Virus record (IMG/VR): IMGVR_UViG_3300044814_000012
Location: 1 to 45,941 of that record
From: a virus
Length of the DNA: 45,941 bases
Strand: one strand, 5' to 3'
Position 1 is the first letter of the stretch; each line of letters opens with the position of its first letter. Both the position numbers and the translations under genes were made by a program. Of this stretch, positions 1-45,941 are shown in pieces. The notes below the pieces were generated by a model. The model did not search any database. It was not told the DNA's origin and saw nothing but the letters and a program-made list of their open reading frames with translations.

Positions 1-26
1 CTACGCGACATCTCGGCACTAAGCCG

Positions 27-53
27 ATTGAACCCCCTCATCATGGAACACGG
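27..53 (+). promoter_or_regulatory. Phage RNA polymerase promoter, copy 1
   Basis: One of four near-identical copies (others at 4730, 15602 and 40108). The motif is TTGAACCCCCTCAT followed by CATGGAACA. The part CTCATCATGG aligns with CTCACTATAG of the T7 promoter, so transcription probably starts at the GG near 45-46. It would serve the small genes from 329 onward and the RNA polymerase gene itself. Function is inferred from repetition, placement before genes and the presence of a T7-type polymerase. Confidence 0.8.
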
Positions 54-248
54 TTTAACTACAAGATAAAGAACAAGGTTCAACTAGTTCATTCCACTAG
101 TTCTTTCTACAAATGGTTTCCCTTGCTAAGTACCAGCAGGATAAACCACCAGTAGACCGCTTGCACTCTGGTAGTAACCGGCAGTTCCCCACCAAGCAGC
201 AGCTCCCCCAACAACTGAAGTAGCTGACACCATAGGCCATACGGCTGG

Positions 249-262
249 TGCCGTTAACGGCA
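249..262. repeat. 14-bp perfect palindrome
   Basis: TGCCGTTAACGGCA reads the same on both strands. It lies between the left promoter and the first gene and could be a protein-binding site. No second copy was noticed, so a chance origin is possible. Confidence 0.35.
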
Positions 263-328
263 GGCGCATCAATCGACCTGCTAGCTACTGCTTTGTGCTT
301 GCGTGGAACCAGCTAGACCGAGGGCCGG

Positions 329-721
329 ATGTTCTACGACAACGCTAAAAGGAATTACTCGTGGCTCGATAAGCTGCGAGACAAGGCAAGCATCACCGCA
401 GACATGGCAGTGTGGTACTGCATAGCGCTCTGGACGCTGTTCATCACGCTACCATCGCTCGACAAGGCTATCACACTCTCGGATGGAACGAAGGTCTATC
501 CATCGAGAGGGACACCTGGCTCATGCTACACGACCAGCGACGGACAGCACTACGTCAGAACTGGTTACGGCGTGAGGAAGATTGGGAAGGTGCTCGGCGC
601 AAAGCTGATTGCTCGCTCGATCAAGATACGACGTGATGCGATCATGCTAAGAGCTGCCTTCGCAATCACGTTGCTGGCCGCAGCACTGACACTCGCGAAC
701 ATTGCACTCTCATTCAGCTAA
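329..721 (+). CDS. Small membrane protein, function unknown
   Basis: A 130-residue protein with two hydrophobic segments, one near residues 27-45 (AVWYCIALWTLFITL) and one at the C-terminus near 105-128 (LLAAALTLANIAL), separated by a basic, polar stretch. It is probably an inner-membrane protein. GAGGG five bases before the ATG supports the start. The TAA stop lies inside the AGCTAACTAAAGGAG cassette that serves the next gene. Its position after a phage promoter and before the RNA polymerase fits an early host-takeover gene. No family was recognised. Confidence 0.7.
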   Translation: MFYDNAKRNYSWLDKLRDKASITADMAVWYCIALWTLFITLPSLDKAITLSDGTKVYPSRGTPGSCYTTSDGQHYVRTGYGVRKIGKVLGAKLIARSIKIRRDAIMLRAAFAITLLAAALTLANIALSFS

Positions 722-735
722 CTAAAGGAGCACAG

Positions 736-1107
736 ATGACGACGACAGGCACTAAGGTAGCAAGAGCACCGCTCAACGCGGATGTGTACGATGCGCTTGA
801 GTTCTCAGCGCTGGCGTTCAAGGGAATAGGCAAAGGCAGATGGTTCACTGGCGACTGGGACCCGACTTCCAACACCGCTCTGGACCCATGCTGCGGAGAA
901 GGCCACGCCATCACTGTGTGCGACGTGACCAGCAACACCCACTTCACCCACACAGAAGCGCTTGAAGCACTACACAGTATCGGCGTGAAGTATTGGGACA
1001 GTGACGACGCTGTGCAGGACATCAACAAGCGGCTCGGCAGGGAACCGGCAACACCAGTCACGTTCAAGCAGTGGACACGAGAGCTTGGCATCAAGAGGGC
1101 TGAGTGA
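736..1107 (+). CDS. Hypothetical early protein
   Basis: A 123-residue soluble protein with no recognised family. The start ATG is preceded by the repeated leader AGCTAACTAAAGGAG (716-730), which gives a strong Shine-Dalgarno site. The middle contains a CCGEGHAI segment and the C-terminal half is mixed helix. Its end overlaps the next gene by four bases (GTGA), so the two are probably translationally coupled. It belongs to the run of small genes before the RNA polymerase; no function can be assigned. Confidence 0.7.
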   Translation: MTTTGTKVARAPLNADVYDALEFSALAFKGIGKGRWFTGDWDPTSNTALDPCCGEGHAITVCDVTSNTHFTHTEALEALHSIGVKYWDSDDAVQDINKRLGREPATPVTFKQWTRELGIKRAE

Positions 1108-1352
1108 AAGCCTACGAGCTGGACACGCTCAACGCAGCACGCGAAGAGAACATCGCGCTCAAGAAAACCAGCGAAGGACTCAGACGACAGCTCGAAGGCG
1201 TCGTCAGGATAAACGATGGTATGCGAGCTGGAGCAGCAGCGCTCGGTAAGGCGATGCGCGAGACGTACGGCAAGGCGGCTATGAAAAGCCTGAGCATCCG
1301 CACCAACGAAATCTTGCAAGAGAAGTATCCCACCGAACCATCAGCCAACTAA
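1104..1352 (+). CDS. Small coiled-coil protein
   Basis: An 82-residue protein starting at a GTG that overlaps the stop of the previous gene (GTGA). Residues about 8-40 form a heptad-like amphipathic helix rich in Glu, Lys and Leu (REENIALKKTSEGLRRQLE), suggesting a short coiled coil and oligomerisation. The C-terminal part is basic. Function is unknown; it is cotranscribed with its neighbours. Confidence 0.65.
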   Translation: MKAYELDTLNAAREENIALKKTSEGLRRQLEGVVRINDGMRAGAAALGKAMRETYGKAAMKSLSIRTNEILQEKYPTEPSAN

Positions 1353-1362
1353 AGGAGAAGCA

Positions 1363-2157
1363 ATGCGACGATTCACACTGAAGCAACTGAACAACGAGAA
1401 CCCCGGTAAGGATTACAAGTGCGATGTCAGGGCCTGCGAGTACGACCTGTGTGGCGGCCAAGGTCAGGAGTTCGTGCAAGCCAAGGAATACGACTCGCTG
1501 AGCAAGAGCTACGATGTGCGAGGCAGCGAGCTAGTGCGAGCACGCGCCAGCCGCGACTCCCTCGCTACTCAGGCAGCGTCAGACAGGACCGAGATCAGCA
1601 CGTTGAGGCTCCATCTCGAAGCCGAGAAGCAGAGCACCGCAACACTGCGAGCGCTTGTTAACAAGGTCGAGACCGAAAAGAACAATCTCCGCAGCTCCGC
1701 GCAGAGTGAGATCAGCAGCCTACACAACAAGCTAGATCAGCACTGCGGCAGAAGCCGCTACAGGTATCCCGGCGAATCAATGCGCGCCTACGATTTCTAC
1801 AACGGCTACGGCGAGCCAATGCGGAGCAACCTAAGCCGCGACACCATTGAAGTTCCGCGCTACGCATTTGAAGAACTGCTCAGCAAGGAAGGACAGGAGA
1901 GATCAGTTCGACTGAGCGCACAGCAGTTTAAGCAGAACATCGCTGAGGCAATCGGCTCCAAGCCAGGCGAGGACATCGTCGGAGTCGCGAAGCTCCTGAA
2001 GTCGTCCAACGTGAGCCTCCAAGGTCGCAACGACTGGCAGACGAAGGAAGTCCAGCGTGGTTGGGACGTTATCAACACGCTCAGGAACGAACGTGACGCC
2101 GCTACCAAGATCGTAAAGAGCGTCCATCAGATAAGCGCACCGAAAGTTAGCGTCTGA
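1363..2157 (+). CDS. Coiled-coil protein upstream of RNA polymerase
   Basis: A 264-residue protein started by an ATG behind the cassette AGCCAACTAAAGGAG (1343-1357). The N-terminal 35 residues contain three cysteines (CDVRACEYDLC). Residues about 40-125 have long heptad-rich helical character, with many Glu, Arg, Ser and Leu, typical of a coiled coil. The C-terminal half is mixed. Its stop TGA overlaps the probable CTG start of the RNA polymerase gene (CTGA), so polymerase translation may depend on translation of this gene. No family was recognised. Confidence 0.7.
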   Translation: MRRFTLKQLNNENPGKDYKCDVRACEYDLCGGQGQEFVQAKEYDSLSKSYDVRGSELVRARASRDSLATQAASDRTEISTLRLHLEAEKQSTATLRALVNKVETEKNNLRSSAQSEISSLHNKLDQHCGRSRYRYPGESMRAYDFYNGYGEPMRSNLSRDTIEVPRYAFEELLSKEGQERSVRLSAQQFKQNIAEAIGSKPGEDIVGVAKLLKSSNVSLQGRNDWQTKEVQRGWDVINTLRNERDAATKIVKSVHQISAPKVSV

Positions 2158-4706
2158 ACGACGCGGCGACATACGCCGCACACGAAGCTAACTGGCAAGG
2201 ACTCTTAGAGCGTCAGCGCGAGTTGGAAGACAACTCCCTGGCGCTCGGAGGCCAGCGCTTCAGGCGCCGAGTTCAGGAAGCAGAGACAGCAGGTAAAGGT
2301 TCCACAGTGGGCGCAGCGCGGAAACTACTCCAAGTAGCAATCGAACCGCTCGAAGCTGCAATCCAATACATGATCGACAACAGCAAGCGTGCTGGCCAAG
2401 CCAAGCGCGGCGGCAGATCACACGAGGCCGTCCGCTGGTGCAAGGCAGTCGGCGCAGACGTGGCTGCGTACATCACTGTGAAGACAGTTCTTAACGGTGT
2501 GAGAGACACTGCTGGTCTAAGGCGGCTCTCAGTCAGAGACGGCTCGCTAGAAATAGTCAGCCTAATACTGGATGAATTGCGGTACAGGAGATTTCAAGAG
2601 AAAGCGCCAGGTCTCTTCAACTATCGCATGGGCAAGTTCACCAACAGCAGCTATGCACACATGGCTCGCTCGATGAACGCAACCATGAAGTACGCAGAGA
2701 TAGACTGGAAAGACATCGACATGGCACCACAAAAGAGAATACTCGTGGGTGCGAAGCTCATTGACCTATTCGTCCAGACATCAGGTCTCGTAGAAGTAAT
2801 TCGCAAGACAACCTCCAAGCAGAAAGCGAAATCAGGTCGGGTAACGAACGAGCTATTCATCAGCCCCACACAGGACACCGTTCAGTGGCTTACTAAGCGC
2901 AACGATTGTTTGGAGTTCATGTCTCCAGTGGCTATGCCAATGGTGACACCACCGTTATCGTGGAGTCCTGGCGTGAAGGGTGGGTATCGTTTCGCCATGA
3001 GAAACAAGTTCGCTCTCCTTCGTAAGGCATCGGCAGAGCACCAGCGAACCGTAGCAGGTTCAGAAATGCCGCTTGTGTACGGAGCGCTCAACCGCATTCA
3101 GAACACAGCTTGGAAGATCAATACTGATGTCGTTGCTCTGGTGGAGGCTATCCAGCGCAGGGGCGGTGCAATGGCTGGCATACCAGCGTTCGAGGATGAG
3201 CCTAATGCACCAAAGCCTTTTGACATCGACACGAACGAAGTGTCACGCAAGGCGTACAGACGGAAGCAACACGCTGTGAAGGAGCGCAATCATTTACGCG
3301 GTATGTTGGCAGTGGAGTCGAAGAACATTCTGTCAGCAGCCAGTGGTGTCTCCACAGAGCTGGCAATCTACTTTCCTCACAATCTGGACTTCAGGGGAAG
3401 AGTCTATCCGCTGTGCAGTTATCTGTCACCGCAGGGCGGCGATCTGTCTCGCGGACTGCTCACGTTCGCTGATACGAAGGCTGTAGGCAGCGAAGGCGGC
3501 AGATGGCTAGCGATTCACGGTGCCAACTGTCTCGGTAGTACCGGCGACGGGGAAAAGATCAGTGCGATGTCTTTTGCTGATCGAGCTGCTTGGATTGTTC
3601 GCCACAGCAATGACATATGCAGTGTAGCTGACGACCCATTCTCCTTTTCCTGGTGGACGGAGGCTGACAAGCCACTTCAGTTCTACGCTTTCTGCAAGGA
3701 ATGGCAACGCTACGTGGCTGACGGTTCGCGAGAAAGTTTCGTGAGCGGGCTGCCAATAGCTCAGGACGGTTCATGCAATGGCCTCCAGCATTTCTCAGCC
3801 CTACTCAGGGATGAGATCGGAGGCAGGGCTGTGAATCTTGTACCGATGGATACACCACAAGACATCTACCAGATAATCGCTGACAAGGTGTTGGACAAAC
3901 TCGAACTGTTGGCCGGCACTAATTGGCTCGCAGCGAAGTGGCTCTCTTCCGGCTTGGTAACACGCAAGCTGACGAAGCGACCGACGATGACGTTTGGATA
4001 CGGCAGCAAGAAGTTTGGCTTCCGCAATCAGATCGGGACGTATCTGGCTGGCTTGGAGAACTGGCAGGAGATCAAAGTCCTGTTCGCCAACGACCAGGAG
4101 CAAGGCATGGTTGGAGATGCAGCGTTGCTCCTATCAGAACTGATATGGGACTCGCTGCGCGAGACTGTCGTGGCCGCTGCTGATGCAATGGTGTGGATGC
4201 AGGCTGCTGTCAGAAAAGTCATTACTCACGGCAAGCCAGTGTTCTGGATTGTCCCAGCAACAAACCTCCACGTTCGTCAGGAATACTTCGTGGACAAGTC
4301 GAAGCAGATCAACACCATCCTCTCTGGCCGAGTCATCAAGCCCCGCGTCTACGAGAAGACTGACAAGATCAAGATTCACAAGCAGGCCAACGCAGTGGCT
4401 CCGAACGTAGTTCACTCGCTTGACGCGGCAGCTCTCATGCTGACCGTAACGAGTGCAGCAAGCGAAGGTGTTGAAGCGTTCGGGATGGTTCACGACAGTT
4501 ACGCCACTGTCGCTGGCGACTGCTCCATACTCGCGGCTGTGACTCGACGGAGTTTTGTGAGGCTCTACACAGATCATAATGTGATTGGGAGTCTGTACGA
4601 GCAGTTCAAGGCGCAGATGGAAAAGCCGGAAGACTGTCCTGCACCACCGCTGCTTGGCAATCTCGATGTCGGCGCGGTGCTGGCATCTGACTACTTTTTC
4701 GCATGA
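2154..4706 (+). CDS. 1: T7-type single-subunit RNA polymerase
   Basis: DNA-directed RNA polymerase of the T7 gp1 family, which transcribes the phage middle and late genes from its own promoters. With the CTG start it is 850 residues (T7: 883). Motif A (DGSCNGLQHFSALLRDE) puts the catalytic Asp near residue 538. Motif B is LTKRPTMTFGYGSKKFG, with Lys near 608 and Tyr near 616. Motif C is MVHDSYATVAGD, with Asp near 781, and the C-terminus ends in YFFA like T7's FAFA. No ATG, GTG or TTG fits the homologous N-terminus: TTG at 2223 would cut off LLERQRE, which matches the family. CTG at 2154 overlaps the previous stop as CTGA, the same arrangement as the ATGA, GTGA and TTGA junctions elsewhere here. 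The end is certain, the start is inferred. Confidence 0.95.
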   Translation: MNDAATYAAHEANWQGLLERQRELEDNSLALGGQRFRRRVQEAETAGKGSTVGAARKLLQVAIEPLEAAIQYMIDNSKRAGQAKRGGRSHEAVRWCKAVGADVAAYITVKTVLNGVRDTAGLRRLSVRDGSLEIVSLILDELRYRRFQEKAPGLFNYRMGKFTNSSYAHMARSMNATMKYAEIDWKDIDMAPQKRILVGAKLIDLFVQTSGLVEVIRKTTSKQKAKSGRVTNELFISPTQDTVQWLTKRNDCLEFMSPVAMPMVTPPLSWSPGVKGGYRFAMRNKFALLRKASAEHQRTVAGSEMPLVYGALNRIQNTAWKINTDVVALVEAIQRRGGAMAGIPAFEDEPNAPKPFDIDTNEVSRKAYRRKQHAVKERNHLRGMLAVESKNILSAASGVSTELAIYFPHNLDFRGRVYPLCSYLSPQGGDLSRGLLTFADTKAVGSEGGRWLAIHGANCLGSTGDGEKISAMSFADRAAWIVRHSNDICSVADDPFSFSWWTEADKPLQFYAFCKEWQRYVADGSRESFVSGLPIAQDGSCNGLQHFSALLRDEIGGRAVNLVPMDTPQDIYQIIADKVLDKLELLAGTNWLAAKWLSSGLVTRKLTKRPTMTFGYGSKKFGFRNQIGTYLAGLENWQEIKVLFANDQEQGMVGDAALLLSELIWDSLRETVVAAADAMVWMQAAVRKVITHGKPVFWIVPATNLHVRQEYFVDKSKQINTILSGRVIKPRVYEKTDKIKIHKQANAVAPNVVHSLDAAALMLTVTSAASEGVEAFGMVHDSYATVAGDCSILAAVTRRSFVRLYTDHNVIGSLYEQFKAQMEKPEDCPAPPLLGNLDVGAVLASDYFFA

Positions 4707-4708
4707 AG

Positions 4709-4726
4709 TGTCCCATAATGAGGACA
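4709..4726. promoter_or_regulatory. Operator-like palindrome TGTCC-N8-GGACA, copy 4
   Basis: The perfect inverted repeat TGTCC-CATAATGA-GGACA starts three bases after the RNA polymerase stop codon and 47 bases before the HTH gene. The same palindrome with other 8-base centres occurs three times at 43141-43226. The centre includes CATAAT, a 5/6 match to a sigma70 -10 box, although no good -35 box was found. It may allow autoregulation of the HTH gene. Confidence 0.65.
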
Positions 4727-4729
4727 CAT

Positions 4730-4758
4730 ATTCAACCCCCTCATCATGGAACGCATTC
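4730..4758 (+). promoter_or_regulatory. Phage RNA polymerase promoter, copy 2
   Basis: The copy reads ATTCAACCCCCTCATC then ATGGAACGCATTC, differing from copy 1 at a single central position (C for G) and in the tail. It lies directly after the RNA polymerase gene and drives the HTH gene and the DNA-metabolism operon. It lies just downstream of the operator-like palindrome at 4709-4726, so a bound repressor could affect it. Confidence 0.82.
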
Positions 4759-4772
4759 ACTAGGAGCACAGG

Positions 4773-5048
4773 ATGGCAAGAGACGGCGACTGGTGGATTG
4801 AAGGTCTGCCAGACACACAGGGAACCATGCTTCCGCAGGTATTCCCTGTAGTAATCGTGAGCGAGCACGTTCACGGAATGATACGCGAGCTGGAGATGGC
4901 AGCAGGAGCATGTGCTGCTTGTCCGAAGTGCGACATGAGCAGCGCGTACCAGCACCTCAACGTGACACGCTCGACGCTCTACCGATATATCCAGAGCATC
5001 GAGAGACAAGCGAAGGTCACAGGACGTACTCACATCAAGCGGTTCTAA
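4773..5048 (+). CDS. Small HTH DNA-binding protein, candidate phage repressor
   Basis: A 91-residue protein. Residues about 55-75 (AYQHLNVTRSTLYRYIQS) have the spacing of a helix-turn-helix: helix, turn at N-V-T, then a recognition helix starting R-S-T-L-Y. A CAACPKC segment just before it could bind zinc. The ATG follows AGGAG. The gene lies 15 bases after a phage promoter and 47 bases after a TGTCC-N8-GGACA palindrome that also sits on the early promoter 2.7 kb from the right end. This suggests it binds that site and acts as repressor or Cro-like regulator. DNA binding is supported by the motif; the target is inferred. Confidence 0.65.
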   Translation: MARDGDWWIEGLPDTQGTMLPQVFPVVIVSEHVHGMIRELEMAAGACAACPKCDMSSAYQHLNVTRSTLYRYIQSIERQAKVTGRTHIKRF

Positions 5049-5215
5049 TGGACAAAAAGAATCAGACGGCTCGCAGCGGTCGTCCGCGTGTCACCTACGA
5101 CACACCAGAGCGTGAGTGTGCTCATGCGGACAAGGGCTGTTGCCCAACGTGCTACGACCCGATGAAGGTCCGAGTGCTGAGAGGGTTCACGCTCGAAACT
5201 GTAGCACACAGCTAA
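5048..5215 (+). CDS. Small cysteine-rich protein
   Basis: A 55-residue basic protein starting at the ATG of a TAATG overlap with the HTH gene, so it is probably translated by reinitiation. It contains a possible zinc site (ECAHADKGCCPTC: four Cys and one His). The first 20 residues are polar and basic. The family is unknown. Its position next to the HTH gene suggests a partner in regulation or host takeover, but nothing in the sequence proves this. Confidence 0.6.
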   Translation: MDKKNQTARSGRPRVTYDTPERECAHADKGCCPTCYDPMKVRVLRGFTLETVAHS

Positions 5216-5229
5216 CTAAAGGAGATCAA

Positions 5230-5442
5230 GTGGCAAAGCAGCAGCAGGGAAAGAAGTTCACAGCGAACGTGAAAGTCACAGTGATCGTGGGCGTCGAGCT
5301 TTCTGGAAAGACTCTCGAAGACGCTCTAGTTCAAGCGCGTCAACTCAAACCGGACAACTGCATCTCGGTAGACGGTGGAGAGAACGTAGACTGGACTTAC
5401 GATCTCATCGGCGTTTCGTCGGACGAGTGGATTAACTACTAG
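5230..5442 (+). CDS. Hypothetical small protein
   Basis: A 70-residue protein starting at GTG 5230, five bases after the AGCTAACTAAAGGAG leader at 5210-5224. The frame is open further upstream, but the ribosome binding site decides the start. It is alternately basic (KQQQGKKF) and beta-rich (KVTVIVGVEL) with an acidic end (SSDEWINY), like many small phage alpha-beta proteins. No function recognised. It is followed by a strong hairpin before the SSB gene. Confidence 0.65.
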   Translation: MAKQQQGKKFTANVKVTVIVGVELSGKTLEDALVQARQLKPDNCISVDGGENVDWTYDLIGVSSDEWINY

Positions 5443-5463
5443 CAGCAATCTGCATCACCGCAC

Positions 5464-5492
5464 GCCCTGTCTCGCTTCTTAGTGAGCAGGGC
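5464..5492 (+). promoter_or_regulatory. Intergenic hairpin before the SSB gene
   Basis: GCCCTG pairs with CAGGGC and CTCGCT pairs with AGTGAG around a TCTT loop, making a 12-bp stem with one bulged T. There is no U-tract, so it is not a classical terminator. Most of it (TCGCTT-TTAGTGAGC) recurs before the major capsid gene at 19046-19070. Both precede abundantly needed proteins, suggesting an mRNA-processing (RNase III-like) or mRNA-stabilising element. Confidence 0.6.
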
Positions 5493-5519
5493 TGCTTCAC
5501 ATCAGCCAACTACAGGAAC

Positions 5520-6218
5520 ATGGCAAAGAAGTTATTCAACACACCGAAAGGCAAAGCGATCTGGCCGCGTTTGACAGGAACGCCAGACACGAAGTTCAAC
5601 GCGAAGGGCGAGTGGAAAGTCAAGCTCGAACTCTCGCAGGCAGACGGCGAGCCAATCGTCGCTGCTATCACCGCAGTAATGAAAGAATCACTCGTCGAAG
5701 CAAAGGCTGCGTTCGTCATTGCTAAGGCTGCATACGCAGCACTGAAGACGAAGAGCGGTAAGAAACCGCCGACAGAGCCGAAGATGGTTGACGCTCCGTA
5801 CTTCATTGACGAAGAGTCAGGCAACATCACGCTGTCATTCAAGCTCGTAGCCAGCGGCGTGAACAAGAAGACGCAGGAAGCGTTCACACAGAAGCCAGTC
5901 ATATTCGACGCTGCTGGCAAGCCGGTCACGACCGACATCAAGATCGGCGGCGGCTCGATCATCAAGGTTGGCTATGAACTTAACGGCTTCGCCACACCGC
6001 TCGGCGCCGGCGCATCACTCCGACTGAAGGCCGTACAGGTCATCACGCTCGTTGAGTTTGGCGCAGACGCATCGTACTACGGCTTTGATGCCGAGGAAGG
6101 CTACGCTGCACAGGACGCTCCTGCCAGCACGCCAGCAGAAGACATGGGCTTCACAGATGTTGATGCAGATGCAGCTACCGCTGAACCTGCTGTTGGCTCC
6201 GAGTCCGACGACTTCTAG
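5520..6218 (+). CDS. 2.5: Single-stranded DNA-binding protein (T7 gp2.5-like)
   Basis: A 232-residue protein, the same length as T7 gp2.5 (232). It begins with MAKKLFNTPKGKAIWPRL, typical of the family's N-terminal OB-fold strand. It ends in an acidic tail finishing ESDDF, with the aromatic last residue that in gp2.5 contacts DNA polymerase and primase-helicase. It coats single-stranded DNA and coordinates the replisome. It stands first in the replication block, before endonuclease I, as in T7. The upstream leader is a weaker form of the cassette (AGCCAACTACAGGAA). Confidence 0.92.
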   Translation: MAKKLFNTPKGKAIWPRLTGTPDTKFNAKGEWKVKLELSQADGEPIVAAITAVMKESLVEAKAAFVIAKAAYAALKTKSGKKPPTEPKMVDAPYFIDEESGNITLSFKLVASGVNKKTQEAFTQKPVIFDAAGKPVTTDIKIGGGSIIKVGYELNGFATPLGAGASLRLKAVQVITLVEFGADASYYGFDAEEGYAAQDAPASTPAEDMGFTDVDADAATAEPAVGSESDDF

Positions 6219-6221
6219 GAA

Positions 6222-6674
6222 ATGACACTATCAGTACAGGACGCCGGCCTGAAAAACGGCTGGCGTTCTGGTTTAGAAGAAGCAATCGGAGCACAGCTCG
6301 ACTCGTTGCACATCGCATACAGATACGAGTCGTTAGCAATTCCCTTCCTCCAGCCAGCGAAGCCTAGGAAGTACACTCCCGATTACCTCATCACGTCGAA
6401 CGGCATCATCATCGAGACGAAAGGCCGCTTCGTGACCGCAGATCGACAGAAGCATCTACTCGTGAAGGCGCAGTATCCCGACCTGGACATCAGGTTCGTC
6501 TTCTCAAACTCCCGTCAGCGAATCAGCAAGCAGTCCGCGACTACCTACGGTGTGTGGGCAGAGCAGAAGGGTTTCAAGTACGCGAGCAAGAGCGTGCCCC
6601 CCAACTGGCTGTATGAAGCCCCGAACGTAGCGTCACTCGCAGCTATCGCTCGACTACAAGGTTCCAAAAAATGA
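6222..6674 (+). CDS. 3: Endonuclease I, Holliday junction resolvase (gp3)
   Basis: A 150-residue protein of the T7 endonuclease I family (T7: 149). It resolves branched recombination and replication intermediates and degrades host DNA. Seen in order: an N-terminal helix with the catalytic Glu (SGLEEAIGAQL), then YTPDYLI with the metal-binding Asp, then IIIETKGRF with Glu and Lys, as in PD-(D/E)xK nucleases. The end (AEQKGFKYASKSVP) also matches the family. It lies three bases after the SSB gene and overlaps the next gene by ATGA. Confidence 0.93.
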   Translation: MTLSVQDAGLKNGWRSGLEEAIGAQLDSLHIAYRYESLAIPFLQPAKPRKYTPDYLITSNGIIIETKGRFVTADRQKHLLVKAQYPDLDIRFVFSNSRQRISKQSATTYGVWAEQKGFKYASKSVPPNWLYEAPNVASLAAIARLQGSKK

Positions 6675-7147
6675 GCATGAAATTTTCCGCGAGCACTATT
6701 GCTCGCTTTTTTCTATACGTACGCGAGGCAGCAGGGCCGCAGAATACTGGCAGTAGAGTCGAAGCCATCCAAAGGTGGAGCGGCGGCAGCAAGGGCGACA
6801 GCTACTGCTGCGAGTTCGCCACAATGATTCTCGACATCTGCTTTCAGGGTGAGGCACCAGTCCCACGATTGCAGGCGTGCCAGGATGTCTACGAGCTGGC
6901 GAAGAAGAACGGTTGGGTCAGGGGTGTGTCGGACGACATAAACATTGACGACCTCTTTCTCTACGTGAACTCCAACGACCACGCTCATCACATCGGCATC
7001 GTCACTGGAATCAAGAAGACAGCCGGCAAAATCACCAGCGTAACAGGAATAGCAGGCAACACGTCAGCCGATGGCACGAGTTCAAACGGAACCGGCGTCT
7101 TCGAGCACGACATCTTCGCTACGGTGTTCGTCGCCTACCCACGATGA
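6671..7147 (+). CDS. CHAP-like peptidoglycan hydrolase in the gp3.5 position
   Basis: A 158-residue protein. SYCCEFATMIL supplies the nucleophilic Cys of a CHAP/NlpC-type amidase or endopeptidase, HHIGIVTGI the His and IAGNTSADG the polar third residue. It is probably the endolysin, cleaving peptidoglycan at lysis. It occupies the place of the T7 lysozyme gene (3.5) but is a different fold, so inhibition of the RNA polymerase, as done by T7 lysozyme, cannot be assumed. The ATG overlaps the previous stop (ATGA); a second ATG is at 6677. Codons 7-14 encode a terminator hairpin. Confidence 0.8.
   Translation: MSMKFSASTIARFFLYVREAAGPQNTGSRVEAIQRWSGGSKGDSYCCEFATMILDICFQGEAPVPRLQACQDVYELAKKNGWVRGVSDDINIDDLFLYVNSNDHAHHIGIVTGIKKTAGKITSVTGIAGNTSADGTSSNGTGVFEHDIFATVFVAYPR
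6689..6712 (+). terminator. Intrinsic terminator inside the hydrolase gene
   Basis: GCGAGCA pairs perfectly with TGCTCGC around the loop CTAT, followed at once by six T. This is a textbook rho-independent terminator for host RNA polymerase, located 18 bases into the hydrolase coding sequence. It may keep host polymerase from reading into lysis and replication genes, while phage polymerase passes at least partly. Confidence 0.75.
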
Positions 7148-8154
7148 CGGTCGGCAGTCTGTTCGCAGGTATCGGCGGCTTCGACTTGGCAGCTAGCTGG
7201 GTCGGATGGAAGACAGCCTGGTACAGCGAGATCGAACCATACGCCTGCGCTGTAATGCGAAAGCGTTACCCGCAAGCAATCAATCACGGAGACATAACTG
7301 CAATCGACGGACGCACCATTGAACCTGTTGACATCTTGTGCGGGGGCTTCCCCTGTCAGGACATCAGTACCGCAGGAAAGAACGCCGGAATCGGAGGCAG
7401 TCGCTCCGGTCTCTGGAAACAGTACGCTCGGCTCATCAAAGAAATCTCGCCGCGCTTCGTCGTCATCGAAAACGTCAGCGTCCTTCGCTCTCGCGGACTG
7501 GACACGGTGTTACAAGACCTCGATGAGATCGGGTACGATGCGGAATGGAATTGTATTCCCGCTTCCTACGTTGGCGCCCCTCACCAAAGGGACCGCATCT
7601 GGATTGTGGCCTACCCCAACAGCAAACCTGTCGAACACTTGCTCGGTGGATGCAGCGCTGAACGAAGCGAAGAGACTACACCCGCGAGGCCAGTGGACGT
7701 TGATGACGCAAGTAGCAGCGCATCACGTACACGGCGACAGAATGTGGCCGACGCCTACGTCAACGATGGGGAACGACGGACCAGACAGGGAGCTTACGGC
7801 CAAGGACGGTGGAGCAGTGCAACCCAACCAGAGAATGTACGACAAGGGCGGCAACCACGTTCCGATAACGCTGGACCGTGCAGTCCGTTGGTGGCCGACA
7901 GCAGCAGCTCGCGATTGGAAGGACACACCTGGAATGGTGGCGCAGCGGAAGGACGGTCGCTCCCGATTAGATCAACTGGCTCGTGTGGTTTACCACAGGG
8001 AGCAGACGGTGAAGGGTGGTGGCAATCTGAACCCAACGTGGGTCGAGTGGCTAATGGGGTTCCCTCTAGGGTGGACCGAATTAAGTGCCTCGGAAACGCC
8101 ATCGTCCCGCAAGTCGCGTACGAAATCTTCCGCGCCATTGAAAGGCATGGATGA
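7144..8154 (+). CDS. dcm: DNA cytosine-5 methyltransferase
   Basis: A 336-residue C5 methyltransferase. Motif I is SLFAGIGGFDLA (SAM binding). Motif IV is GGFPCQDIS near residue 68, with the catalytic Cys. Motif VI is VIENV near 109. Motif VIII is HQRDRIWIVA. Motifs IX-X are RVDRIKCLGNAIVPQ at the end. The region between about 165 and 300 is the target-recognition part and is low in hydrophobics. It probably protects phage DNA from host restriction. It overlaps the hydrolase and the primase-helicase by ATGA on both sides. A second long frame runs through most of it (see 7319-8164). Confidence 0.93.
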   Translation: MTVGSLFAGIGGFDLAASWVGWKTAWYSEIEPYACAVMRKRYPQAINHGDITAIDGRTIEPVDILCGGFPCQDISTAGKNAGIGGSRSGLWKQYARLIKEISPRFVVIENVSVLRSRGLDTVLQDLDEIGYDAEWNCIPASYVGAPHQRDRIWIVAYPNSKPVEHLLGGCSAERSEETTPARPVDVDDASSSASRTRRQNVADAYVNDGERRTRQGAYGQGRWSSATQPENVRQGRQPRSDNAGPCSPLVADSSSSRLEGHTWNGGAAEGRSLPIRSTGSCGLPQGADGEGWWQSEPNVGRVANGVPSRVDRIKCLGNAIVPQVAYEIFRAIERHG

Positions 8155-8164
8155 TCGAGAATGA
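7319..8164 (+). other. Long overlapping frame within the methyltransferase gene
   Basis: A 281-codon stop-free frame, one base off the methyltransferase, with a TTG start and no ribosome binding site. Its translation contains segments I recognise from many annotated phage proteins: RSGTMRNGIVFPLPTLAP, LWPTPTA, AARDWKDTPGM and NPTWVEWLMGFPLGWT. Each lies opposite a conserved methyltransferase motif (for example WPTP opposite VADA), so the apparent conservation may be a passive shadow. It is listed as a possible dual-coding gene, not as an established one. Confidence 0.3.
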
Positions 8165-9830
8165 AAGCGAGTTCCTTCGACATATCGCGTGCCCTAATTG
8201 CAACTCTTCGGACGCTAATAGCGAGTACACCGACGGACACACCCATTGTTTCGGATGCGGTGCTCATACAGGCGCAACAGGAGAGGCATCAGCACGACCC
8301 GCTGTACTTCGTAAAGCAGGGCTGATCGAGGGCACAGTTGAACCGCTGATCTCTCGCGGCATCACACAGGATACTTGTCGTCACTTCGGATACATGAAGG
8401 GCACGTACAAGAATCGTCCTGTGCAGATAGCTCCGTACTTCGACGCTGACGGCAACATGGTCGCGCAGAAGATTCGGTTCGGTGACAAGACGTTCGCGTG
8501 GCTAGGCGACCCAGCGACAGCGCTACCGTTCGGAGCCACCAAGTTTCCAAAGGTAGGCAGGAAGATCGTCGTCACTGAAGGTGAGATCGACGCGCTGGCC
8601 ATGAGCCAGGCGCAAGGCAATCAGTGGCCGACAGTCTCCATCGCCTGCGGTGCAGATCAGCCGACAGATCGAGATGGCAACGCCATGCCGATGAACAAGA
8701 TCAGGAAATACGCAGCGAAGCATCGCGATTACTTCATCAAGTTCGAGACTGTCTGCATCATGTTCGACAACGATGCTCAAGGCAGGGAGTCCGCGAAAGT
8801 CTTTGCGGAAGTCATCGGCTCCAGAGCGCGCATCGCGGAGCTGAGCGAGCACGACGCAGGTGCGATGCTGCTGGCCGGCAAGACTGACCAGCTAATCAGT
8901 GCGATGTGGAATGCTGTGCCTCACAGACCAGCAGGCATCGTCGAGTTGAGTTCGCTCCGCAACGCTGTCATGGAAGGAATCAAGTGGGGCATCTCGTGGC
9001 CGTGGGAGACGCTGACAAAGCTCACCTATGGTATACGAACTGGCGAAGTGTATTGCATCGGCGCCGGCACAGGCACAGGGAAGACGGACGTATTCACGCA
9101 GACGATAGATCATCTCGTGCGCGTCCACAACAGACCTGTAGCTGCGTTCATGCTGGAGCAGGCTCCACGCGAGTCGGCCATCCGCATCGCTGGCAAGTTC
9201 GCCAAGCAGCGCTACCACGTACCTGACGCAGGCTGGACTCAGGAAGAGTTCGAGCAGACGTGGGACTCGCTAGAGAAATCTGGCAAGGTGTTCCTCTACG
9301 ACAGCTTCGGTCAGAACGACTACGACATCATCGAGGACCGCATCAGGTTCCTCGCGCAAGGCGAAGACGTGAAGGACTTCTTCATCGACAACCTGACTGC
9401 GCTGGCCGCATGGCAGGACGATGAGCGCAAGGCGCTGGAAGTAATCATGTCGCGCATTGGTGCGCTCGTGAAGGAACTGGACATCACGATCTATCTCATC
9501 TCCCACTTGGCTACGCCTGAAGGCAAGCCGCACGAGGAAGGTGGGCGCGTAATGGTTCGACACCTGAAGGGCAGCAGGAGCATTGGCTTCTGGTGTCACT
9601 TCATCTTCGGACTTGAACGCGATCAACAACACGAAGACTTAACGACACGACTGACCACCACGTTCCGCGTGCTGAAGGACAGGTACACAGGGCAGGCAAC
9701 AGGTCAGACGTTCTTGATGCGATACGACCAACAGACGGGAATGCTGAACGAAGCAGAGCCAGCAGTTCCCAGCGGCGAAGCATACGGCTTCACCGATACA
9801 ACTAACGGAGATAAACCCTCCGACTTCTAA
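8151..9830 (+). CDS. 4: DNA primase-helicase (gp4)
   Basis: A 559-residue protein (T7 gp4A: 566) that unwinds DNA at the fork and makes primers. The N-terminal zinc ribbon has CPNC at residues 14-17 and CFGC at 33-36. The TOPRIM primase core contains EGEIDALAMS near 143 and IMFDNDAQGRES near 203. The RecA-like helicase has Walker A GAGTGTGKT near 304, Walker B FFIDNLTAL, and later ISHLATPEG and HLKGSRSIGFW. The C-terminus is acidic and ends in SDF, as needed to contact DNA polymerase. Start and stop neighbours overlap or abut, so it is in one operon with its neighbours. Confidence 0.95.
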   Translation: MIENESEFLRHIACPNCNSSDANSEYTDGHTHCFGCGAHTGATGEASARPAVLRKAGLIEGTVEPLISRGITQDTCRHFGYMKGTYKNRPVQIAPYFDADGNMVAQKIRFGDKTFAWLGDPATALPFGATKFPKVGRKIVVTEGEIDALAMSQAQGNQWPTVSIACGADQPTDRDGNAMPMNKIRKYAAKHRDYFIKFETVCIMFDNDAQGRESAKVFAEVIGSRARIAELSEHDAGAMLLAGKTDQLISAMWNAVPHRPAGIVELSSLRNAVMEGIKWGISWPWETLTKLTYGIRTGEVYCIGAGTGTGKTDVFTQTIDHLVRVHNRPVAAFMLEQAPRESAIRIAGKFAKQRYHVPDAGWTQEEFEQTWDSLEKSGKVFLYDSFGQNDYDIIEDRIRFLAQGEDVKDFFIDNLTALAAWQDDERKALEVIMSRIGALVKELDITIYLISHLATPEGKPHEEGGRVMVRHLKGSRSIGFWCHFIFGLERDQQHEDLTTRLTTTFRVLKDRYTGQATGQTFLMRYDQQTGMLNEAEPAVPSGEAYGFTDTTNGDKPSDF

Positions 9831-9838
9831 GAGGCTGC

Positions 9839-11716
9839 TTGCAACACATAGTAATGGATTGCGAGACAGACGGTCTCTACGAAGAAGTTAGCAAAGTGCA
9901 TTGTCTAGTATTGCGGGACATGAACTCAGATGAAGTAATCTCGTGTACGAACGCAGCTCCGGGGTATCCCACGATTGAGGCAGGTCTGGAGCTGCTGACA
10001 AATGCAGAGCGGGTGTACGGTCACAACCTGATCGACTACGACATCCCCGTTCTACGCAAACTGTATCCGACATGGAAGCCGCCGACTCGCGTGCTTGACA
10101 CGCTGGTCACTGCGCGGATGCGATGGGCGCACATCAAAGAGACCGACTACGAACTGAACAGAAAGGGGAAACTCCCTGGCCAGTTCATCGGGCGACACAG
10201 CCTCGAAGCATGGGGCTATCGCATGGGAATCCACAAAGGAACCTTCGACGCTGGCTCTGACACAGCGCTGGCTGACTGGTCGAAAGAGAAGCAAGAGTAT
10301 TGCGATCGAGACACGCTAGTCACCCGCGAGCTGGTGCTGCGTATCCGCAAGGCTGGTGTCTCCGCTGAATCTGTCGAGACAGAGCAGGAGCTAGCCGTGT
10401 ACCTGGCAGCGCAGCAACGCAACGGCGTGCCGTTCGACATCGAGGCTGCTGTCGCACTGCAAGGAAAGCTGGCCGCTCGACGTGAGGACCTGGGACAACT
10501 GCTGCGGCAGGAGTTCGGTTCGTTCTACATAAGAGGCAAGGAGTTCACACCGAAGCGGGACAACAAGAAGATGGGCTACGTCGCGGGTGCAACCTGCACG
10601 AAGATCATCCTCACCGAGTTCAACCCAGCTTCGACAGACCACATCGCCAACCGACTGAGCTTCCTCTACGGATGGAAGCCGCTCGCGTGGACCAACGGCG
10701 GCAAGCCACAGATCGACGAGCTGTCACTGAAGGGAATGACGTTCCCCATCGTGAAGGTGCTGATCGAATACCTGCTGGTGAACAAGCGGCTCTCGCAGTT
10801 GGCTGAAGGGCGAGGCGCGTGGATGAAGCACATGACTAATGATCGACTCGACGGCGGCAAGCTGACGGGTCTGTATCACATCCACGGTGTCATCAACCAG
10901 AGCGGAGCTATCACGCACCGCGCCACGCACCGCGAACCGAATATGTCAGCGGTGCCGAAGGTGACATCTCCGTACGGAAAGGAATGTCGCGGCTTGTTCA
11001 TTGTCCCGAAGGGTTGGAAGATGCTCGGAGCGGATGCGTCCGGTCTGGAGCTTCGCGATCTCGCGCACTACATGGCGCGGTGGGACGGCGGCGCGTACGG
11101 CAGGCTGATCTTAGAGGGCGACGTTCACACAGCCAATCGTGTGGCACTCGGCTCGATCGTGCCACAGGATGGCAAGGGTCGAGACTTAGCGAAGACGTTC
11201 ATCTACGCATACCTGTACGGTGCTGGCGACGAAATGCTGGGCAGCATCGTTGCTCCGCATGAGACACCTGAGAGACAGCAGGCGCTCGGCAAGCAGCTCC
11301 GCAAGAACTTCGAGGGCGGCACGCCGGCTCTCAAGTATCTGAAGGATGCAATCGGCATCAAGGTAAAGAAGGATGGCTACCTCACGATCTTGGATGGTCG
11401 GAGAGCCTACGTCCGCCACGAGCACGCAGCGCTCAACACGCTGTTGCAGTGTGCCGGCGCAATCATCTGCAAGCGGTGGATAGTCACCTTCGCACGCCAG
11501 ATGGAAAAGGAGTTCGGACCACAGGGTTGGCGCGGACAATGGGCCGCTATGCTCTGGAGCCACGATGAGATACAAGTCGCAGTCCGCGAAGAAATTGCGG
11601 AGCGAGCATCGCGCATCGCTGTCGAATCAATAGAAGCGATGACCGAACATTTCAAGTTCCGCTGCCCGCTGACCGGCGAGGCAAAACTTGGTAACAACTG
11701 GTGCGAGACACATTGA
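9839..11716 (+). CDS. 5: DNA polymerase, family A (gp5)
   Basis: A 625-residue T7-type replicative polymerase (T7: 704). The N-terminal 3'-5' exonuclease has MDCETDGL (Asp and Glu metal ligands), YGHNLIDYDIPVL and YCDRDTLVT. The polymerase domain has motif A GADASGLELRDLAHYMARW (Asp near 399), motif B DLAKTFIYAYLYGAGDE and motif C LWSHDEIQV (Asp near 576). The start is TTG at 9839 behind GAGG. The first ATG (9854) would remove the first exonuclease strand, so TTG is preferred. It is shorter than T7 gp5, so the thioredoxin-binding loop may be reduced. It works with the SSB and primase-helicase above. Confidence 0.95.
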   Translation: MQHIVMDCETDGLYEEVSKVHCLVLRDMNSDEVISCTNAAPGYPTIEAGLELLTNAERVYGHNLIDYDIPVLRKLYPTWKPPTRVLDTLVTARMRWAHIKETDYELNRKGKLPGQFIGRHSLEAWGYRMGIHKGTFDAGSDTALADWSKEKQEYCDRDTLVTRELVLRIRKAGVSAESVETEQELAVYLAAQQRNGVPFDIEAAVALQGKLAARREDLGQLLRQEFGSFYIRGKEFTPKRDNKKMGYVAGATCTKIILTEFNPASTDHIANRLSFLYGWKPLAWTNGGKPQIDELSLKGMTFPIVKVLIEYLLVNKRLSQLAEGRGAWMKHMTNDRLDGGKLTGLYHIHGVINQSGAITHRATHREPNMSAVPKVTSPYGKECRGLFIVPKGWKMLGADASGLELRDLAHYMARWDGGAYGRLILEGDVHTANRVALGSIVPQDGKGRDLAKTFIYAYLYGAGDEMLGSIVAPHETPERQQALGKQLRKNFEGGTPALKYLKDAIGIKVKKDGYLTILDGRRAYVRHEHAALNTLLQCAGAIICKRWIVTFARQMEKEFGPQGWRGQWAAMLWSHDEIQVAVREEIAERASRIAVESIEAMTEHFKFRCPLTGEAKLGNNWCETH

Positions 11717-12573
11717 CCTTACTGAGAGTACCTGTACCACATATCAAGATCGGCAGACGCAGGCTTACAGTGGCGTGGCCGAAGGTTGCAGTCAGCGAAC
11801 AGGCCGACACGATCACCGCATTGCTATGGGGAGATACACACTTCCCGAACCAATGCGACCTGACGTTGAAGGTAGTCGCAGCAATCGCCAAGGAGATACA
11901 GCCAGACGTGCTGTGTCACATGGGCGACCTGATCGACTCCACCGACCTGAGCGTGAAGTTCAAGAAGAATCCTGCACGCAAGGAGACGCTACAGGATGAA
12001 ATCAATATGGGACGCGCTCATCTCGCGCAGATGAGAGTGCTGTGTCCTGAAGCGCAGTTCATTCTACTAGAAGGTAATCACGAAGAGAGAATGACTCGTG
12101 TGCTGTGGGACATGGAAGGACCTGCTCGTGCGCTCAGCCAACTTACTGACGCCAAAAGGGTCCTCACCTGGCCTTACCTGCTCGGTCTCGAAGAGATGGG
12201 GATACAGTTCGTACCCTACGGAGAACAGAGCAAGCACATTTTCCTACCGAAGTTCCTGCTCAAGCACGGTAACGTGGTGCGCCAGAACAGCGGCTACACC
12301 GCGAACGCTGAGCACCGCAAGTACGCCATGTCAGGCGCATCGGGCCACACGCATCGGCTCGCGCAGTTCTACCATCGAGATCACAACGGAAACCATGTGT
12401 GGCTGGAGACCGGCTGCACCTGCTCGCTTGAACCTGAGTACACACCGGACCCTGATTGGCAAAACGGCTGCGTCGTGCTGACGCTGCACAGGAAGACCGG
12501 CGCGTTCCAAGCAGAGTCCGTCTACATCCATAAAGGCAATGCCGTCTTTCGCGGCAAGGAGTACAACGCATGA
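11701..12573 (+). CDS. Calcineurin-like metallophosphoesterase
   Basis: About 290 residues. The order of metal-binding motifs is complete: GDTHF near residue 43, HMGDLID, LLEGNHEERM, and later SGASGHTHRLAQF, followed by a C-terminal TGCTCSLEP segment. Such enzymes cleave phosphodiesters or phosphomonoesters. Its place between the polymerase and exonuclease genes suggests a nuclease or nucleotide phosphatase role in DNA metabolism. The first start, GTG 11701, overlaps the polymerase gene by 16 bases. A TTG at 11713 forms a TTGA overlap, the junction type favoured in this genome, and may be the real start. Confidence 0.85.
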   Translation: MRDTLTLLRVPVPHIKIGRRRLTVAWPKVAVSEQADTITALLWGDTHFPNQCDLTLKVVAAIAKEIQPDVLCHMGDLIDSTDLSVKFKKNPARKETLQDEINMGRAHLAQMRVLCPEAQFILLEGNHEERMTRVLWDMEGPARALSQLTDAKRVLTWPYLLGLEEMGIQFVPYGEQSKHIFLPKFLLKHGNVVRQNSGYTANAEHRKYAMSGASGHTHRLAQFYHRDHNGNHVWLETGCTCSLEPEYTPDPDWQNGCVVLTLHRKTGAFQAESVYIHKGNAVFRGKEYNA

Positions 12574-13076
12574 GGAAGTTCCTCTTGCTCGTCGGCGCGC
12601 TGTTCCTCTTAGGAGCAGCCAACGCTGACGCGCAGGCGATGAAGCCACGCTTCGTCATAATGGACGATTACATCCGCGCTCAGCTCGCGGCGGATTGGGA
12701 CGCGCACAGCAAGGACCACATCAAGCTCGAACGTGCCTACTGTCTGCGCTATCAGTACGACGTATGGGCAGGTGAAGTCGCGTACCGTGTCACGCAGATC
12801 AGCAAGCCTGATTCTGTGACGGACGCTGACCCAAGCAGCATCCTCTTTTACTGTCCAGCAGGTACGCAGGCTGAGATTCACATTCATCCACAGCAGACGT
12901 GCGTAGAGAAGAAGGACGAAAGCTACGTTTGTTGGGATGGTGGACCATACGCCAATCAGTGTCTCCCTTCGGAGGCTGACCGCTATCGCGTGACGTGGCT
13001 GAAGGAAGAGTTCGGCATGGTGCAGTGCGGCAGAGAGAGCACCGTGTTCTACTTTGGCACCGGCGACAACCGTTGA
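12570..13076 (+). CDS. Exported JAMM (JAB/MPN)-like metalloprotease
   Basis: A 168-residue protein with a clear signal peptide (MRKFLLLVGALFLLG, cleavage likely after ADAQA near 23), so it acts in the periplasm or outside. The mature part has the JAMM order: Glu in WAGEVAY (about 69), HIHP (His 104 and 106), then PSEAD (Ser 134, Asp 137), followed by FGMVQCG. This is the zinc site E...HxH...SxxD of the family. Six or more cysteines suggest disulfides. The substrate is unknown. The gene overlaps both neighbours by four bases and is embedded in the replication operon. Confidence 0.6.
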   Translation: MRKFLLLVGALFLLGAANADAQAMKPRFVIMDDYIRAQLAADWDAHSKDHIKLERAYCLRYQYDVWAGEVAYRVTQISKPDSVTDADPSSILFYCPAGTQAEIHIHPQQTCVEKKDESYVCWDGGPYANQCLPSEADRYRVTWLKEEFGMVQCGRESTVFYFGTGDNR

Positions 13077-13828
13077 TAACCGCACTGATCGACGGCGACG
13101 TGTTCCTCTATCAGGCTTCCGCAGCTAACGAGTACGAGTGTCAGTGGGAGCCGTGGCTGTGGACACTGCACGCGGACCTCGCGGCGGCGATAGCACAGTT
13201 CGACGACACCATCAACAAGATCGTCGCGCACCTGAAGGCCGATAGAGTAATCATCGCGCTCTCGGACGACGCCAACTGGCGCAAGTCAGTCATGTCAACG
13301 TACAAGCACAACCGCGTAGCAAAGCGGAAGCCTACGATCTACAAGGCAATGCGCGAGTACGTCAAAGAAACCCGCGAGACGTATCAGCGACCGGGGCTTG
13401 AAGGTGACGACATCCTCGGCATCCTCTCGACGCATCCGTTCCTGATTACTGGCGAGAAGATCATCGTGTCCATCGACAAGGACATGAAGACTCTGCCTGG
13501 CGTTCTGTACAATGACGGCCACGCTACCCTCGTGACAATCGCTGAAGAGCAAGCAGACAGGACGCACCTGATTCAATCGCTGACCGGCGACACCACTGAC
13601 GGATATCCTGGTTGCCCAGGTGTCGGACCAGTGAAAGCCGAGAAGCTGCTAGGCATCACACCAAACGCTGAGTGCTGGCCTCTCATCGTCGCTGCATACG
13701 CGAAGGCAGGGCTGTCAGAGGAAGTCGCGCTGATGAACGCTCGTGTCGCTCGCATCTGTCGTAGCTCAGACTACGACTTCACAACTAAGGAGATCAAACT
13801 TTGGAATCCGCAGCAGAACAAAAGCTAG
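13073..13828 (+). CDS. 6: 5'-3' exonuclease (gp6)
   Basis: About 251 residues, related to T7 gp6 (300) and flap endonucleases. It degrades host DNA for nucleotides and removes primers. Metal-binding Asp positions are seen in TALIDGDVFLYQ, ALSDDANWR, PGLEGDDILGIL and VSIDKDMKTLPG. The helix-hairpin-helix is TDGYPGCPGVGPVKAEKLL. The frame is open upstream, but the family's first strand (ITALIDGD) fixes the start at TTG 13073, which overlaps the previous stop as TTGA. The last 28 bases overlap the next gene and contain its ribosome binding site. Confidence 0.92.
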   Translation: MITALIDGDVFLYQASAANEYECQWEPWLWTLHADLAAAIAQFDDTINKIVAHLKADRVIIALSDDANWRKSVMSTYKHNRVAKRKPTIYKAMREYVKETRETYQRPGLEGDDILGILSTHPFLITGEKIIVSIDKDMKTLPGVLYNDGHATLVTIAEEQADRTHLIQSLTGDTTDGYPGCPGVGPVKAEKLLGITPNAECWPLIVAAYAKAGLSEEVALMNARVARICRSSDYDFTTKEIKLWNPQQNKS

Positions 13829-14226
13829 GTGATGCACTGTTCGCATCAGCCGTACCACCAGCCGTAGAAGACTACGCCGGAAAGGTTGACGGTCTAGGAA
13901 GTAAGGTTGCGCTCGATGGCTCGAAGCTCCGCGTGGAGTTGGTGCCCCCGCAGACAATCGAAGGAATCGCAGCCGTGCTTTCGTACGGCGCAAAGAAGTA
14001 CGCAGCTAACAACTGGATGCGCGGCATCTCCTACATGGCGATCATCGCCGGCATCCTACGTCACCTATATAGGTTCATGCGCGGACAGGAGTACGACATC
14101 GACACAGGACTGCCAGAGTTGTATCACGCAATGTGCGGCCTGACGTTCCTTTCGTACTACGCGCACGGACCCAACGCGGAACAGTACGCATCGTTCGATG
14201 ACCGACCATTCAAAGGTGGCAAGTGA
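13801..14226 (+). CDS. MazG-like dATP/dGTP diphosphohydrolase (DUF5664-type)
   Basis: A 141-residue protein. The segments GAKKYAANNWMRG, RHLYRFMRGQEYDIDTGLPE and HAMCGLTFL match the helical fold of small phage dATP/dGTP diphosphohydrolases, in which Glu, Asp and His ligate magnesium. It would hydrolyse dNTPs to monophosphates and shift the nucleotide pool. The start is TTG 13801 behind AACTAAGGAGATCAA, a variant of the repeated leader. It overlaps the following HD-domain gene by GTGA, making a nucleotide-pool pair like the MazZ-DatZ pair of aminoadenine phages. Confidence 0.75.
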   Translation: MESAAEQKLGDALFASAVPPAVEDYAGKVDGLGSKVALDGSKLRVELVPPQTIEGIAAVLSYGAKKYAANNWMRGISYMAIIAGILRHLYRFMRGQEYDIDTGLPELYHAMCGLTFLSYYAHGPNAEQYASFDDRPFKGGK

Positions 14227-14873
14227 TAACCTTTACCGGCCAGCGCATCGAGCCGCTGTCGAAGTTCGACGGCAAGTACAGTGCAGTTCCCAACATCATC
14301 GACATCGCAATCGGCCTGAGCAGGATGCCGCGCTTCGGTGGGCAGACCCGCCGTTACTGGCCGGTCCTTCTCCATTCTATAGTATGCTGCGAGCTGGCCA
14401 TCGCTAAGACGCAGGAGCAGCGGAAGATCATGCTGTGCCTGCTCCACGATGCACACGAAGCCATCACGTCCGACGTGCCAGCGTTCTTCAAGCCGGCAGA
14501 AATGAAGGCGTGGCAGGCAGAGATCGACGAGAGATTCTTCACGTCGCTGAATCTGTGGCCGCTGTCTGACGAAGAGATCGAGTTCGTCAAGACGATTGAC
14601 GACGAGGCGCTGCGAGCTGAAGCACTAGCTGTCGGCCCCCCGACGATCATGCAACGCATATCCCCACCGTTGAACAGCCATTACTCGCAGGTCCTACAGG
14701 TCTGCGGCAAGTACCCTGACGCTGAATCATGCGAAGGGCTCGGCTCCAAAGGAGTGCAGGAGTTCCTAGATCGTTTCGCAGAACTGTACCGGAATGTTCT
14801 CGGTGAAGAGCTTTGCTGTAACGACACACCATCCAACCAACCGACACTGACACTATGCAAAGAACCATCGTAG
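14223..14873 (+). CDS. HD-domain nucleotide phosphohydrolase (YfbR/DatZ-like)
   Basis: A 216-residue protein. The metal-binding residues of the HD fold are visible: His 51 in PVLLHSIVC, His-Asp 75-76 in LLHDAHEAI, and an Asp in VKTIDDEAL followed by GPP. DVPAFFK after the HD motif is typical of phage YfbR-like 5'-nucleotidases and of DatZ dATP triphosphohydrolases. The likely substrate is a deoxynucleotide. The start is GTG overlapping the previous stop. The last 60 residues lie outside the HD core. It forms a probable two-gene unit with the upstream diphosphohydrolase. Confidence 0.75.
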   Translation: MITFTGQRIEPLSKFDGKYSAVPNIIDIAIGLSRMPRFGGQTRRYWPVLLHSIVCCELAIAKTQEQRKIMLCLLHDAHEAITSDVPAFFKPAEMKAWQAEIDERFFTSLNLWPLSDEEIEFVKTIDDEALRAEALAVGPPTIMQRISPPLNSHYSQVLQVCGKYPDAESCEGLGSKGVQEFLDRFAELYRNVLGEELCCNDTPSNQPTLTLCKEPS

Positions 14874-15229
14874 CAACCCTCGCGACTGTAGCAGTCAGCG
14901 CGAGATCAGCAACAGCAGTCCCAGCTACAACGCAGATCGTGACCACCGGCGCACTTCCGGCTGGAGACTACCTCGTCGAAGTCTCGATGGGATACGTGGA
15001 CACGCCGCTCGCCGGCAAAGGTCTGACCTGCGAACACAGGAACGCAGCCGGCAACGGCACCGTCACTGAGCTGGGCATCTGCCCCTCTGGTGCGACGTTC
15101 GCGCAGTGGTACAACCGCGTCACTGTAGCAATCAACGAGACCATCCGCGTGATGTCGCTCGCAATCGCAGGCGCAGCGGGTGCAGAAGCCTCAGCTACCG
15201 TTCGCGTGTACAAGCTCCCAGCAGCGTAA
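14855..15229 (+). CDS. Hypothetical beta-rich protein
   Basis: A 124-residue protein rich in Ala, Val, Thr and Gly, with alternating hydrophobic strands (YLVEVSMGYVDT, SATVRVYKL). This resembles a small jelly-roll or virion-decoration domain. The N-terminus (TIVATLATVAVSA) could be a weak signal sequence. It begins inside the end of the HD-domain gene (19-base overlap). It lies last before the head operon. The function is not known. Confidence 0.6.
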   Translation: MQRTIVATLATVAVSARSATAVPATTQIVTTGALPAGDYLVEVSMGYVDTPLAGKGLTCEHRNAAGNGTVTELGICPSGATFAQWYNRVTVAINETIRVMSLAIAGAAGAEASATVRVYKLPAA

Positions 15230-15260
15230 CACCCACACTCAGCTAACTAAAGGAGATCAA

Positions 15261-15602
15261 ATGCAAACCATCGCATACGCACCATCGCTCGCAACTGGCC
15301 TCGGCACCATAGCCAAGAAGAAGAACGCAGAGAACTACAGTGAGATCATCAAGGCGCTCGTGCCTCTCGCGATTCGACTGGCCGGCATCTTCGGAGACCA
15401 GGGTATCACAGCTTCGACCATCAGGCGTCACGGTGTGAACGTCGGCATCATCAAGGAGACCACACCGCTTCACTTCCTGTCTTCGGTGATGAAGCAGGCA
15501 AACCTGGTGACGAACGGAGCGACGAGGGCTTCTACCAACCCAGCCTCGAAGGGCAGACGGCAGCTCATTTACTTCGCCGCGCCTGGTCCATACACGGACT
15601 GA
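15261..15602 (+). CDS. Hypothetical, possible winged-helix protein
   Basis: A 113-residue basic protein. The ATG at 15261 follows the leader AGCTAACTAAAGGAG at 15241-15255, which decides the start although the frame is open further upstream. Helices at about 25-45 and 50-65 (GITASTIRRHGVNVGII) are followed by FLSSVMKQANLV and a basic beta segment (KGRRQLIYFAA), the order expected of a winged helix-turn-helix. It could be a regulator at the early-late boundary, since the late promoter follows at once. The fold assignment is tentative. Confidence 0.55.
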   Translation: MQTIAYAPSLATGLGTIAKKKNAENYSEIIKALVPLAIRLAGIFGDQGITASTIRRHGVNVGIIKETTPLHFLSSVMKQANLVTNGATRASTNPASKGRRQLIYFAAPGPYTD

Positions 15603-15630
15603 TTGAACCCCCTCATAATGGAACGCATTA
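15602..15630 (+). promoter_or_regulatory. Phage RNA polymerase promoter, copy 3 (late)
   Basis: ATTGAACCCCCTCATAA then TGGAACGCATTA. It differs from copy 1 by one central base and lies immediately before the head operon. No other full copy was found before the terminator at 20.58 kb, so it probably drives portal, scaffold and capsid genes. Confidence 0.85.
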
Positions 15631-15825
15631 GTGGCCTCTAAAGCCCCCCGCATTGACGTAGCGGTGGTGGATTGGTTGGCTGGCGTTTTCCCCGATAAGT
15701 GCCCAACTGAGACCGACAGCGACAGAGCGATCTGGATGGCTGTTGGCGCTCAGAGGGTCATCAAGAAACTTCGGGCTGAAGCTAGCTCACAGTCTGGCAC
15801 CCTATTCAATGAAGATGAGCTGTAA
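15631..15825 (+). CDS. Small protein preceding portal
   Basis: A 64-residue protein starting at GTG 15631 directly after the late promoter, so the transcript has almost no leader and no clear Shine-Dalgarno site. WLAGVFPDK and DRAIWMAVGAQRVI are suggestive of the short proteins found before portal genes in T7-like phages. Its stop overlaps the portal start (TAATG), suggesting coupled translation. The role may be in head assembly but is not shown. Confidence 0.6.
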   Translation: MASKAPRIDVAVVDWLAGVFPDKCPTETDSDRAIWMAVGAQRVIKKLRAEASSQSGTLFNEDEL

Positions 15826-17456
15826 TGGCTAAGACTCAGGACGCCCCTACAGTCTCGCCTCCGATGACAGCCGTGGCTCGATACGAGAGCCTGGTTGGAC
15901 CCCGCGCAGTGTATCTGGAGAGAGCACGCCTATCCGCGAAGCTCACCATCCCCGGTCTCATGCCCCCACAAGGCAGCACTGGCGCGCTCAAGTTGTACAC
16001 GCCGTGGTCCTCAGTGGCTGCTCGTGGTGTCAACAACCTCACAGCCAAGATTTTGCTTGCGCTCATTCCTGCTGGTCAACCGTTCTTCCGTCTCACGATT
16101 GACGACTACGCGATCGAGGAACTGGCGAGCAAGGCAGCAGCCGCAGGTGATGACGGTGACGATGCCCGCGCAACATTCGAGGCAGCGCTAGCCAAAGTAG
16201 AACGTGCTGTGATGACCCGCATGGAGCAGCAAGGCATCCGCCTTCCTATCTCCGAAGGCATCAAGCAACTGATCGTTTGCGGCAATGGACTCCTTCAGGT
16301 TCTCCCGAAGGGAAAGATGGTGCTGCACAAGCTGGACAAGTACGTGGTCAAGCGTGACCCCGAAGGCAACGTGGTCGAGATCGTAGTGAAGCAATGCCTG
16401 TCCCGCATGACTCTGCCTGAGCGTGCTCGCGCAATCGTTGAGTCACAGAAAGAAACGATGGCGAAGAACGACAAGACCGGCGACAACATCATTGACCTGT
16501 ACACTCGCGTCACTCGCCGCACACGCGGCAGCAAAGAGTATTGGTACGTCTGTCAGGAGATTCTTGGCGTGACGATACCGGACACCGATGGCAGTTATCC
16601 CATCGACCAGACACCTTGGCTCCCCCTCCGCTGGTCAGCAGTTGACGGCGAGGACTATGGCCGTGGGCTTGTCGAGGAATACATCGGAGACGTGCAGTCA
16701 CACGAGAGCCTGTCACAGGCCATCGTGAAGTTCGCGGCAGCAGCGGCGAAGATTCTGATGTTCGTCAACGAGTCAGGCACCACCAGTAAGAAGAAGATTG
16801 CGAAAGCAGCCAGCGGCGATGTCGTTGACGGTGACGCGAAGGATGTCACGATTCTTCAACTAGAGAAGTTCAACGATTTCAGAGTCGCCAAGGAAACGGC
16901 AGACGGAATCGAGAAGAGATTAGAGCAGGCTTTCATGCTTAACAGTTCGGTGCAGCGCGATGCAGAGCGCGTGACCGCTGAAGAAGTTCGGTTCCTCGCG
17001 GCAGAGTTGGAGCAGACTCATGCTGGAGCGTACACGATTCTCGGCCAAGAGCTGTTGCGAGCTTTGGTATCAAGGTACATGGCGCAGATGCAGCGTGAGA
17101 ACGCATTGCCAGCCTTGCCAAAGAAAGCCATCAACCCGCAGATCGTCACAGGGCTCGATGCTCTCGGACGAACGGCGGACCTACAGAAGCTCGACATACT
17201 ATTGGATGGGGTGGAGAAGTATTTCGGTACGCCGAACTCACCGACCTCCGAGTACGTCAACGTAGGCGATTACATCAAACGTCGCGGCACTGCCATTGGT
17301 ATGGACACCAAGGGTCTGATTCGCACCGACGCAGAAGTGCAGGCTGCACGCCAGCAGACGCAGGCGCAGTCACTCACTGAGAAGCTAGGACCGCACGCTA
17401 TCAAGGCGGCGGCTTCTTCCACGCAGCAATCACAAGGAGCAGCACCAAATGGCTAA
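15825..17456 (+). CDS. 8: Portal, head-tail connector (gp8)
   Basis: A 543-residue protein (T7 gp8: 536). It forms the dodecameric portal through which DNA enters and leaves the head and is the site of terminase docking. Family features: an N-terminal TPWSSVAARGVNNLTAKIL helix region, EEYIGDVQSHESLSQAI in the middle, RDAERVTAEEVRFLAAELE (the long stem helix) and a Gln- and Ala-rich C-terminus. It starts the structural operon, as in T7, upstream of the scaffold and capsid. Confidence 0.93.
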   Translation: MAKTQDAPTVSPPMTAVARYESLVGPRAVYLERARLSAKLTIPGLMPPQGSTGALKLYTPWSSVAARGVNNLTAKILLALIPAGQPFFRLTIDDYAIEELASKAAAAGDDGDDARATFEAALAKVERAVMTRMEQQGIRLPISEGIKQLIVCGNGLLQVLPKGKMVLHKLDKYVVKRDPEGNVVEIVVKQCLSRMTLPERARAIVESQKETMAKNDKTGDNIIDLYTRVTRRTRGSKEYWYVCQEILGVTIPDTDGSYPIDQTPWLPLRWSAVDGEDYGRGLVEEYIGDVQSHESLSQAIVKFAAAAAKILMFVNESGTTSKKKIAKAASGDVVDGDAKDVTILQLEKFNDFRVAKETADGIEKRLEQAFMLNSSVQRDAERVTAEEVRFLAAELEQTHAGAYTILGQELLRALVSRYMAQMQRENALPALPKKAINPQIVTGLDALGRTADLQKLDILLDGVEKYFGTPNSPTSEYVNVGDYIKRRGTAIGMDTKGLIRTDAEVQAARQQTQAQSLTEKLGPHAIKAAASSTQQSQGAAPNG

Positions 17457-17709
17457 CGCCAATCCAGTAAGCGGTTCAGGTGTCACAGGACGCGCAAGCA
17501 TCCCATCGGACGCCAGCAAGCAGGGTGGTATCAACGAGACAACCCCGCTCGATCAGCGCAATCCTCGCAGCAACGCGCCGGAAACGGCAGAGCGTACGCT
17601 CAATAAGGATGGCGGACACGAGCCGTGTCAGTATCCAATCGTGATGCACCTCGATGCGAACGCGAACCGCGCAGCTCAGGACATCACGCTCATCAGAGTT
17701 GACCGCTAG
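17449..17709 (+). CDS. Hypothetical protein between portal and scaffold
   Basis: An 86-residue polar protein, rich in Asn, Ser, Gly and Pro in its first 60 residues and so probably disordered, with a short ordered end (IVMHLDANANRAAQDITLIRV). It overlaps the portal gene by eight bases; AAGGAG lies just before its ATG. Position suggests a minor head protein. No family recognised. Confidence 0.6.
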   Translation: MANANPVSGSGVTGRASIPSDASKQGGINETTPLDQRNPRSNAPETAERTLNKDGGHEPCQYPIVMHLDANANRAAQDITLIRVDR

Positions 17710-17712
17710 TTC

Positions 17713-18513
17713 ATGGAACGCATCCAGATTACTCCAGCCGTTGTACCTGACCCGAACGCTGTCCCTAGAACGGACATCGTGGCAGGCCCCAACGGTGGAG
17801 TGAAAGTTGACCCAGCGCTGACGCCAGCTCCTGTCGTTAAGGCAGCGGAAGGCGAGCGTCCATCGTGGTTGCCAGAGAAGTTCAAGACGGCGGAAGACTT
17901 CGCCAAGTCCTACACGGAATTGGAAACGAAGCTCGGTACGCCAGCAAAGCCAGCAGTCGTAACTCCCGCATTACCGCAAGTCACAGCGGCGGCGGCAGCG
18001 AAGGCTGGTGTCGATCTACCCGCGCTCGCAAAAGAGTTCGCTGAGAAAGGCGCACTTTCCGCAGAGACGCTAGCCAGCCTTTCAAAGGCAGGCTTCAATC
18101 AAGGCGCCGTTGACAGTTACATCTTGGGACAGCAGGCCGTCGCTGCAAAGCTGACGACCGCTCTCGAAGAAGTTGCTGGCGGCAAACCAGAACTACAAGC
18201 CACGCTTGAGTGGGCGAAGGCGAATCTAAATGCTGACGAAGTGGCTGCGTACAACGCTGCTATCGACAGCGGCAACCCACAACTCGCCAAGCTCGCGCTC
18301 CAAGGCGTCGTCGCGTCGTACACCGAAGCGAACGGCAAGGAGCCAGCTCTATTGAAGGGCGGCGAAAGCGCGCCAGGCAGCGGCGGCTTCGTACCTTACG
18401 CATCGAACGCGCAGATGACGAAGGACATGCGCTCACCTGAATACAAGACTGACCCAGCGTTCCGCGAGATGGTCAAGAACCGGCTCAGCGTAACGAACTA
18501 CGGCGCTAGGTAA
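17713..18513 (+). CDS. 9: Capsid assembly scaffold (gp9)
   Basis: A 266-residue acidic protein (T7 gp9: 307) that guides procapsid assembly and is then lost. The N-terminal third is Pro- and Ala-rich and probably disordered. PSWLPEKFKTAEDFAKSYTE is a hallmark of podoviral scaffolds. The remainder is Ala-rich helix, and the C-terminal FREMVKNRLS segment would contact the capsid protein. It precedes the capsid gene with only a holin-like gene between. The bases at the start (TTCATGGAACGCATC) repeat the last part of the phage promoter. Confidence 0.88.
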   Translation: MERIQITPAVVPDPNAVPRTDIVAGPNGGVKVDPALTPAPVVKAAEGERPSWLPEKFKTAEDFAKSYTELETKLGTPAKPAVVTPALPQVTAAAAAKAGVDLPALAKEFAEKGALSAETLASLSKAGFNQGAVDSYILGQQAVAAKLTTALEEVAGGKPELQATLEWAKANLNADEVAAYNAAIDSGNPQLAKLALQGVVASYTEANGKEPALLKGGESAPGSGGFVPYASNAQMTKDMRSPEYKTDPAFREMVKNRLSVTNYGAR

Positions 18514-18956
18514 TGGGAATACTTAGCGGCATAACCAACCTGTTCACAGGTGGTGTCGTTGACGGTGTCAGCAAGATAATCGGCAAGTTTGTCACGGACC
18601 CGAAGGACGTGCTCGAAGCCAACCTAGCGCTAGCGAAGATTGCTGGTGACTACCAGGTAGCGCTTCTCAATAAGGATGGGGAGCTAGCAGTCCAGCAGGC
18701 CACAGTAATCAAAGCGGAGATTGAGTCATCGAGTTGGATGGCCAGGAACTGGCGTCCGATTTTGATGCTGACGTTCACGTTCATCGTGGCGTTCAACTAT
18801 GTCATCTGCCCCCTCTTCACAATCAAGGTTCTGGAAATTCCCCCTGATATGTGGGGTCTCCTGAAGCTCGGCATCGGCGGCTACGTCATTGGACGTTCTG
18901 TCGAGAAGACCGCGACAATCGCTGCACCAGTCATCGCAGCCAAGCTCGCACAGTAA
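18513..18956 (+). CDS. Holin-like membrane protein (3-TM type)
   Basis: A 147-residue protein. The first 65 residues contain an amphipathic region (GILSGITNLFTGGVVDGV). Then SSWMARNWRPILMLTF begins hydrophobic segments at about 75-95 and 115-130 (LLKLGIGGYVIGRSVEK). These signatures match the 3-TM holins associated with gene transfer agents and podophages. It would form the lesion that releases the endolysin. Its place between scaffold and capsid is unusual, and a second small holin candidate is at 31860-32084. The start overlaps the scaffold stop (TAATG). Confidence 0.7.
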   Translation: MGILSGITNLFTGGVVDGVSKIIGKFVTDPKDVLEANLALAKIAGDYQVALLNKDGELAVQQATVIKAEIESSSWMARNWRPILMLTFTFIVAFNYVICPLFTIKVLEIPPDMWGLLKLGIGGYVIGRSVEKTATIAAPVIAAKLAQ

Positions 18957-19190
18957 CACCATTTGCGCTGACGGCGCATCCAGATATCCGCGAGGGTTCC
19001 CCTCCTTTCCTTCGCCGTAACCCTGCTTCCGCCGTCACCGCATCCGTTTCGCTTTTTAGTGAGCGGAAACCCCGAACGACATCTAGCTCTACGAGTGTGC
19101 CCCCTCTGCGGAGGATAAGACACTGCTGCGTGCGCCGGAAATAGTCGGGATGTCGCAATTCAATCCCAGCATTTCACGCAGAGTTAACAA
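18957..19190 (+). other. Long leader of the capsid gene
   Basis: A 234-base stretch without a gene. It contains the conserved hairpin at 19046-19070. A GCCCCCTC element at 19099-19106 is faintly like the phage promoter core but lacks its flanks. No full promoter was found. The length suggests post-transcriptional control of capsid synthesis. Confidence 0.5.
19046..19070 (+). promoter_or_regulatory. Intergenic hairpin before the capsid gene
   Basis: GTTTC pairs with GAAAC and GCT with AGC, with one bulged G, around a loop TTTTAGTG. The sequence TCGCTT-TTAGTGAGC is shared with the hairpin at 5464-5492, with compensating differences in the outer stem. Likely an RNA-processing or stability element. 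Confidence 0.55.
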
Positions 19191-20126
19191 GTGGCAAATG
19201 CAACGCCCGTCCGTCTCGGCCAAGTCAACGAAGCCGGCGACGTAGACGCCCTCTTTCTCAAAGTGTACGCAGGCGAAGTCCTGACGGCCTTCGAGGAAGT
19301 CAACAAGTTCGCGCTCAACACGATGGTCCGTAACATCACCAGCGGCAAGTCAGCACAGTTCCCCGCTAGCTGGAAGACCACGGCGCAGTACCACACCCCT
19401 GGCACCGAAATTCTCGGCAACCTGATTGGAATGAACGAGCGCGTCATCGTCATCGACGATCTGCTCATCGCTCCAGTTTTCATCGCCGTCATCGACGAAG
19501 CCAAGTCCCATTACGAGATTCGCTCTGAGTACAGCCGTCAGGCTGGTCAGGCGCTCGCTCGCGCTATGGACAAGAACATCGCGCAGGTTGGCCTGTTGGC
19601 AGCTCGCGCTTCCGCCACGATCACTGGTGGAGACGGTGGAACGCAGATCATCGCAGCGACCGCGCTTACGTCCGCCTCGGTCCTTGAGACCGCAGCCTTC
19701 GCAGCCGTCACCGCGCTCGATCAGAAGTGGTGCCCCGAAGAGGACAGGTTCTTCTACCTGAATCCCGCTCAGTATTACCTGCTCATCAACTCCGGCTCGA
19801 AGGCGATCAATCGCGACTACTTCGGAGACGGTAACGGCAGCTTCAAGGACGGACAGATTTTCCGTATCGCTGGTTGCCAGATCGTGAAGACGAACAACCT
19901 GCCAATGGCGCTGGTCAACACCGGCCCCGCTGCGTATCAGGGTGACTTCTCCGTGACCGCTGGTCTCATCATGCACCGCTCCGCAGTTGGAACGGTCAAG
20001 CTGATCGACCTCGCCGTTGAGATGCAGTACGACATCCGTAGACAGGGAACGCTGGTCGTTTCCAAGTACGCTATCGGACACGGCATCCTGCGTCCAGAAG
20101 CGTCTGTCGAAATCCGCACGTCGTAA
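19191..20126 (+). CDS. 10: Major capsid protein (gp10)
   Basis: A 311-residue HK97-fold capsid protein (T7 gp10A: 345). Recognisable stretches include LKVYAGEVLTAFEEVN near the N-terminus, IVIDDLLIAPVFIAVIDEAK, SRQAGQALARAMDKNI and FFYLNPAQYYLLINSG. It starts at GTG 19191, behind only a weak ribosome binding site. Because this must be the most abundant protein, the long leader and hairpin upstream probably matter. No sign of a frameshifted minor form was seen. Confidence 0.93.
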   Translation: MANATPVRLGQVNEAGDVDALFLKVYAGEVLTAFEEVNKFALNTMVRNITSGKSAQFPASWKTTAQYHTPGTEILGNLIGMNERVIVIDDLLIAPVFIAVIDEAKSHYEIRSEYSRQAGQALARAMDKNIAQVGLLAARASATITGGDGGTQIIAATALTSASVLETAAFAAVTALDQKWCPEEDRFFYLNPAQYYLLINSGSKAINRDYFGDGNGSFKDGQIFRIAGCQIVKTNNLPMALVNTGPAAYQGDFSVTAGLIMHRSAVGTVKLIDLAVEMQYDIRRQGTLVVSKYAIGHGILRPEASVEIRTS

Positions 20127-20153
20127 TTCACAATTCACATCTAAGAGATTTCA

Positions 20154-20558
20154 ATGAGCGTTAGAGCACAAGCAGCAGTCAAGGAAACGGCCCTCGCCGC
20201 CGATACACTGGTGACGAACGCCCTTGGCCTGGAGAGCGTACTGATTCTCCCCAAGATCAACGATGGCTCAGGCATCACCGTAGCCGTTGGAAAGCATTAC
20301 CGCGTGCAGAACACCGCAGGTGGTGTGGTTGACGTTTGGACCAATGGTGGCCGCATGGTCGCTCAGGTCCCAGCGAGAAAGTCCTACGTACTCGTCGCCA
20401 AGTCTGGAACCGTTCAGGGTGAGCCAGATTCGTGGACAGCTACGGAACTGAACAATGTTCCCTCAGTTTTCCTTGCCCCCGCTGGCGCATATGCACAGGC
20501 CGATTCAGTTGCAATCGTCGCCTGTCTCGTCGCACACGGCTTGATGAAGGCCGAGTAA
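20154..20558 (+). CDS. Putative head decoration or minor capsid protein
   Basis: A 134-residue beta-rich protein (VILPKINDGSGITVAVG, YRVQNTAGGVVDVW, KSYVLVAKSG). It is produced from the same transcript as the capsid, 27 bases downstream, and before the terminator, so it should be made in quantity. That placement and the beta composition suggest a capsid decoration protein. No specific family was recognised. The C-terminus contains AIVACLVAHGLMKAE. Confidence 0.6.
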   Translation: MSVRAQAAVKETALAADTLVTNALGLESVLILPKINDGSGITVAVGKHYRVQNTAGGVVDVWTNGGRMVAQVPARKSYVLVAKSGTVQGEPDSWTATELNNVPSVFLAPAGAYAQADSVAIVACLVAHGLMKAE

Positions 20559-20578
20559 CACCAAGTTCCAAGAATACA

Positions 20579-20619
20579 AACCGCAGGCAGGGACACTCCT
20601 TGTCCTGCGGTTTTATTTT
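20579..20619 (+). terminator. Terminator after the capsid block (T-phi position)
   Basis: AACCGCAGG pairs perfectly with CCTGCGGTT, and the interior CAGGGA pairs with TCCTTG (one G-U), giving a long hairpin followed by TTTTATTTTC. It stands where T7 has its main late terminator, after the capsid gene. It would reduce expression of tail genes relative to capsid genes. Confidence 0.9.
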
Positions 20620-20634
20620 CACTCTTAGACCCTC

Positions 20635-21774
20635 ATGGCAAAACAGATCATCAACCTGGCCCCGACAACGGAGCTGGAAGCAGTCAACGCTATGCTGGCG
20701 TCCATTGGCGAAGCCCCGATAGATACACTGGACTCCGCAACGCAAGCGGATGTGGTAATGGCAATCAACACCCTCCGCAACACAGCGCGTGAAATTCAGT
20801 CAATGGGCTGGCGTTTCAACACTGAGTTCGGAGTGCAAGTCGCACCCAACTTTGCATACGACTATCTCGATTCATCTGGCATCACTACTCGGCTAGGTGT
20901 GTACAGCCCACCGCAGGGTCTCGTTGCGTTCGAGATGACACAGTCATCCGACCAACAGGGAACCAAGTTCGCTGACGCCGTTCTCCGTCCGAAGCGCTAC
21001 TCGCTCGACTACCAGGCGAACGCAGCAGGACTGTACGGTGGAGTGAACGTCGCCTTCTCCGTGTGGTTCGCAGGCACGCGCTTCGGCGCGATCTTCCAGA
21101 GCACAGTAGCTCAGGCTGCGTCCATCCCCATCACTGTCACGTTCGACGTTGCTGTCAGCAAGGTCACAGTTACTTGCACTGACCCAACCTTCAACGGCAA
21201 CAGCATGACGGCGTACGATGTTGGCGGCAACCCGCTCGGCACCGTGGCGTTCGACTACAGCGGCACCGCAGGTATCAACCTCGCATCGACGAAGAGCATC
21301 ACGGCAGAAGGTATCCGCTCGCTGGTCCTCACGCCGGCTCCGCTTGACTACGTTGGCTACATCATGGTCATCACGCCGACAGCAGGACAGACCATGCTCG
21401 GCGCGCCAGTGTTTTACGATCGAGCACGCAACCGCGACGGCTGGCCTCTCACAGAGCGCAAGTATCTCTACATCGACGCGGTGTTCCTGTTCGACTTCGA
21501 GATGCTGCCTGAGACAGCTCGCAACTATATAGTAGTGATGTCGTCCCGCAGGCTGGCGCAACGTGCGCTCGGCTCCGCGGAACTCGCCAGCTTCAATCAG
21601 CAGGACGAGATTCGCGCTCTCCGTAATCTGAAGAGAGATCAAGGCGAGAACGACGACTACAACATCTTCGACAACGCCGATGTCTCCAACATCTTCGGCG
21701 GCAGGCAGTCTGGTCCGTCTGGAGTGTTCGACGACCGCAATACGCCTGGTCCAGTGGTTCCGGTGATTACCTAA
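20635..21774 (+). CDS. 11: Tail tubular protein A (gp11) with large insertion
   Basis: The N-terminal 70 residues (LEAVNAMLASIGEAPIDTL, REIQSMGWRFN) and residues about 265-379 (ERKYLYIDAVFLFDFEMLPE, SSRRLAQRALGS) match T7 gp11, the gatekeeper ring between portal and nozzle. Between them lies a segment of about 190 residues absent from T7 gp11 (196 residues in total). It is beta-rich, with two domain-like parts (FAGTRFGAIFQSTVAQ and TAEGIRSLVLTPA) resembling carbohydrate-binding or jelly-roll folds. It overlaps the next gene by one base (TAATG). Confidence 0.85.
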   Translation: MAKQIINLAPTTELEAVNAMLASIGEAPIDTLDSATQADVVMAINTLRNTAREIQSMGWRFNTEFGVQVAPNFAYDYLDSSGITTRLGVYSPPQGLVAFEMTQSSDQQGTKFADAVLRPKRYSLDYQANAAGLYGGVNVAFSVWFAGTRFGAIFQSTVAQAASIPITVTFDVAVSKVTVTCTDPTFNGNSMTAYDVGGNPLGTVAFDYSGTAGINLASTKSITAEGIRSLVLTPAPLDYVGYIMVITPTAGQTMLGAPVFYDRARNRDGWPLTERKYLYIDAVFLFDFEMLPETARNYIVVMSSRRLAQRALGSAELASFNQQDEIRALRNLKRDQGENDDYNIFDNADVSNIFGGRQSGPSGVFDDRNTPGPVVPVIT

Positions 21775-24485
21775 TGGCTGAAGTCCAGCAGTTAATCCCG
21801 AACCTACTCAGTGGAGTCTCGCAGCAGCCTGCAACGCTGCGCGACAACTCTGAGGGAGATGAGCAGATCAATGGCATGTCAGACTTCGCACAGGGTCTCT
21901 CCAAGCGCATGGGCTCGCAGCACCTTGCAGTCATCAGCGCTACCGCAGACGCTGCGTACAACTCGGTTCATACTCACCTTGTAGATCGTAACGCCGCAGA
22001 CAGATACAGAGTCGTACTGTGCAACGGAGACCTGAAGGTGTTTGACGCGACCACAGGCACGCAGCAGACCGTCACGTTCCCCAACGGCAAAGCCTATCTC
22101 AACACCACGGACCCAGCAGCAGACCTCCGCTGTGTGACAGTGGGCGAGTACGTCTACATCACGAACGGCTCAGTAGTTGTCGCCAAGTCAGCGCTGAAGT
22201 CCACAGCCTCGAAGAACGAAGCACTCGTCTTCATCCGGTCAGCCGACTTCTCCACGAAATACTCGGTGACTCTCGACAGCACGCTCATAGAGTACACCAC
22301 GTCAGACGGCTCAACGCCGACACAGCGCATCAACATCGGCACCGAGAAGATTGCCACAGCGATCATGGCGCTCATTGTCACGGCGCTCGGCGCCACGTTC
22401 AGCATCGTGCAGTACGGCTCGACCTTGTACATCAAGAAGCTGGACGACAGCGCGTTCGCGATCTCCGCGAGCGACGGCTTGGCCGACGAAGGCATTGTCG
22501 CGATCAAGGGTGCAGTCCAACGCTTCGACTCACTTCCAGATCGAGCCAAGAACGGCTTCATTGTGGAAGTAACAGGCGACCCTGCCAACCAGTTCGACAA
22601 CTACTTCGTGAAGTACGACGACAACGGTTCACCGAACCTTGCCGGCGTGTGGAGAGAGACTGTCAAGCCTGGCATCCTCACGTCGCTAGACCCTTCGACC
22701 ATGCCACACCAGCTTGTGCGCGGAGCTGCGCTGTTCGCAGGAATTGTTGCTGGTTCCATCGCAGCACCACCGCTGATTGTGTTCGGTGCCACGACCACGC
22801 TGACGGATAATTGGGAGTTCAGAGGACCGCTCAACCTTGCGGGCATCTTAGAGCAGGCAGTCCTTGATGAAGAGCAAGAGGAAGTTAATTCCTGCCTTCA
22901 ACTGTTGGACGGCACACCGGCCACAGTGCGCGCATGGTTCGACATCTCCACCATCGGGTTGCACTCAGGACACTTCGTCACACTGGAGCTGTACCTTAGC
23001 AACGCTCCGAGTGTTGGAGTGGTGGCCTACTCTGCTGGAGCTTACACGCTATTGCAGTCCCGCATCTACCCTAGCGGGAAGAACCTGTATGGCGAAAGTC
23101 TCGAAGGCATCACGTCGCTTCCAGCAAACACTCGCCTGCTCCTGATGATGCGGTACTCGGACTCAGTTAGCCCGAACCCGATTTACAGAGCGTATGTCAA
23201 CCTGCACGCCAACAAGACAGATCGTCCGACCATCGAGATAGTAAAGGCAGTGGGCCGACAGGTCCGCTTCGACCCGAACGGATTATTCCCAACGTCCTGC
23301 ATCACGACGCTGACAGTAGGTGTCACCCCGTATGCCCACACGTCCACCGTGGACGAGACAGGCGCGCAGGTAGCGACCGCGCTTCGAGCGCTGGTTGGCG
23401 CACCGTACACAGCGACCAATCCCGACGCAGGTGCCATCCTTGTCACGCAGGCAGGCAGCGGAGCGCCAGTATGCGCTGTGACGTTCTCGTTCAACGACTC
23501 GACCACGCTGTACAACCCTACGCTCAACCTGATAGCTAATCAGCTCGTCGGGCAGACCGTGAAGGACAACAGCGATGGCAGTCAGGGCACCGTCACCAGC
23601 AACACCGCTACTACTATAGTAGTGGGTGCGCTAACCGGAGGCGCCGTCAACAAGTTCGTACGCGGCGACATCTGCGACGTGGTTGCGGCTGGCACTTCCT
23701 ACGTGTTCGGTGAAGCGCTCTGGAAGGCGCGACTGGTTGGCGATACTGTCACCATCCCGTTCCCGTCAGTTGTAGGCAAGAAGATCGAGGAACTGTTCTT
23801 CCACAAGAATCGCCTCGGCATGGCGTTCGGTGGCAGCACCATCCTCAGTCAAAGCGGCGACAGCCTTAATCTGTTCAGACAGACGGCGACGGCGCTTCTG
23901 CCTGACGACCCGATTGACGTGAAGAGTACCATGCTGGCGGACTTCCATTCCGCAATTCACTTCAACGACGCGCTTCTGTTGTGGTCGAGCGATACGCAGA
24001 CGATTCTCGGCGGGACACCACTGACGCCTGAGACCATCTCGCTCACGCAGATCACTCAGTTCATCAACTCGCCGCGACTCCGACCGATTGTGCTCGGACG
24101 CAGCGTCTACTTCGCTCGCGCCAAGGGCTCAGCCACGCAGGTCCATGAGTTTCAGAGCATGGACGGCACCGGCGCTGTGCTCGATGCGAGCGATCTCACG
24201 AAGCACGTTCCCACGTACCTATTAGGAAGCCCGATTCAGATGGCAGGTGATTCATCTCTCGGCTTCCTTGCAATCCTTACGGACGCAGATCAGAGCAAAC
24301 TCTACGTGTACACATGGCACTACGTGTCACAGGAGCTTGTGCAGAAATCATGGAGTCGCTGGGAGTTCGCGGCAGGCACGCGCATTGTCAGCATGGACTG
24401 CATCGACGGAAAGCTGGACATGCTTGTCAGCAGACCGCTCGGCGTCTACCTAGAAAGAGTTGACCTTGACCCTTCGGCGGTATAA
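21774..24485 (+). CDS. 12: Tail tubular protein B (gp12), N-terminal part, with insertion
   Basis: A 903-residue nozzle protein. The start (LIPNLLSGVSQQPATLRD) and the segments FVKYDDNGSPNLAGVWRETV and FFHKNRLGMAFGGSTILSQ match T7 gp12 (794). Between residues about 318 and 640 there is an extra beta-rich block of about 320 residues. It ends at VYLERVDLDPSAV, where T7 gp12 still has about 200 residues to go. That missing part is encoded by the next gene. The junction is TAATG. Confidence 0.9.
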   Translation: MAEVQQLIPNLLSGVSQQPATLRDNSEGDEQINGMSDFAQGLSKRMGSQHLAVISATADAAYNSVHTHLVDRNAADRYRVVLCNGDLKVFDATTGTQQTVTFPNGKAYLNTTDPAADLRCVTVGEYVYITNGSVVVAKSALKSTASKNEALVFIRSADFSTKYSVTLDSTLIEYTTSDGSTPTQRINIGTEKIATAIMALIVTALGATFSIVQYGSTLYIKKLDDSAFAISASDGLADEGIVAIKGAVQRFDSLPDRAKNGFIVEVTGDPANQFDNYFVKYDDNGSPNLAGVWRETVKPGILTSLDPSTMPHQLVRGAALFAGIVAGSIAAPPLIVFGATTTLTDNWEFRGPLNLAGILEQAVLDEEQEEVNSCLQLLDGTPATVRAWFDISTIGLHSGHFVTLELYLSNAPSVGVVAYSAGAYTLLQSRIYPSGKNLYGESLEGITSLPANTRLLLMMRYSDSVSPNPIYRAYVNLHANKTDRPTIEIVKAVGRQVRFDPNGLFPTSCITTLTVGVTPYAHTSTVDETGAQVATALRALVGAPYTATNPDAGAILVTQAGSGAPVCAVTFSFNDSTTLYNPTLNLIANQLVGQTVKDNSDGSQGTVTSNTATTIVVGALTGGAVNKFVRGDICDVVAAGTSYVFGEALWKARLVGDTVTIPFPSVVGKKIEELFFHKNRLGMAFGGSTILSQSGDSLNLFRQTATALLPDDPIDVKSTMLADFHSAIHFNDALLLWSSDTQTILGGTPLTPETISLTQITQFINSPRLRPIVLGRSVYFARAKGSATQVHEFQSMDGTGAVLDASDLTKHVPTYLLGSPIQMAGDSSLGFLAILTDADQSKLYVYTWHYVSQELVQKSWSRWEFAAGTRIVSMDCIDGKLDMLVSRPLGVYLERVDLDPSAV

Positions 24486-25090
24486 TGGCTTACAACACAG
24501 CTCGTACCGTCTCGCGTCTCGATCGGCGCGTGAAGGGAAGTGCAATCACGAACGGGTACGCAGGGACGACCCTGACGTTCACGTTGCCGTACAAGATTGC
24601 GACAGACGGGTCTGAGGGCACGCTAGTCGTGACTCAGATATCCACCGGCCTGATCGTACCTTCTACGCAAACTTCGACCAGCATAGTAACTGTGACCGGA
24701 GTTCCAAACACGCCGGCTGACTTCTACATCGGCGTCCTTTACACGTTCCGCTATCGGCTCTCGACCGTGATGATTCGACAGTCCATCCGCTACGGCGAGT
24801 TCCGAAAGGAAGTGGACTCACGCGGTCGTCTGATCGTTCGATATATCAAGCTCCTGTTCCACGACACTACCAACCTAGCAGTGACCGTTTTGCTACAAGG
24901 GCGCACCCTGAAGACGTACACGTACAAGAATGTCGTCACACCGGATGTGCCTGGCCAGTTTCGCGTTCCAGTTCAGGGAAGGAACACGACTGCTACCATC
25001 GAGTTCACGGATACCTCACCAGGCATCTGCTACATCGACGGGTTGGAGTGGGAAGGAACGCACGCTACGAGCACGCAGTTGGTGACGTAG
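24485..25090 (+). CDS. Tail tubular protein B, C-terminal part as separate gene
   Basis: A 201-residue protein. SRLDRRVKGSA, FTLPYKIATDGSEGTLVV, RGRLIVRYIKLLFHDT, GQFRVPVQGRN and ICYIDGLEWEG correspond in order to the final third of T7 gp12 (MDMKIRYTI ... RLQLRRAWVNYEN ... QYRFPVVGN ... GWEGNY). The nozzle protein is therefore split in two here. The ATG overlaps the stop of the preceding part (TAATG), so equimolar synthesis by reinitiation is likely. The alternative, a separate tail-fibre adaptor, is less likely given the ordered match. Confidence 0.75.
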   Translation: MAYNTARTVSRLDRRVKGSAITNGYAGTTLTFTLPYKIATDGSEGTLVVTQISTGLIVPSTQTSTSIVTVTGVPNTPADFYIGVLYTFRYRLSTVMIRQSIRYGEFRKEVDSRGRLIVRYIKLLFHDTTNLAVTVLLQGRTLKTYTYKNVVTPDVPGQFRVPVQGRNTTATIEFTDTSPGICYIDGLEWEGTHATSTQLVT

Positions 25091-25566
25091 TGCTGCGAAT
25101 AACTGAGGCGAAGCGTGAGGATGCCATTTGGCTTTCCTCGCGACTTCGACCAGAAGACGTTAGAGAGATTCAGTCATCAACGGGACGACAGCCAGCAGAG
25201 ATCGTCCCGTTGTCTTTTGATCTATCCGAAGAGTGCTTCACAGTGCGCTTGCGCGAGGGCACTGATGTCATCGCCCTCTACGGAGTAGCTGACGACCCGA
25301 ACGACCCCAGCATGGGCATCGTGTGGTTGCTCGCTACGCCGCGCATGGCCAGCATCAGTCGGCCATTTCTGCGAATCGCTCCACAGCTCCTTGACTATCT
25401 AGCAGGACATTACACTCGCGGCCTCCACAACATCGTGGACGCACGCAATCTCCTGCACCTACGCTGGCTCCAGAAGACAGGCTTTGTCCTGCTCGATGAA
25501 GTCAGACGGCGCAATGGATTCAATTTCCTCCACGCAGTACGCCTTAACAGGGGAGTCAAACCCTAG
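25090..25566 (+). CDS. gp13-like, GNAT-fold protein
   Basis: About 158 residues. The start GTG 25090 overlaps the previous stop. LRITEAKREDAIWLSSRLR, a middle PFLRIAPQLLDYLAGH and a final RWLQKTGFVLLDEVRRRNG resemble T7 gp13, whose sequence follows the acetyltransferase (GNAT) pattern. In T7 gp13 is needed for virion morphogenesis. Gene order (after gp12, before gp14) supports the call. Enzyme activity is not implied. Confidence 0.8.
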   Translation: MLRITEAKREDAIWLSSRLRPEDVREIQSSTGRQPAEIVPLSFDLSEECFTVRLREGTDVIALYGVADDPNDPSMGIVWLLATPRMASISRPFLRIAPQLLDYLAGHYTRGLHNIVDARNLLHLRWLQKTGFVLLDEVRRRNGFNFLHAVRLNRGVKP

Positions 25567-26195
25567 TGTGTGACCCAACAGTTCTCGCGCTCAGCAGCTT
25601 CGCCATCAAGACAGCAGGAGCCATCGGCTCGGCGGCAGCGCAGAACCAGAACTATGAGAAGAACAAGACTGCTGCAATCGGCGCTGAGACCAGCTCTGTC
25701 AACGACATCAATCTGAGAGAGACGCAGGAACAGCAGGCCGCAGGGCAGCAGCTCGAAGCAGCACAACGCCAGACTAGAACCGCGCTGTCATCGGCTCGCG
25801 TGTCGTCAGGCGAAGCAGGCGTGTCAGGCGTTAGCGTCGATGCACTGCTCACGGATATCGGAGCGAAGGAGTCCGTCTACTCGGAGGACGTGAAGCTCAA
25901 CGCGAAGATGACGCAAGATCAGCTAGAGCGACAGAAGCTCGGCATCTACGCGCAGACGCAGGACCGCATCAACGGTCAAACGAAGGCCAACCCGTTCGCC
26001 ACTGGACTGAACATCGCCGGTGGAGCGATTGGCGCGCTGTCACAGCTAACGACGCAGGCACCACCAAGCGACGGGCCAACAGCCAGCGATGCAGTCGGTG
26101 CGGTGAATAATCTAGGCAGCAATCCGCTCAAGATCGGCACGACATACGCCGGCAACCCAACACCACAATTCAAAGTGAGACCAGCAGGTGGATAA
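25566..26195 (+). CDS. 14: Internal virion protein B (gp14)
   Basis: A 209-residue protein (T7 gp14: 196) that is ejected into the cell envelope at infection. It begins with a hydrophobic-Ala stretch (LALSSFAIKTAGAIGSAAA), followed by a long Gln- and Glu-rich helix (RETQEQQAAGQQLEAAQRQ), then VSSGEAGVSGVSVDALL, which is well conserved in the family. The start is GTG, overlapping the stop of the preceding gene by one base. Confidence 0.87.
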   Translation: MCDPTVLALSSFAIKTAGAIGSAAAQNQNYEKNKTAAIGAETSSVNDINLRETQEQQAAGQQLEAAQRQTRTALSSARVSSGEAGVSGVSVDALLTDIGAKESVYSEDVKLNAKMTQDQLERQKLGIYAQTQDRINGQTKANPFATGLNIAGGAIGALSQLTTQAPPSDGPTASDAVGAVNNLGSNPLKIGTTYAGNPTPQFKVRPAGG

Positions 26196-27945
26196 CAGAG
26201 AACAGGCAGACGCCGGCGTAGGGCTCGACCGCATACGGCCAGCCGCGTCTCCGGTTGACACCTACGTACGTCCGAATCAGAACTCAGGACTCAGCCAACT
26301 CGCAGAGAGTCTGAAGGGCATCGCGCCAGAAGTTGCTAAGTACAGCGACGTGGAAGCTGCCAGGCAGTCTGAGTCGCAGAAGGAAGCTGGCGCACGAAAA
26401 GCTCGTGAGCTGTTCGACAGTGGCACATCCTATAAGGATGCGATCAAGAAGGGGCTCATCTCACCGCAAGAGTCGCCGTGGTTCCAGCTCGGAGCCAAGG
26501 AGCAGTACGGTCGCGTGGCAGCAGGAAAGTTCTCGACAGACCTCACGGCAGCAGTCGCGCAGGACCCGACGCTGCAAGACTCCACTGACGTTGCTCAGTA
26601 CGACAAGTTCGCTCAGAACTTCAAGCAACAGTGGACCGCTGACAACATAGGCGAAGAGAACAGAGGCTTGAACTTTGAGCACGGCTTCGGCTCGATGGCA
26701 GAACAGTACGGCGCCGACGAGCGTAGTCACTTCGTTGCTCAAGCAGGCGAGCGGCTGGTGAAGAGCGCAGGCGACAACACCTACCAAGAAGTCTCGACGC
26801 TGTACGACCACGAGACTGGTATGCACACTGACCCGAAGGCAATCGCTCAGGGCATCAACCTTGTGCAAGACAGGATGCTCGCGATGGGCTTGAACCCCCA
26901 CGTTGTGAACGCAGCCACTGTCAAGGCTATTGGAGACATCGTGATGCGCGACGGTGACGTTAGCGCGTTCGACATCCTGAAGACCATCAAGGGCGGCAGC
27001 GGCGACCTGTATCACACCGGCGCAGCTCAGGCCGAGATTCAGAAGGTCACAGCGGCTGTGTACGAGAACCAACAGCGCCACGCCGTAGCCGACAGGGAGA
27101 CACAGGACGCGGCACGCAAGGACGCCATCCGCACTCAGACCAGCGGCATTGCCTTGCAGCTTCTCAACTCGGCTAACCCGTCGCGTGAGAACATCGACGC
27201 TGCCATCAAATCACTAGCTGTGCTCGACCCGAAGGAAGCGGACAATATGAAGCGCTTCAGGGACAACGTCGTCGGAGACAAGTTCAACAACGACACAAAC
27301 AGTATGCAGGGCACCCTCGCTGACATCTTCACGAAGACAGAAGGGCAGGCCGGCTTCGTTGACGTTCACACACTCGTCGGGATGGTAAACGCACACCAGA
27401 TCAACGCTCAGGGTTTCTCATACCTGAAGGGCGAACTGGACAAGCGCGATGAGGAAGCTCGTCGTGTGGCGAACGACCCGCGTGAGCACAACGTCTACAC
27501 TGACCCGCAGTTCACGCACTCGATGACAGGTCTCAGGACGCTGATCGGAAATGAGTTCGACCCTAACAGGACACCGGAGACAGCTCAGCGCATCGACGGC
27601 GCGTCTGCTGAGTTCGGCACGCACTGGCTGGAGTACATGGCCGGCCCTGGCAAGACTTCGACACCGCTAGAGAAGAACAAGTTCCTAACGGAGACGCAGC
27701 AGATCGTCGCTGATAAGTGGCGTCCAACGGACACACAGGCGGCAGTGAAGGGCGCTCAGCCTCCGATACCTGCAATCGACATCCGCTCCCCAGCGGTGCG
27801 CGATCAGGTGAAGAACATGGCTCACCTCGTTGCAGCACAAGAGGCGAGCGGAACTTACTCGCCAGGCGTCACGATCTTTCTGCGACAGAACAAACTGTTC
27901 ACGCGGGACGCAATCGACAAATTCGTCAAGCAGTACAACAAATAG
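26188..27945 (+). CDS. 15: Internal virion protein C (gp15)
   Basis: A 585-residue mostly helical protein, shorter than T7 gp15 (747). DRIRPAASPVDTYVRP and SGLSQLAESLKGIAPEV near the N-terminus are typical of gp15 proteins. Residues 60-150 contain SPWFQLGAKEQYGRVAAGKF. gp15 forms part of the internal core and the trans-periplasmic channel. It overlaps the gp14 gene by eight bases and is followed by the gp16 gene. Confidence 0.87.
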   Translation: MDNREQADAGVGLDRIRPAASPVDTYVRPNQNSGLSQLAESLKGIAPEVAKYSDVEAARQSESQKEAGARKARELFDSGTSYKDAIKKGLISPQESPWFQLGAKEQYGRVAAGKFSTDLTAAVAQDPTLQDSTDVAQYDKFAQNFKQQWTADNIGEENRGLNFEHGFGSMAEQYGADERSHFVAQAGERLVKSAGDNTYQEVSTLYDHETGMHTDPKAIAQGINLVQDRMLAMGLNPHVVNAATVKAIGDIVMRDGDVSAFDILKTIKGGSGDLYHTGAAQAEIQKVTAAVYENQQRHAVADRETQDAARKDAIRTQTSGIALQLLNSANPSRENIDAAIKSLAVLDPKEADNMKRFRDNVVGDKFNNDTNSMQGTLADIFTKTEGQAGFVDVHTLVGMVNAHQINAQGFSYLKGELDKRDEEARRVANDPREHNVYTDPQFTHSMTGLRTLIGNEFDPNRTPETAQRIDGASAEFGTHWLEYMAGPGKTSTPLEKNKFLTETQQIVADKWRPTDTQAAVKGAQPPIPAIDIRSPAVRDQVKNMAHLVAAQEASGTYSPGVTIFLRQNKLFTRDAIDKFVKQYNK

Positions 27946-27956
27946 TCTGAGGACTA

Positions 27957-30900
27957 ATGAACCCGGAAGATCAGATACCTGGTACTCCAGCGGCACAAGG
28001 TGCGCCTCTCGCCGCTAACGGACCTACCGATGCAGAATATCAGGACCTAGCAAAGCAACGGCGCGACTCGATCATAAAGGAACAGGCCGAGAAGCCGCCT
28101 GAGCAAACACCTACGCAACAGCCAGAGCCAAGTAAGCTCTCGCAGTTCTTCGACGCAACGAAGGACTACTTCAAGAAAGGATTGGCGAAGCAGGAGACAC
28201 TAGGCCAGCTCGTGCCGGAAGTAGGCAAGGGCGTGGCTCGTGGCACAGTGGACGCTGGAATGTGGACAGCCGACAAGCTCAATCGAGCGGCGACTGCAAC
28301 AGGCGCAATGAGCGCACTGAAGCCAAAGCCGTCCGACCAGAACTTCGTTGACAAGTGGATGAGTACGCCGCTGGTCGATGACAGGCCGATGACTGGTGCC
28401 GAAGAGGACACCATGCTCGGCAAGCGTGACGCCGGCGTAGAGAACTTCGTTGAAGGCGCTACGCAGATGGGTGTCGGAGCTGGAGTCGCATTGGCATCCG
28501 GTGGGGCAGCGGCCTTAGTTGAAGCTGGTGCTGGCACTGTCGTCGCCGGCTCCGTCGCTGGTGGGCTCGGCGTTGCCGTAGCCACAGACCCGTACGTGAA
28601 GCGTGCCAGTTCAATGCTGGCTAATGCGCCATCGTACATCAGCACTCCTATCAACGCAGTGCTGGCGGCAGACCCGACTGACTCATACCCAACTGCTCTC
28701 CTAAAGTCAGCGCTGGAGAACACGATGACGTTCTACGCCATCGACAAGTTCGCAGCCGGCCTCGGCGTCCTCAAGGCAAAGATGATGGGCGGCGATGTCG
28801 CGGCAGCACAGGATGCAGTCGCAGCGGTCAAGCACGACCCAGCAACACAGGGTCCAATCATCACGCACCAGACAGAAGACGGCCAGTTCGCAATCGTGGA
28901 CAACTCGAAGCCTACCGCTGAAGTTCCGGTTGGAACCGACAGGCGCGCAGCTCCGAGAGAGGGTGCAGTAGATCGTAGAGCGACATCGCGGGACTACTCG
29001 CAGATGACCCACGAAGAGTTGGCAAGAGCGCATTTCGGCCTCACCAGTGATGCGCTGACTCAGGCAAGGATTGCACAAGACGCTCTGAGCAGAAACGAAG
29101 ACGCAGCGATTACCGCAGTACGCGAAGCGAAGATCACGCGCATCACGGACGAAGCGGATAGAGTGAAGGAACTCATGGCTGCTAAGACTGGTCCGACCTT
29201 CGCAACCTCGGCGGACGCAGAAGGTGTTGCAGCCGCGATGAACGAGGACTTTCTTAACGACGCGAGGACGACTCGTAGTATCACCGCTCAGGTCCAGATG
29301 ATCGAGCACCTTAGAACACTGCGCGCTGACGGTGGTGGAGAACTCGGAGCATCTGACCTGATGACTTCGGCTCATCCAGATTTCGACTTCAGCTACTCAC
29401 TAGACCCTGAGCAGGTTAGAGCGACCGTCACCGGCATCGCTGACATCCTGCCTCGCACGATTGGCGTGCAGACGCACGCTGAGACAGCAGCTCTAGCAGA
29501 CGACTTGATCGAGGGGAAAACCGGAGATGAAGTAGTGCAGATGCTGAGAGACAAGAACGTCTCGACACAGGACTTGCCGCAGCACATTCACGCAGGGCGG
29601 CTCCTGATGAACAGCTTGGGGGCGAAGATAGCGAAGCTCAGTCGCGCAGCAGACGCGCAACCAGAGAACGCATTTGCCTTCCAGAATCTTCACAAGTCAT
29701 TGCAGTTCCTCATGGACGTACACGAGCACGCCACTGGCCTCATCTCAACTTCAGGCCGTGCGCTCGACGCCAACAAGATGGCTCTCATAGCAGAGTCATC
29801 CGGCGATGCAGCAGCTCGTGGAACCGGAGAAGCCGGCGCAGCGGAAGCAGCAACGAAACTCGTTGGCGAGATGGACAAACCAGACCTGCTCGCGCTCGCT
29901 CGACAGATCAGGATGGCGAACGGAGACCCAAACGGTATCCTGCAACTGGTTAGAGCACAGCTCGCTGAAGCCAAGATCAAACCCACGTTCGACGAGAACC
30001 TGGCCGACGCCACTGGCGTCATGGGTAAGGCCGGCGTCATCGCTGACGCTGCAATCCAGAGACTCAACGGCATCCGCGTAGAAGCGATGCTGTCTGGTCC
30101 GAAGACTCAGGTTACGTACGTCGTCAGTCACATCCTAGCTGCACTCCAGATGCCTTCGGAAGTGTGGTGGGGCGGCTTAGTCTCTGGCAACAAAGCAATG
30201 AGACAAGAGGGCGCCGACGAACTCGCTGGAATGTTTATGAACCTCAGAGACTGTTGGGCAGGCGCACGCAGAGCGCTGAACACAGGCTCCAGCATTTTAG
30301 ACCCGCAAGGCAGCATCATGCTCGACGCTGGTGGAACAGGCATGGCAACCAACGACCCGCTGAACGTGCTCTCGCAAGGAGCGCATATCCCGTCGCGGAT
30401 GCTCACGTCCATCGCTGAGTTCTTCAAGCAGATGAACTACCGTTCGAGCGTCAGAGCGCAATCGCTCCGACTCGCAAGAGAAGACGGGCTCACCGACGCT
30501 ACAGAGATAGCGACTCGCGTGTCCGACGATATGAAAGCTGCCTTCACAGAGAAGGGCGCAGCTCTCAACCCGAAGGCGCTGGACAAGGCGCGTGCTGGCA
30601 CGTTCCAGACTCCATTGGAGCAAGGCACGTTCGGCAAGTGGATACAGACAGGCGTGCAGGAGCATCCGGCTGGTCGATTGATTATGCCGTTCGTTCGTAC
30701 GCCAGTGAATCTCGACATCTACGCTTGGCAGCGAACACCGATACTCGGAATGTTTCAGCGGCAGATGAGAGCTGACATCGCAGCAGGCGGCGAGCGTCGT
30801 GCTCTGGCCTTCGCTAAGCAGTCGATGGGTCTCGCTACGTGGGGCGGTGCAGCCGCACTGGTGTACAACAAGATGATGACTGGTGGTGGACCAGCTAACC

Positions 30901-31850
30901 CTGCGCTGAATAAGCAATGGCGTGACGCCGGCAACCAGCCGTACTCGATCAAGGTTCCTGGTGGAGGCTGGGTCTCGTACAACCGTGCAAACCCGTCGCT
31001 CACAGCGCTTGGCATTGTTGCCGACGCGGTCGAGGCATCAGGTGAACTGAAATACAAAGACTACCAAGAGCTTGCCGCAGCTTTCACAGTGGGCATAGCC
31101 AAGAACCTTACCAACAAGACTTTCATGCAGGGTATCGCTGAGACTCTGGACGCAGCGTCAAACGGCACGATCAAGACAGTTGAGAAGTGGTGGGACTCGC
31201 TCGGCGGCTCCTTCGTTCCCAACGTGTTGAATCAGACCAACCCTGACGACACGCTCAGGGAGATCAGAGGCATGACGGACGAACTAAAGTCCCGCGTGCC
31301 TGGTCTCTCGACGACACTGGAGCCCCGCAGGAACATCCTAGGCGAGCCGATTATGAAGCCGCCAGGTTCCATCAACGATGCGCTGAACCCGTTCACTTGG
31401 TCTCCGCGAGGCGATCACTCGAAGGACGTTCAACAGCAGCTCGTTGATCTCGGCAAGGGTATGGCGATGCCTCCGACGATGTACGGCAAGCTCAACCTCG
31501 CTGACCGCGACACCTACGACAACGGCACGCACCAGTCTCCGTACGACAGGATGCTGGAGATGCAATCGCAGAGCAGAAACGGTATGCCGAATCTCCGCGA
31601 CAAGCTGACACAGTTGCTAGCCTCGCAGCGGTGGAAGGATGCTGGCTCAGGTAACGAGTCGTATCCTGGCGGCAAGCGGTACGCGCTGGCTTCGCAAGTC
31701 ATCTCGGAGTATCAGCAGAAAGCATTCAAGGATGTGCAGAGAGAATATCCGAAACTCAAAGACGCTGTTACTGGCGGCAAGCATGACAAGGTCAATGCAG
31801 TTCGGAACCCAGCGGCCCCACCGTGGAAGCCGCAGTTCCTCCCTCAATAA
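27957..31850 (+). CDS. 16: Internal virion protein D (gp16), no transglycosylase domain
   Basis: A 1297-residue protein (T7 gp16: 1318), the largest ejection protein of the core. The N-terminal 120 residues are Pro- and Gln-rich. Hydrophobic Ala/Gly-rich segments at about 155-205 (GVGAGVALASGGAAALVEAG) may insert in membranes. Central and C-terminal helices follow (QVTYVVSHILAALQMPSEV, PNVLNQTNPDDTLREIRGM). I find no soluble lytic transglycosylase signature such as the one at the T7 N-terminus, so wall penetration must rely on something else. SD GAGGA supports the ATG. Confidence 0.87.
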   Translation: MNPEDQIPGTPAAQGAPLAANGPTDAEYQDLAKQRRDSIIKEQAEKPPEQTPTQQPEPSKLSQFFDATKDYFKKGLAKQETLGQLVPEVGKGVARGTVDAGMWTADKLNRAATATGAMSALKPKPSDQNFVDKWMSTPLVDDRPMTGAEEDTMLGKRDAGVENFVEGATQMGVGAGVALASGGAAALVEAGAGTVVAGSVAGGLGVAVATDPYVKRASSMLANAPSYISTPINAVLAADPTDSYPTALLKSALENTMTFYAIDKFAAGLGVLKAKMMGGDVAAAQDAVAAVKHDPATQGPIITHQTEDGQFAIVDNSKPTAEVPVGTDRRAAPREGAVDRRATSRDYSQMTHEELARAHFGLTSDALTQARIAQDALSRNEDAAITAVREAKITRITDEADRVKELMAAKTGPTFATSADAEGVAAAMNEDFLNDARTTRSITAQVQMIEHLRTLRADGGGELGASDLMTSAHPDFDFSYSLDPEQVRATVTGIADILPRTIGVQTHAETAALADDLIEGKTGDEVVQMLRDKNVSTQDLPQHIHAGRLLMNSLGAKIAKLSRAADAQPENAFAFQNLHKSLQFLMDVHEHATGLISTSGRALDANKMALIAESSGDAAARGTGEAGAAEAATKLVGEMDKPDLLALARQIRMANGDPNGILQLVRAQLAEAKIKPTFDENLADATGVMGKAGVIADAAIQRLNGIRVEAMLSGPKTQVTYVVSHILAALQMPSEVWWGGLVSGNKAMRQEGADELAGMFMNLRDCWAGARRALNTGSSILDPQGSIMLDAGGTGMATNDPLNVLSQGAHIPSRMLTSIAEFFKQMNYRSSVRAQSLRLAREDGLTDATEIATRVSDDMKAAFTEKGAALNPKALDKARAGTFQTPLEQGTFGKWIQTGVQEHPAGRLIMPFVRTPVNLDIYAWQRTPILGMFQRQMRADIAAGGERRALAFAKQSMGLATWGGAAALVYNKMMTGGGPANPALNKQWRDAGNQPYSIKVPGGGWVSYNRANPSLTALGIVADAVEASGELKYKDYQELAAAFTVGIAKNLTNKTFMQGIAETLDAASNGTIKTVEKWWDSLGGSFVPNVLNQTNPDDTLREIRGMTDELKSRVPGLSTTLEPRRNILGEPIMKPPGSINDALNPFTWSPRGDHSKDVQQQLVDLGKGMAMPPTMYGKLNLADRDTYDNGTHQSPYDRMLEMQSQSRNGMPNLRDKLTQLLASQRWKDAGSGNESYPGGKRYALASQVISEYQQKAFKDVQREYPKLKDAVTGGKHDKVNAVRNPAAPPWKPQFLPQ

Positions 31851-31859
31851 AACTGGAAA

Positions 31860-32084
31860 ATGACAATGGCAGAAAGTATTGAGCGGACGCTTGGCCGAAT
31901 AGAGGGCAAGTTGGACGCTTGGATAGATACTCAAAAAGAGGATGCCGCACGCGACAAGGAAGTTGACGACAGGCTCGACCGATTGGAGAACTGGAAGACA
32001 GGTCTCGCATCGGCTGGTAGCGTGGTCGTCTTCCTGTTCGCGATTGCGGCCAAGTTCCTGTTCGACTTCGCAGCGCGGCACTAG
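31860..32084 (+). CDS. Small holin candidate (gp17.5 position)
   Basis: A 74-residue protein with a polar, charged N-terminal half with coiled-coil pattern (RLDRLENWKTG) and one strong transmembrane segment at about 52-68 (SVVVFLFAIAAKFLFDF). This layout resembles XhlA-like holin-associated proteins rather than T7 gp17.5, but gene order matches T7 17.5. Start is ATG 31860 or 31866. The stop overlaps the next gene (TAGTG). Confidence 0.7.
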   Translation: MTMAESIERTLGRIEGKLDAWIDTQKEDAARDKEVDDRLDRLENWKTGLASAGSVVVFLFAIAAKFLFDFAARH

Positions 32085-32362
32085 TGGCTGACGAGAAAAA
32101 GAAAGCGAACACGCAGGCGCAGATAACGAAGCTGGAGAAACTTCAGGACTTGATTCTCGACGATCTCATTTACGCAGTCGAGAACAAGACCATCACAGCT
32201 ACCGACCGCGCCACGATAATTCGCCTGTTGCAATCAAACGGCTGGTCACTAGACCCAGCGCAAATTCCTTCTGATCTACGCGACAAGCTCACCAACAAAG
32301 TGCGCTTCGACGAAGACATCTCGCCAGACGAAACCGGCGAAAGGAAGCTGCGACTCAGCTAG
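32084..32362 (+). CDS. 18: Terminase small subunit (gp18)
   Basis: A 92-residue protein (T7 gp18: 89) that recognises concatemeric phage DNA and helps initiate packaging. It is helical and charged (ITKLEKLQDLILDDLIYAVE), with a conserved-looking LLQSNGWSLDPAQIP segment. The start is GTG overlapping the previous TAG. The gene is followed immediately by the large subunit, as in T7, without intervening 18.5/18.7 spanin genes. Confidence 0.85.
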   Translation: MADEKKKANTQAQITKLEKLQDLILDDLIYAVENKTITATDRATIIRLLQSNGWSLDPAQIPSDLRDKLTNKVRFDEDISPDETGERKLRLS

Positions 32363-34063
32363 GTGTACTCGCCTGAAGAGATTGCGGAAGCAGGACTAAA
32401 CGACTTCCGTGTATTTCTCTGCCAGGTGTGGGACTACTTGGGATTACCGACCCCCACACCTGTCCAGCTCGACTTCGCATGGAACCTCCAGCACGGCCCT
32501 AACCGGCAAGTGCTGGAAGCGTTTCGTGGAGTCGGCAAGACATGGATTACCGCAGCCTTCGTGCTGTGGCTCCTGTTCATAGACCCGCAGAGAAAGATTA
32601 TCATTGTGTCCGCAAGCCAAGGACTGGCAGACAACACTTCGATATTCTGTAAGTCGCTCATTGATGGTATGCCGCTGCTGCAACACCTTCGGCCACGCGG
32701 CAACCAGCGAGACTCGAATCTCGCGTTCGACGTTGGCCCAGCAACACCCGACCCGTCCCCCAGCGTGAAGTCAGCAGGACTCACCGGACAGATAACGGGA
32801 AGCCGTGCCGACTACATCATTCCCGACGACATCGAAATTCCGAAGAACTCCTACACTCACGTCCTGCGTGAGCGCACCGCTGAATTGGTGAAGGAGTTCG
32901 ACGCGATCATCAAGCCTGGCGGCAGCATCTACTACTTAGGAACGCCGCAGGTCGAGCAGTCGTTGTACAACAAGCTGCCTAAGCGCGGCTACAGAATCAG
33001 AGTGTGGCCGGCTGAGATACCTGAGAGCATCGACGGCTATCACGGCACGCTCGCGCCATTCATTACAGACCTGATTGCACGCGGAGCCAAGCCGGGCGAC
33101 CCCGTCGAGCCGACGCGCTTCCCTCGTGAAGACTTGGACAAGCGGCTCGCATCGTTCGCTAAGAGCGGCTACGCGCTTCAGTTCATGCTCGACACCAACC
33201 CTAGTGAGATCGACAAGCATCCGCTCAAGCTCCGCAACCTGATGATTCAGGACGTGGACGCAGAGCAGGGTCACGTCAAGCTCGTGTGGGGTCAGGACAG
33301 AGATCAAGTATTACAGACGCTCGGCGCTGGCGGCTTCGATGGTGATGTCTACCACAAGCCGGCGTGGAAGAGCGACGAGATGACGAAGTTCACAGGAACC
33401 GTCATGGCTATTGACCCATCAGGAAGAGGACAGGATGAGACCGCGTACGCAATCGTGCGTTTCTTGTACGGTCAGTTATTCCTGGTTGACTGTGGCGGCT
33501 ACAGAGACGGCTTCGCGGAAGCAACGCTTCTCGGTCTCGCAGCAAAGTGCGCCAGATACGGCGTCAATGACATTGTGTGTGAAGAGAACTATGGCGGCGG
33601 AATGTTCACGCAGTTGCTCAAACCCCACGTCCATAAAATCTCAGCAGCTCGCTTTGTTGAGCAGGAAGACATCAACTGGAGCAAGGGACAGAAAGAGCTT
33701 CGCATCATGGACGTTATGGAGCCATTGCTACAGTCGCATCGTCTGGTCGTTGACCGGCGAGTTATCGAGGCTGACCTGAAGGTTCAGGAAGACACTGAGC
33801 GCTACAGCTTGGTCTACCAGCTCACCCGCATGTCACGTCAGAAAGGCGCGCTCCCTAACGAAGATCGTTTGGAAGCTGTGTCGATGGCGTGCGCGTATTG
33901 GGTCGAGCGCATGGACCGAGACAAGGACAAGATGCACGACAAGTTCAAGGCAGACCTTCTCGATGAAGAACTGAAACGCTTCATGGAGGGTTCCTTCAGC
34001 TTCGGCACCGACTACGACCGTTACAACGATGGCGGCGGCAACCTTAACTGGACGGATAATTGA
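32363..34063 (+). CDS. 19: Terminase large subunit (gp19)
   Basis: A 566-residue packaging motor (T7 gp19: 586). The ATPase has Walker A FRGVGKT at residues 54-60, Walker B near PDDIEIP, and the coupling motif YYLGTPQ. The nuclease domain begins with MAIDPSGRGQDETAYAI near 347, and VCEENYGGGMF follows. The start GTG abuts the gp18 stop with no gap. It translocates DNA into the head through the portal and cuts concatemers. Confidence 0.95.
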   Translation: MYSPEEIAEAGLNDFRVFLCQVWDYLGLPTPTPVQLDFAWNLQHGPNRQVLEAFRGVGKTWITAAFVLWLLFIDPQRKIIIVSASQGLADNTSIFCKSLIDGMPLLQHLRPRGNQRDSNLAFDVGPATPDPSPSVKSAGLTGQITGSRADYIIPDDIEIPKNSYTHVLRERTAELVKEFDAIIKPGGSIYYLGTPQVEQSLYNKLPKRGYRIRVWPAEIPESIDGYHGTLAPFITDLIARGAKPGDPVEPTRFPREDLDKRLASFAKSGYALQFMLDTNPSEIDKHPLKLRNLMIQDVDAEQGHVKLVWGQDRDQVLQTLGAGGFDGDVYHKPAWKSDEMTKFTGTVMAIDPSGRGQDETAYAIVRFLYGQLFLVDCGGYRDGFAEATLLGLAAKCARYGVNDIVCEENYGGGMFTQLLKPHVHKISAARFVEQEDINWSKGQKELRIMDVMEPLLQSHRLVVDRRVIEADLKVQEDTERYSLVYQLTRMSRQKGALPNEDRLEAVSMACAYWVERMDRDKDKMHDKFKADLLDEELKRFMEGSFSFGTDYDRYNDGGGNLNWTDN

Positions 34064-34593
34064 GAAGCAAGATTCGCCGCAGGACACAGCCGCAACCACC
34101 GCTGTACTACGGCCCGACAGATATACCATCGCAAGAAGTAATCGACATAGTTGCGAGCACCATCAGCACTGACTTCTCGCAACTCACAGGACAGATAGGC
34201 GGGGCGCAGCTTATCACACGCAGCACAGTTGCTGTTACGACTGCGTCCCTCGCCAACAATGCTGTCGAGAACGGCGTCATCGTGCTCGGTAAGTCGAGCC
34301 TCGTATCACGCTTCGTTGGGACTGCCAAGTCCCGCATCAGGCTGTACTCGACGGCTGCGTACCGAACGGCAGACGCCGCGAGAGTGCCAGGCATCGACCC
34401 GATAGGTGAGCACGGTGTCATGCTGGACATCGTTCTACCGACTGGCATCCTGTCATGGGACCTGTCTCCGCTCTCGCTGGTCACGAACGACGATGTCGCG
34501 CCGGTAGCGAACATCTACTACGCAATTCAGAATCTCAGCGGTGCAGCCGCGGCGATAACCGCAACGCTCACTCGCATACTACTAGAGGCATAA
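34060..34593 (+). CDS. Putative virion appendage protein, family unknown
   Basis: A 177-residue protein starting at TTG (TTGA overlap with terminase). The middle and C-terminal part (RLYSTAAYRTADAARVPG, SPLSLVTNDDVAPVANIYY) is beta-rich and resembles modules seen at the ends of podoviral and siphoviral tail fibres. It opens a block of appendage genes in the place where T7 has its last genes. Likely virion protein; precise role not determined. Confidence 0.6.
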   Translation: MRSKIRRRTQPQPPLYYGPTDIPSQEVIDIVASTISTDFSQLTGQIGGAQLITRSTVAVTTASLANNAVENGVIVLGKSSLVSRFVGTAKSRIRLYSTAAYRTADAARVPGIDPIGEHGVMLDIVLPTGILSWDLSPLSLVTNDDVAPVANIYYAIQNLSGAAAAITATLTRILLEA

Positions 34594-35480
34594 TGGCTGT
34601 ACGAAACGATTCATCATTCCAATTCACCAACGCGGACTTAACGAACTTCCACGCTTGGTGCAGCTTCATCGACGCGCTGTTCAAGACGAACGGCTTGTGG
34701 GTCGACACAGCAGCTACCGGCAGCATTGATCTGACGAGCGTTGCCATACCCACCGTCATCAACACCTCGTCTGGCTACAAAGTGTACAGGATGGCCGACA
34801 CGCTTCAGGCGACCGCGCCAGTCTTCATAAAGGTGGAGTTCGGCTCAGGCGCCGGCGTTACCTTCCCTTCATTGTGGTTCACTGTCGGGACAACGCACGA
34901 TGGGCTCGGCAATATCGGCAATGTCCTGCTGACGCGAGTGCAGAACCAAGTCGCAGCGGCAGGTAGCACACCGAACGGATTGAACTTTGGTAGTGCAGAT
35001 ACTAACCGCTGCTGCTTCGTTATGCAGGCGACATCACCTGGTGGAAGCACGAACACATCACTGTGGTTCTCCATCGAGAGGACGAAGGATAGCTCTGGAG
35101 CTGACACCAACGCAGGGTTCATAGTTGGCTACGGTGCATACACCATTCGCCATGTCAGCGCTTACCTGCCAAACGTCGGGTTGGTTCCACCGACGACGGT
35201 AGGTCTCCACTGCTTGCTAAGCTACCTCTCGCCCTCAGCGTTTAACGGCGACGTTGGTGTAGCTGCAATGATACCGATGGCCACTGCGCCACAGCAGCCA
35301 GGTATGAACGTGATTCTCGTACGAGCTTCTGACTTCATCGCCGGCGCTTCGCCAGTGATCTCTGTCTACGGCGTGAATCACCTATACGCGCACTGTGGAA
35401 TTTTGATTAACACCATGCGCGCAGTTTCAACCGGCGGTCTTGACGACGCGAACGTGAGGCTCTGCCTCCGGTACGAGTAG
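34593..35480 (+). CDS. Putative tail fibre or receptor-binding protein
   Basis: About 295 residues. Although the frame is open from 34455, the ATG at 34593 in a TAATG overlap is the likely start. The protein is rich in beta strands (FIKVEFGSGAGVTFPSLWF, DVGVAAMIPMATAPQQPG) with Gly, Thr and Ser, suggesting a trimeric fibre or lectin-like head domain. No T7 gp17 N-terminal anchor is present. The function is inferred from position between terminase and other fibre-like genes. Confidence 0.6.
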   Translation: MAVRNDSSFQFTNADLTNFHAWCSFIDALFKTNGLWVDTAATGSIDLTSVAIPTVINTSSGYKVYRMADTLQATAPVFIKVEFGSGAGVTFPSLWFTVGTTHDGLGNIGNVLLTRVQNQVAAAGSTPNGLNFGSADTNRCCFVMQATSPGGSTNTSLWFSIERTKDSSGADTNAGFIVGYGAYTIRHVSAYLPNVGLVPPTTVGLHCLLSYLSPSAFNGDVGVAAMIPMATAPQQPGMNVILVRASDFIAGASPVISVYGVNHLYAHCGILINTMRAVSTGGLDDANVRLCLRYE

Positions 35481-35486
35481 CGGTCT

Positions 35487-36305
35487 ATGGCAGTCACAAC
35501 AGACCACTTCACAGCAGCAAACGGAACACTGCTCAGCGCGCACGCAACACCCGAAGGGTACAACTGGAGTGAGTCCTTCAACGCTTCAGGGGTTGAACTC
35601 ACAGTGCAGACAAACGAACTGGTTGCACCAGCAGCGAACACGGCGCCTGCAAACTACCGGCTTCTCACACCGACCCTCGGTGTCTTCACAACTGACTCTG
35701 TAGAGACAATCAGTTGGCGCAGAACTGGTGCTCCTAGTGTTGGCGGCGAGGGCAACGTATCGCTTTACTCGCGGTTCAGCGGCGGGGGTATTAGTGGCGC
35801 CGACTACGGTGGATACGAAGCGAGGATAGCGCTGTCTGGTGCCACACCAACAGTCTCACTAGTTCGCAATAGTGACTCGTTCGCTGGAGTCACCTTCTTA
35901 TCGCTAGCGTCATGCCCGTTACCTGGTGGGCTAGACACCTTGACCCATACGCTCCGACTAGAGACACACGGAACAACTTTCATCGTGTTCCTAGATGGTG
36001 CGAGGGCACTAACAGCAATCGACACGAGCTTCAGCACTGGCTACCTCGGCATCGGAGGGCTTGGTGATAACGTCAGGCTCGACGAGTATATCGCAGCCGC
36101 CAGCGGATACTCCACAACTTTGCAGGCACTCACTACGATGTTTTGGACGCTGCACGGGCCTTCTATGCCGATTCCGGCACCTGTGTTCGCGTTCTTGACG
36201 GCACCACACAGGCCGAAGTCAGGCACGCTTGCGCTCGGCGGCTCAGGCGGCACACCAGTACCAATCGACGGCCAACTGTGGCCTCGTGGACAGAAATCAG
36301 GGTAA
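35487..36305 (+). CDS. Putative tail protein with concanavalin/LamG-like domain
   Basis: A 272-residue protein. SLYSRFSGGGISGADYGGYEAR, broken by turns, followed by LTHTLRLETHG, FIVFLDGARALTAID and GYLGIGGLGDNVRLDEY, follows the pattern of a concanavalin-like jelly roll binding carbohydrate. The last 60 residues are Pro-rich and probably a linker. Receptor (surface polysaccharide) binding is the likely role, but no enzyme signature is seen. Confidence 0.6.
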   Translation: MAVTTDHFTAANGTLLSAHATPEGYNWSESFNASGVELTVQTNELVAPAANTAPANYRLLTPTLGVFTTDSVETISWRRTGAPSVGGEGNVSLYSRFSGGGISGADYGGYEARIALSGATPTVSLVRNSDSFAGVTFLSLASCPLPGGLDTLTHTLRLETHGTTFIVFLDGARALTAIDTSFSTGYLGIGGLGDNVRLDEYIAAASGYSTTLQALTTMFWTLHGPSMPIPAPVFAFLTAPHRPKSGTLALGGSGGTPVPIDGQLWPRGQKSG

Positions 36306-36308
36306 CAA

Positions 36309-36836
36309 GTGGGACAACTATTTCAACTCATTCTCGACAATCTCTTCAAGCTCTGGCCATATCGCATCATTGATCTTGATTGCCAGGGCGTGAAGTTCTT
36401 CAGAAAAGGAGCTGCGCTTCTATTGACTGGTGGACACTGGTTCGTACCAGGTCTCCAGTACATAGAAGAGCACGTTGTAGTTTATCAGGAACTAGACTGT
36501 CAGGTTCAATCTGTCGAAACGAAGGACGGAGAGAGCGTGACATTCTCAGCCAACATCGGCTACGCAGTCGTAGACTTGGTGAAGGCGCGCACGAACGTAC
36601 ACGATCACGAGACAACGCTGGAGCGGGCGCTGCGCGGACATCTCGCGGCAGCTATCGCTGACGTTGACTTCGCCATGTCGAAGCGTGACCGAAAGAAACT
36701 TTGCACGGCGGCTAAGGCTGCACTGAAAGCAGAAGCAACCGAGTGGGGCATCGACGTTCAGCAGGTTCGCCTGACGGACTTCGTGAAGGCGCAGCAGCAA
36801 CGCCGCTTCATGGACAACTCATCCCTTCATATATAG
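36309..36836 (+). CDS. SPFH (stomatin/HflC-like) domain protein
   Basis: A 175-residue protein starting at GTG. PGLQYIEEHVVVYQELDCQ, TKDGESVTFSANIGYAVVD, ERALRGHLAAAIAD and ATEWGIDVQQVRLTDF follow the order of a stomatin/prohibitin/HflK-HflC SPFH domain. The usual N-terminal membrane anchor is reduced to FQLILDNLFKLW. In bacteria SPFH proteins organise membrane proteases such as FtsH. Its position between appendage genes is unexpected. It could be a virion protein using the fold, or a decoy acting on host HflKC. The stop TAG is followed at once by the next ATG. Confidence 0.7.
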   Translation: MGQLFQLILDNLFKLWPYRIIDLDCQGVKFFRKGAALLLTGGHWFVPGLQYIEEHVVVYQELDCQVQSVETKDGESVTFSANIGYAVVDLVKARTNVHDHETTLERALRGHLAAAIADVDFAMSKRDRKKLCTAAKAALKAEATEWGIDVQQVRLTDFVKAQQQRRFMDNSSLHI

Positions 36837-38387
36837 ATGGCACAACGTATACTGGCGGTGGACGGGGAACTCATCCTGTCCACCGATACTGACGTAGTAA
36901 ATCCTCTTGGCGACAGGTACAAGTTCTTCACAGTCTTCCTTCCGATTATCAATGGCACCACAGTCGCAACAGGCTGGCAGGTTAATATCACAGCTACAGG
37001 TATCGGCCACACCACAGTTCTCGACAACATTGGGAAGGTGGTTGCGACGATAGGCCCACTCGGCTCGATGCAGCTCACCGCTGTAGCCGTACCATGTTCC
37101 TGGCAACACACCGACATCCCGATAAGCTACCCAGCTAGTCGGCTCATAGGTGGTGGTGGGGGTGGTGTCACGCTTCCAATCCTAGAATCAGATGTCACTA
37201 ACCTCACAACAGACCTAAATGGAAAAGCACCTCTCGCGCACACTCACGCGGCTGCTGACATCAATTCAGGAGTTCTGGCGGCGGCTCGTTTACCAGTTTC
37301 AACAACTGCATCTTTCGGCGCGGTTGAAGTCGATAACAATTCAGGCGGGACACCTGTTGCGCTCACCGCAAGTGGGCATGGTCTCGCTGCGGACCCGCAT
37401 CCTCAATACACCCTCGATACCGAGAAAGGCGCGCTGTCTGGCATTGCGACCCTTGACGGAGCTGGAAAGCTCACAGCGAGCCAACTACCTCTCGGAGCCA
37501 GCGCCGTTACCGCAGCAGCCGGTAATGACTCGCGGCTCTCCGACAATCGTGCGCCTCTAGGACACGCCAGCTCTCACCAGAGCGGCGGAAGCGATGCGTT
37601 GAATGTTGGCGGACTAGCTGGTGTACTCACAGCACCGCAGCCACCTATCATCGGCGCGACTAGCACTACAGCGGTTGCAGGCAACGACGCTCGACTCACA
37701 GACGCACGCACGCCCCTGTCGCACGTCCTAGCTACGAACGTGGCGCTGGGGACTACTGAGACGATCTCTGGTGCAGCGGCTGGTCAAGTGCTGCGCGCTT
37801 CGTCAGCGACGGCGGCGAATTTCCAAGCACTTGTCGAAGGCGACATCACGAACCTCACCACTGATCTCGCGGCAAAAGCGCTTAGCACGGACATCAGGTT
37901 CCACGTCATCACGCGGCTCACAGTGGACAACGCTGCGATTGCTGCGGCTGCACCGACGACAGCACTGCAAGTCGCTCTGCTCACGCAGGCAGCGAACATC
38001 AACGATGAGTGGGACATCGAGTGGATACTTGAAATCGTCAACTCGGTAGCAGCAGATGTCTTCGTGTTCAACGTCACTGCCACTGCTGGCACACTCACAG
38101 GCCGCTTCACAGTCACAGGAACTACCGGCGTGCCGACTGCTGGCGCTGGGGTTGTGAAGTTGCTGCAAGGTCCCGCCACGACGCTCACAACAGCGACAGC
38201 CAACGCGCCTGGCGCAACAGGCACCATTGGTCTAGCGCTCACGGTTGTAATAAGAGCGAGAGTGAAGCTCACAGTTTCCGCTGGCACCATCCAGCTCCTG
38301 CTTCGTGCAGGCACGAACGCAGCCTTGACTAGTGGCACGGCGGTAGTAAAGGCGCAGAGCCAGATGGTTGCCCAACGCATTGCGTAG
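36837..38387 (+). CDS. Large tail fibre or spike protein
   Basis: A 516-residue protein. A possible virion-binding N-terminal domain of about 100 residues ends in a Gly run (IGGGGGGVT). Then come repeated fibre motifs (GNDSRLSDNRAPLGHASSHQ, GNDARLTDARTPLSH, and LTTDL twice) typical of triple-helical phage fibres. The C-terminal 150 residues are a Thr/Ala-rich beta domain. It is the best candidate for the main receptor-binding fibre in place of T7 gp17. Confidence 0.75.
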   Translation: MAQRILAVDGELILSTDTDVVNPLGDRYKFFTVFLPIINGTTVATGWQVNITATGIGHTTVLDNIGKVVATIGPLGSMQLTAVAVPCSWQHTDIPISYPASRLIGGGGGGVTLPILESDVTNLTTDLNGKAPLAHTHAAADINSGVLAAARLPVSTTASFGAVEVDNNSGGTPVALTASGHGLAADPHPQYTLDTEKGALSGIATLDGAGKLTASQLPLGASAVTAAAGNDSRLSDNRAPLGHASSHQSGGSDALNVGGLAGVLTAPQPPIIGATSTTAVAGNDARLTDARTPLSHVLATNVALGTTETISGAAAGQVLRASSATAANFQALVEGDITNLTTDLAAKALSTDIRFHVITRLTVDNAAIAAAAPTTALQVALLTQAANINDEWDIEWILEIVNSVAADVFVFNVTATAGTLTGRFTVTGTTGVPTAGAGVVKLLQGPATTLTTATANAPGATGTIGLALTVVIRARVKLTVSAGTIQLLLRAGTNAALTSGTAVVKAQSQMVAQRIA

Positions 38388-38471
38388 TCACGACCACCGA
38401 CATAGGTTAAAGGGTCCACGTAAGATGTAACCTCAGCTAGCAGAAGGAGCTTCACAGGGGAGGGTAGCACA
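38388..38471 (+). other. Intergenic region with long-loop hairpin
   Basis: Between the fibre gene and the next gene lies AGGTTA (38405) pairing with TAACCT. GAGGG before 38472 serves as ribosome binding site. No terminator T-run was seen. Confidence 0.4.
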
Positions 38472-38765
38472 ATGGTTCCCACTAAGGGCCTGGAAAAGGC
38501 AGAAGTTCTCCGCGCACTGTGGAATGATTCAAAGCCGATTGGCTTAGGGATTATCAATCCACAAGTGAAGGCAGGAGACATGACGCTCGCGCAAGCTCGC
38601 GACATCATTCGAGAGAGCAAGGTTCTCTTCTTCGACTACGGCAACGGAAAGTGCGTGCAGGTCGATCTCACACATCCCGAAGGGTTCGATGAGACCGTCT
38701 ACGACAGAACGCTGTCGGCGGGTGCAGCTCATCGCGCCATCGAAGAGCTGAAGGTCACGGCCTAG
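38472..38765 (+). CDS. Hypothetical protein
   Basis: A 97-residue alpha-beta protein (LWNDSKPIGLGIINPQ, SKVLFFDYGNGKCVQVDL) of unknown family. The ATG follows GAGGG. It has the compact look of small phage regulatory or structural proteins. It begins a group of small genes between the fibre block and the attP region. Confidence 0.6.
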   Translation: MVPTKGLEKAEVLRALWNDSKPIGLGIINPQVKAGDMTLAQARDIIRESKVLFFDYGNGKCVQVDLTHPEGFDETVYDRTLSAGAAHRAIEELKVTA

Positions 38766-38899
38766 CAACCGGACGTGTACCGCTGCTCGTGAGCAGCACA
38801 AATCAGCGGCGTAGTGGTGGGTTGCGTTAAGGGTAACGGTACAAGCGCACGGAGTACCGAAGTCCCTCCCACCTGCTCTCTTTCCGAGACAACCACAAT
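38766..38899 (+). ncRNA. Possible structured RNA, multi-helix intergenic element
   Basis: No gene lies here, but several helices can be drawn. GCTGCT(C) 38782-38788 pairs with (G)AGCAGC 38791-38797, or CCGCTG 38780 with CAGCGG 38804. GGTGGG 38816-38821 pairs with CCCACC 38868-38873 and encloses two more hairpins: CGTTA-AGGG-TAACG (38825-38838) and GGTAC/GTACC (about 38838-38858). This is a closed multi-branch junction of about 58 nt. It could be a phage small RNA or a leader element for the next gene. There is no T-run and no tRNA signature. Confidence 0.4.
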
Positions 38900-39154
38900 A
38901 TGAAAGTACGCGAGCTTATCACGGCGCTGGAGAAAACCGGCCAGCCTGACTACGAGATCGTAGTAGGCGACGGTGAGTCCATCTATTCGCTCACAGGACT
39001 CGGAGACACCAGCGATGCAGAAGAGGAAGTCACCATCGAAGTAGAGCGCGCTGCTGGCGCCAGACCGAACACCGCTTCCGGCGTTACTGGTGCGGACGGT
39101 GAGATCAATCCGAACGACAGCTTCGAGCCCAGCGTAAGCAGGCGCGATAGCTAG
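38900..39154 (+). CDS. Hypothetical small acidic protein
   Basis: An 84-residue acidic protein beginning KVRELITALEKTGQPDYEI, a beginning common in small phage proteins, followed by strands (VTIEVERA) and a polar tail. No strong Shine-Dalgarno site. It sits after the structured intergenic element, which might control it. Function unknown. Confidence 0.6.
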   Translation: MKVRELITALEKTGQPDYEIVVGDGESIYSLTGLGDTSDAEEEVTIEVERAAGARPNTASGVTGADGEINPNDSFEPSVSRRDS

Positions 39155-39160
39155 GAATAG

Positions 39161-39230
39161 ACGGCGGGGCGCAAACGACTGAACACCGTCAGCGCTAGGA
39201 AGTAGAGGGTTCGATTCCCTCCCGCTGTCA
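39161..39230 (+). other. tRNA-like fragment (T-arm and acceptor stem)
   Basis: GAGGG-TTCGATT-CCCTC at 39205-39221 is a perfect tRNA T-arm. The following CCGCTGT can pair with ACGGCGG at 39161-39167 (one G-U) as a 7-bp acceptor stem. The 37 bases between cannot be folded into normal D- and anticodon arms, and there is no CCA. It is therefore a degenerate tRNA, a tRNA mimic, or a segment copied from a host tRNA gene. It partly precedes the next gene's start. Confidence 0.4.
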
Positions 39231-39231
39231 T

Positions 39232-39414
39232 ATGGCTTTGCTAGACGCAGTACATGACTTTCAGAATCATCTCAACGAGTGCGACGTGTGCAAGCATCAC
39301 CCGTTCGGGCTGTGCTCGACCGGCGCAAGACTGATGGAGGGCGTCTGTAAGATCATGCTGCGCTTTTCGACAGAGACCACTTGGACACAACCGCGTAGGA
39401 GACCACGGTTTTGA
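39232..39414 (+). CDS. Small zinc-binding-like protein
   Basis: A 60-residue protein with HLNECDVCKHHPFGLCSTG, a pattern of two Cys, His and a later Cys known from small phage and actinobacterial zinc proteins. The end is basic (PRRRPRF). The ribosome binding site is weak. It starts two bases after the tRNA-like fragment. Function unknown. Confidence 0.5.
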   Translation: MALLDAVHDFQNHLNECDVCKHHPFGLCSTGARLMEGVCKIMLRFSTETTWTQPRRRPRF

Positions 39415-39516
39415 AGTCGGGTGCTATCTGGCAGTCAGCGGACACACGCGCAGAGGATATGGTAGTGAGGATGCTGTTCAGGGCACTGTGTTCAACCGAA
39501 AAACCTGGAGTGTGCA

Positions 39517-39756
39517 ATGCCGCCACAAGCGAAGAGCAGCAACATGCAGGTGACGAAGGCCGAACGAAAGTGGATACTCGACAGACGCCAGTTCGACAAG
39601 AATCAGCGCGAGCTGCAAGCATTCCTCAATCGTGAGTCCGCACTGAAGCAGGTGCTCGGCGTCTTCGAGAACAACTTCAAGGGCAACGGCGAGAAGCCTG
39701 TTGTCGTCAGGCGAAAACGCCGGCGCAAGCGCGTGGCGCAGAAGAAAGCCGAGTAA
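39517..39756 (+). CDS. Small basic protein
   Basis: A 79-residue, strongly basic protein with a helical middle (SALKQVLGVFENNFKG) and a C-terminal cluster of Lys and Arg (VVRRKRRRKRVAQKK), suggesting nucleic-acid binding. TGGAG precedes the ATG. It is the last gene before a terminator and the attP-like region. Confidence 0.6.
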   Translation: MPPQAKSSNMQVTKAERKWILDRRQFDKNQRELQAFLNRESALKQVLGVFENNFKGNGEKPVVVRRKRRRKRVAQKKAE

Positions 39757-39778
39757 GCTAGCAAACTGCTCGGCACAC

Positions 39779-39831
39779 AGCCCCTAGCTCTCATTTTGCG
39801 GTGACTGCTAGGGGCTTCTTGCATCTTGGCA
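39779..39831 (+). terminator. Strong hairpin terminator
   Basis: AGCCCCTAGC pairs with GCTAGGGGCT (10 bp, perfect) around an 18-base loop, followed by TCTTGCATCTT. The T-run is interrupted, but stem strength and position (end of the long rightward transcription block, before attP) support termination. Confidence 0.7.
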
Positions 39832-39848
39832 CACCGTTTGGCACACTG
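39826..39848 (+). repeat. Tandem arm-type repeat, pair A
   Basis: TTGGCACACCG followed by TTTGGCACACTG. The same tandem pair occurs at 40084-40106 and 42973-42993. It is probably an integrase arm-type binding site. Confidence 0.65.
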
Positions 39849-39860
39849 CTTTTCGTAAGT

Positions 39861-39875
39861 CGTTGTAAATCAACG
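39861..39875. other. Candidate attP core (CGTTG-TAAAT-CAACG)
   Basis: A perfect inverted repeat with a 5-base centre, 12 bases after repeat pair A. Tyrosine recombinases bind such inverted core sites and exchange strands in the short centre. The sequence is similar to the site at 42999-43022, which shares AAGTC-TTG. The exact crossover cannot be fixed without the host site. Confidence 0.45.
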
Positions 39876-40083
39876 CGAAAAAGCTATTGACCATACACGG
39901 CGAATAGTATACCATGCCTTATCGCGGAATTGGTGCAAGTCGCGTGTGTCGCAAGAGTTAACGGTAGGTGATGGCAACACTATGGGCAACAAGCAGTTAG
40001 ATCGAGCGCTAGTTATGAGGGTGTTCAATAGCCCGTACCACGTAACTATCTTGATGTACCCATTTTGAGGCACCTGAAAAAAC

Positions 40084-40106
40084 TTTGGCACACCGTTGGC
40101 ACACCG
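40084..40106 (+). repeat. Tandem arm-type repeat, pair B
   Basis: TTTGGCACACCG followed by TTGGCACACCG, in the same orientation as pair A and directly before the phage promoter of the integrase gene. Integrase binding here could also repress that promoter. Confidence 0.65.
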
Positions 40107-40107
40107 C

Positions 40108-40135
40108 TTTGAACCCCCTCATAATGGAACGCACC
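40108..40135 (+). promoter_or_regulatory. Phage RNA polymerase promoter, copy 4 (integrase)
   Basis: TTTGAACCCCCTCATAA then TGGAACGCACC. It matches copy 3 through GGAACGCA. It places the integrase under the phage's own RNA polymerase, 23 bases before the GTG start. Confidence 0.82.
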
Positions 40136-40157
40136 CCTGAGCTAACTAGGAGGACTC

Positions 40158-41372
40158 GTGGGCAGAAAACCGAAGGACCAGCGCTCTCGCGGACAGATCA
40201 CCGAACGCGGCGACAGGAAGTATCTGGTGCGCGTGTACATCGGCAGGGACGCTTACGGCAAGCGGGATTACAAGAGTGCAGTCGTCAACGGAACCATCAG
40301 TCAGGCTCAGGCAAAGCTCACAGCGATGCTCGGTGACGTTGACACCGAAGACTTCATACCGCAGGCGAAGAAGCTGTTCGGAGACTTCATTGACTCTTGG
40401 CTCGTCAACACTGCTCCGATGCGCGTGACGGTCGGCACTGCGAAGGGCTACGGCGCCTGTCTCGCACGAGTGAAGGACACGCTCGGTAGCACGCGGCTCG
40501 ACAGAGTGTCACCGCAAGCGATTCAGCAGATGTACAAGGACATGGCTGACGACGATATGTCCACCACGTACATCGCGCTCACCCACACGCTGACCAAGAT
40601 GGTGCTTGAACAGGCCGTCGCATGGCGGCTTATCAAGCGGAACCCAGCGAAGGGCGCGACGATACCTGTTGGTGAAGAGAAGTCCGATGAAGACAAGGCG
40701 AACATGGCCTTCACGAAGGAAGAAGCTGACCTCTTTTTAGAGGCAGCAAAGAAAACACCACGCTACGCGATGTGGCTGACGTTTCTCGCGACGGGTCTCA
40801 GGCCGCAGGAGCTGTTCGCTCTCAAGTGGAGCGATCTCGAAACGAAAATGGTGAGAGTGCAGAAAGCTGACGGCTGGACTGAAGTTCCCACGTCATTCCT
40901 CAAGGTACAGCGCGCCATGAAGTCAGTCGGCGCCGGCAAGTACACCGTTGGTGTCCCGAAGACGAAGAAGGGTCGTCGCCAGGTGTCAATTCCCTCGACC
41001 TTGGTGGACGCGCTCAACGCTCACAGGCTCGCTCAGGTCAAACTCATCATGGCCGGTGGTCCCGACTTCGAGCGCAACGATCTGATCTTTCCCACAGCTC
41101 AGGGTCGTCACCTCTCGCACAAGAATGTGCGCCGTTCATTTCACGCGCTCTGCAAAGTAGCGAAGGTCAAGAAGATCAAACTGTACGGCCTCAGACACAC
41201 CCACGCTACTATACTGTTGGGCGCCGGCTGGCATCTGAAGATCGTGTCAGAACGCCTCGGTCACTCCAGCATCATGCTGACTGGTGACACCTACAGCCAT
41301 GTGCAGCCTGTCATGGAGCACGAGACAGCTCTGATGATCGAGCAACTGCTCCCGAAGGCGATAAAAGCATAG
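40158..41372 (+). CDS. int: Tyrosine integrase
   Basis: A 404-residue site-specific recombinase. The N-terminal ~60 residues (RGQITERGDRKYLVRVYIG) form an AP2-like arm-binding domain. A SAM-like core-binding domain follows (LFGDFIDSWL, YGACLARVKDTLG). The catalytic domain has the first Arg in TGLRPQELFALKW near 214, GLRHTHATILL with His and second Arg near 345, GHSS, and the nucleophilic Tyr in DTYSHV near 378. It would integrate and excise the phage at the adjacent attP. The start is GTG behind AGCTAACTAGGAGG. Its presence makes the phage temperate in potential. Confidence 0.95.
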   Translation: MGRKPKDQRSRGQITERGDRKYLVRVYIGRDAYGKRDYKSAVVNGTISQAQAKLTAMLGDVDTEDFIPQAKKLFGDFIDSWLVNTAPMRVTVGTAKGYGACLARVKDTLGSTRLDRVSPQAIQQMYKDMADDDMSTTYIALTHTLTKMVLEQAVAWRLIKRNPAKGATIPVGEEKSDEDKANMAFTKEEADLFLEAAKKTPRYAMWLTFLATGLRPQELFALKWSDLETKMVRVQKADGWTEVPTSFLKVQRAMKSVGAGKYTVGVPKTKKGRRQVSIPSTLVDALNAHRLAQVKLIMAGGPDFERNDLIFPTAQGRHLSHKNVRRSFHALCKVAKVKKIKLYGLRHTHATILLGAGWHLKIVSERLGHSSIMLTGDTYSHVQPVMEHETALMIEQLLPKAIKA

Positions 41373-41538
41373 GCTCAGGGTGATACGATTCACGCATTTC
41401 GTGATATGAAACAGACATATCAAAATTTTACCTTGTACAGAGTGCCTGTGATGGCTAAACTGCGATCATTCACCCTAAGTCACAGGGCACCGACGCAGCC
41501 CACACGGAACACTGGCCGACGAAGACTACAGAGATAAA
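41373..41538. other. Intergenic region with palindromes after the integrase
   Basis: It contains GATATG-N7-CATATC (41403-41421), a TCACG/CGTGA hairpin just upstream, and GTGCC-TGTGA pairing with TCACAGGGCAC. AGGGTGA (41378) can also pair with TCACCCT (41470). A 28-codon basic frame at 41451-41537 lacks a ribosome binding site and is not called. The palindromes may be operator or terminator elements. Confidence 0.4.
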
Positions 41539-41778
41539 ATGGCGCAGCGATTTGCCTACGAAGCCCAGCGAGCCGAAGAGAAGCATGACGTTACGATTCA
41601 GGTAAGTCGTCAACACTACCTGGATATGCTAGCGGTCTGGCGTCATTGCAGGCAGATCACACCGCTCAAGCCCGCTGCGTTACGGATGGAGAAGCTGGCT
41701 CGTGAAATACGAGAGGAACTGGACAGAAAAGGCGCACCACCGATTGATTCTCCCTATGAAGAGAGCGAACGCAGATGA
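41539..41778 (+). CDS. Hypothetical helical protein
   Basis: A 79-residue protein, mostly helical and charged (FAYEAQRAEEKHDVTIQV, MEKLAREIREELDRKG). The ATG follows AGAG weakly. It overlaps the next gene by ATGA, forming a pair. Function unknown; its place after the integrase suggests a moron or recombination accessory gene. Confidence 0.55.
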   Translation: MAQRFAYEAQRAEEKHDVTIQVSRQHYLDMLAVWRHCRQITPLKPAALRMEKLAREIREELDRKGAPPIDSPYEESERR

Positions 41779-42062
41779 CTAACAATCAATTCCGCCTCGG
41801 TATCGCGCTGAGCATCGTAGACGCTGGGGTCAACGGCTGGTTTATCCCAGCTCGATGGGAAGGAGCGCTCTTCATTCCATCCCTCGTGGTCATATGGGCC
41901 TCGATCTTCGCCATAGGGCGCCTCGTACACTACTGGAGGGTAGATCGGCCCACCCAAGTCAAGCTGAGAGCTGGAGCCAAGAGAATCGCCAAGCTCGAAC
42001 GCGATCTCATCGAGGATGCGCGGTTGATAGCTCAGCTTACTAGCGGAAGATCGACAGGGTGA
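41775..42062 (+). CDS. Membrane protein with C-terminal coiled coil
   Basis: A 95-residue protein. There is a hydrophobic segment at about 30-52 (ALFIPSLVVIWASIFAIG) and a charged helix at 65-90 (LRAGAKRIAKLERDLIED). An earlier part, LGIALSIVDAGVNGWF, may also touch the membrane. It could be a superinfection-exclusion or lysis accessory protein; no family recognised. Confidence 0.55.
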   Translation: MTNNQFRLGIALSIVDAGVNGWFIPARWEGALFIPSLVVIWASIFAIGRLVHYWRVDRPTQVKLRAGAKRIAKLERDLIEDARLIAQLTSGRSTG

Positions 42063-42129
42063 CTTGTGGAGGACCGCTGGACGACTAGATTGAAGCTGCG
42101 TGACAAACCCTAAGCTTACTGTGGAGGGT

Positions 42130-42237
42130 TATGCAGCGAGTGATGCGACGGCGGCGGGTCTCAAGACTCCCGCAGGATGAAGCGGAGAAGGAGCGACCGC
42201 CACCCGCAGTAGGGTCCCGGTGGGGACCTGAAAAGTA
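42130..42237 (+). CDS. Possible small Arg-rich peptide
   Basis: A 35-residue frame starting at ATG 42130, preceded by AGCTTACTGTGGAGGG, a variant of the repeated leader with a good Shine-Dalgarno site. The product is Arg- and Pro-rich (VMRRRRVSRLP). The leader is the main support for translation. Confidence 0.35.
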
Positions 42238-42351
42238 GGCCTCGACGTACATAACAACGTACAGCAACGTACAGCAGTAACACCTTGTAGGCCTGAGACT
42301 TGCAACACCTAGACTTGGATGAGAACCACAGGCTAACTACAGGAGGACAAG
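42238..42351 (+). repeat. Intergenic region with short tandem repeat
   Basis: AACGTACAGC occurs twice in tandem at 42256-42275, with a further ACGTACA at 42245. The end holds the leader GCTAACTACAGGAGG for the next gene. Confidence 0.4.
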
Positions 42352-42867
42352 GTGAGAAAGGAGACGACGACACGGCAAGCCAGATACCCGATATCATCAG
42401 CCAAAGGCAGTTGCGGACGGAGTATACGGCGAGACCACCCTGAAATTCGCTGGATAACGAATCGAACCAGACCTGAAAAGCACAACGTGCTTGAAGTGGA
42501 CATCCGAGGCGCACAACGCCTTAAGAATGGGCATTGCCCTGTTCGCGGATCACTGGTGAGAGAGACGGGAATAGAAGCGTACGTTGGTTCAACAGTTACC
42601 TTCCAGATTCCTGCCGGCTCAGACACGACAATTCGCTCATCCCTCGACACAGCCGGTATGAAGATTGTTCGAGGTGTGGACAAGAATGGCGAGTGCATAG
42701 TCGGCGCACCATTTACGCTCCTTCCGTACGTAGAGCACGGAGTGTCAAAGACGCATCGGAAGAACAAGAAGACTGTCCATACGCAACCGTTCCTAGTGAA
42801 AAAGGGTCTCCTCAAAAGGCTGCCCCCTGGAACACGGATGACGATGCCGGGGATACGGCGAGTTTAA
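42352..42867 (+). CDS. Hypothetical protein, family unknown
   Basis: A 171-residue basic protein. The GTG start follows GCTAACTACAGGAGG, a clear leader. The N-terminal 45 residues are Arg- and Ser-rich and look unstructured. The rest (VEVLEVDI-like strand region, GSTVTFQIPAGSDTTI, KIVRGVDKNG) is beta-rich. It ends just before the operator region, so it may be a lysogeny or regulatory gene, but no DNA-binding motif is visible. Confidence 0.55.
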   Translation: MRKETTTRQARYPISSAKGSCGRSIRRDHPEIRWITNRTRPEKHNVLEVDIRGAQRLKNGHCPVRGSLVRETGIEAYVGSTVTFQIPAGSDTTIRSSLDTAGMKIVRGVDKNGECIVGAPFTLLPYVEHGVSKTHRKNKKTVHTQPFLVKKGLLKRLPPGTRMTMPGIRRV

Positions 42868-42972
42868 CCCCTCAGAAAAATTTCGCGAAGATTTAAGCCG
42901 GTATCCGCCTAGTTTTGGCGTGGATTTTCCCCCTTGCCGGCCCGTCGCGACCCTCCCTAGCCTCGATCGAGC

Positions 42973-43022
42973 TGGCACACCGTTGGCACACTGCCAGGCG
43001 CAAGTCATTGCAGCGTAATTGC
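42973..43022 (+). repeat. att-like repeat, third copy with core-like sequence
   Basis: TGGCACACCG then TTGGCACACTG, followed by CGCAAGTCATTGCAGCGTAA. The same order (repeat pair, short spacer, CGTAAGTCGTTGTAAATCAA) is found at 39826-39876. The integrase and its neighbours therefore lie between two related sites, about 3.1 kb apart. Confidence 0.55.
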
Positions 43023-43110
43023 TTAGGCCAGGGCATTAGATACCACATCAAATGAGCCTCAGTAGCTGATCTCGACCAGGCGCCTCCCGCGTGCGCGCAT
43101 GTGTGTCACA

Positions 43111-43140
43111 TTGACACTCACTGCATCGGTTCGTTTTGAT
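43111..43140 (+). promoter_or_regulatory. Host sigma70-like early promoter
   Basis: A perfect -35 box TTGACA (43111-43116), an 18-base spacer and TTTGAT (43135-43140, 4/6 to TATAAT). Transcription would begin inside the first operator. It lies upstream of the right-hand block of small genes and would be read by host RNA polymerase on entry. Confidence 0.65.
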
Positions 43141-43158
43141 TGTCCACTATTTAGGACA
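43141..43158. promoter_or_regulatory. Operator-like palindrome, copy 1
   Basis: TGTCC-ACTATTTA-GGACA. It begins at the base after the -10 box, so a bound protein would block initiation. Confidence 0.75.
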
Positions 43159-43178
43159 GTACCGAGCTGCGGCCCAGG

Positions 43179-43196
43179 TGTCCACTAAATAGGACA
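43179..43196. promoter_or_regulatory. Operator-like palindrome, copy 2
   Basis: TGTCC-ACTAAATA-GGACA, 38 bases after copy 1. Its right half AGGACA, with TATATC 17 bases later, could form a second promoter. Confidence 0.75.
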
Positions 43197-43208
43197 GCAC
43201 GCGCATAG

Positions 43209-43226
43209 TGTCCTATATCGAGGACA
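43209..43226. promoter_or_regulatory. Operator-like palindrome, copy 3
   Basis: TGTCC-TATATCGA-GGACA, 30 bases after copy 2. Three spaced sites allow cooperative binding, as in other phage switches. Confidence 0.75.
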
Positions 43227-43334
43227 ACCAATCGTGACGAAACTGTCAGGAAGAAAAGTATTGTGCGTGCCTATCTGGTGTAATACGTTGTATCACATCC
43301 GCACGACACACCCTAGCTAACTGTGAGGCCCACG

Positions 43335-43418
43335 ATGTTCGACAACCTGACTGCTCGACTCTTCGCCTATCTCTCGTTGATCGCTCTTTGTCTGTTCGCC
43401 TGCGCGGTCGTGGCGTAA
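43335..43418 (+). CDS. 27-residue membrane peptide
   Basis: A 27-codon frame whose product is nearly one transmembrane helix (LFAYLSLIALCLFACAVVA). The ATG follows AGCTAACTGTGAGG, a variant of the common leader. The stop overlaps the next start (TAATG). It is the first gene of the right early block. Confidence 0.5.
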   Translation: MFDNLTARLFAYLSLIALCLFACAVVA

Positions 43419-43612
43419 TGCAATACTCCATCCTTGTTACAAACGATTGTCCCTCGCCGCGTTTCATCAATGGCTTGAGATGGACAACCAAACGATACGC
43501 CAGCAGACTCGCCGCGCAGACTGTAGCTGACAAATGGACTGCACACGCAGTTCCATACAATCAGATCATGCGGCAGAATGTCGTTTACACTGTCGTCGAG
43601 TGTGCCAAATGA
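43418..43612 (+). CDS. Hypothetical early protein
   Basis: A 64-residue protein started by the ATG in a TAATG overlap; the frame is open ten codons further upstream but the overlap is favoured. Alpha-beta pattern (YSILVTNDCPSPRFI, YASRLAAQTVADKWT). It resembles many short early proteins of unknown role. It overlaps the next gene by ATGA. Confidence 0.55.
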   Translation: MQYSILVTNDCPSPRFINGLRWTTKRYASRLAAQTVADKWTAHAVPYNQIMRQNVVYTVVECAK

Positions 43613-43722
43613 GTGCAGGCGACTTTGGCATCCACTATACAGTAGTAATGATTGGTCTCATTGCCTTACTGCTCACAAGTGCAATAGTGTGGGCTCTGAA
43701 CGATTCACGCCAAGCCAACTAA
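43609..43722 (+). CDS. 37-residue membrane peptide
   Basis: A 37-residue product with one transmembrane helix (VVMIGLIALLLTSAIVWAL). The start overlaps the previous stop (ATGA). The stop TAA is inside the leader of the following gene. Function unknown; two such peptides in one operon suggests action on the host membrane. Confidence 0.5.
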   Translation: MSAGDFGIHYTVVMIGLIALLLTSAIVWALNDSRQAN

Positions 43723-43732
43723 AGGAGCTACG

Positions 43733-44113
43733 ATGTCAGACAACGACAAAACGACCTACAGCGAATACCGCGAAGAAGTCAACACCATCGCGGAAGATAT
43801 TGCCGAACGTATGCGTAGCGGCGAAGTTACAGACCAGTCGGACGCAGTACATGAGGCTTGTGACTCTCACTCGTGGGTCATCTACACCCACTACAATTTC
43901 GCAATACTGCTGCACTGCTCGAATCACGACGCATACACGGAAGAGTATGGCGAGGCGCCTACCGATTCTAGCGGCAACCTGAATTGGGCTGTACTGGCCT
44001 ACGCAGCTCTGGCGGAAGACGTTAACGACGCGCTGTCACGGCTTGACACTGATCTAGCTGACGATGACGACGATGAGGGAGACGATGACGAAGACAACCA
44101 AACCAAAGCCTAA
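43733..44113 (+). CDS. Acidic early protein
   Basis: A 126-residue protein behind the consensus leader AGCCAACTAAAGGAG. Most of it is ordered, with Trp, Tyr and His residues (SHSWVIYTHYNFAILLHCS). The C-terminus is extremely acidic (ADDDDDEGDDDED). DNA-mimic or host-enzyme-binding roles are known for such acidic phage proteins, but no specific one can be claimed. Confidence 0.65.
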   Translation: MSDNDKTTYSEYREEVNTIAEDIAERMRSGEVTDQSDAVHEACDSHSWVIYTHYNFAILLHCSNHDAYTEEYGEAPTDSSGNLNWAVLAYAALAEDVNDALSRLDTDLADDDDDEGDDDEDNQTKA

Positions 44114-44261
44114 GCCACCTGGTAGCTGGCGTCTGAGTGAGCACGCTAGAGACATCCTTCGCACTCTAGCCGAGACTGATCGACGCTCACAAGGTGTCAC
44201 CCTGGAAATACTGCTAGAACAGGAAGCAGCTCGGCGCGGCATCGCAGTGAAGACGAAATAA
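44085..44261 (+). CDS. Ribbon-helix-helix regulator
   Basis: About 58 residues. A basic N-terminal arm (TKTTKPKPKPPGS) is followed by WRLSEHARDILRTLAE, then a turn and VTLEILLEQEAARRG. This is the strand-helix-helix pattern of Arc/MetJ-type DNA-binding proteins. GAGGGAG favours the ATG at 44085 over 44064. It overlaps the acidic gene. It is a second candidate for the protein that binds the TGTCC-N8-GGACA sites. Confidence 0.6.
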   Translation: MTKTTKPKPKPPGSWRLSEHARDILRTLAETDRRSQGVTLEILLEQEAARRGIAVKTK

Positions 44262-44297
44262 GCAACTCTAAACCTTGAGCTAACTAAAGGAGCAACA

Positions 44298-44915
44298 ATG
44301 TCGGCAACGATTGACAGCACACGAGCACAACGCGCACGAGAGATATACGACGCAGCACTCCGTCAGCCTACGCCAGCGGTTCAAGCATGGCGGGCTACGC
44401 TGAAACCCACCGGCGTCTTCCCTAACGCATTCGCTGAGACCACAAGCGACAAGTACGCTGATATCTGCACGCCACGCGAGCCGCTAACGGGCGAAGCGCT
44501 GCGACTCTGGAACTTGGCTTTCACTGAAGGCGTGGAAGATATCGAGCCTGAGCCGTTCGTTGAGTCTGAGCGCTGGACTCGCAGTTACACCCCACACAAG
44601 ATTGCGTTCGCTCACTTGCCTCTACGTGGATACTTCACTGACGGCGAGCTAATGAAAGTCACCAAAGCGGACAGAGCGTACTACGCGCAACACCCGATAA
44701 CTCTGGACCAGTCGCGCACCCTACCAGCGCCGACGCTCACAGACAAGCAGTATGAGGCAACAGCTCTGGACAAGACGAACGCAAGGCGTAAGGGAATGAT
44801 TCAAAATGCCTGGTTGTCCATGCAGCAAACCGCTGGCGCTACGCAGCGGACATACAACTACCGCACGCTCACCGACGCGCAACTCTCAGACTTCAGCTTC
44901 ACGCCTGCGCCATGA
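44298..44915 (+). CDS. Hypothetical early protein
   Basis: A 205-residue protein behind the consensus leader (44278-44292). It contains several conserved-looking stretches (LPLRGYFTDGELMKVT, KTNARRKGMIQNAWLSMQQ) but no recognised domain. Probably cytoplasmic. It overlaps the next gene by ATGA. Confidence 0.65.
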   Translation: MSATIDSTRAQRAREIYDAALRQPTPAVQAWRATLKPTGVFPNAFAETTSDKYADICTPREPLTGEALRLWNLAFTEGVEDIEPEPFVESERWTRSYTPHKIAFAHLPLRGYFTDGELMKVTKADRAYYAQHPITLDQSRTLPAPTLTDKQYEATALDKTNARRKGMIQNAWLSMQQTAGATQRTYNYRTLTDAQLSDFSFTPAP

Positions 44916-45142
44916 CCAAACTCACCGGAGTAGTACGCCGTGAAGTCACTGGCGAAGACGGGCGGGCGTACATCATCACTCTAACGGCTGAGGGTCTGAT
45001 GCTGCGCGAGAAGGGTAGACGCACTGTGTACGGTCCTCTCGCATATCCATTCCTGCATTACACAGCCGTCGCCCGCACCGTGGCGGCTGAGCGCACAAGC
45101 ACTGCACGACGCAAGCACGTCTCACGCAATCTTCTCGGATAG
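44912..45142 (+). CDS. Hypothetical small basic protein
   Basis: A 76-residue basic, beta-rich protein (YIITLTAEGLMLREKG) starting in an ATGA overlap. Its first half resembles a beta-hairpin nucleic-acid-binding module, but this is only an impression. Function unknown. Confidence 0.6.
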   Translation: MTKLTGVVRREVTGEDGRAYIITLTAEGLMLREKGRRTVYGPLAYPFLHYTAVARTVAAERTSTARRKHVSRNLLG

Positions 45143-45174
45143 CACTCTAAACCGTAAGCCAACTAGGGGGGAAA

Positions 45175-45453
45175 ATGACGGAGCAAGAGAACACCATCAT
45201 CCTGGCAATCGGATTACTGCACGCAGCAATTCACTTGCTCGATGCCAGCAGAGGCGAGTCAGATCACGACGATACTCTACGAGAAGCCGCCGACACTGCG
45301 ATGGACTGCATAGGTCGTGGCCGGCGCTCACTCAGTCGAGCAGTGAGCCAAGTGCTCACAGAGCCACACACTCACGAGCACTCTACACCGAAAGGCAAGC
45401 TGGTCCTCGGCAGCAACCGCACGCTGTCCTCGGATATGAGGGAGGACAGGTGA
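45175..45453 (+). CDS. Hypothetical small protein
   Basis: A 92-residue protein behind AGCCAACTAGGGGGG. The first 60 residues are helical (IILAIGLLHAAIHLLDASRG), the rest polar. The 3' end forms an inverted repeat, CTGTCCTC/GAGGACAG, over the start of the next gene (GTGA overlap), which could regulate its translation. Confidence 0.6.
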   Translation: MTEQENTIILAIGLLHAAIHLLDASRGESDHDDTLREAADTAMDCIGRGRRSLSRAVSQVLTEPHTHEHSTPKGKLVLGSNRTLSSDMREDR

Positions 45454-45605
45454 ACTTCCCTGAGCTGGACGAAATCGCGAGAGACATCACGACCCTCGCG
45501 CTCAGTATCATCCGAGAGCCCACAAGGTTGAACAGGCAACTGAGCAAGGTCCAACAGCAATACGTGCTCGACCGCGTCGTGAAAATTCTACAGGCGCAGC
45601 TATGA
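45450..45605 (+). CDS. 51-residue helical protein
   Basis: A 51-residue product (starts FPELDEIARDITTLALS, ends RVVKILQAQL), mostly amphipathic helix. The GTG start overlaps the previous stop and lies after GGAGGAC. The end overlaps the following frame by ATGA. Confidence 0.5.
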   Translation: MNFPELDEIARDITTLALSIIREPTRLNRQLSKVQQQYVLDRVVKILQAQL

Positions 45606-45760
45606 GCAGCACTACCACTCTGCACTCACACACGCTCAGAGTTACCAACGTGACATCCGCAAGCCCACAACGGGAAGAAACAACTAACCCTAAGCAAGGA
45701 GCACCGATGTTGACGTTCATCACCATCATGCTGTCGCGTTACATCCTGATTTCAGGTTGA
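45602..45760 (+). CDS. Last small gene of the window
   Basis: A 52-residue frame starting in an ATGA overlap. Inside it, ATG 45707 is preceded by AAGGAG and a partial leader (AACTAACCCTAAGC), which would give only a 17-residue hydrophobic peptide (MLTFITIMLSRYILISG). Either start, or both, may be used. Confidence 0.4.
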   Translation: MSSTTTLHSHTLRVTNVTSASPQREETTNPKQGAPMLTFITIMLSRYILISG

Positions 45761-45941
45761 CGCTCAACAGCTCAAACTGAGTGCCGATAGAGCAACCTCT
45801 ACTGTAGTTACTCTGTCGGTTCTCACTGGTCTCTGCTGGGTAATAGCTAGATCACCTCAGCTCACGACAGGAGACCAGACGACAACTAATCGACTACGAT
45901 CAGACACGACGAAGTTCCCACCTACAAGTCAGTCCGTAGCA
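45761..45941. other. Right-end non-coding region
   Basis: No gene, terminator or repeat of the left end was recognised in these 181 bases. If the map is circular this joins the 328-base left-end region, giving about 0.5 kb of non-coding DNA between two early gene groups, a plausible site for the physical genome ends. Confidence 0.4.

Follow-up and report, generated by a model that had tools for sequence, protein, structure and literature searches.

A second coding frame in the cytosine methyltransferase gene of a T7-like phage probably carries the recognition region of the same enzyme

The window analyzed here, a stretch of 45,941 nucleotides of viral DNA (IMG/VR record IMGVR_UViG_3300044814_000012), contains a C5-cytosine methyltransferase gene through which a second long open reading frame runs on the same strand. 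Such an arrangement raises the question of whether the second frame is a genuine overlapping gene or whether this frame and the database families resembling it are shadows of the methyltransferase. If the gene is genuine, one would like to know what its product contributes to the enzyme.

The methyltransferase gene and its two frames

The gene set of the window is T7-like and comprises RNA polymerase, single-stranded DNA-binding protein, endonuclease I, primase-helicase, DNA polymerase, exonuclease, a head-tail connector and a T7-type terminase. A phage integrase gene (40158-41372; PF00589, E 3e-22) is present alongside the T7-like RNA polymerase and the replication genes, and this combination suggests a temperate T7-like phage. 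The methyltransferase gene (7144-8154, plus strand) is flanked by a gene with a weak CHAP match and by the primase-helicase gene. Its translation of 336 residues, called alpha here, matches the C5-cytosine methyltransferase family (PF00145, E 3e-53) and contains motifs I, IV (PCQ with the catalytic cysteine, 7351-7359), VI (ENV), VIII (QRDR) and X (LGN in LGNAIVPQ, 8089-8112, with the invariant residues G317 and N318) in a single open reading frame. The alignment of alpha with M.HhaI was limited to residues 5-164, which correspond to motifs I-VIII, and no motif IX of the NPxWVEWLMGFP type was found in alpha's own frame.

The second frame is the +1 frame of alpha. It is open from 7298 to 8164 (plus strand, stop codon at 8162-8164) and is kept stop-free by selection. 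The 281-codon frame of the original prediction proved to be real and corresponds to the ORF at 7319-8164 (plus strand, TTG start); the two frames overlap by about 840 bases. All motifs quoted earlier, including LWPTPTA and ARDWKD, were found in the translation of this frame, the putative product of which we call beta. Three repeats can be recognized in beta: LWPTPTA (7604-7624), which is homologous to the in-frame LLPTPAARDWK of relatives of the L105 type, MWPTPTS (7742-7762) and WWPTAAARDWKD (7889-7924), which includes ARDWKD. They are followed by a motif IX-like block, LNPTWVEWLMGFPLGWT (8027-8077). The original prediction also had these motifs recur in many annotated phage proteins, and this was borne out: the phrog_1008 profile matches beta over most of its length (E 9.9e-24, profile positions 38-295 of 329), and BLOOM_57 of Paenibacillus phage Bloom is annotated as a second CDS inside a methyltransferase gene. 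No Pfam match was obtained for beta. Since the +1 frame, and not alpha between motifs VIII and X, holds the putative recognition domain and motif IX, the gene departs from the monomeric form; it does not depart from the PF00145 family, because two-chain C5 members are known. On the minus strand, a 157-codon ORF with an ATG start (7794-8267) runs antisense to the end of the methyltransferase gene.

Selection on the second frame

If beta were a passive shadow, the +1 ORF would have arisen by chance from the codon usage of the methyltransferase, and the families in the databases would be mis-annotated. This explanation needed testing because reading a methyltransferase motif in the +1 frame gives each of the quoted motifs (RNGIVFPLPTLAP from EWNCIPASYVGAP, LWPTPTA from IWIVAYPNS and NPTWVEWLMGFP from EPNVGRVANGVP). 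We therefore counted +1 stop codons in 84 viral homologues, nearly all of which had been fetched by similarity in the methyltransferase frame, plus a few phage records, and compared these numbers with those expected from synonymous-codon shuffles. From the N-terminus to motif IV, 165 stops were observed and 157 expected. Stop avoidance begins at motif IV: the observed/expected counts were 2/92 and 1/67 from motif IV to GYD, 0/32 from GYD to motif VIII and 2/89 from motif VIII to approximately motif IX, and after motif X stops were again frequent (152/102). Between motifs IV and IX the 84 homologues together have 5 stops against about 280 expected, and in two long segments the depletion reaches a z-score of about -11. 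No such depletion was seen in the ordinary C5 enzymes that served as clean negative controls, such as L141, L150, L151, L154 and the dcm gene of an E. coli 4.2-kb plasmid (L290). Three further candidates for true monomers (L105, L109 and L117) were rejected as controls; they are split-repeat forms, the +1 frame of which still carries the N-terminal part and the first repeat.

Substitutions between close relatives tell in which frame a region evolves. In close viral pairs, which were few and partly related, the shares of substitutions at alpha codon positions 1/2/3 were 0.16/0.09/0.75 in the N-terminal control region and 0.74/0.11/0.15 in the variable region (7621-8022 in the window), and position 1 of alpha is the wobble position of beta. 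Summed over independent pairs that are arranged like the window (type A, defined below), the variable region gave 185/56/53 substitutions. Overall, 63-74% of the substitutions between motifs VIII and IX fell on alpha codon position 1, which means that the methyltransferase frame is the passenger there. The variable region would accordingly hold the target-recognition region in beta and an open linker without constraint in alpha. When the repeats lie in the alpha frame, as in the type C pairs L214/L236, L105/L117, L211/L213 and L109/L210, the sums were 79/56/137; the pattern reverts and therefore moves with the module.

Upstream of the variable region both readings appear to be constrained. Synonymous diversity of alpha among the homologues is about 0.84-1.0 up to residue 95 and mostly 0.4-0.8 from residue 97 onward. 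This marks a doubly coding stretch (7432-7596) that covers alpha residues 97-151, up to QRDR of motif VIII, and the conserved N-terminal part of beta, SGTMRNGIVFPLPTLAPLT. At alpha Val108 the third base is invariant across the homologues, and here the +1 frame needs TGG (Trp).

For the gene of this phage itself, only 0.2% of the synonymous shuffles of the methyltransferase left the +1 stretch free of stops (mean 4.07 stops). When we scored the +1 product of the window against a family HMM built from other loci only, 246.6 bits were obtained, and 1000 alpha-synonymous shuffles gave a mean of 94.7 and a maximum of 138.4 bits. The variable part alone scored 103.1 bits (maximum of 300 shuffles, 31.4). 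The N-terminal part of beta scored 61.2 bits, below the best shuffle (63.9), and for this reason it is not separately proven in this phage.

Two observations speak for the shadow. A shuffled gene already reaches about 95 bits against the family, so that motif similarity alone is no proof, as a passive shadow of a conserved methyltransferase scores this much. Moreover, annotations are often confused: in Acidovorax phage Alfacinha3, Cr-LKS3 and Cy-LDV1 (L004:2027-3193, L007:1632-2369 and L008:2130-2684) the CDS annotated as methyltransferase is the beta frame, and the catalytic chain in the other frame carries no annotation. However, the strong stop depletion with clean controls, the substitutions of the variable part, which follow the +1 frame and not the methyltransferase frame, and the score of the real window far outside the shuffled range are at odds with it, and the frequent stops that the original prediction expected of a shadow are nearly absent across the homologues. 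These data confirm that the +1 frame is a genuine coding frame, and they show both frames to be under selection. As an account of the family as a whole, the shadow is refuted by this comparative evidence, and we regard it as extremely improbable. Of the two options originally offered, the genuine overlapping gene was thus borne out.

Identity of the second product

The beta consensus reads ...SSWRTSQ...FSxTWPRSGMMRNG...LxPL...SGLWPTPxA...WPTPxA...PTPxxxD...GxLNPTWVEWLMGFPxGWTDL. In a number of relatives, LWPTPTARDWK repeats and NPTWVEWLMGFP occur in the methyltransferase's own frame ahead of motif X, and they can therefore be read as a target-recognition region with motif IX. LNPxWVEWLMG[FY]P lies in the methyltransferase frame ahead of motif X in L071, which has LNPNWVEWLMGFPVGWT in that frame, in L075 and in a Candidatus Megaera plasmid (L291). 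In L105, L210-L220 and mycobacteriophage ShiLan gp70 (L208), the later repeats of the LLPTPxARDWK type, motif IX and motif X are all in the methyltransferase frame, and the +1 frame ends after the first one or two repeats. The in-frame repeat region of L105 matched about 50 peptides read in the +1 frame elsewhere among the loci (best E 2e-19; 6e-14 for phage L076); among methyltransferase-frame peptides it matched only its own orthologues and L099, and a wider class search with L105 yielded no further relatives at a strict cut-off. L099 (Saccharothrix) is possibly a decayed copy: its repeats pass from one frame to the other partway through, and neither motif IX nor motif X is in frame before the ORF ends. 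When profiles were compared with each other, the beta profile matched the alpha-frame profile with E 7.7e-9 over the repeats and the block before motif X. Taken together, these alignments show homology of the beta repeats and the IX block to in-frame methyltransferase segments of relatives. By this homology and by its position between motifs VIII and X, beta most likely represents the enzyme's own target-recognition region together with motif IX, and its identity can be named with fair confidence.

Structure prediction was less informative. AlphaFold modeling of beta alone with 72 homologues gave a mean pLDDT of 57 and no usable fold, and the beta profile had no match among PDB sequences at E<=1. 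For the L105 relative, the core and motifs IX and X were modeled confidently and the repeat region scored below 50; Foldseek with this model retrieved M.HhaI and other C5 enzymes, the best of which superposed over about 165 residues.

Well over a hundred related genes of phages and bacteria share the two-frame arrangement, and the position at which the frame switches differs among them (before motif X, before motif IX, within the repeats or after motif X). In a regular-expression scan of all loci, which left 33 loci untyped and included near-duplicates, so that the counts are not independent events, 130 loci were of type A (IX in +1, X in alpha), to which the window belongs, 38 of type B (repeats in +1, IX and X in alpha), 12 of type C (repeats split between the frames) and 11 of type D (IX and X both in +1). 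Type D originally comprised 14 loci; L034, L042 and L043 were rejected as artefacts of the expression, since their alpha ORFs reach motif X. L225 resembles type D, beside these 11. In loci of this kind (L225, L227, L240, L249, L256-L259, L262, L267, L095, L148) the methyltransferase frame stops soon after motif VIII and the repeats, IX and X continue in the +1 frame, which gives overlapping genes with a split like that of M.AquI. In Streptomyces phage Raleigh (L209:1411-2970), the methyltransferase has an insertion of about 80 residues after PCQ with a Cys/His cluster, CGNCRWGDHDHATC.

Taking the beta protein as fixed, we would expect 267 stops in the alpha frame from motif VIII to motif IX and saw none, but these segments had been cut from open alpha ORFs. 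A comparison of the switch types is the fairer test, and here we found no alpha-frame stop in 14,978 codons of type A and 70 stops in about 2,780 codons of type D (artefacts removed). Alpha is thus open exactly when it has to reach motif X. This fits two cooperating chains and counts against frameshifting as the main mechanism.

Because synonymous constraint sets in at alpha residue 97, translation of beta should begin upstream of this residue and before motif VIII. Across the homologues, start codons occur more often than expected just ahead of motif IV (z 4.6 for ATG, 3.6 for ATG with a Shine-Dalgarno sequence). In the window, TTG 7319 and TTG 7328 (7319-7330, plus strand) are the candidate starts; near motif IV there is no other start and no obvious ribosome-binding site for beta. 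The ORF of the original prediction stands, but its start at TTG 7319 is a candidate only, as neither TTG has a clear Shine-Dalgarno sequence. In-frame ATG codons of beta occur in the window only at 7523 and 7538, downstream of both TTGs. L001 has no start codon upstream of motif IV; as read from its sequence, a TTG further inside the gene is preceded at six bases by AAAGGAG. A single start for all homologues at the ATG of SG[MT][MT]RNG was rejected, as +1 constraint begins upstream of it. At the alpha GYD codons (7531-7539), the combination TAC-GAC is avoided across the homologues (1/71, with about 5 expected from the margins), so that an ATG is nearly always kept at one of two adjacent beta positions. 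This ATG may be a second internal start that gives a shorter product.

A ribosome translating alpha might alternatively slip into the +1 frame after motif VIII and produce one chain with motifs I-VIII, the recognition region and motif IX. Such programmed frameshifting would account for the missing ribosome-binding site of beta in the window, and the +1 frame is indeed open continuously from before motif VIII. However, +1 constraint starts about 50 codons before motif VIII, within catalytic motifs that a frameshift product would not read in +1, and type A loci would need a second shift to reach motif X. When the openness of alpha wherever it carries motif X and the enrichment of starts with Shine-Dalgarno sequences upstream of motif IV are considered as well, frameshifting appears unlikely. 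It is also conceivable that beta is a real overlapping gene with a separate job, such as anti-restriction or regulation, and not a methyltransferase subunit; its poor structural model and the lack of a Pfam match agree with this. We consider this idea very unlikely, because in relatives the repeats and the IX block sit in the alpha frame before motif X and because the frame boundary moves freely; only among the parts of a single enzyme would one expect this.

Proposed mechanism and relation to known enzymes

We consider it highly probable that the overlapping frames of this gene encode the two chains of a single C5-cytosine methyltransferase, which work like M.EcoHK31I. In the mechanism that we infer, alpha (7144-8154) would be the catalytic core with motifs I-VIII and X and would be responsible for cofactor binding and catalysis; the sequence of its linker between VIII and X would hardly matter as long as it stays open. 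Beta would be translated in the +1 frame from an independent start inside the alpha gene, upstream of alpha residue 97 and possibly at one of the candidate codons named above, and would supply in trans the tandem x[L/W]PTPxA...DWK recognition units and motif IX (LNPTWVEWLMGFP). The small domain of M.HhaI and M.HaeIII is made up of the variable region and motif IX (PMC3404938), and efficient complementation is seen when C5 enzymes are divided between motif VIII and the recognition domain (PMC5944983). The two chains may likewise assemble into a heterodimer with methylation activity, in which the beta region would stand in for the small domain located between VIII and X in monomeric enzymes. Phage DNA would thereby be protected from host restriction, a role that phage methyltransferases are thought to have (discussed in PMC9957025).

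A broader reading goes further, and we lean toward it with some reserve. Here, the modules of one enzyme would be shared over two overlapping frames with a switch point that moves in evolution; specificity would evolve in the +1 frame, alpha would carry a merely open out-of-frame linker, and the N-terminal part of beta would be overprinted on the catalytic core. This would be the usual phage form of this methyltransferase group, unnoticed as annotation is mostly single-frame. If true, many phage "DNA methyltransferase" annotations cover one of two chains, and the region usually read as recognition domain is in the wrong frame, so that specificity predictions from it are meaningless. It would also be a long and widespread same-strand overlap with functions identified for both products, and the EcoHK31I arrangement would become testable in many systems. 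Relatives with the same module in the other frame provide built-in controls, and the arrangement would point to a way in which a domain could move from one frame to another and remain functional. The distribution is broader and odder than the known two-chain examples suggest. Among open-licence papers, where absence counts for little, we found none describing a phage-wide two-frame pattern.

Among annotated proteins, phrog_1008 and BLOOM_57 ("DNA methyltransferase") belong to the same +1-frame protein family, but their annotation is silent on the overlap and on the relation to the catalytic chain. Out-of-frame HNH endonucleases, the "ShiLan domain", have been described in actinophage methylases (PMC11855218). 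They too are proteins encoded out of frame within a phage methylase gene; however, that domain is a sporadic, selfish mobile insertion in a different gene (ShiLan gp65) and not a part of the enzyme.

M.EaeI, like M.EcoHK31I, is a YGGCCR-specific C5-methyltransferase made of two polypeptides. The small chain of M.EcoHK31I is reportedly read in another frame inside the gene of the large chain, and the second frame inside the methyltransferase gene of the window matches this arrangement. The large chain of that enzyme carries motifs I-VIII and X and the small chain motif IX, and M.AquI is another natural two-chain C5 enzyme (PMC3404938). The window appears to encode the same division, with I-VIII and X in the large chain and IX in the second frame. 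In contrast, the recognition domain of M.EcoHK31I was predicted in the large chain (PMC3404938), whereas in the window the region between VIII and IX is selected in the frame of the small chain, and M.EcoHK31I belongs to a restriction-modification system, whereas the present gene lies in a phage replication module. We therefore class the window as working like M.EcoHK31I and not as a member of its type, because the placement of the recognition domain differs, although by prediction only, and because the two were compared by description. M.AquI (CYCGRG, two subunits) is more closely approached by type D relatives (e.g. L227 and L240), which have I-VIII on one chain and the repeats, IX and X on the other. 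Its combination of IX and X on the small subunit is not found in the window, where motif X lies in the alpha frame and about 840 bases are read in both frames.
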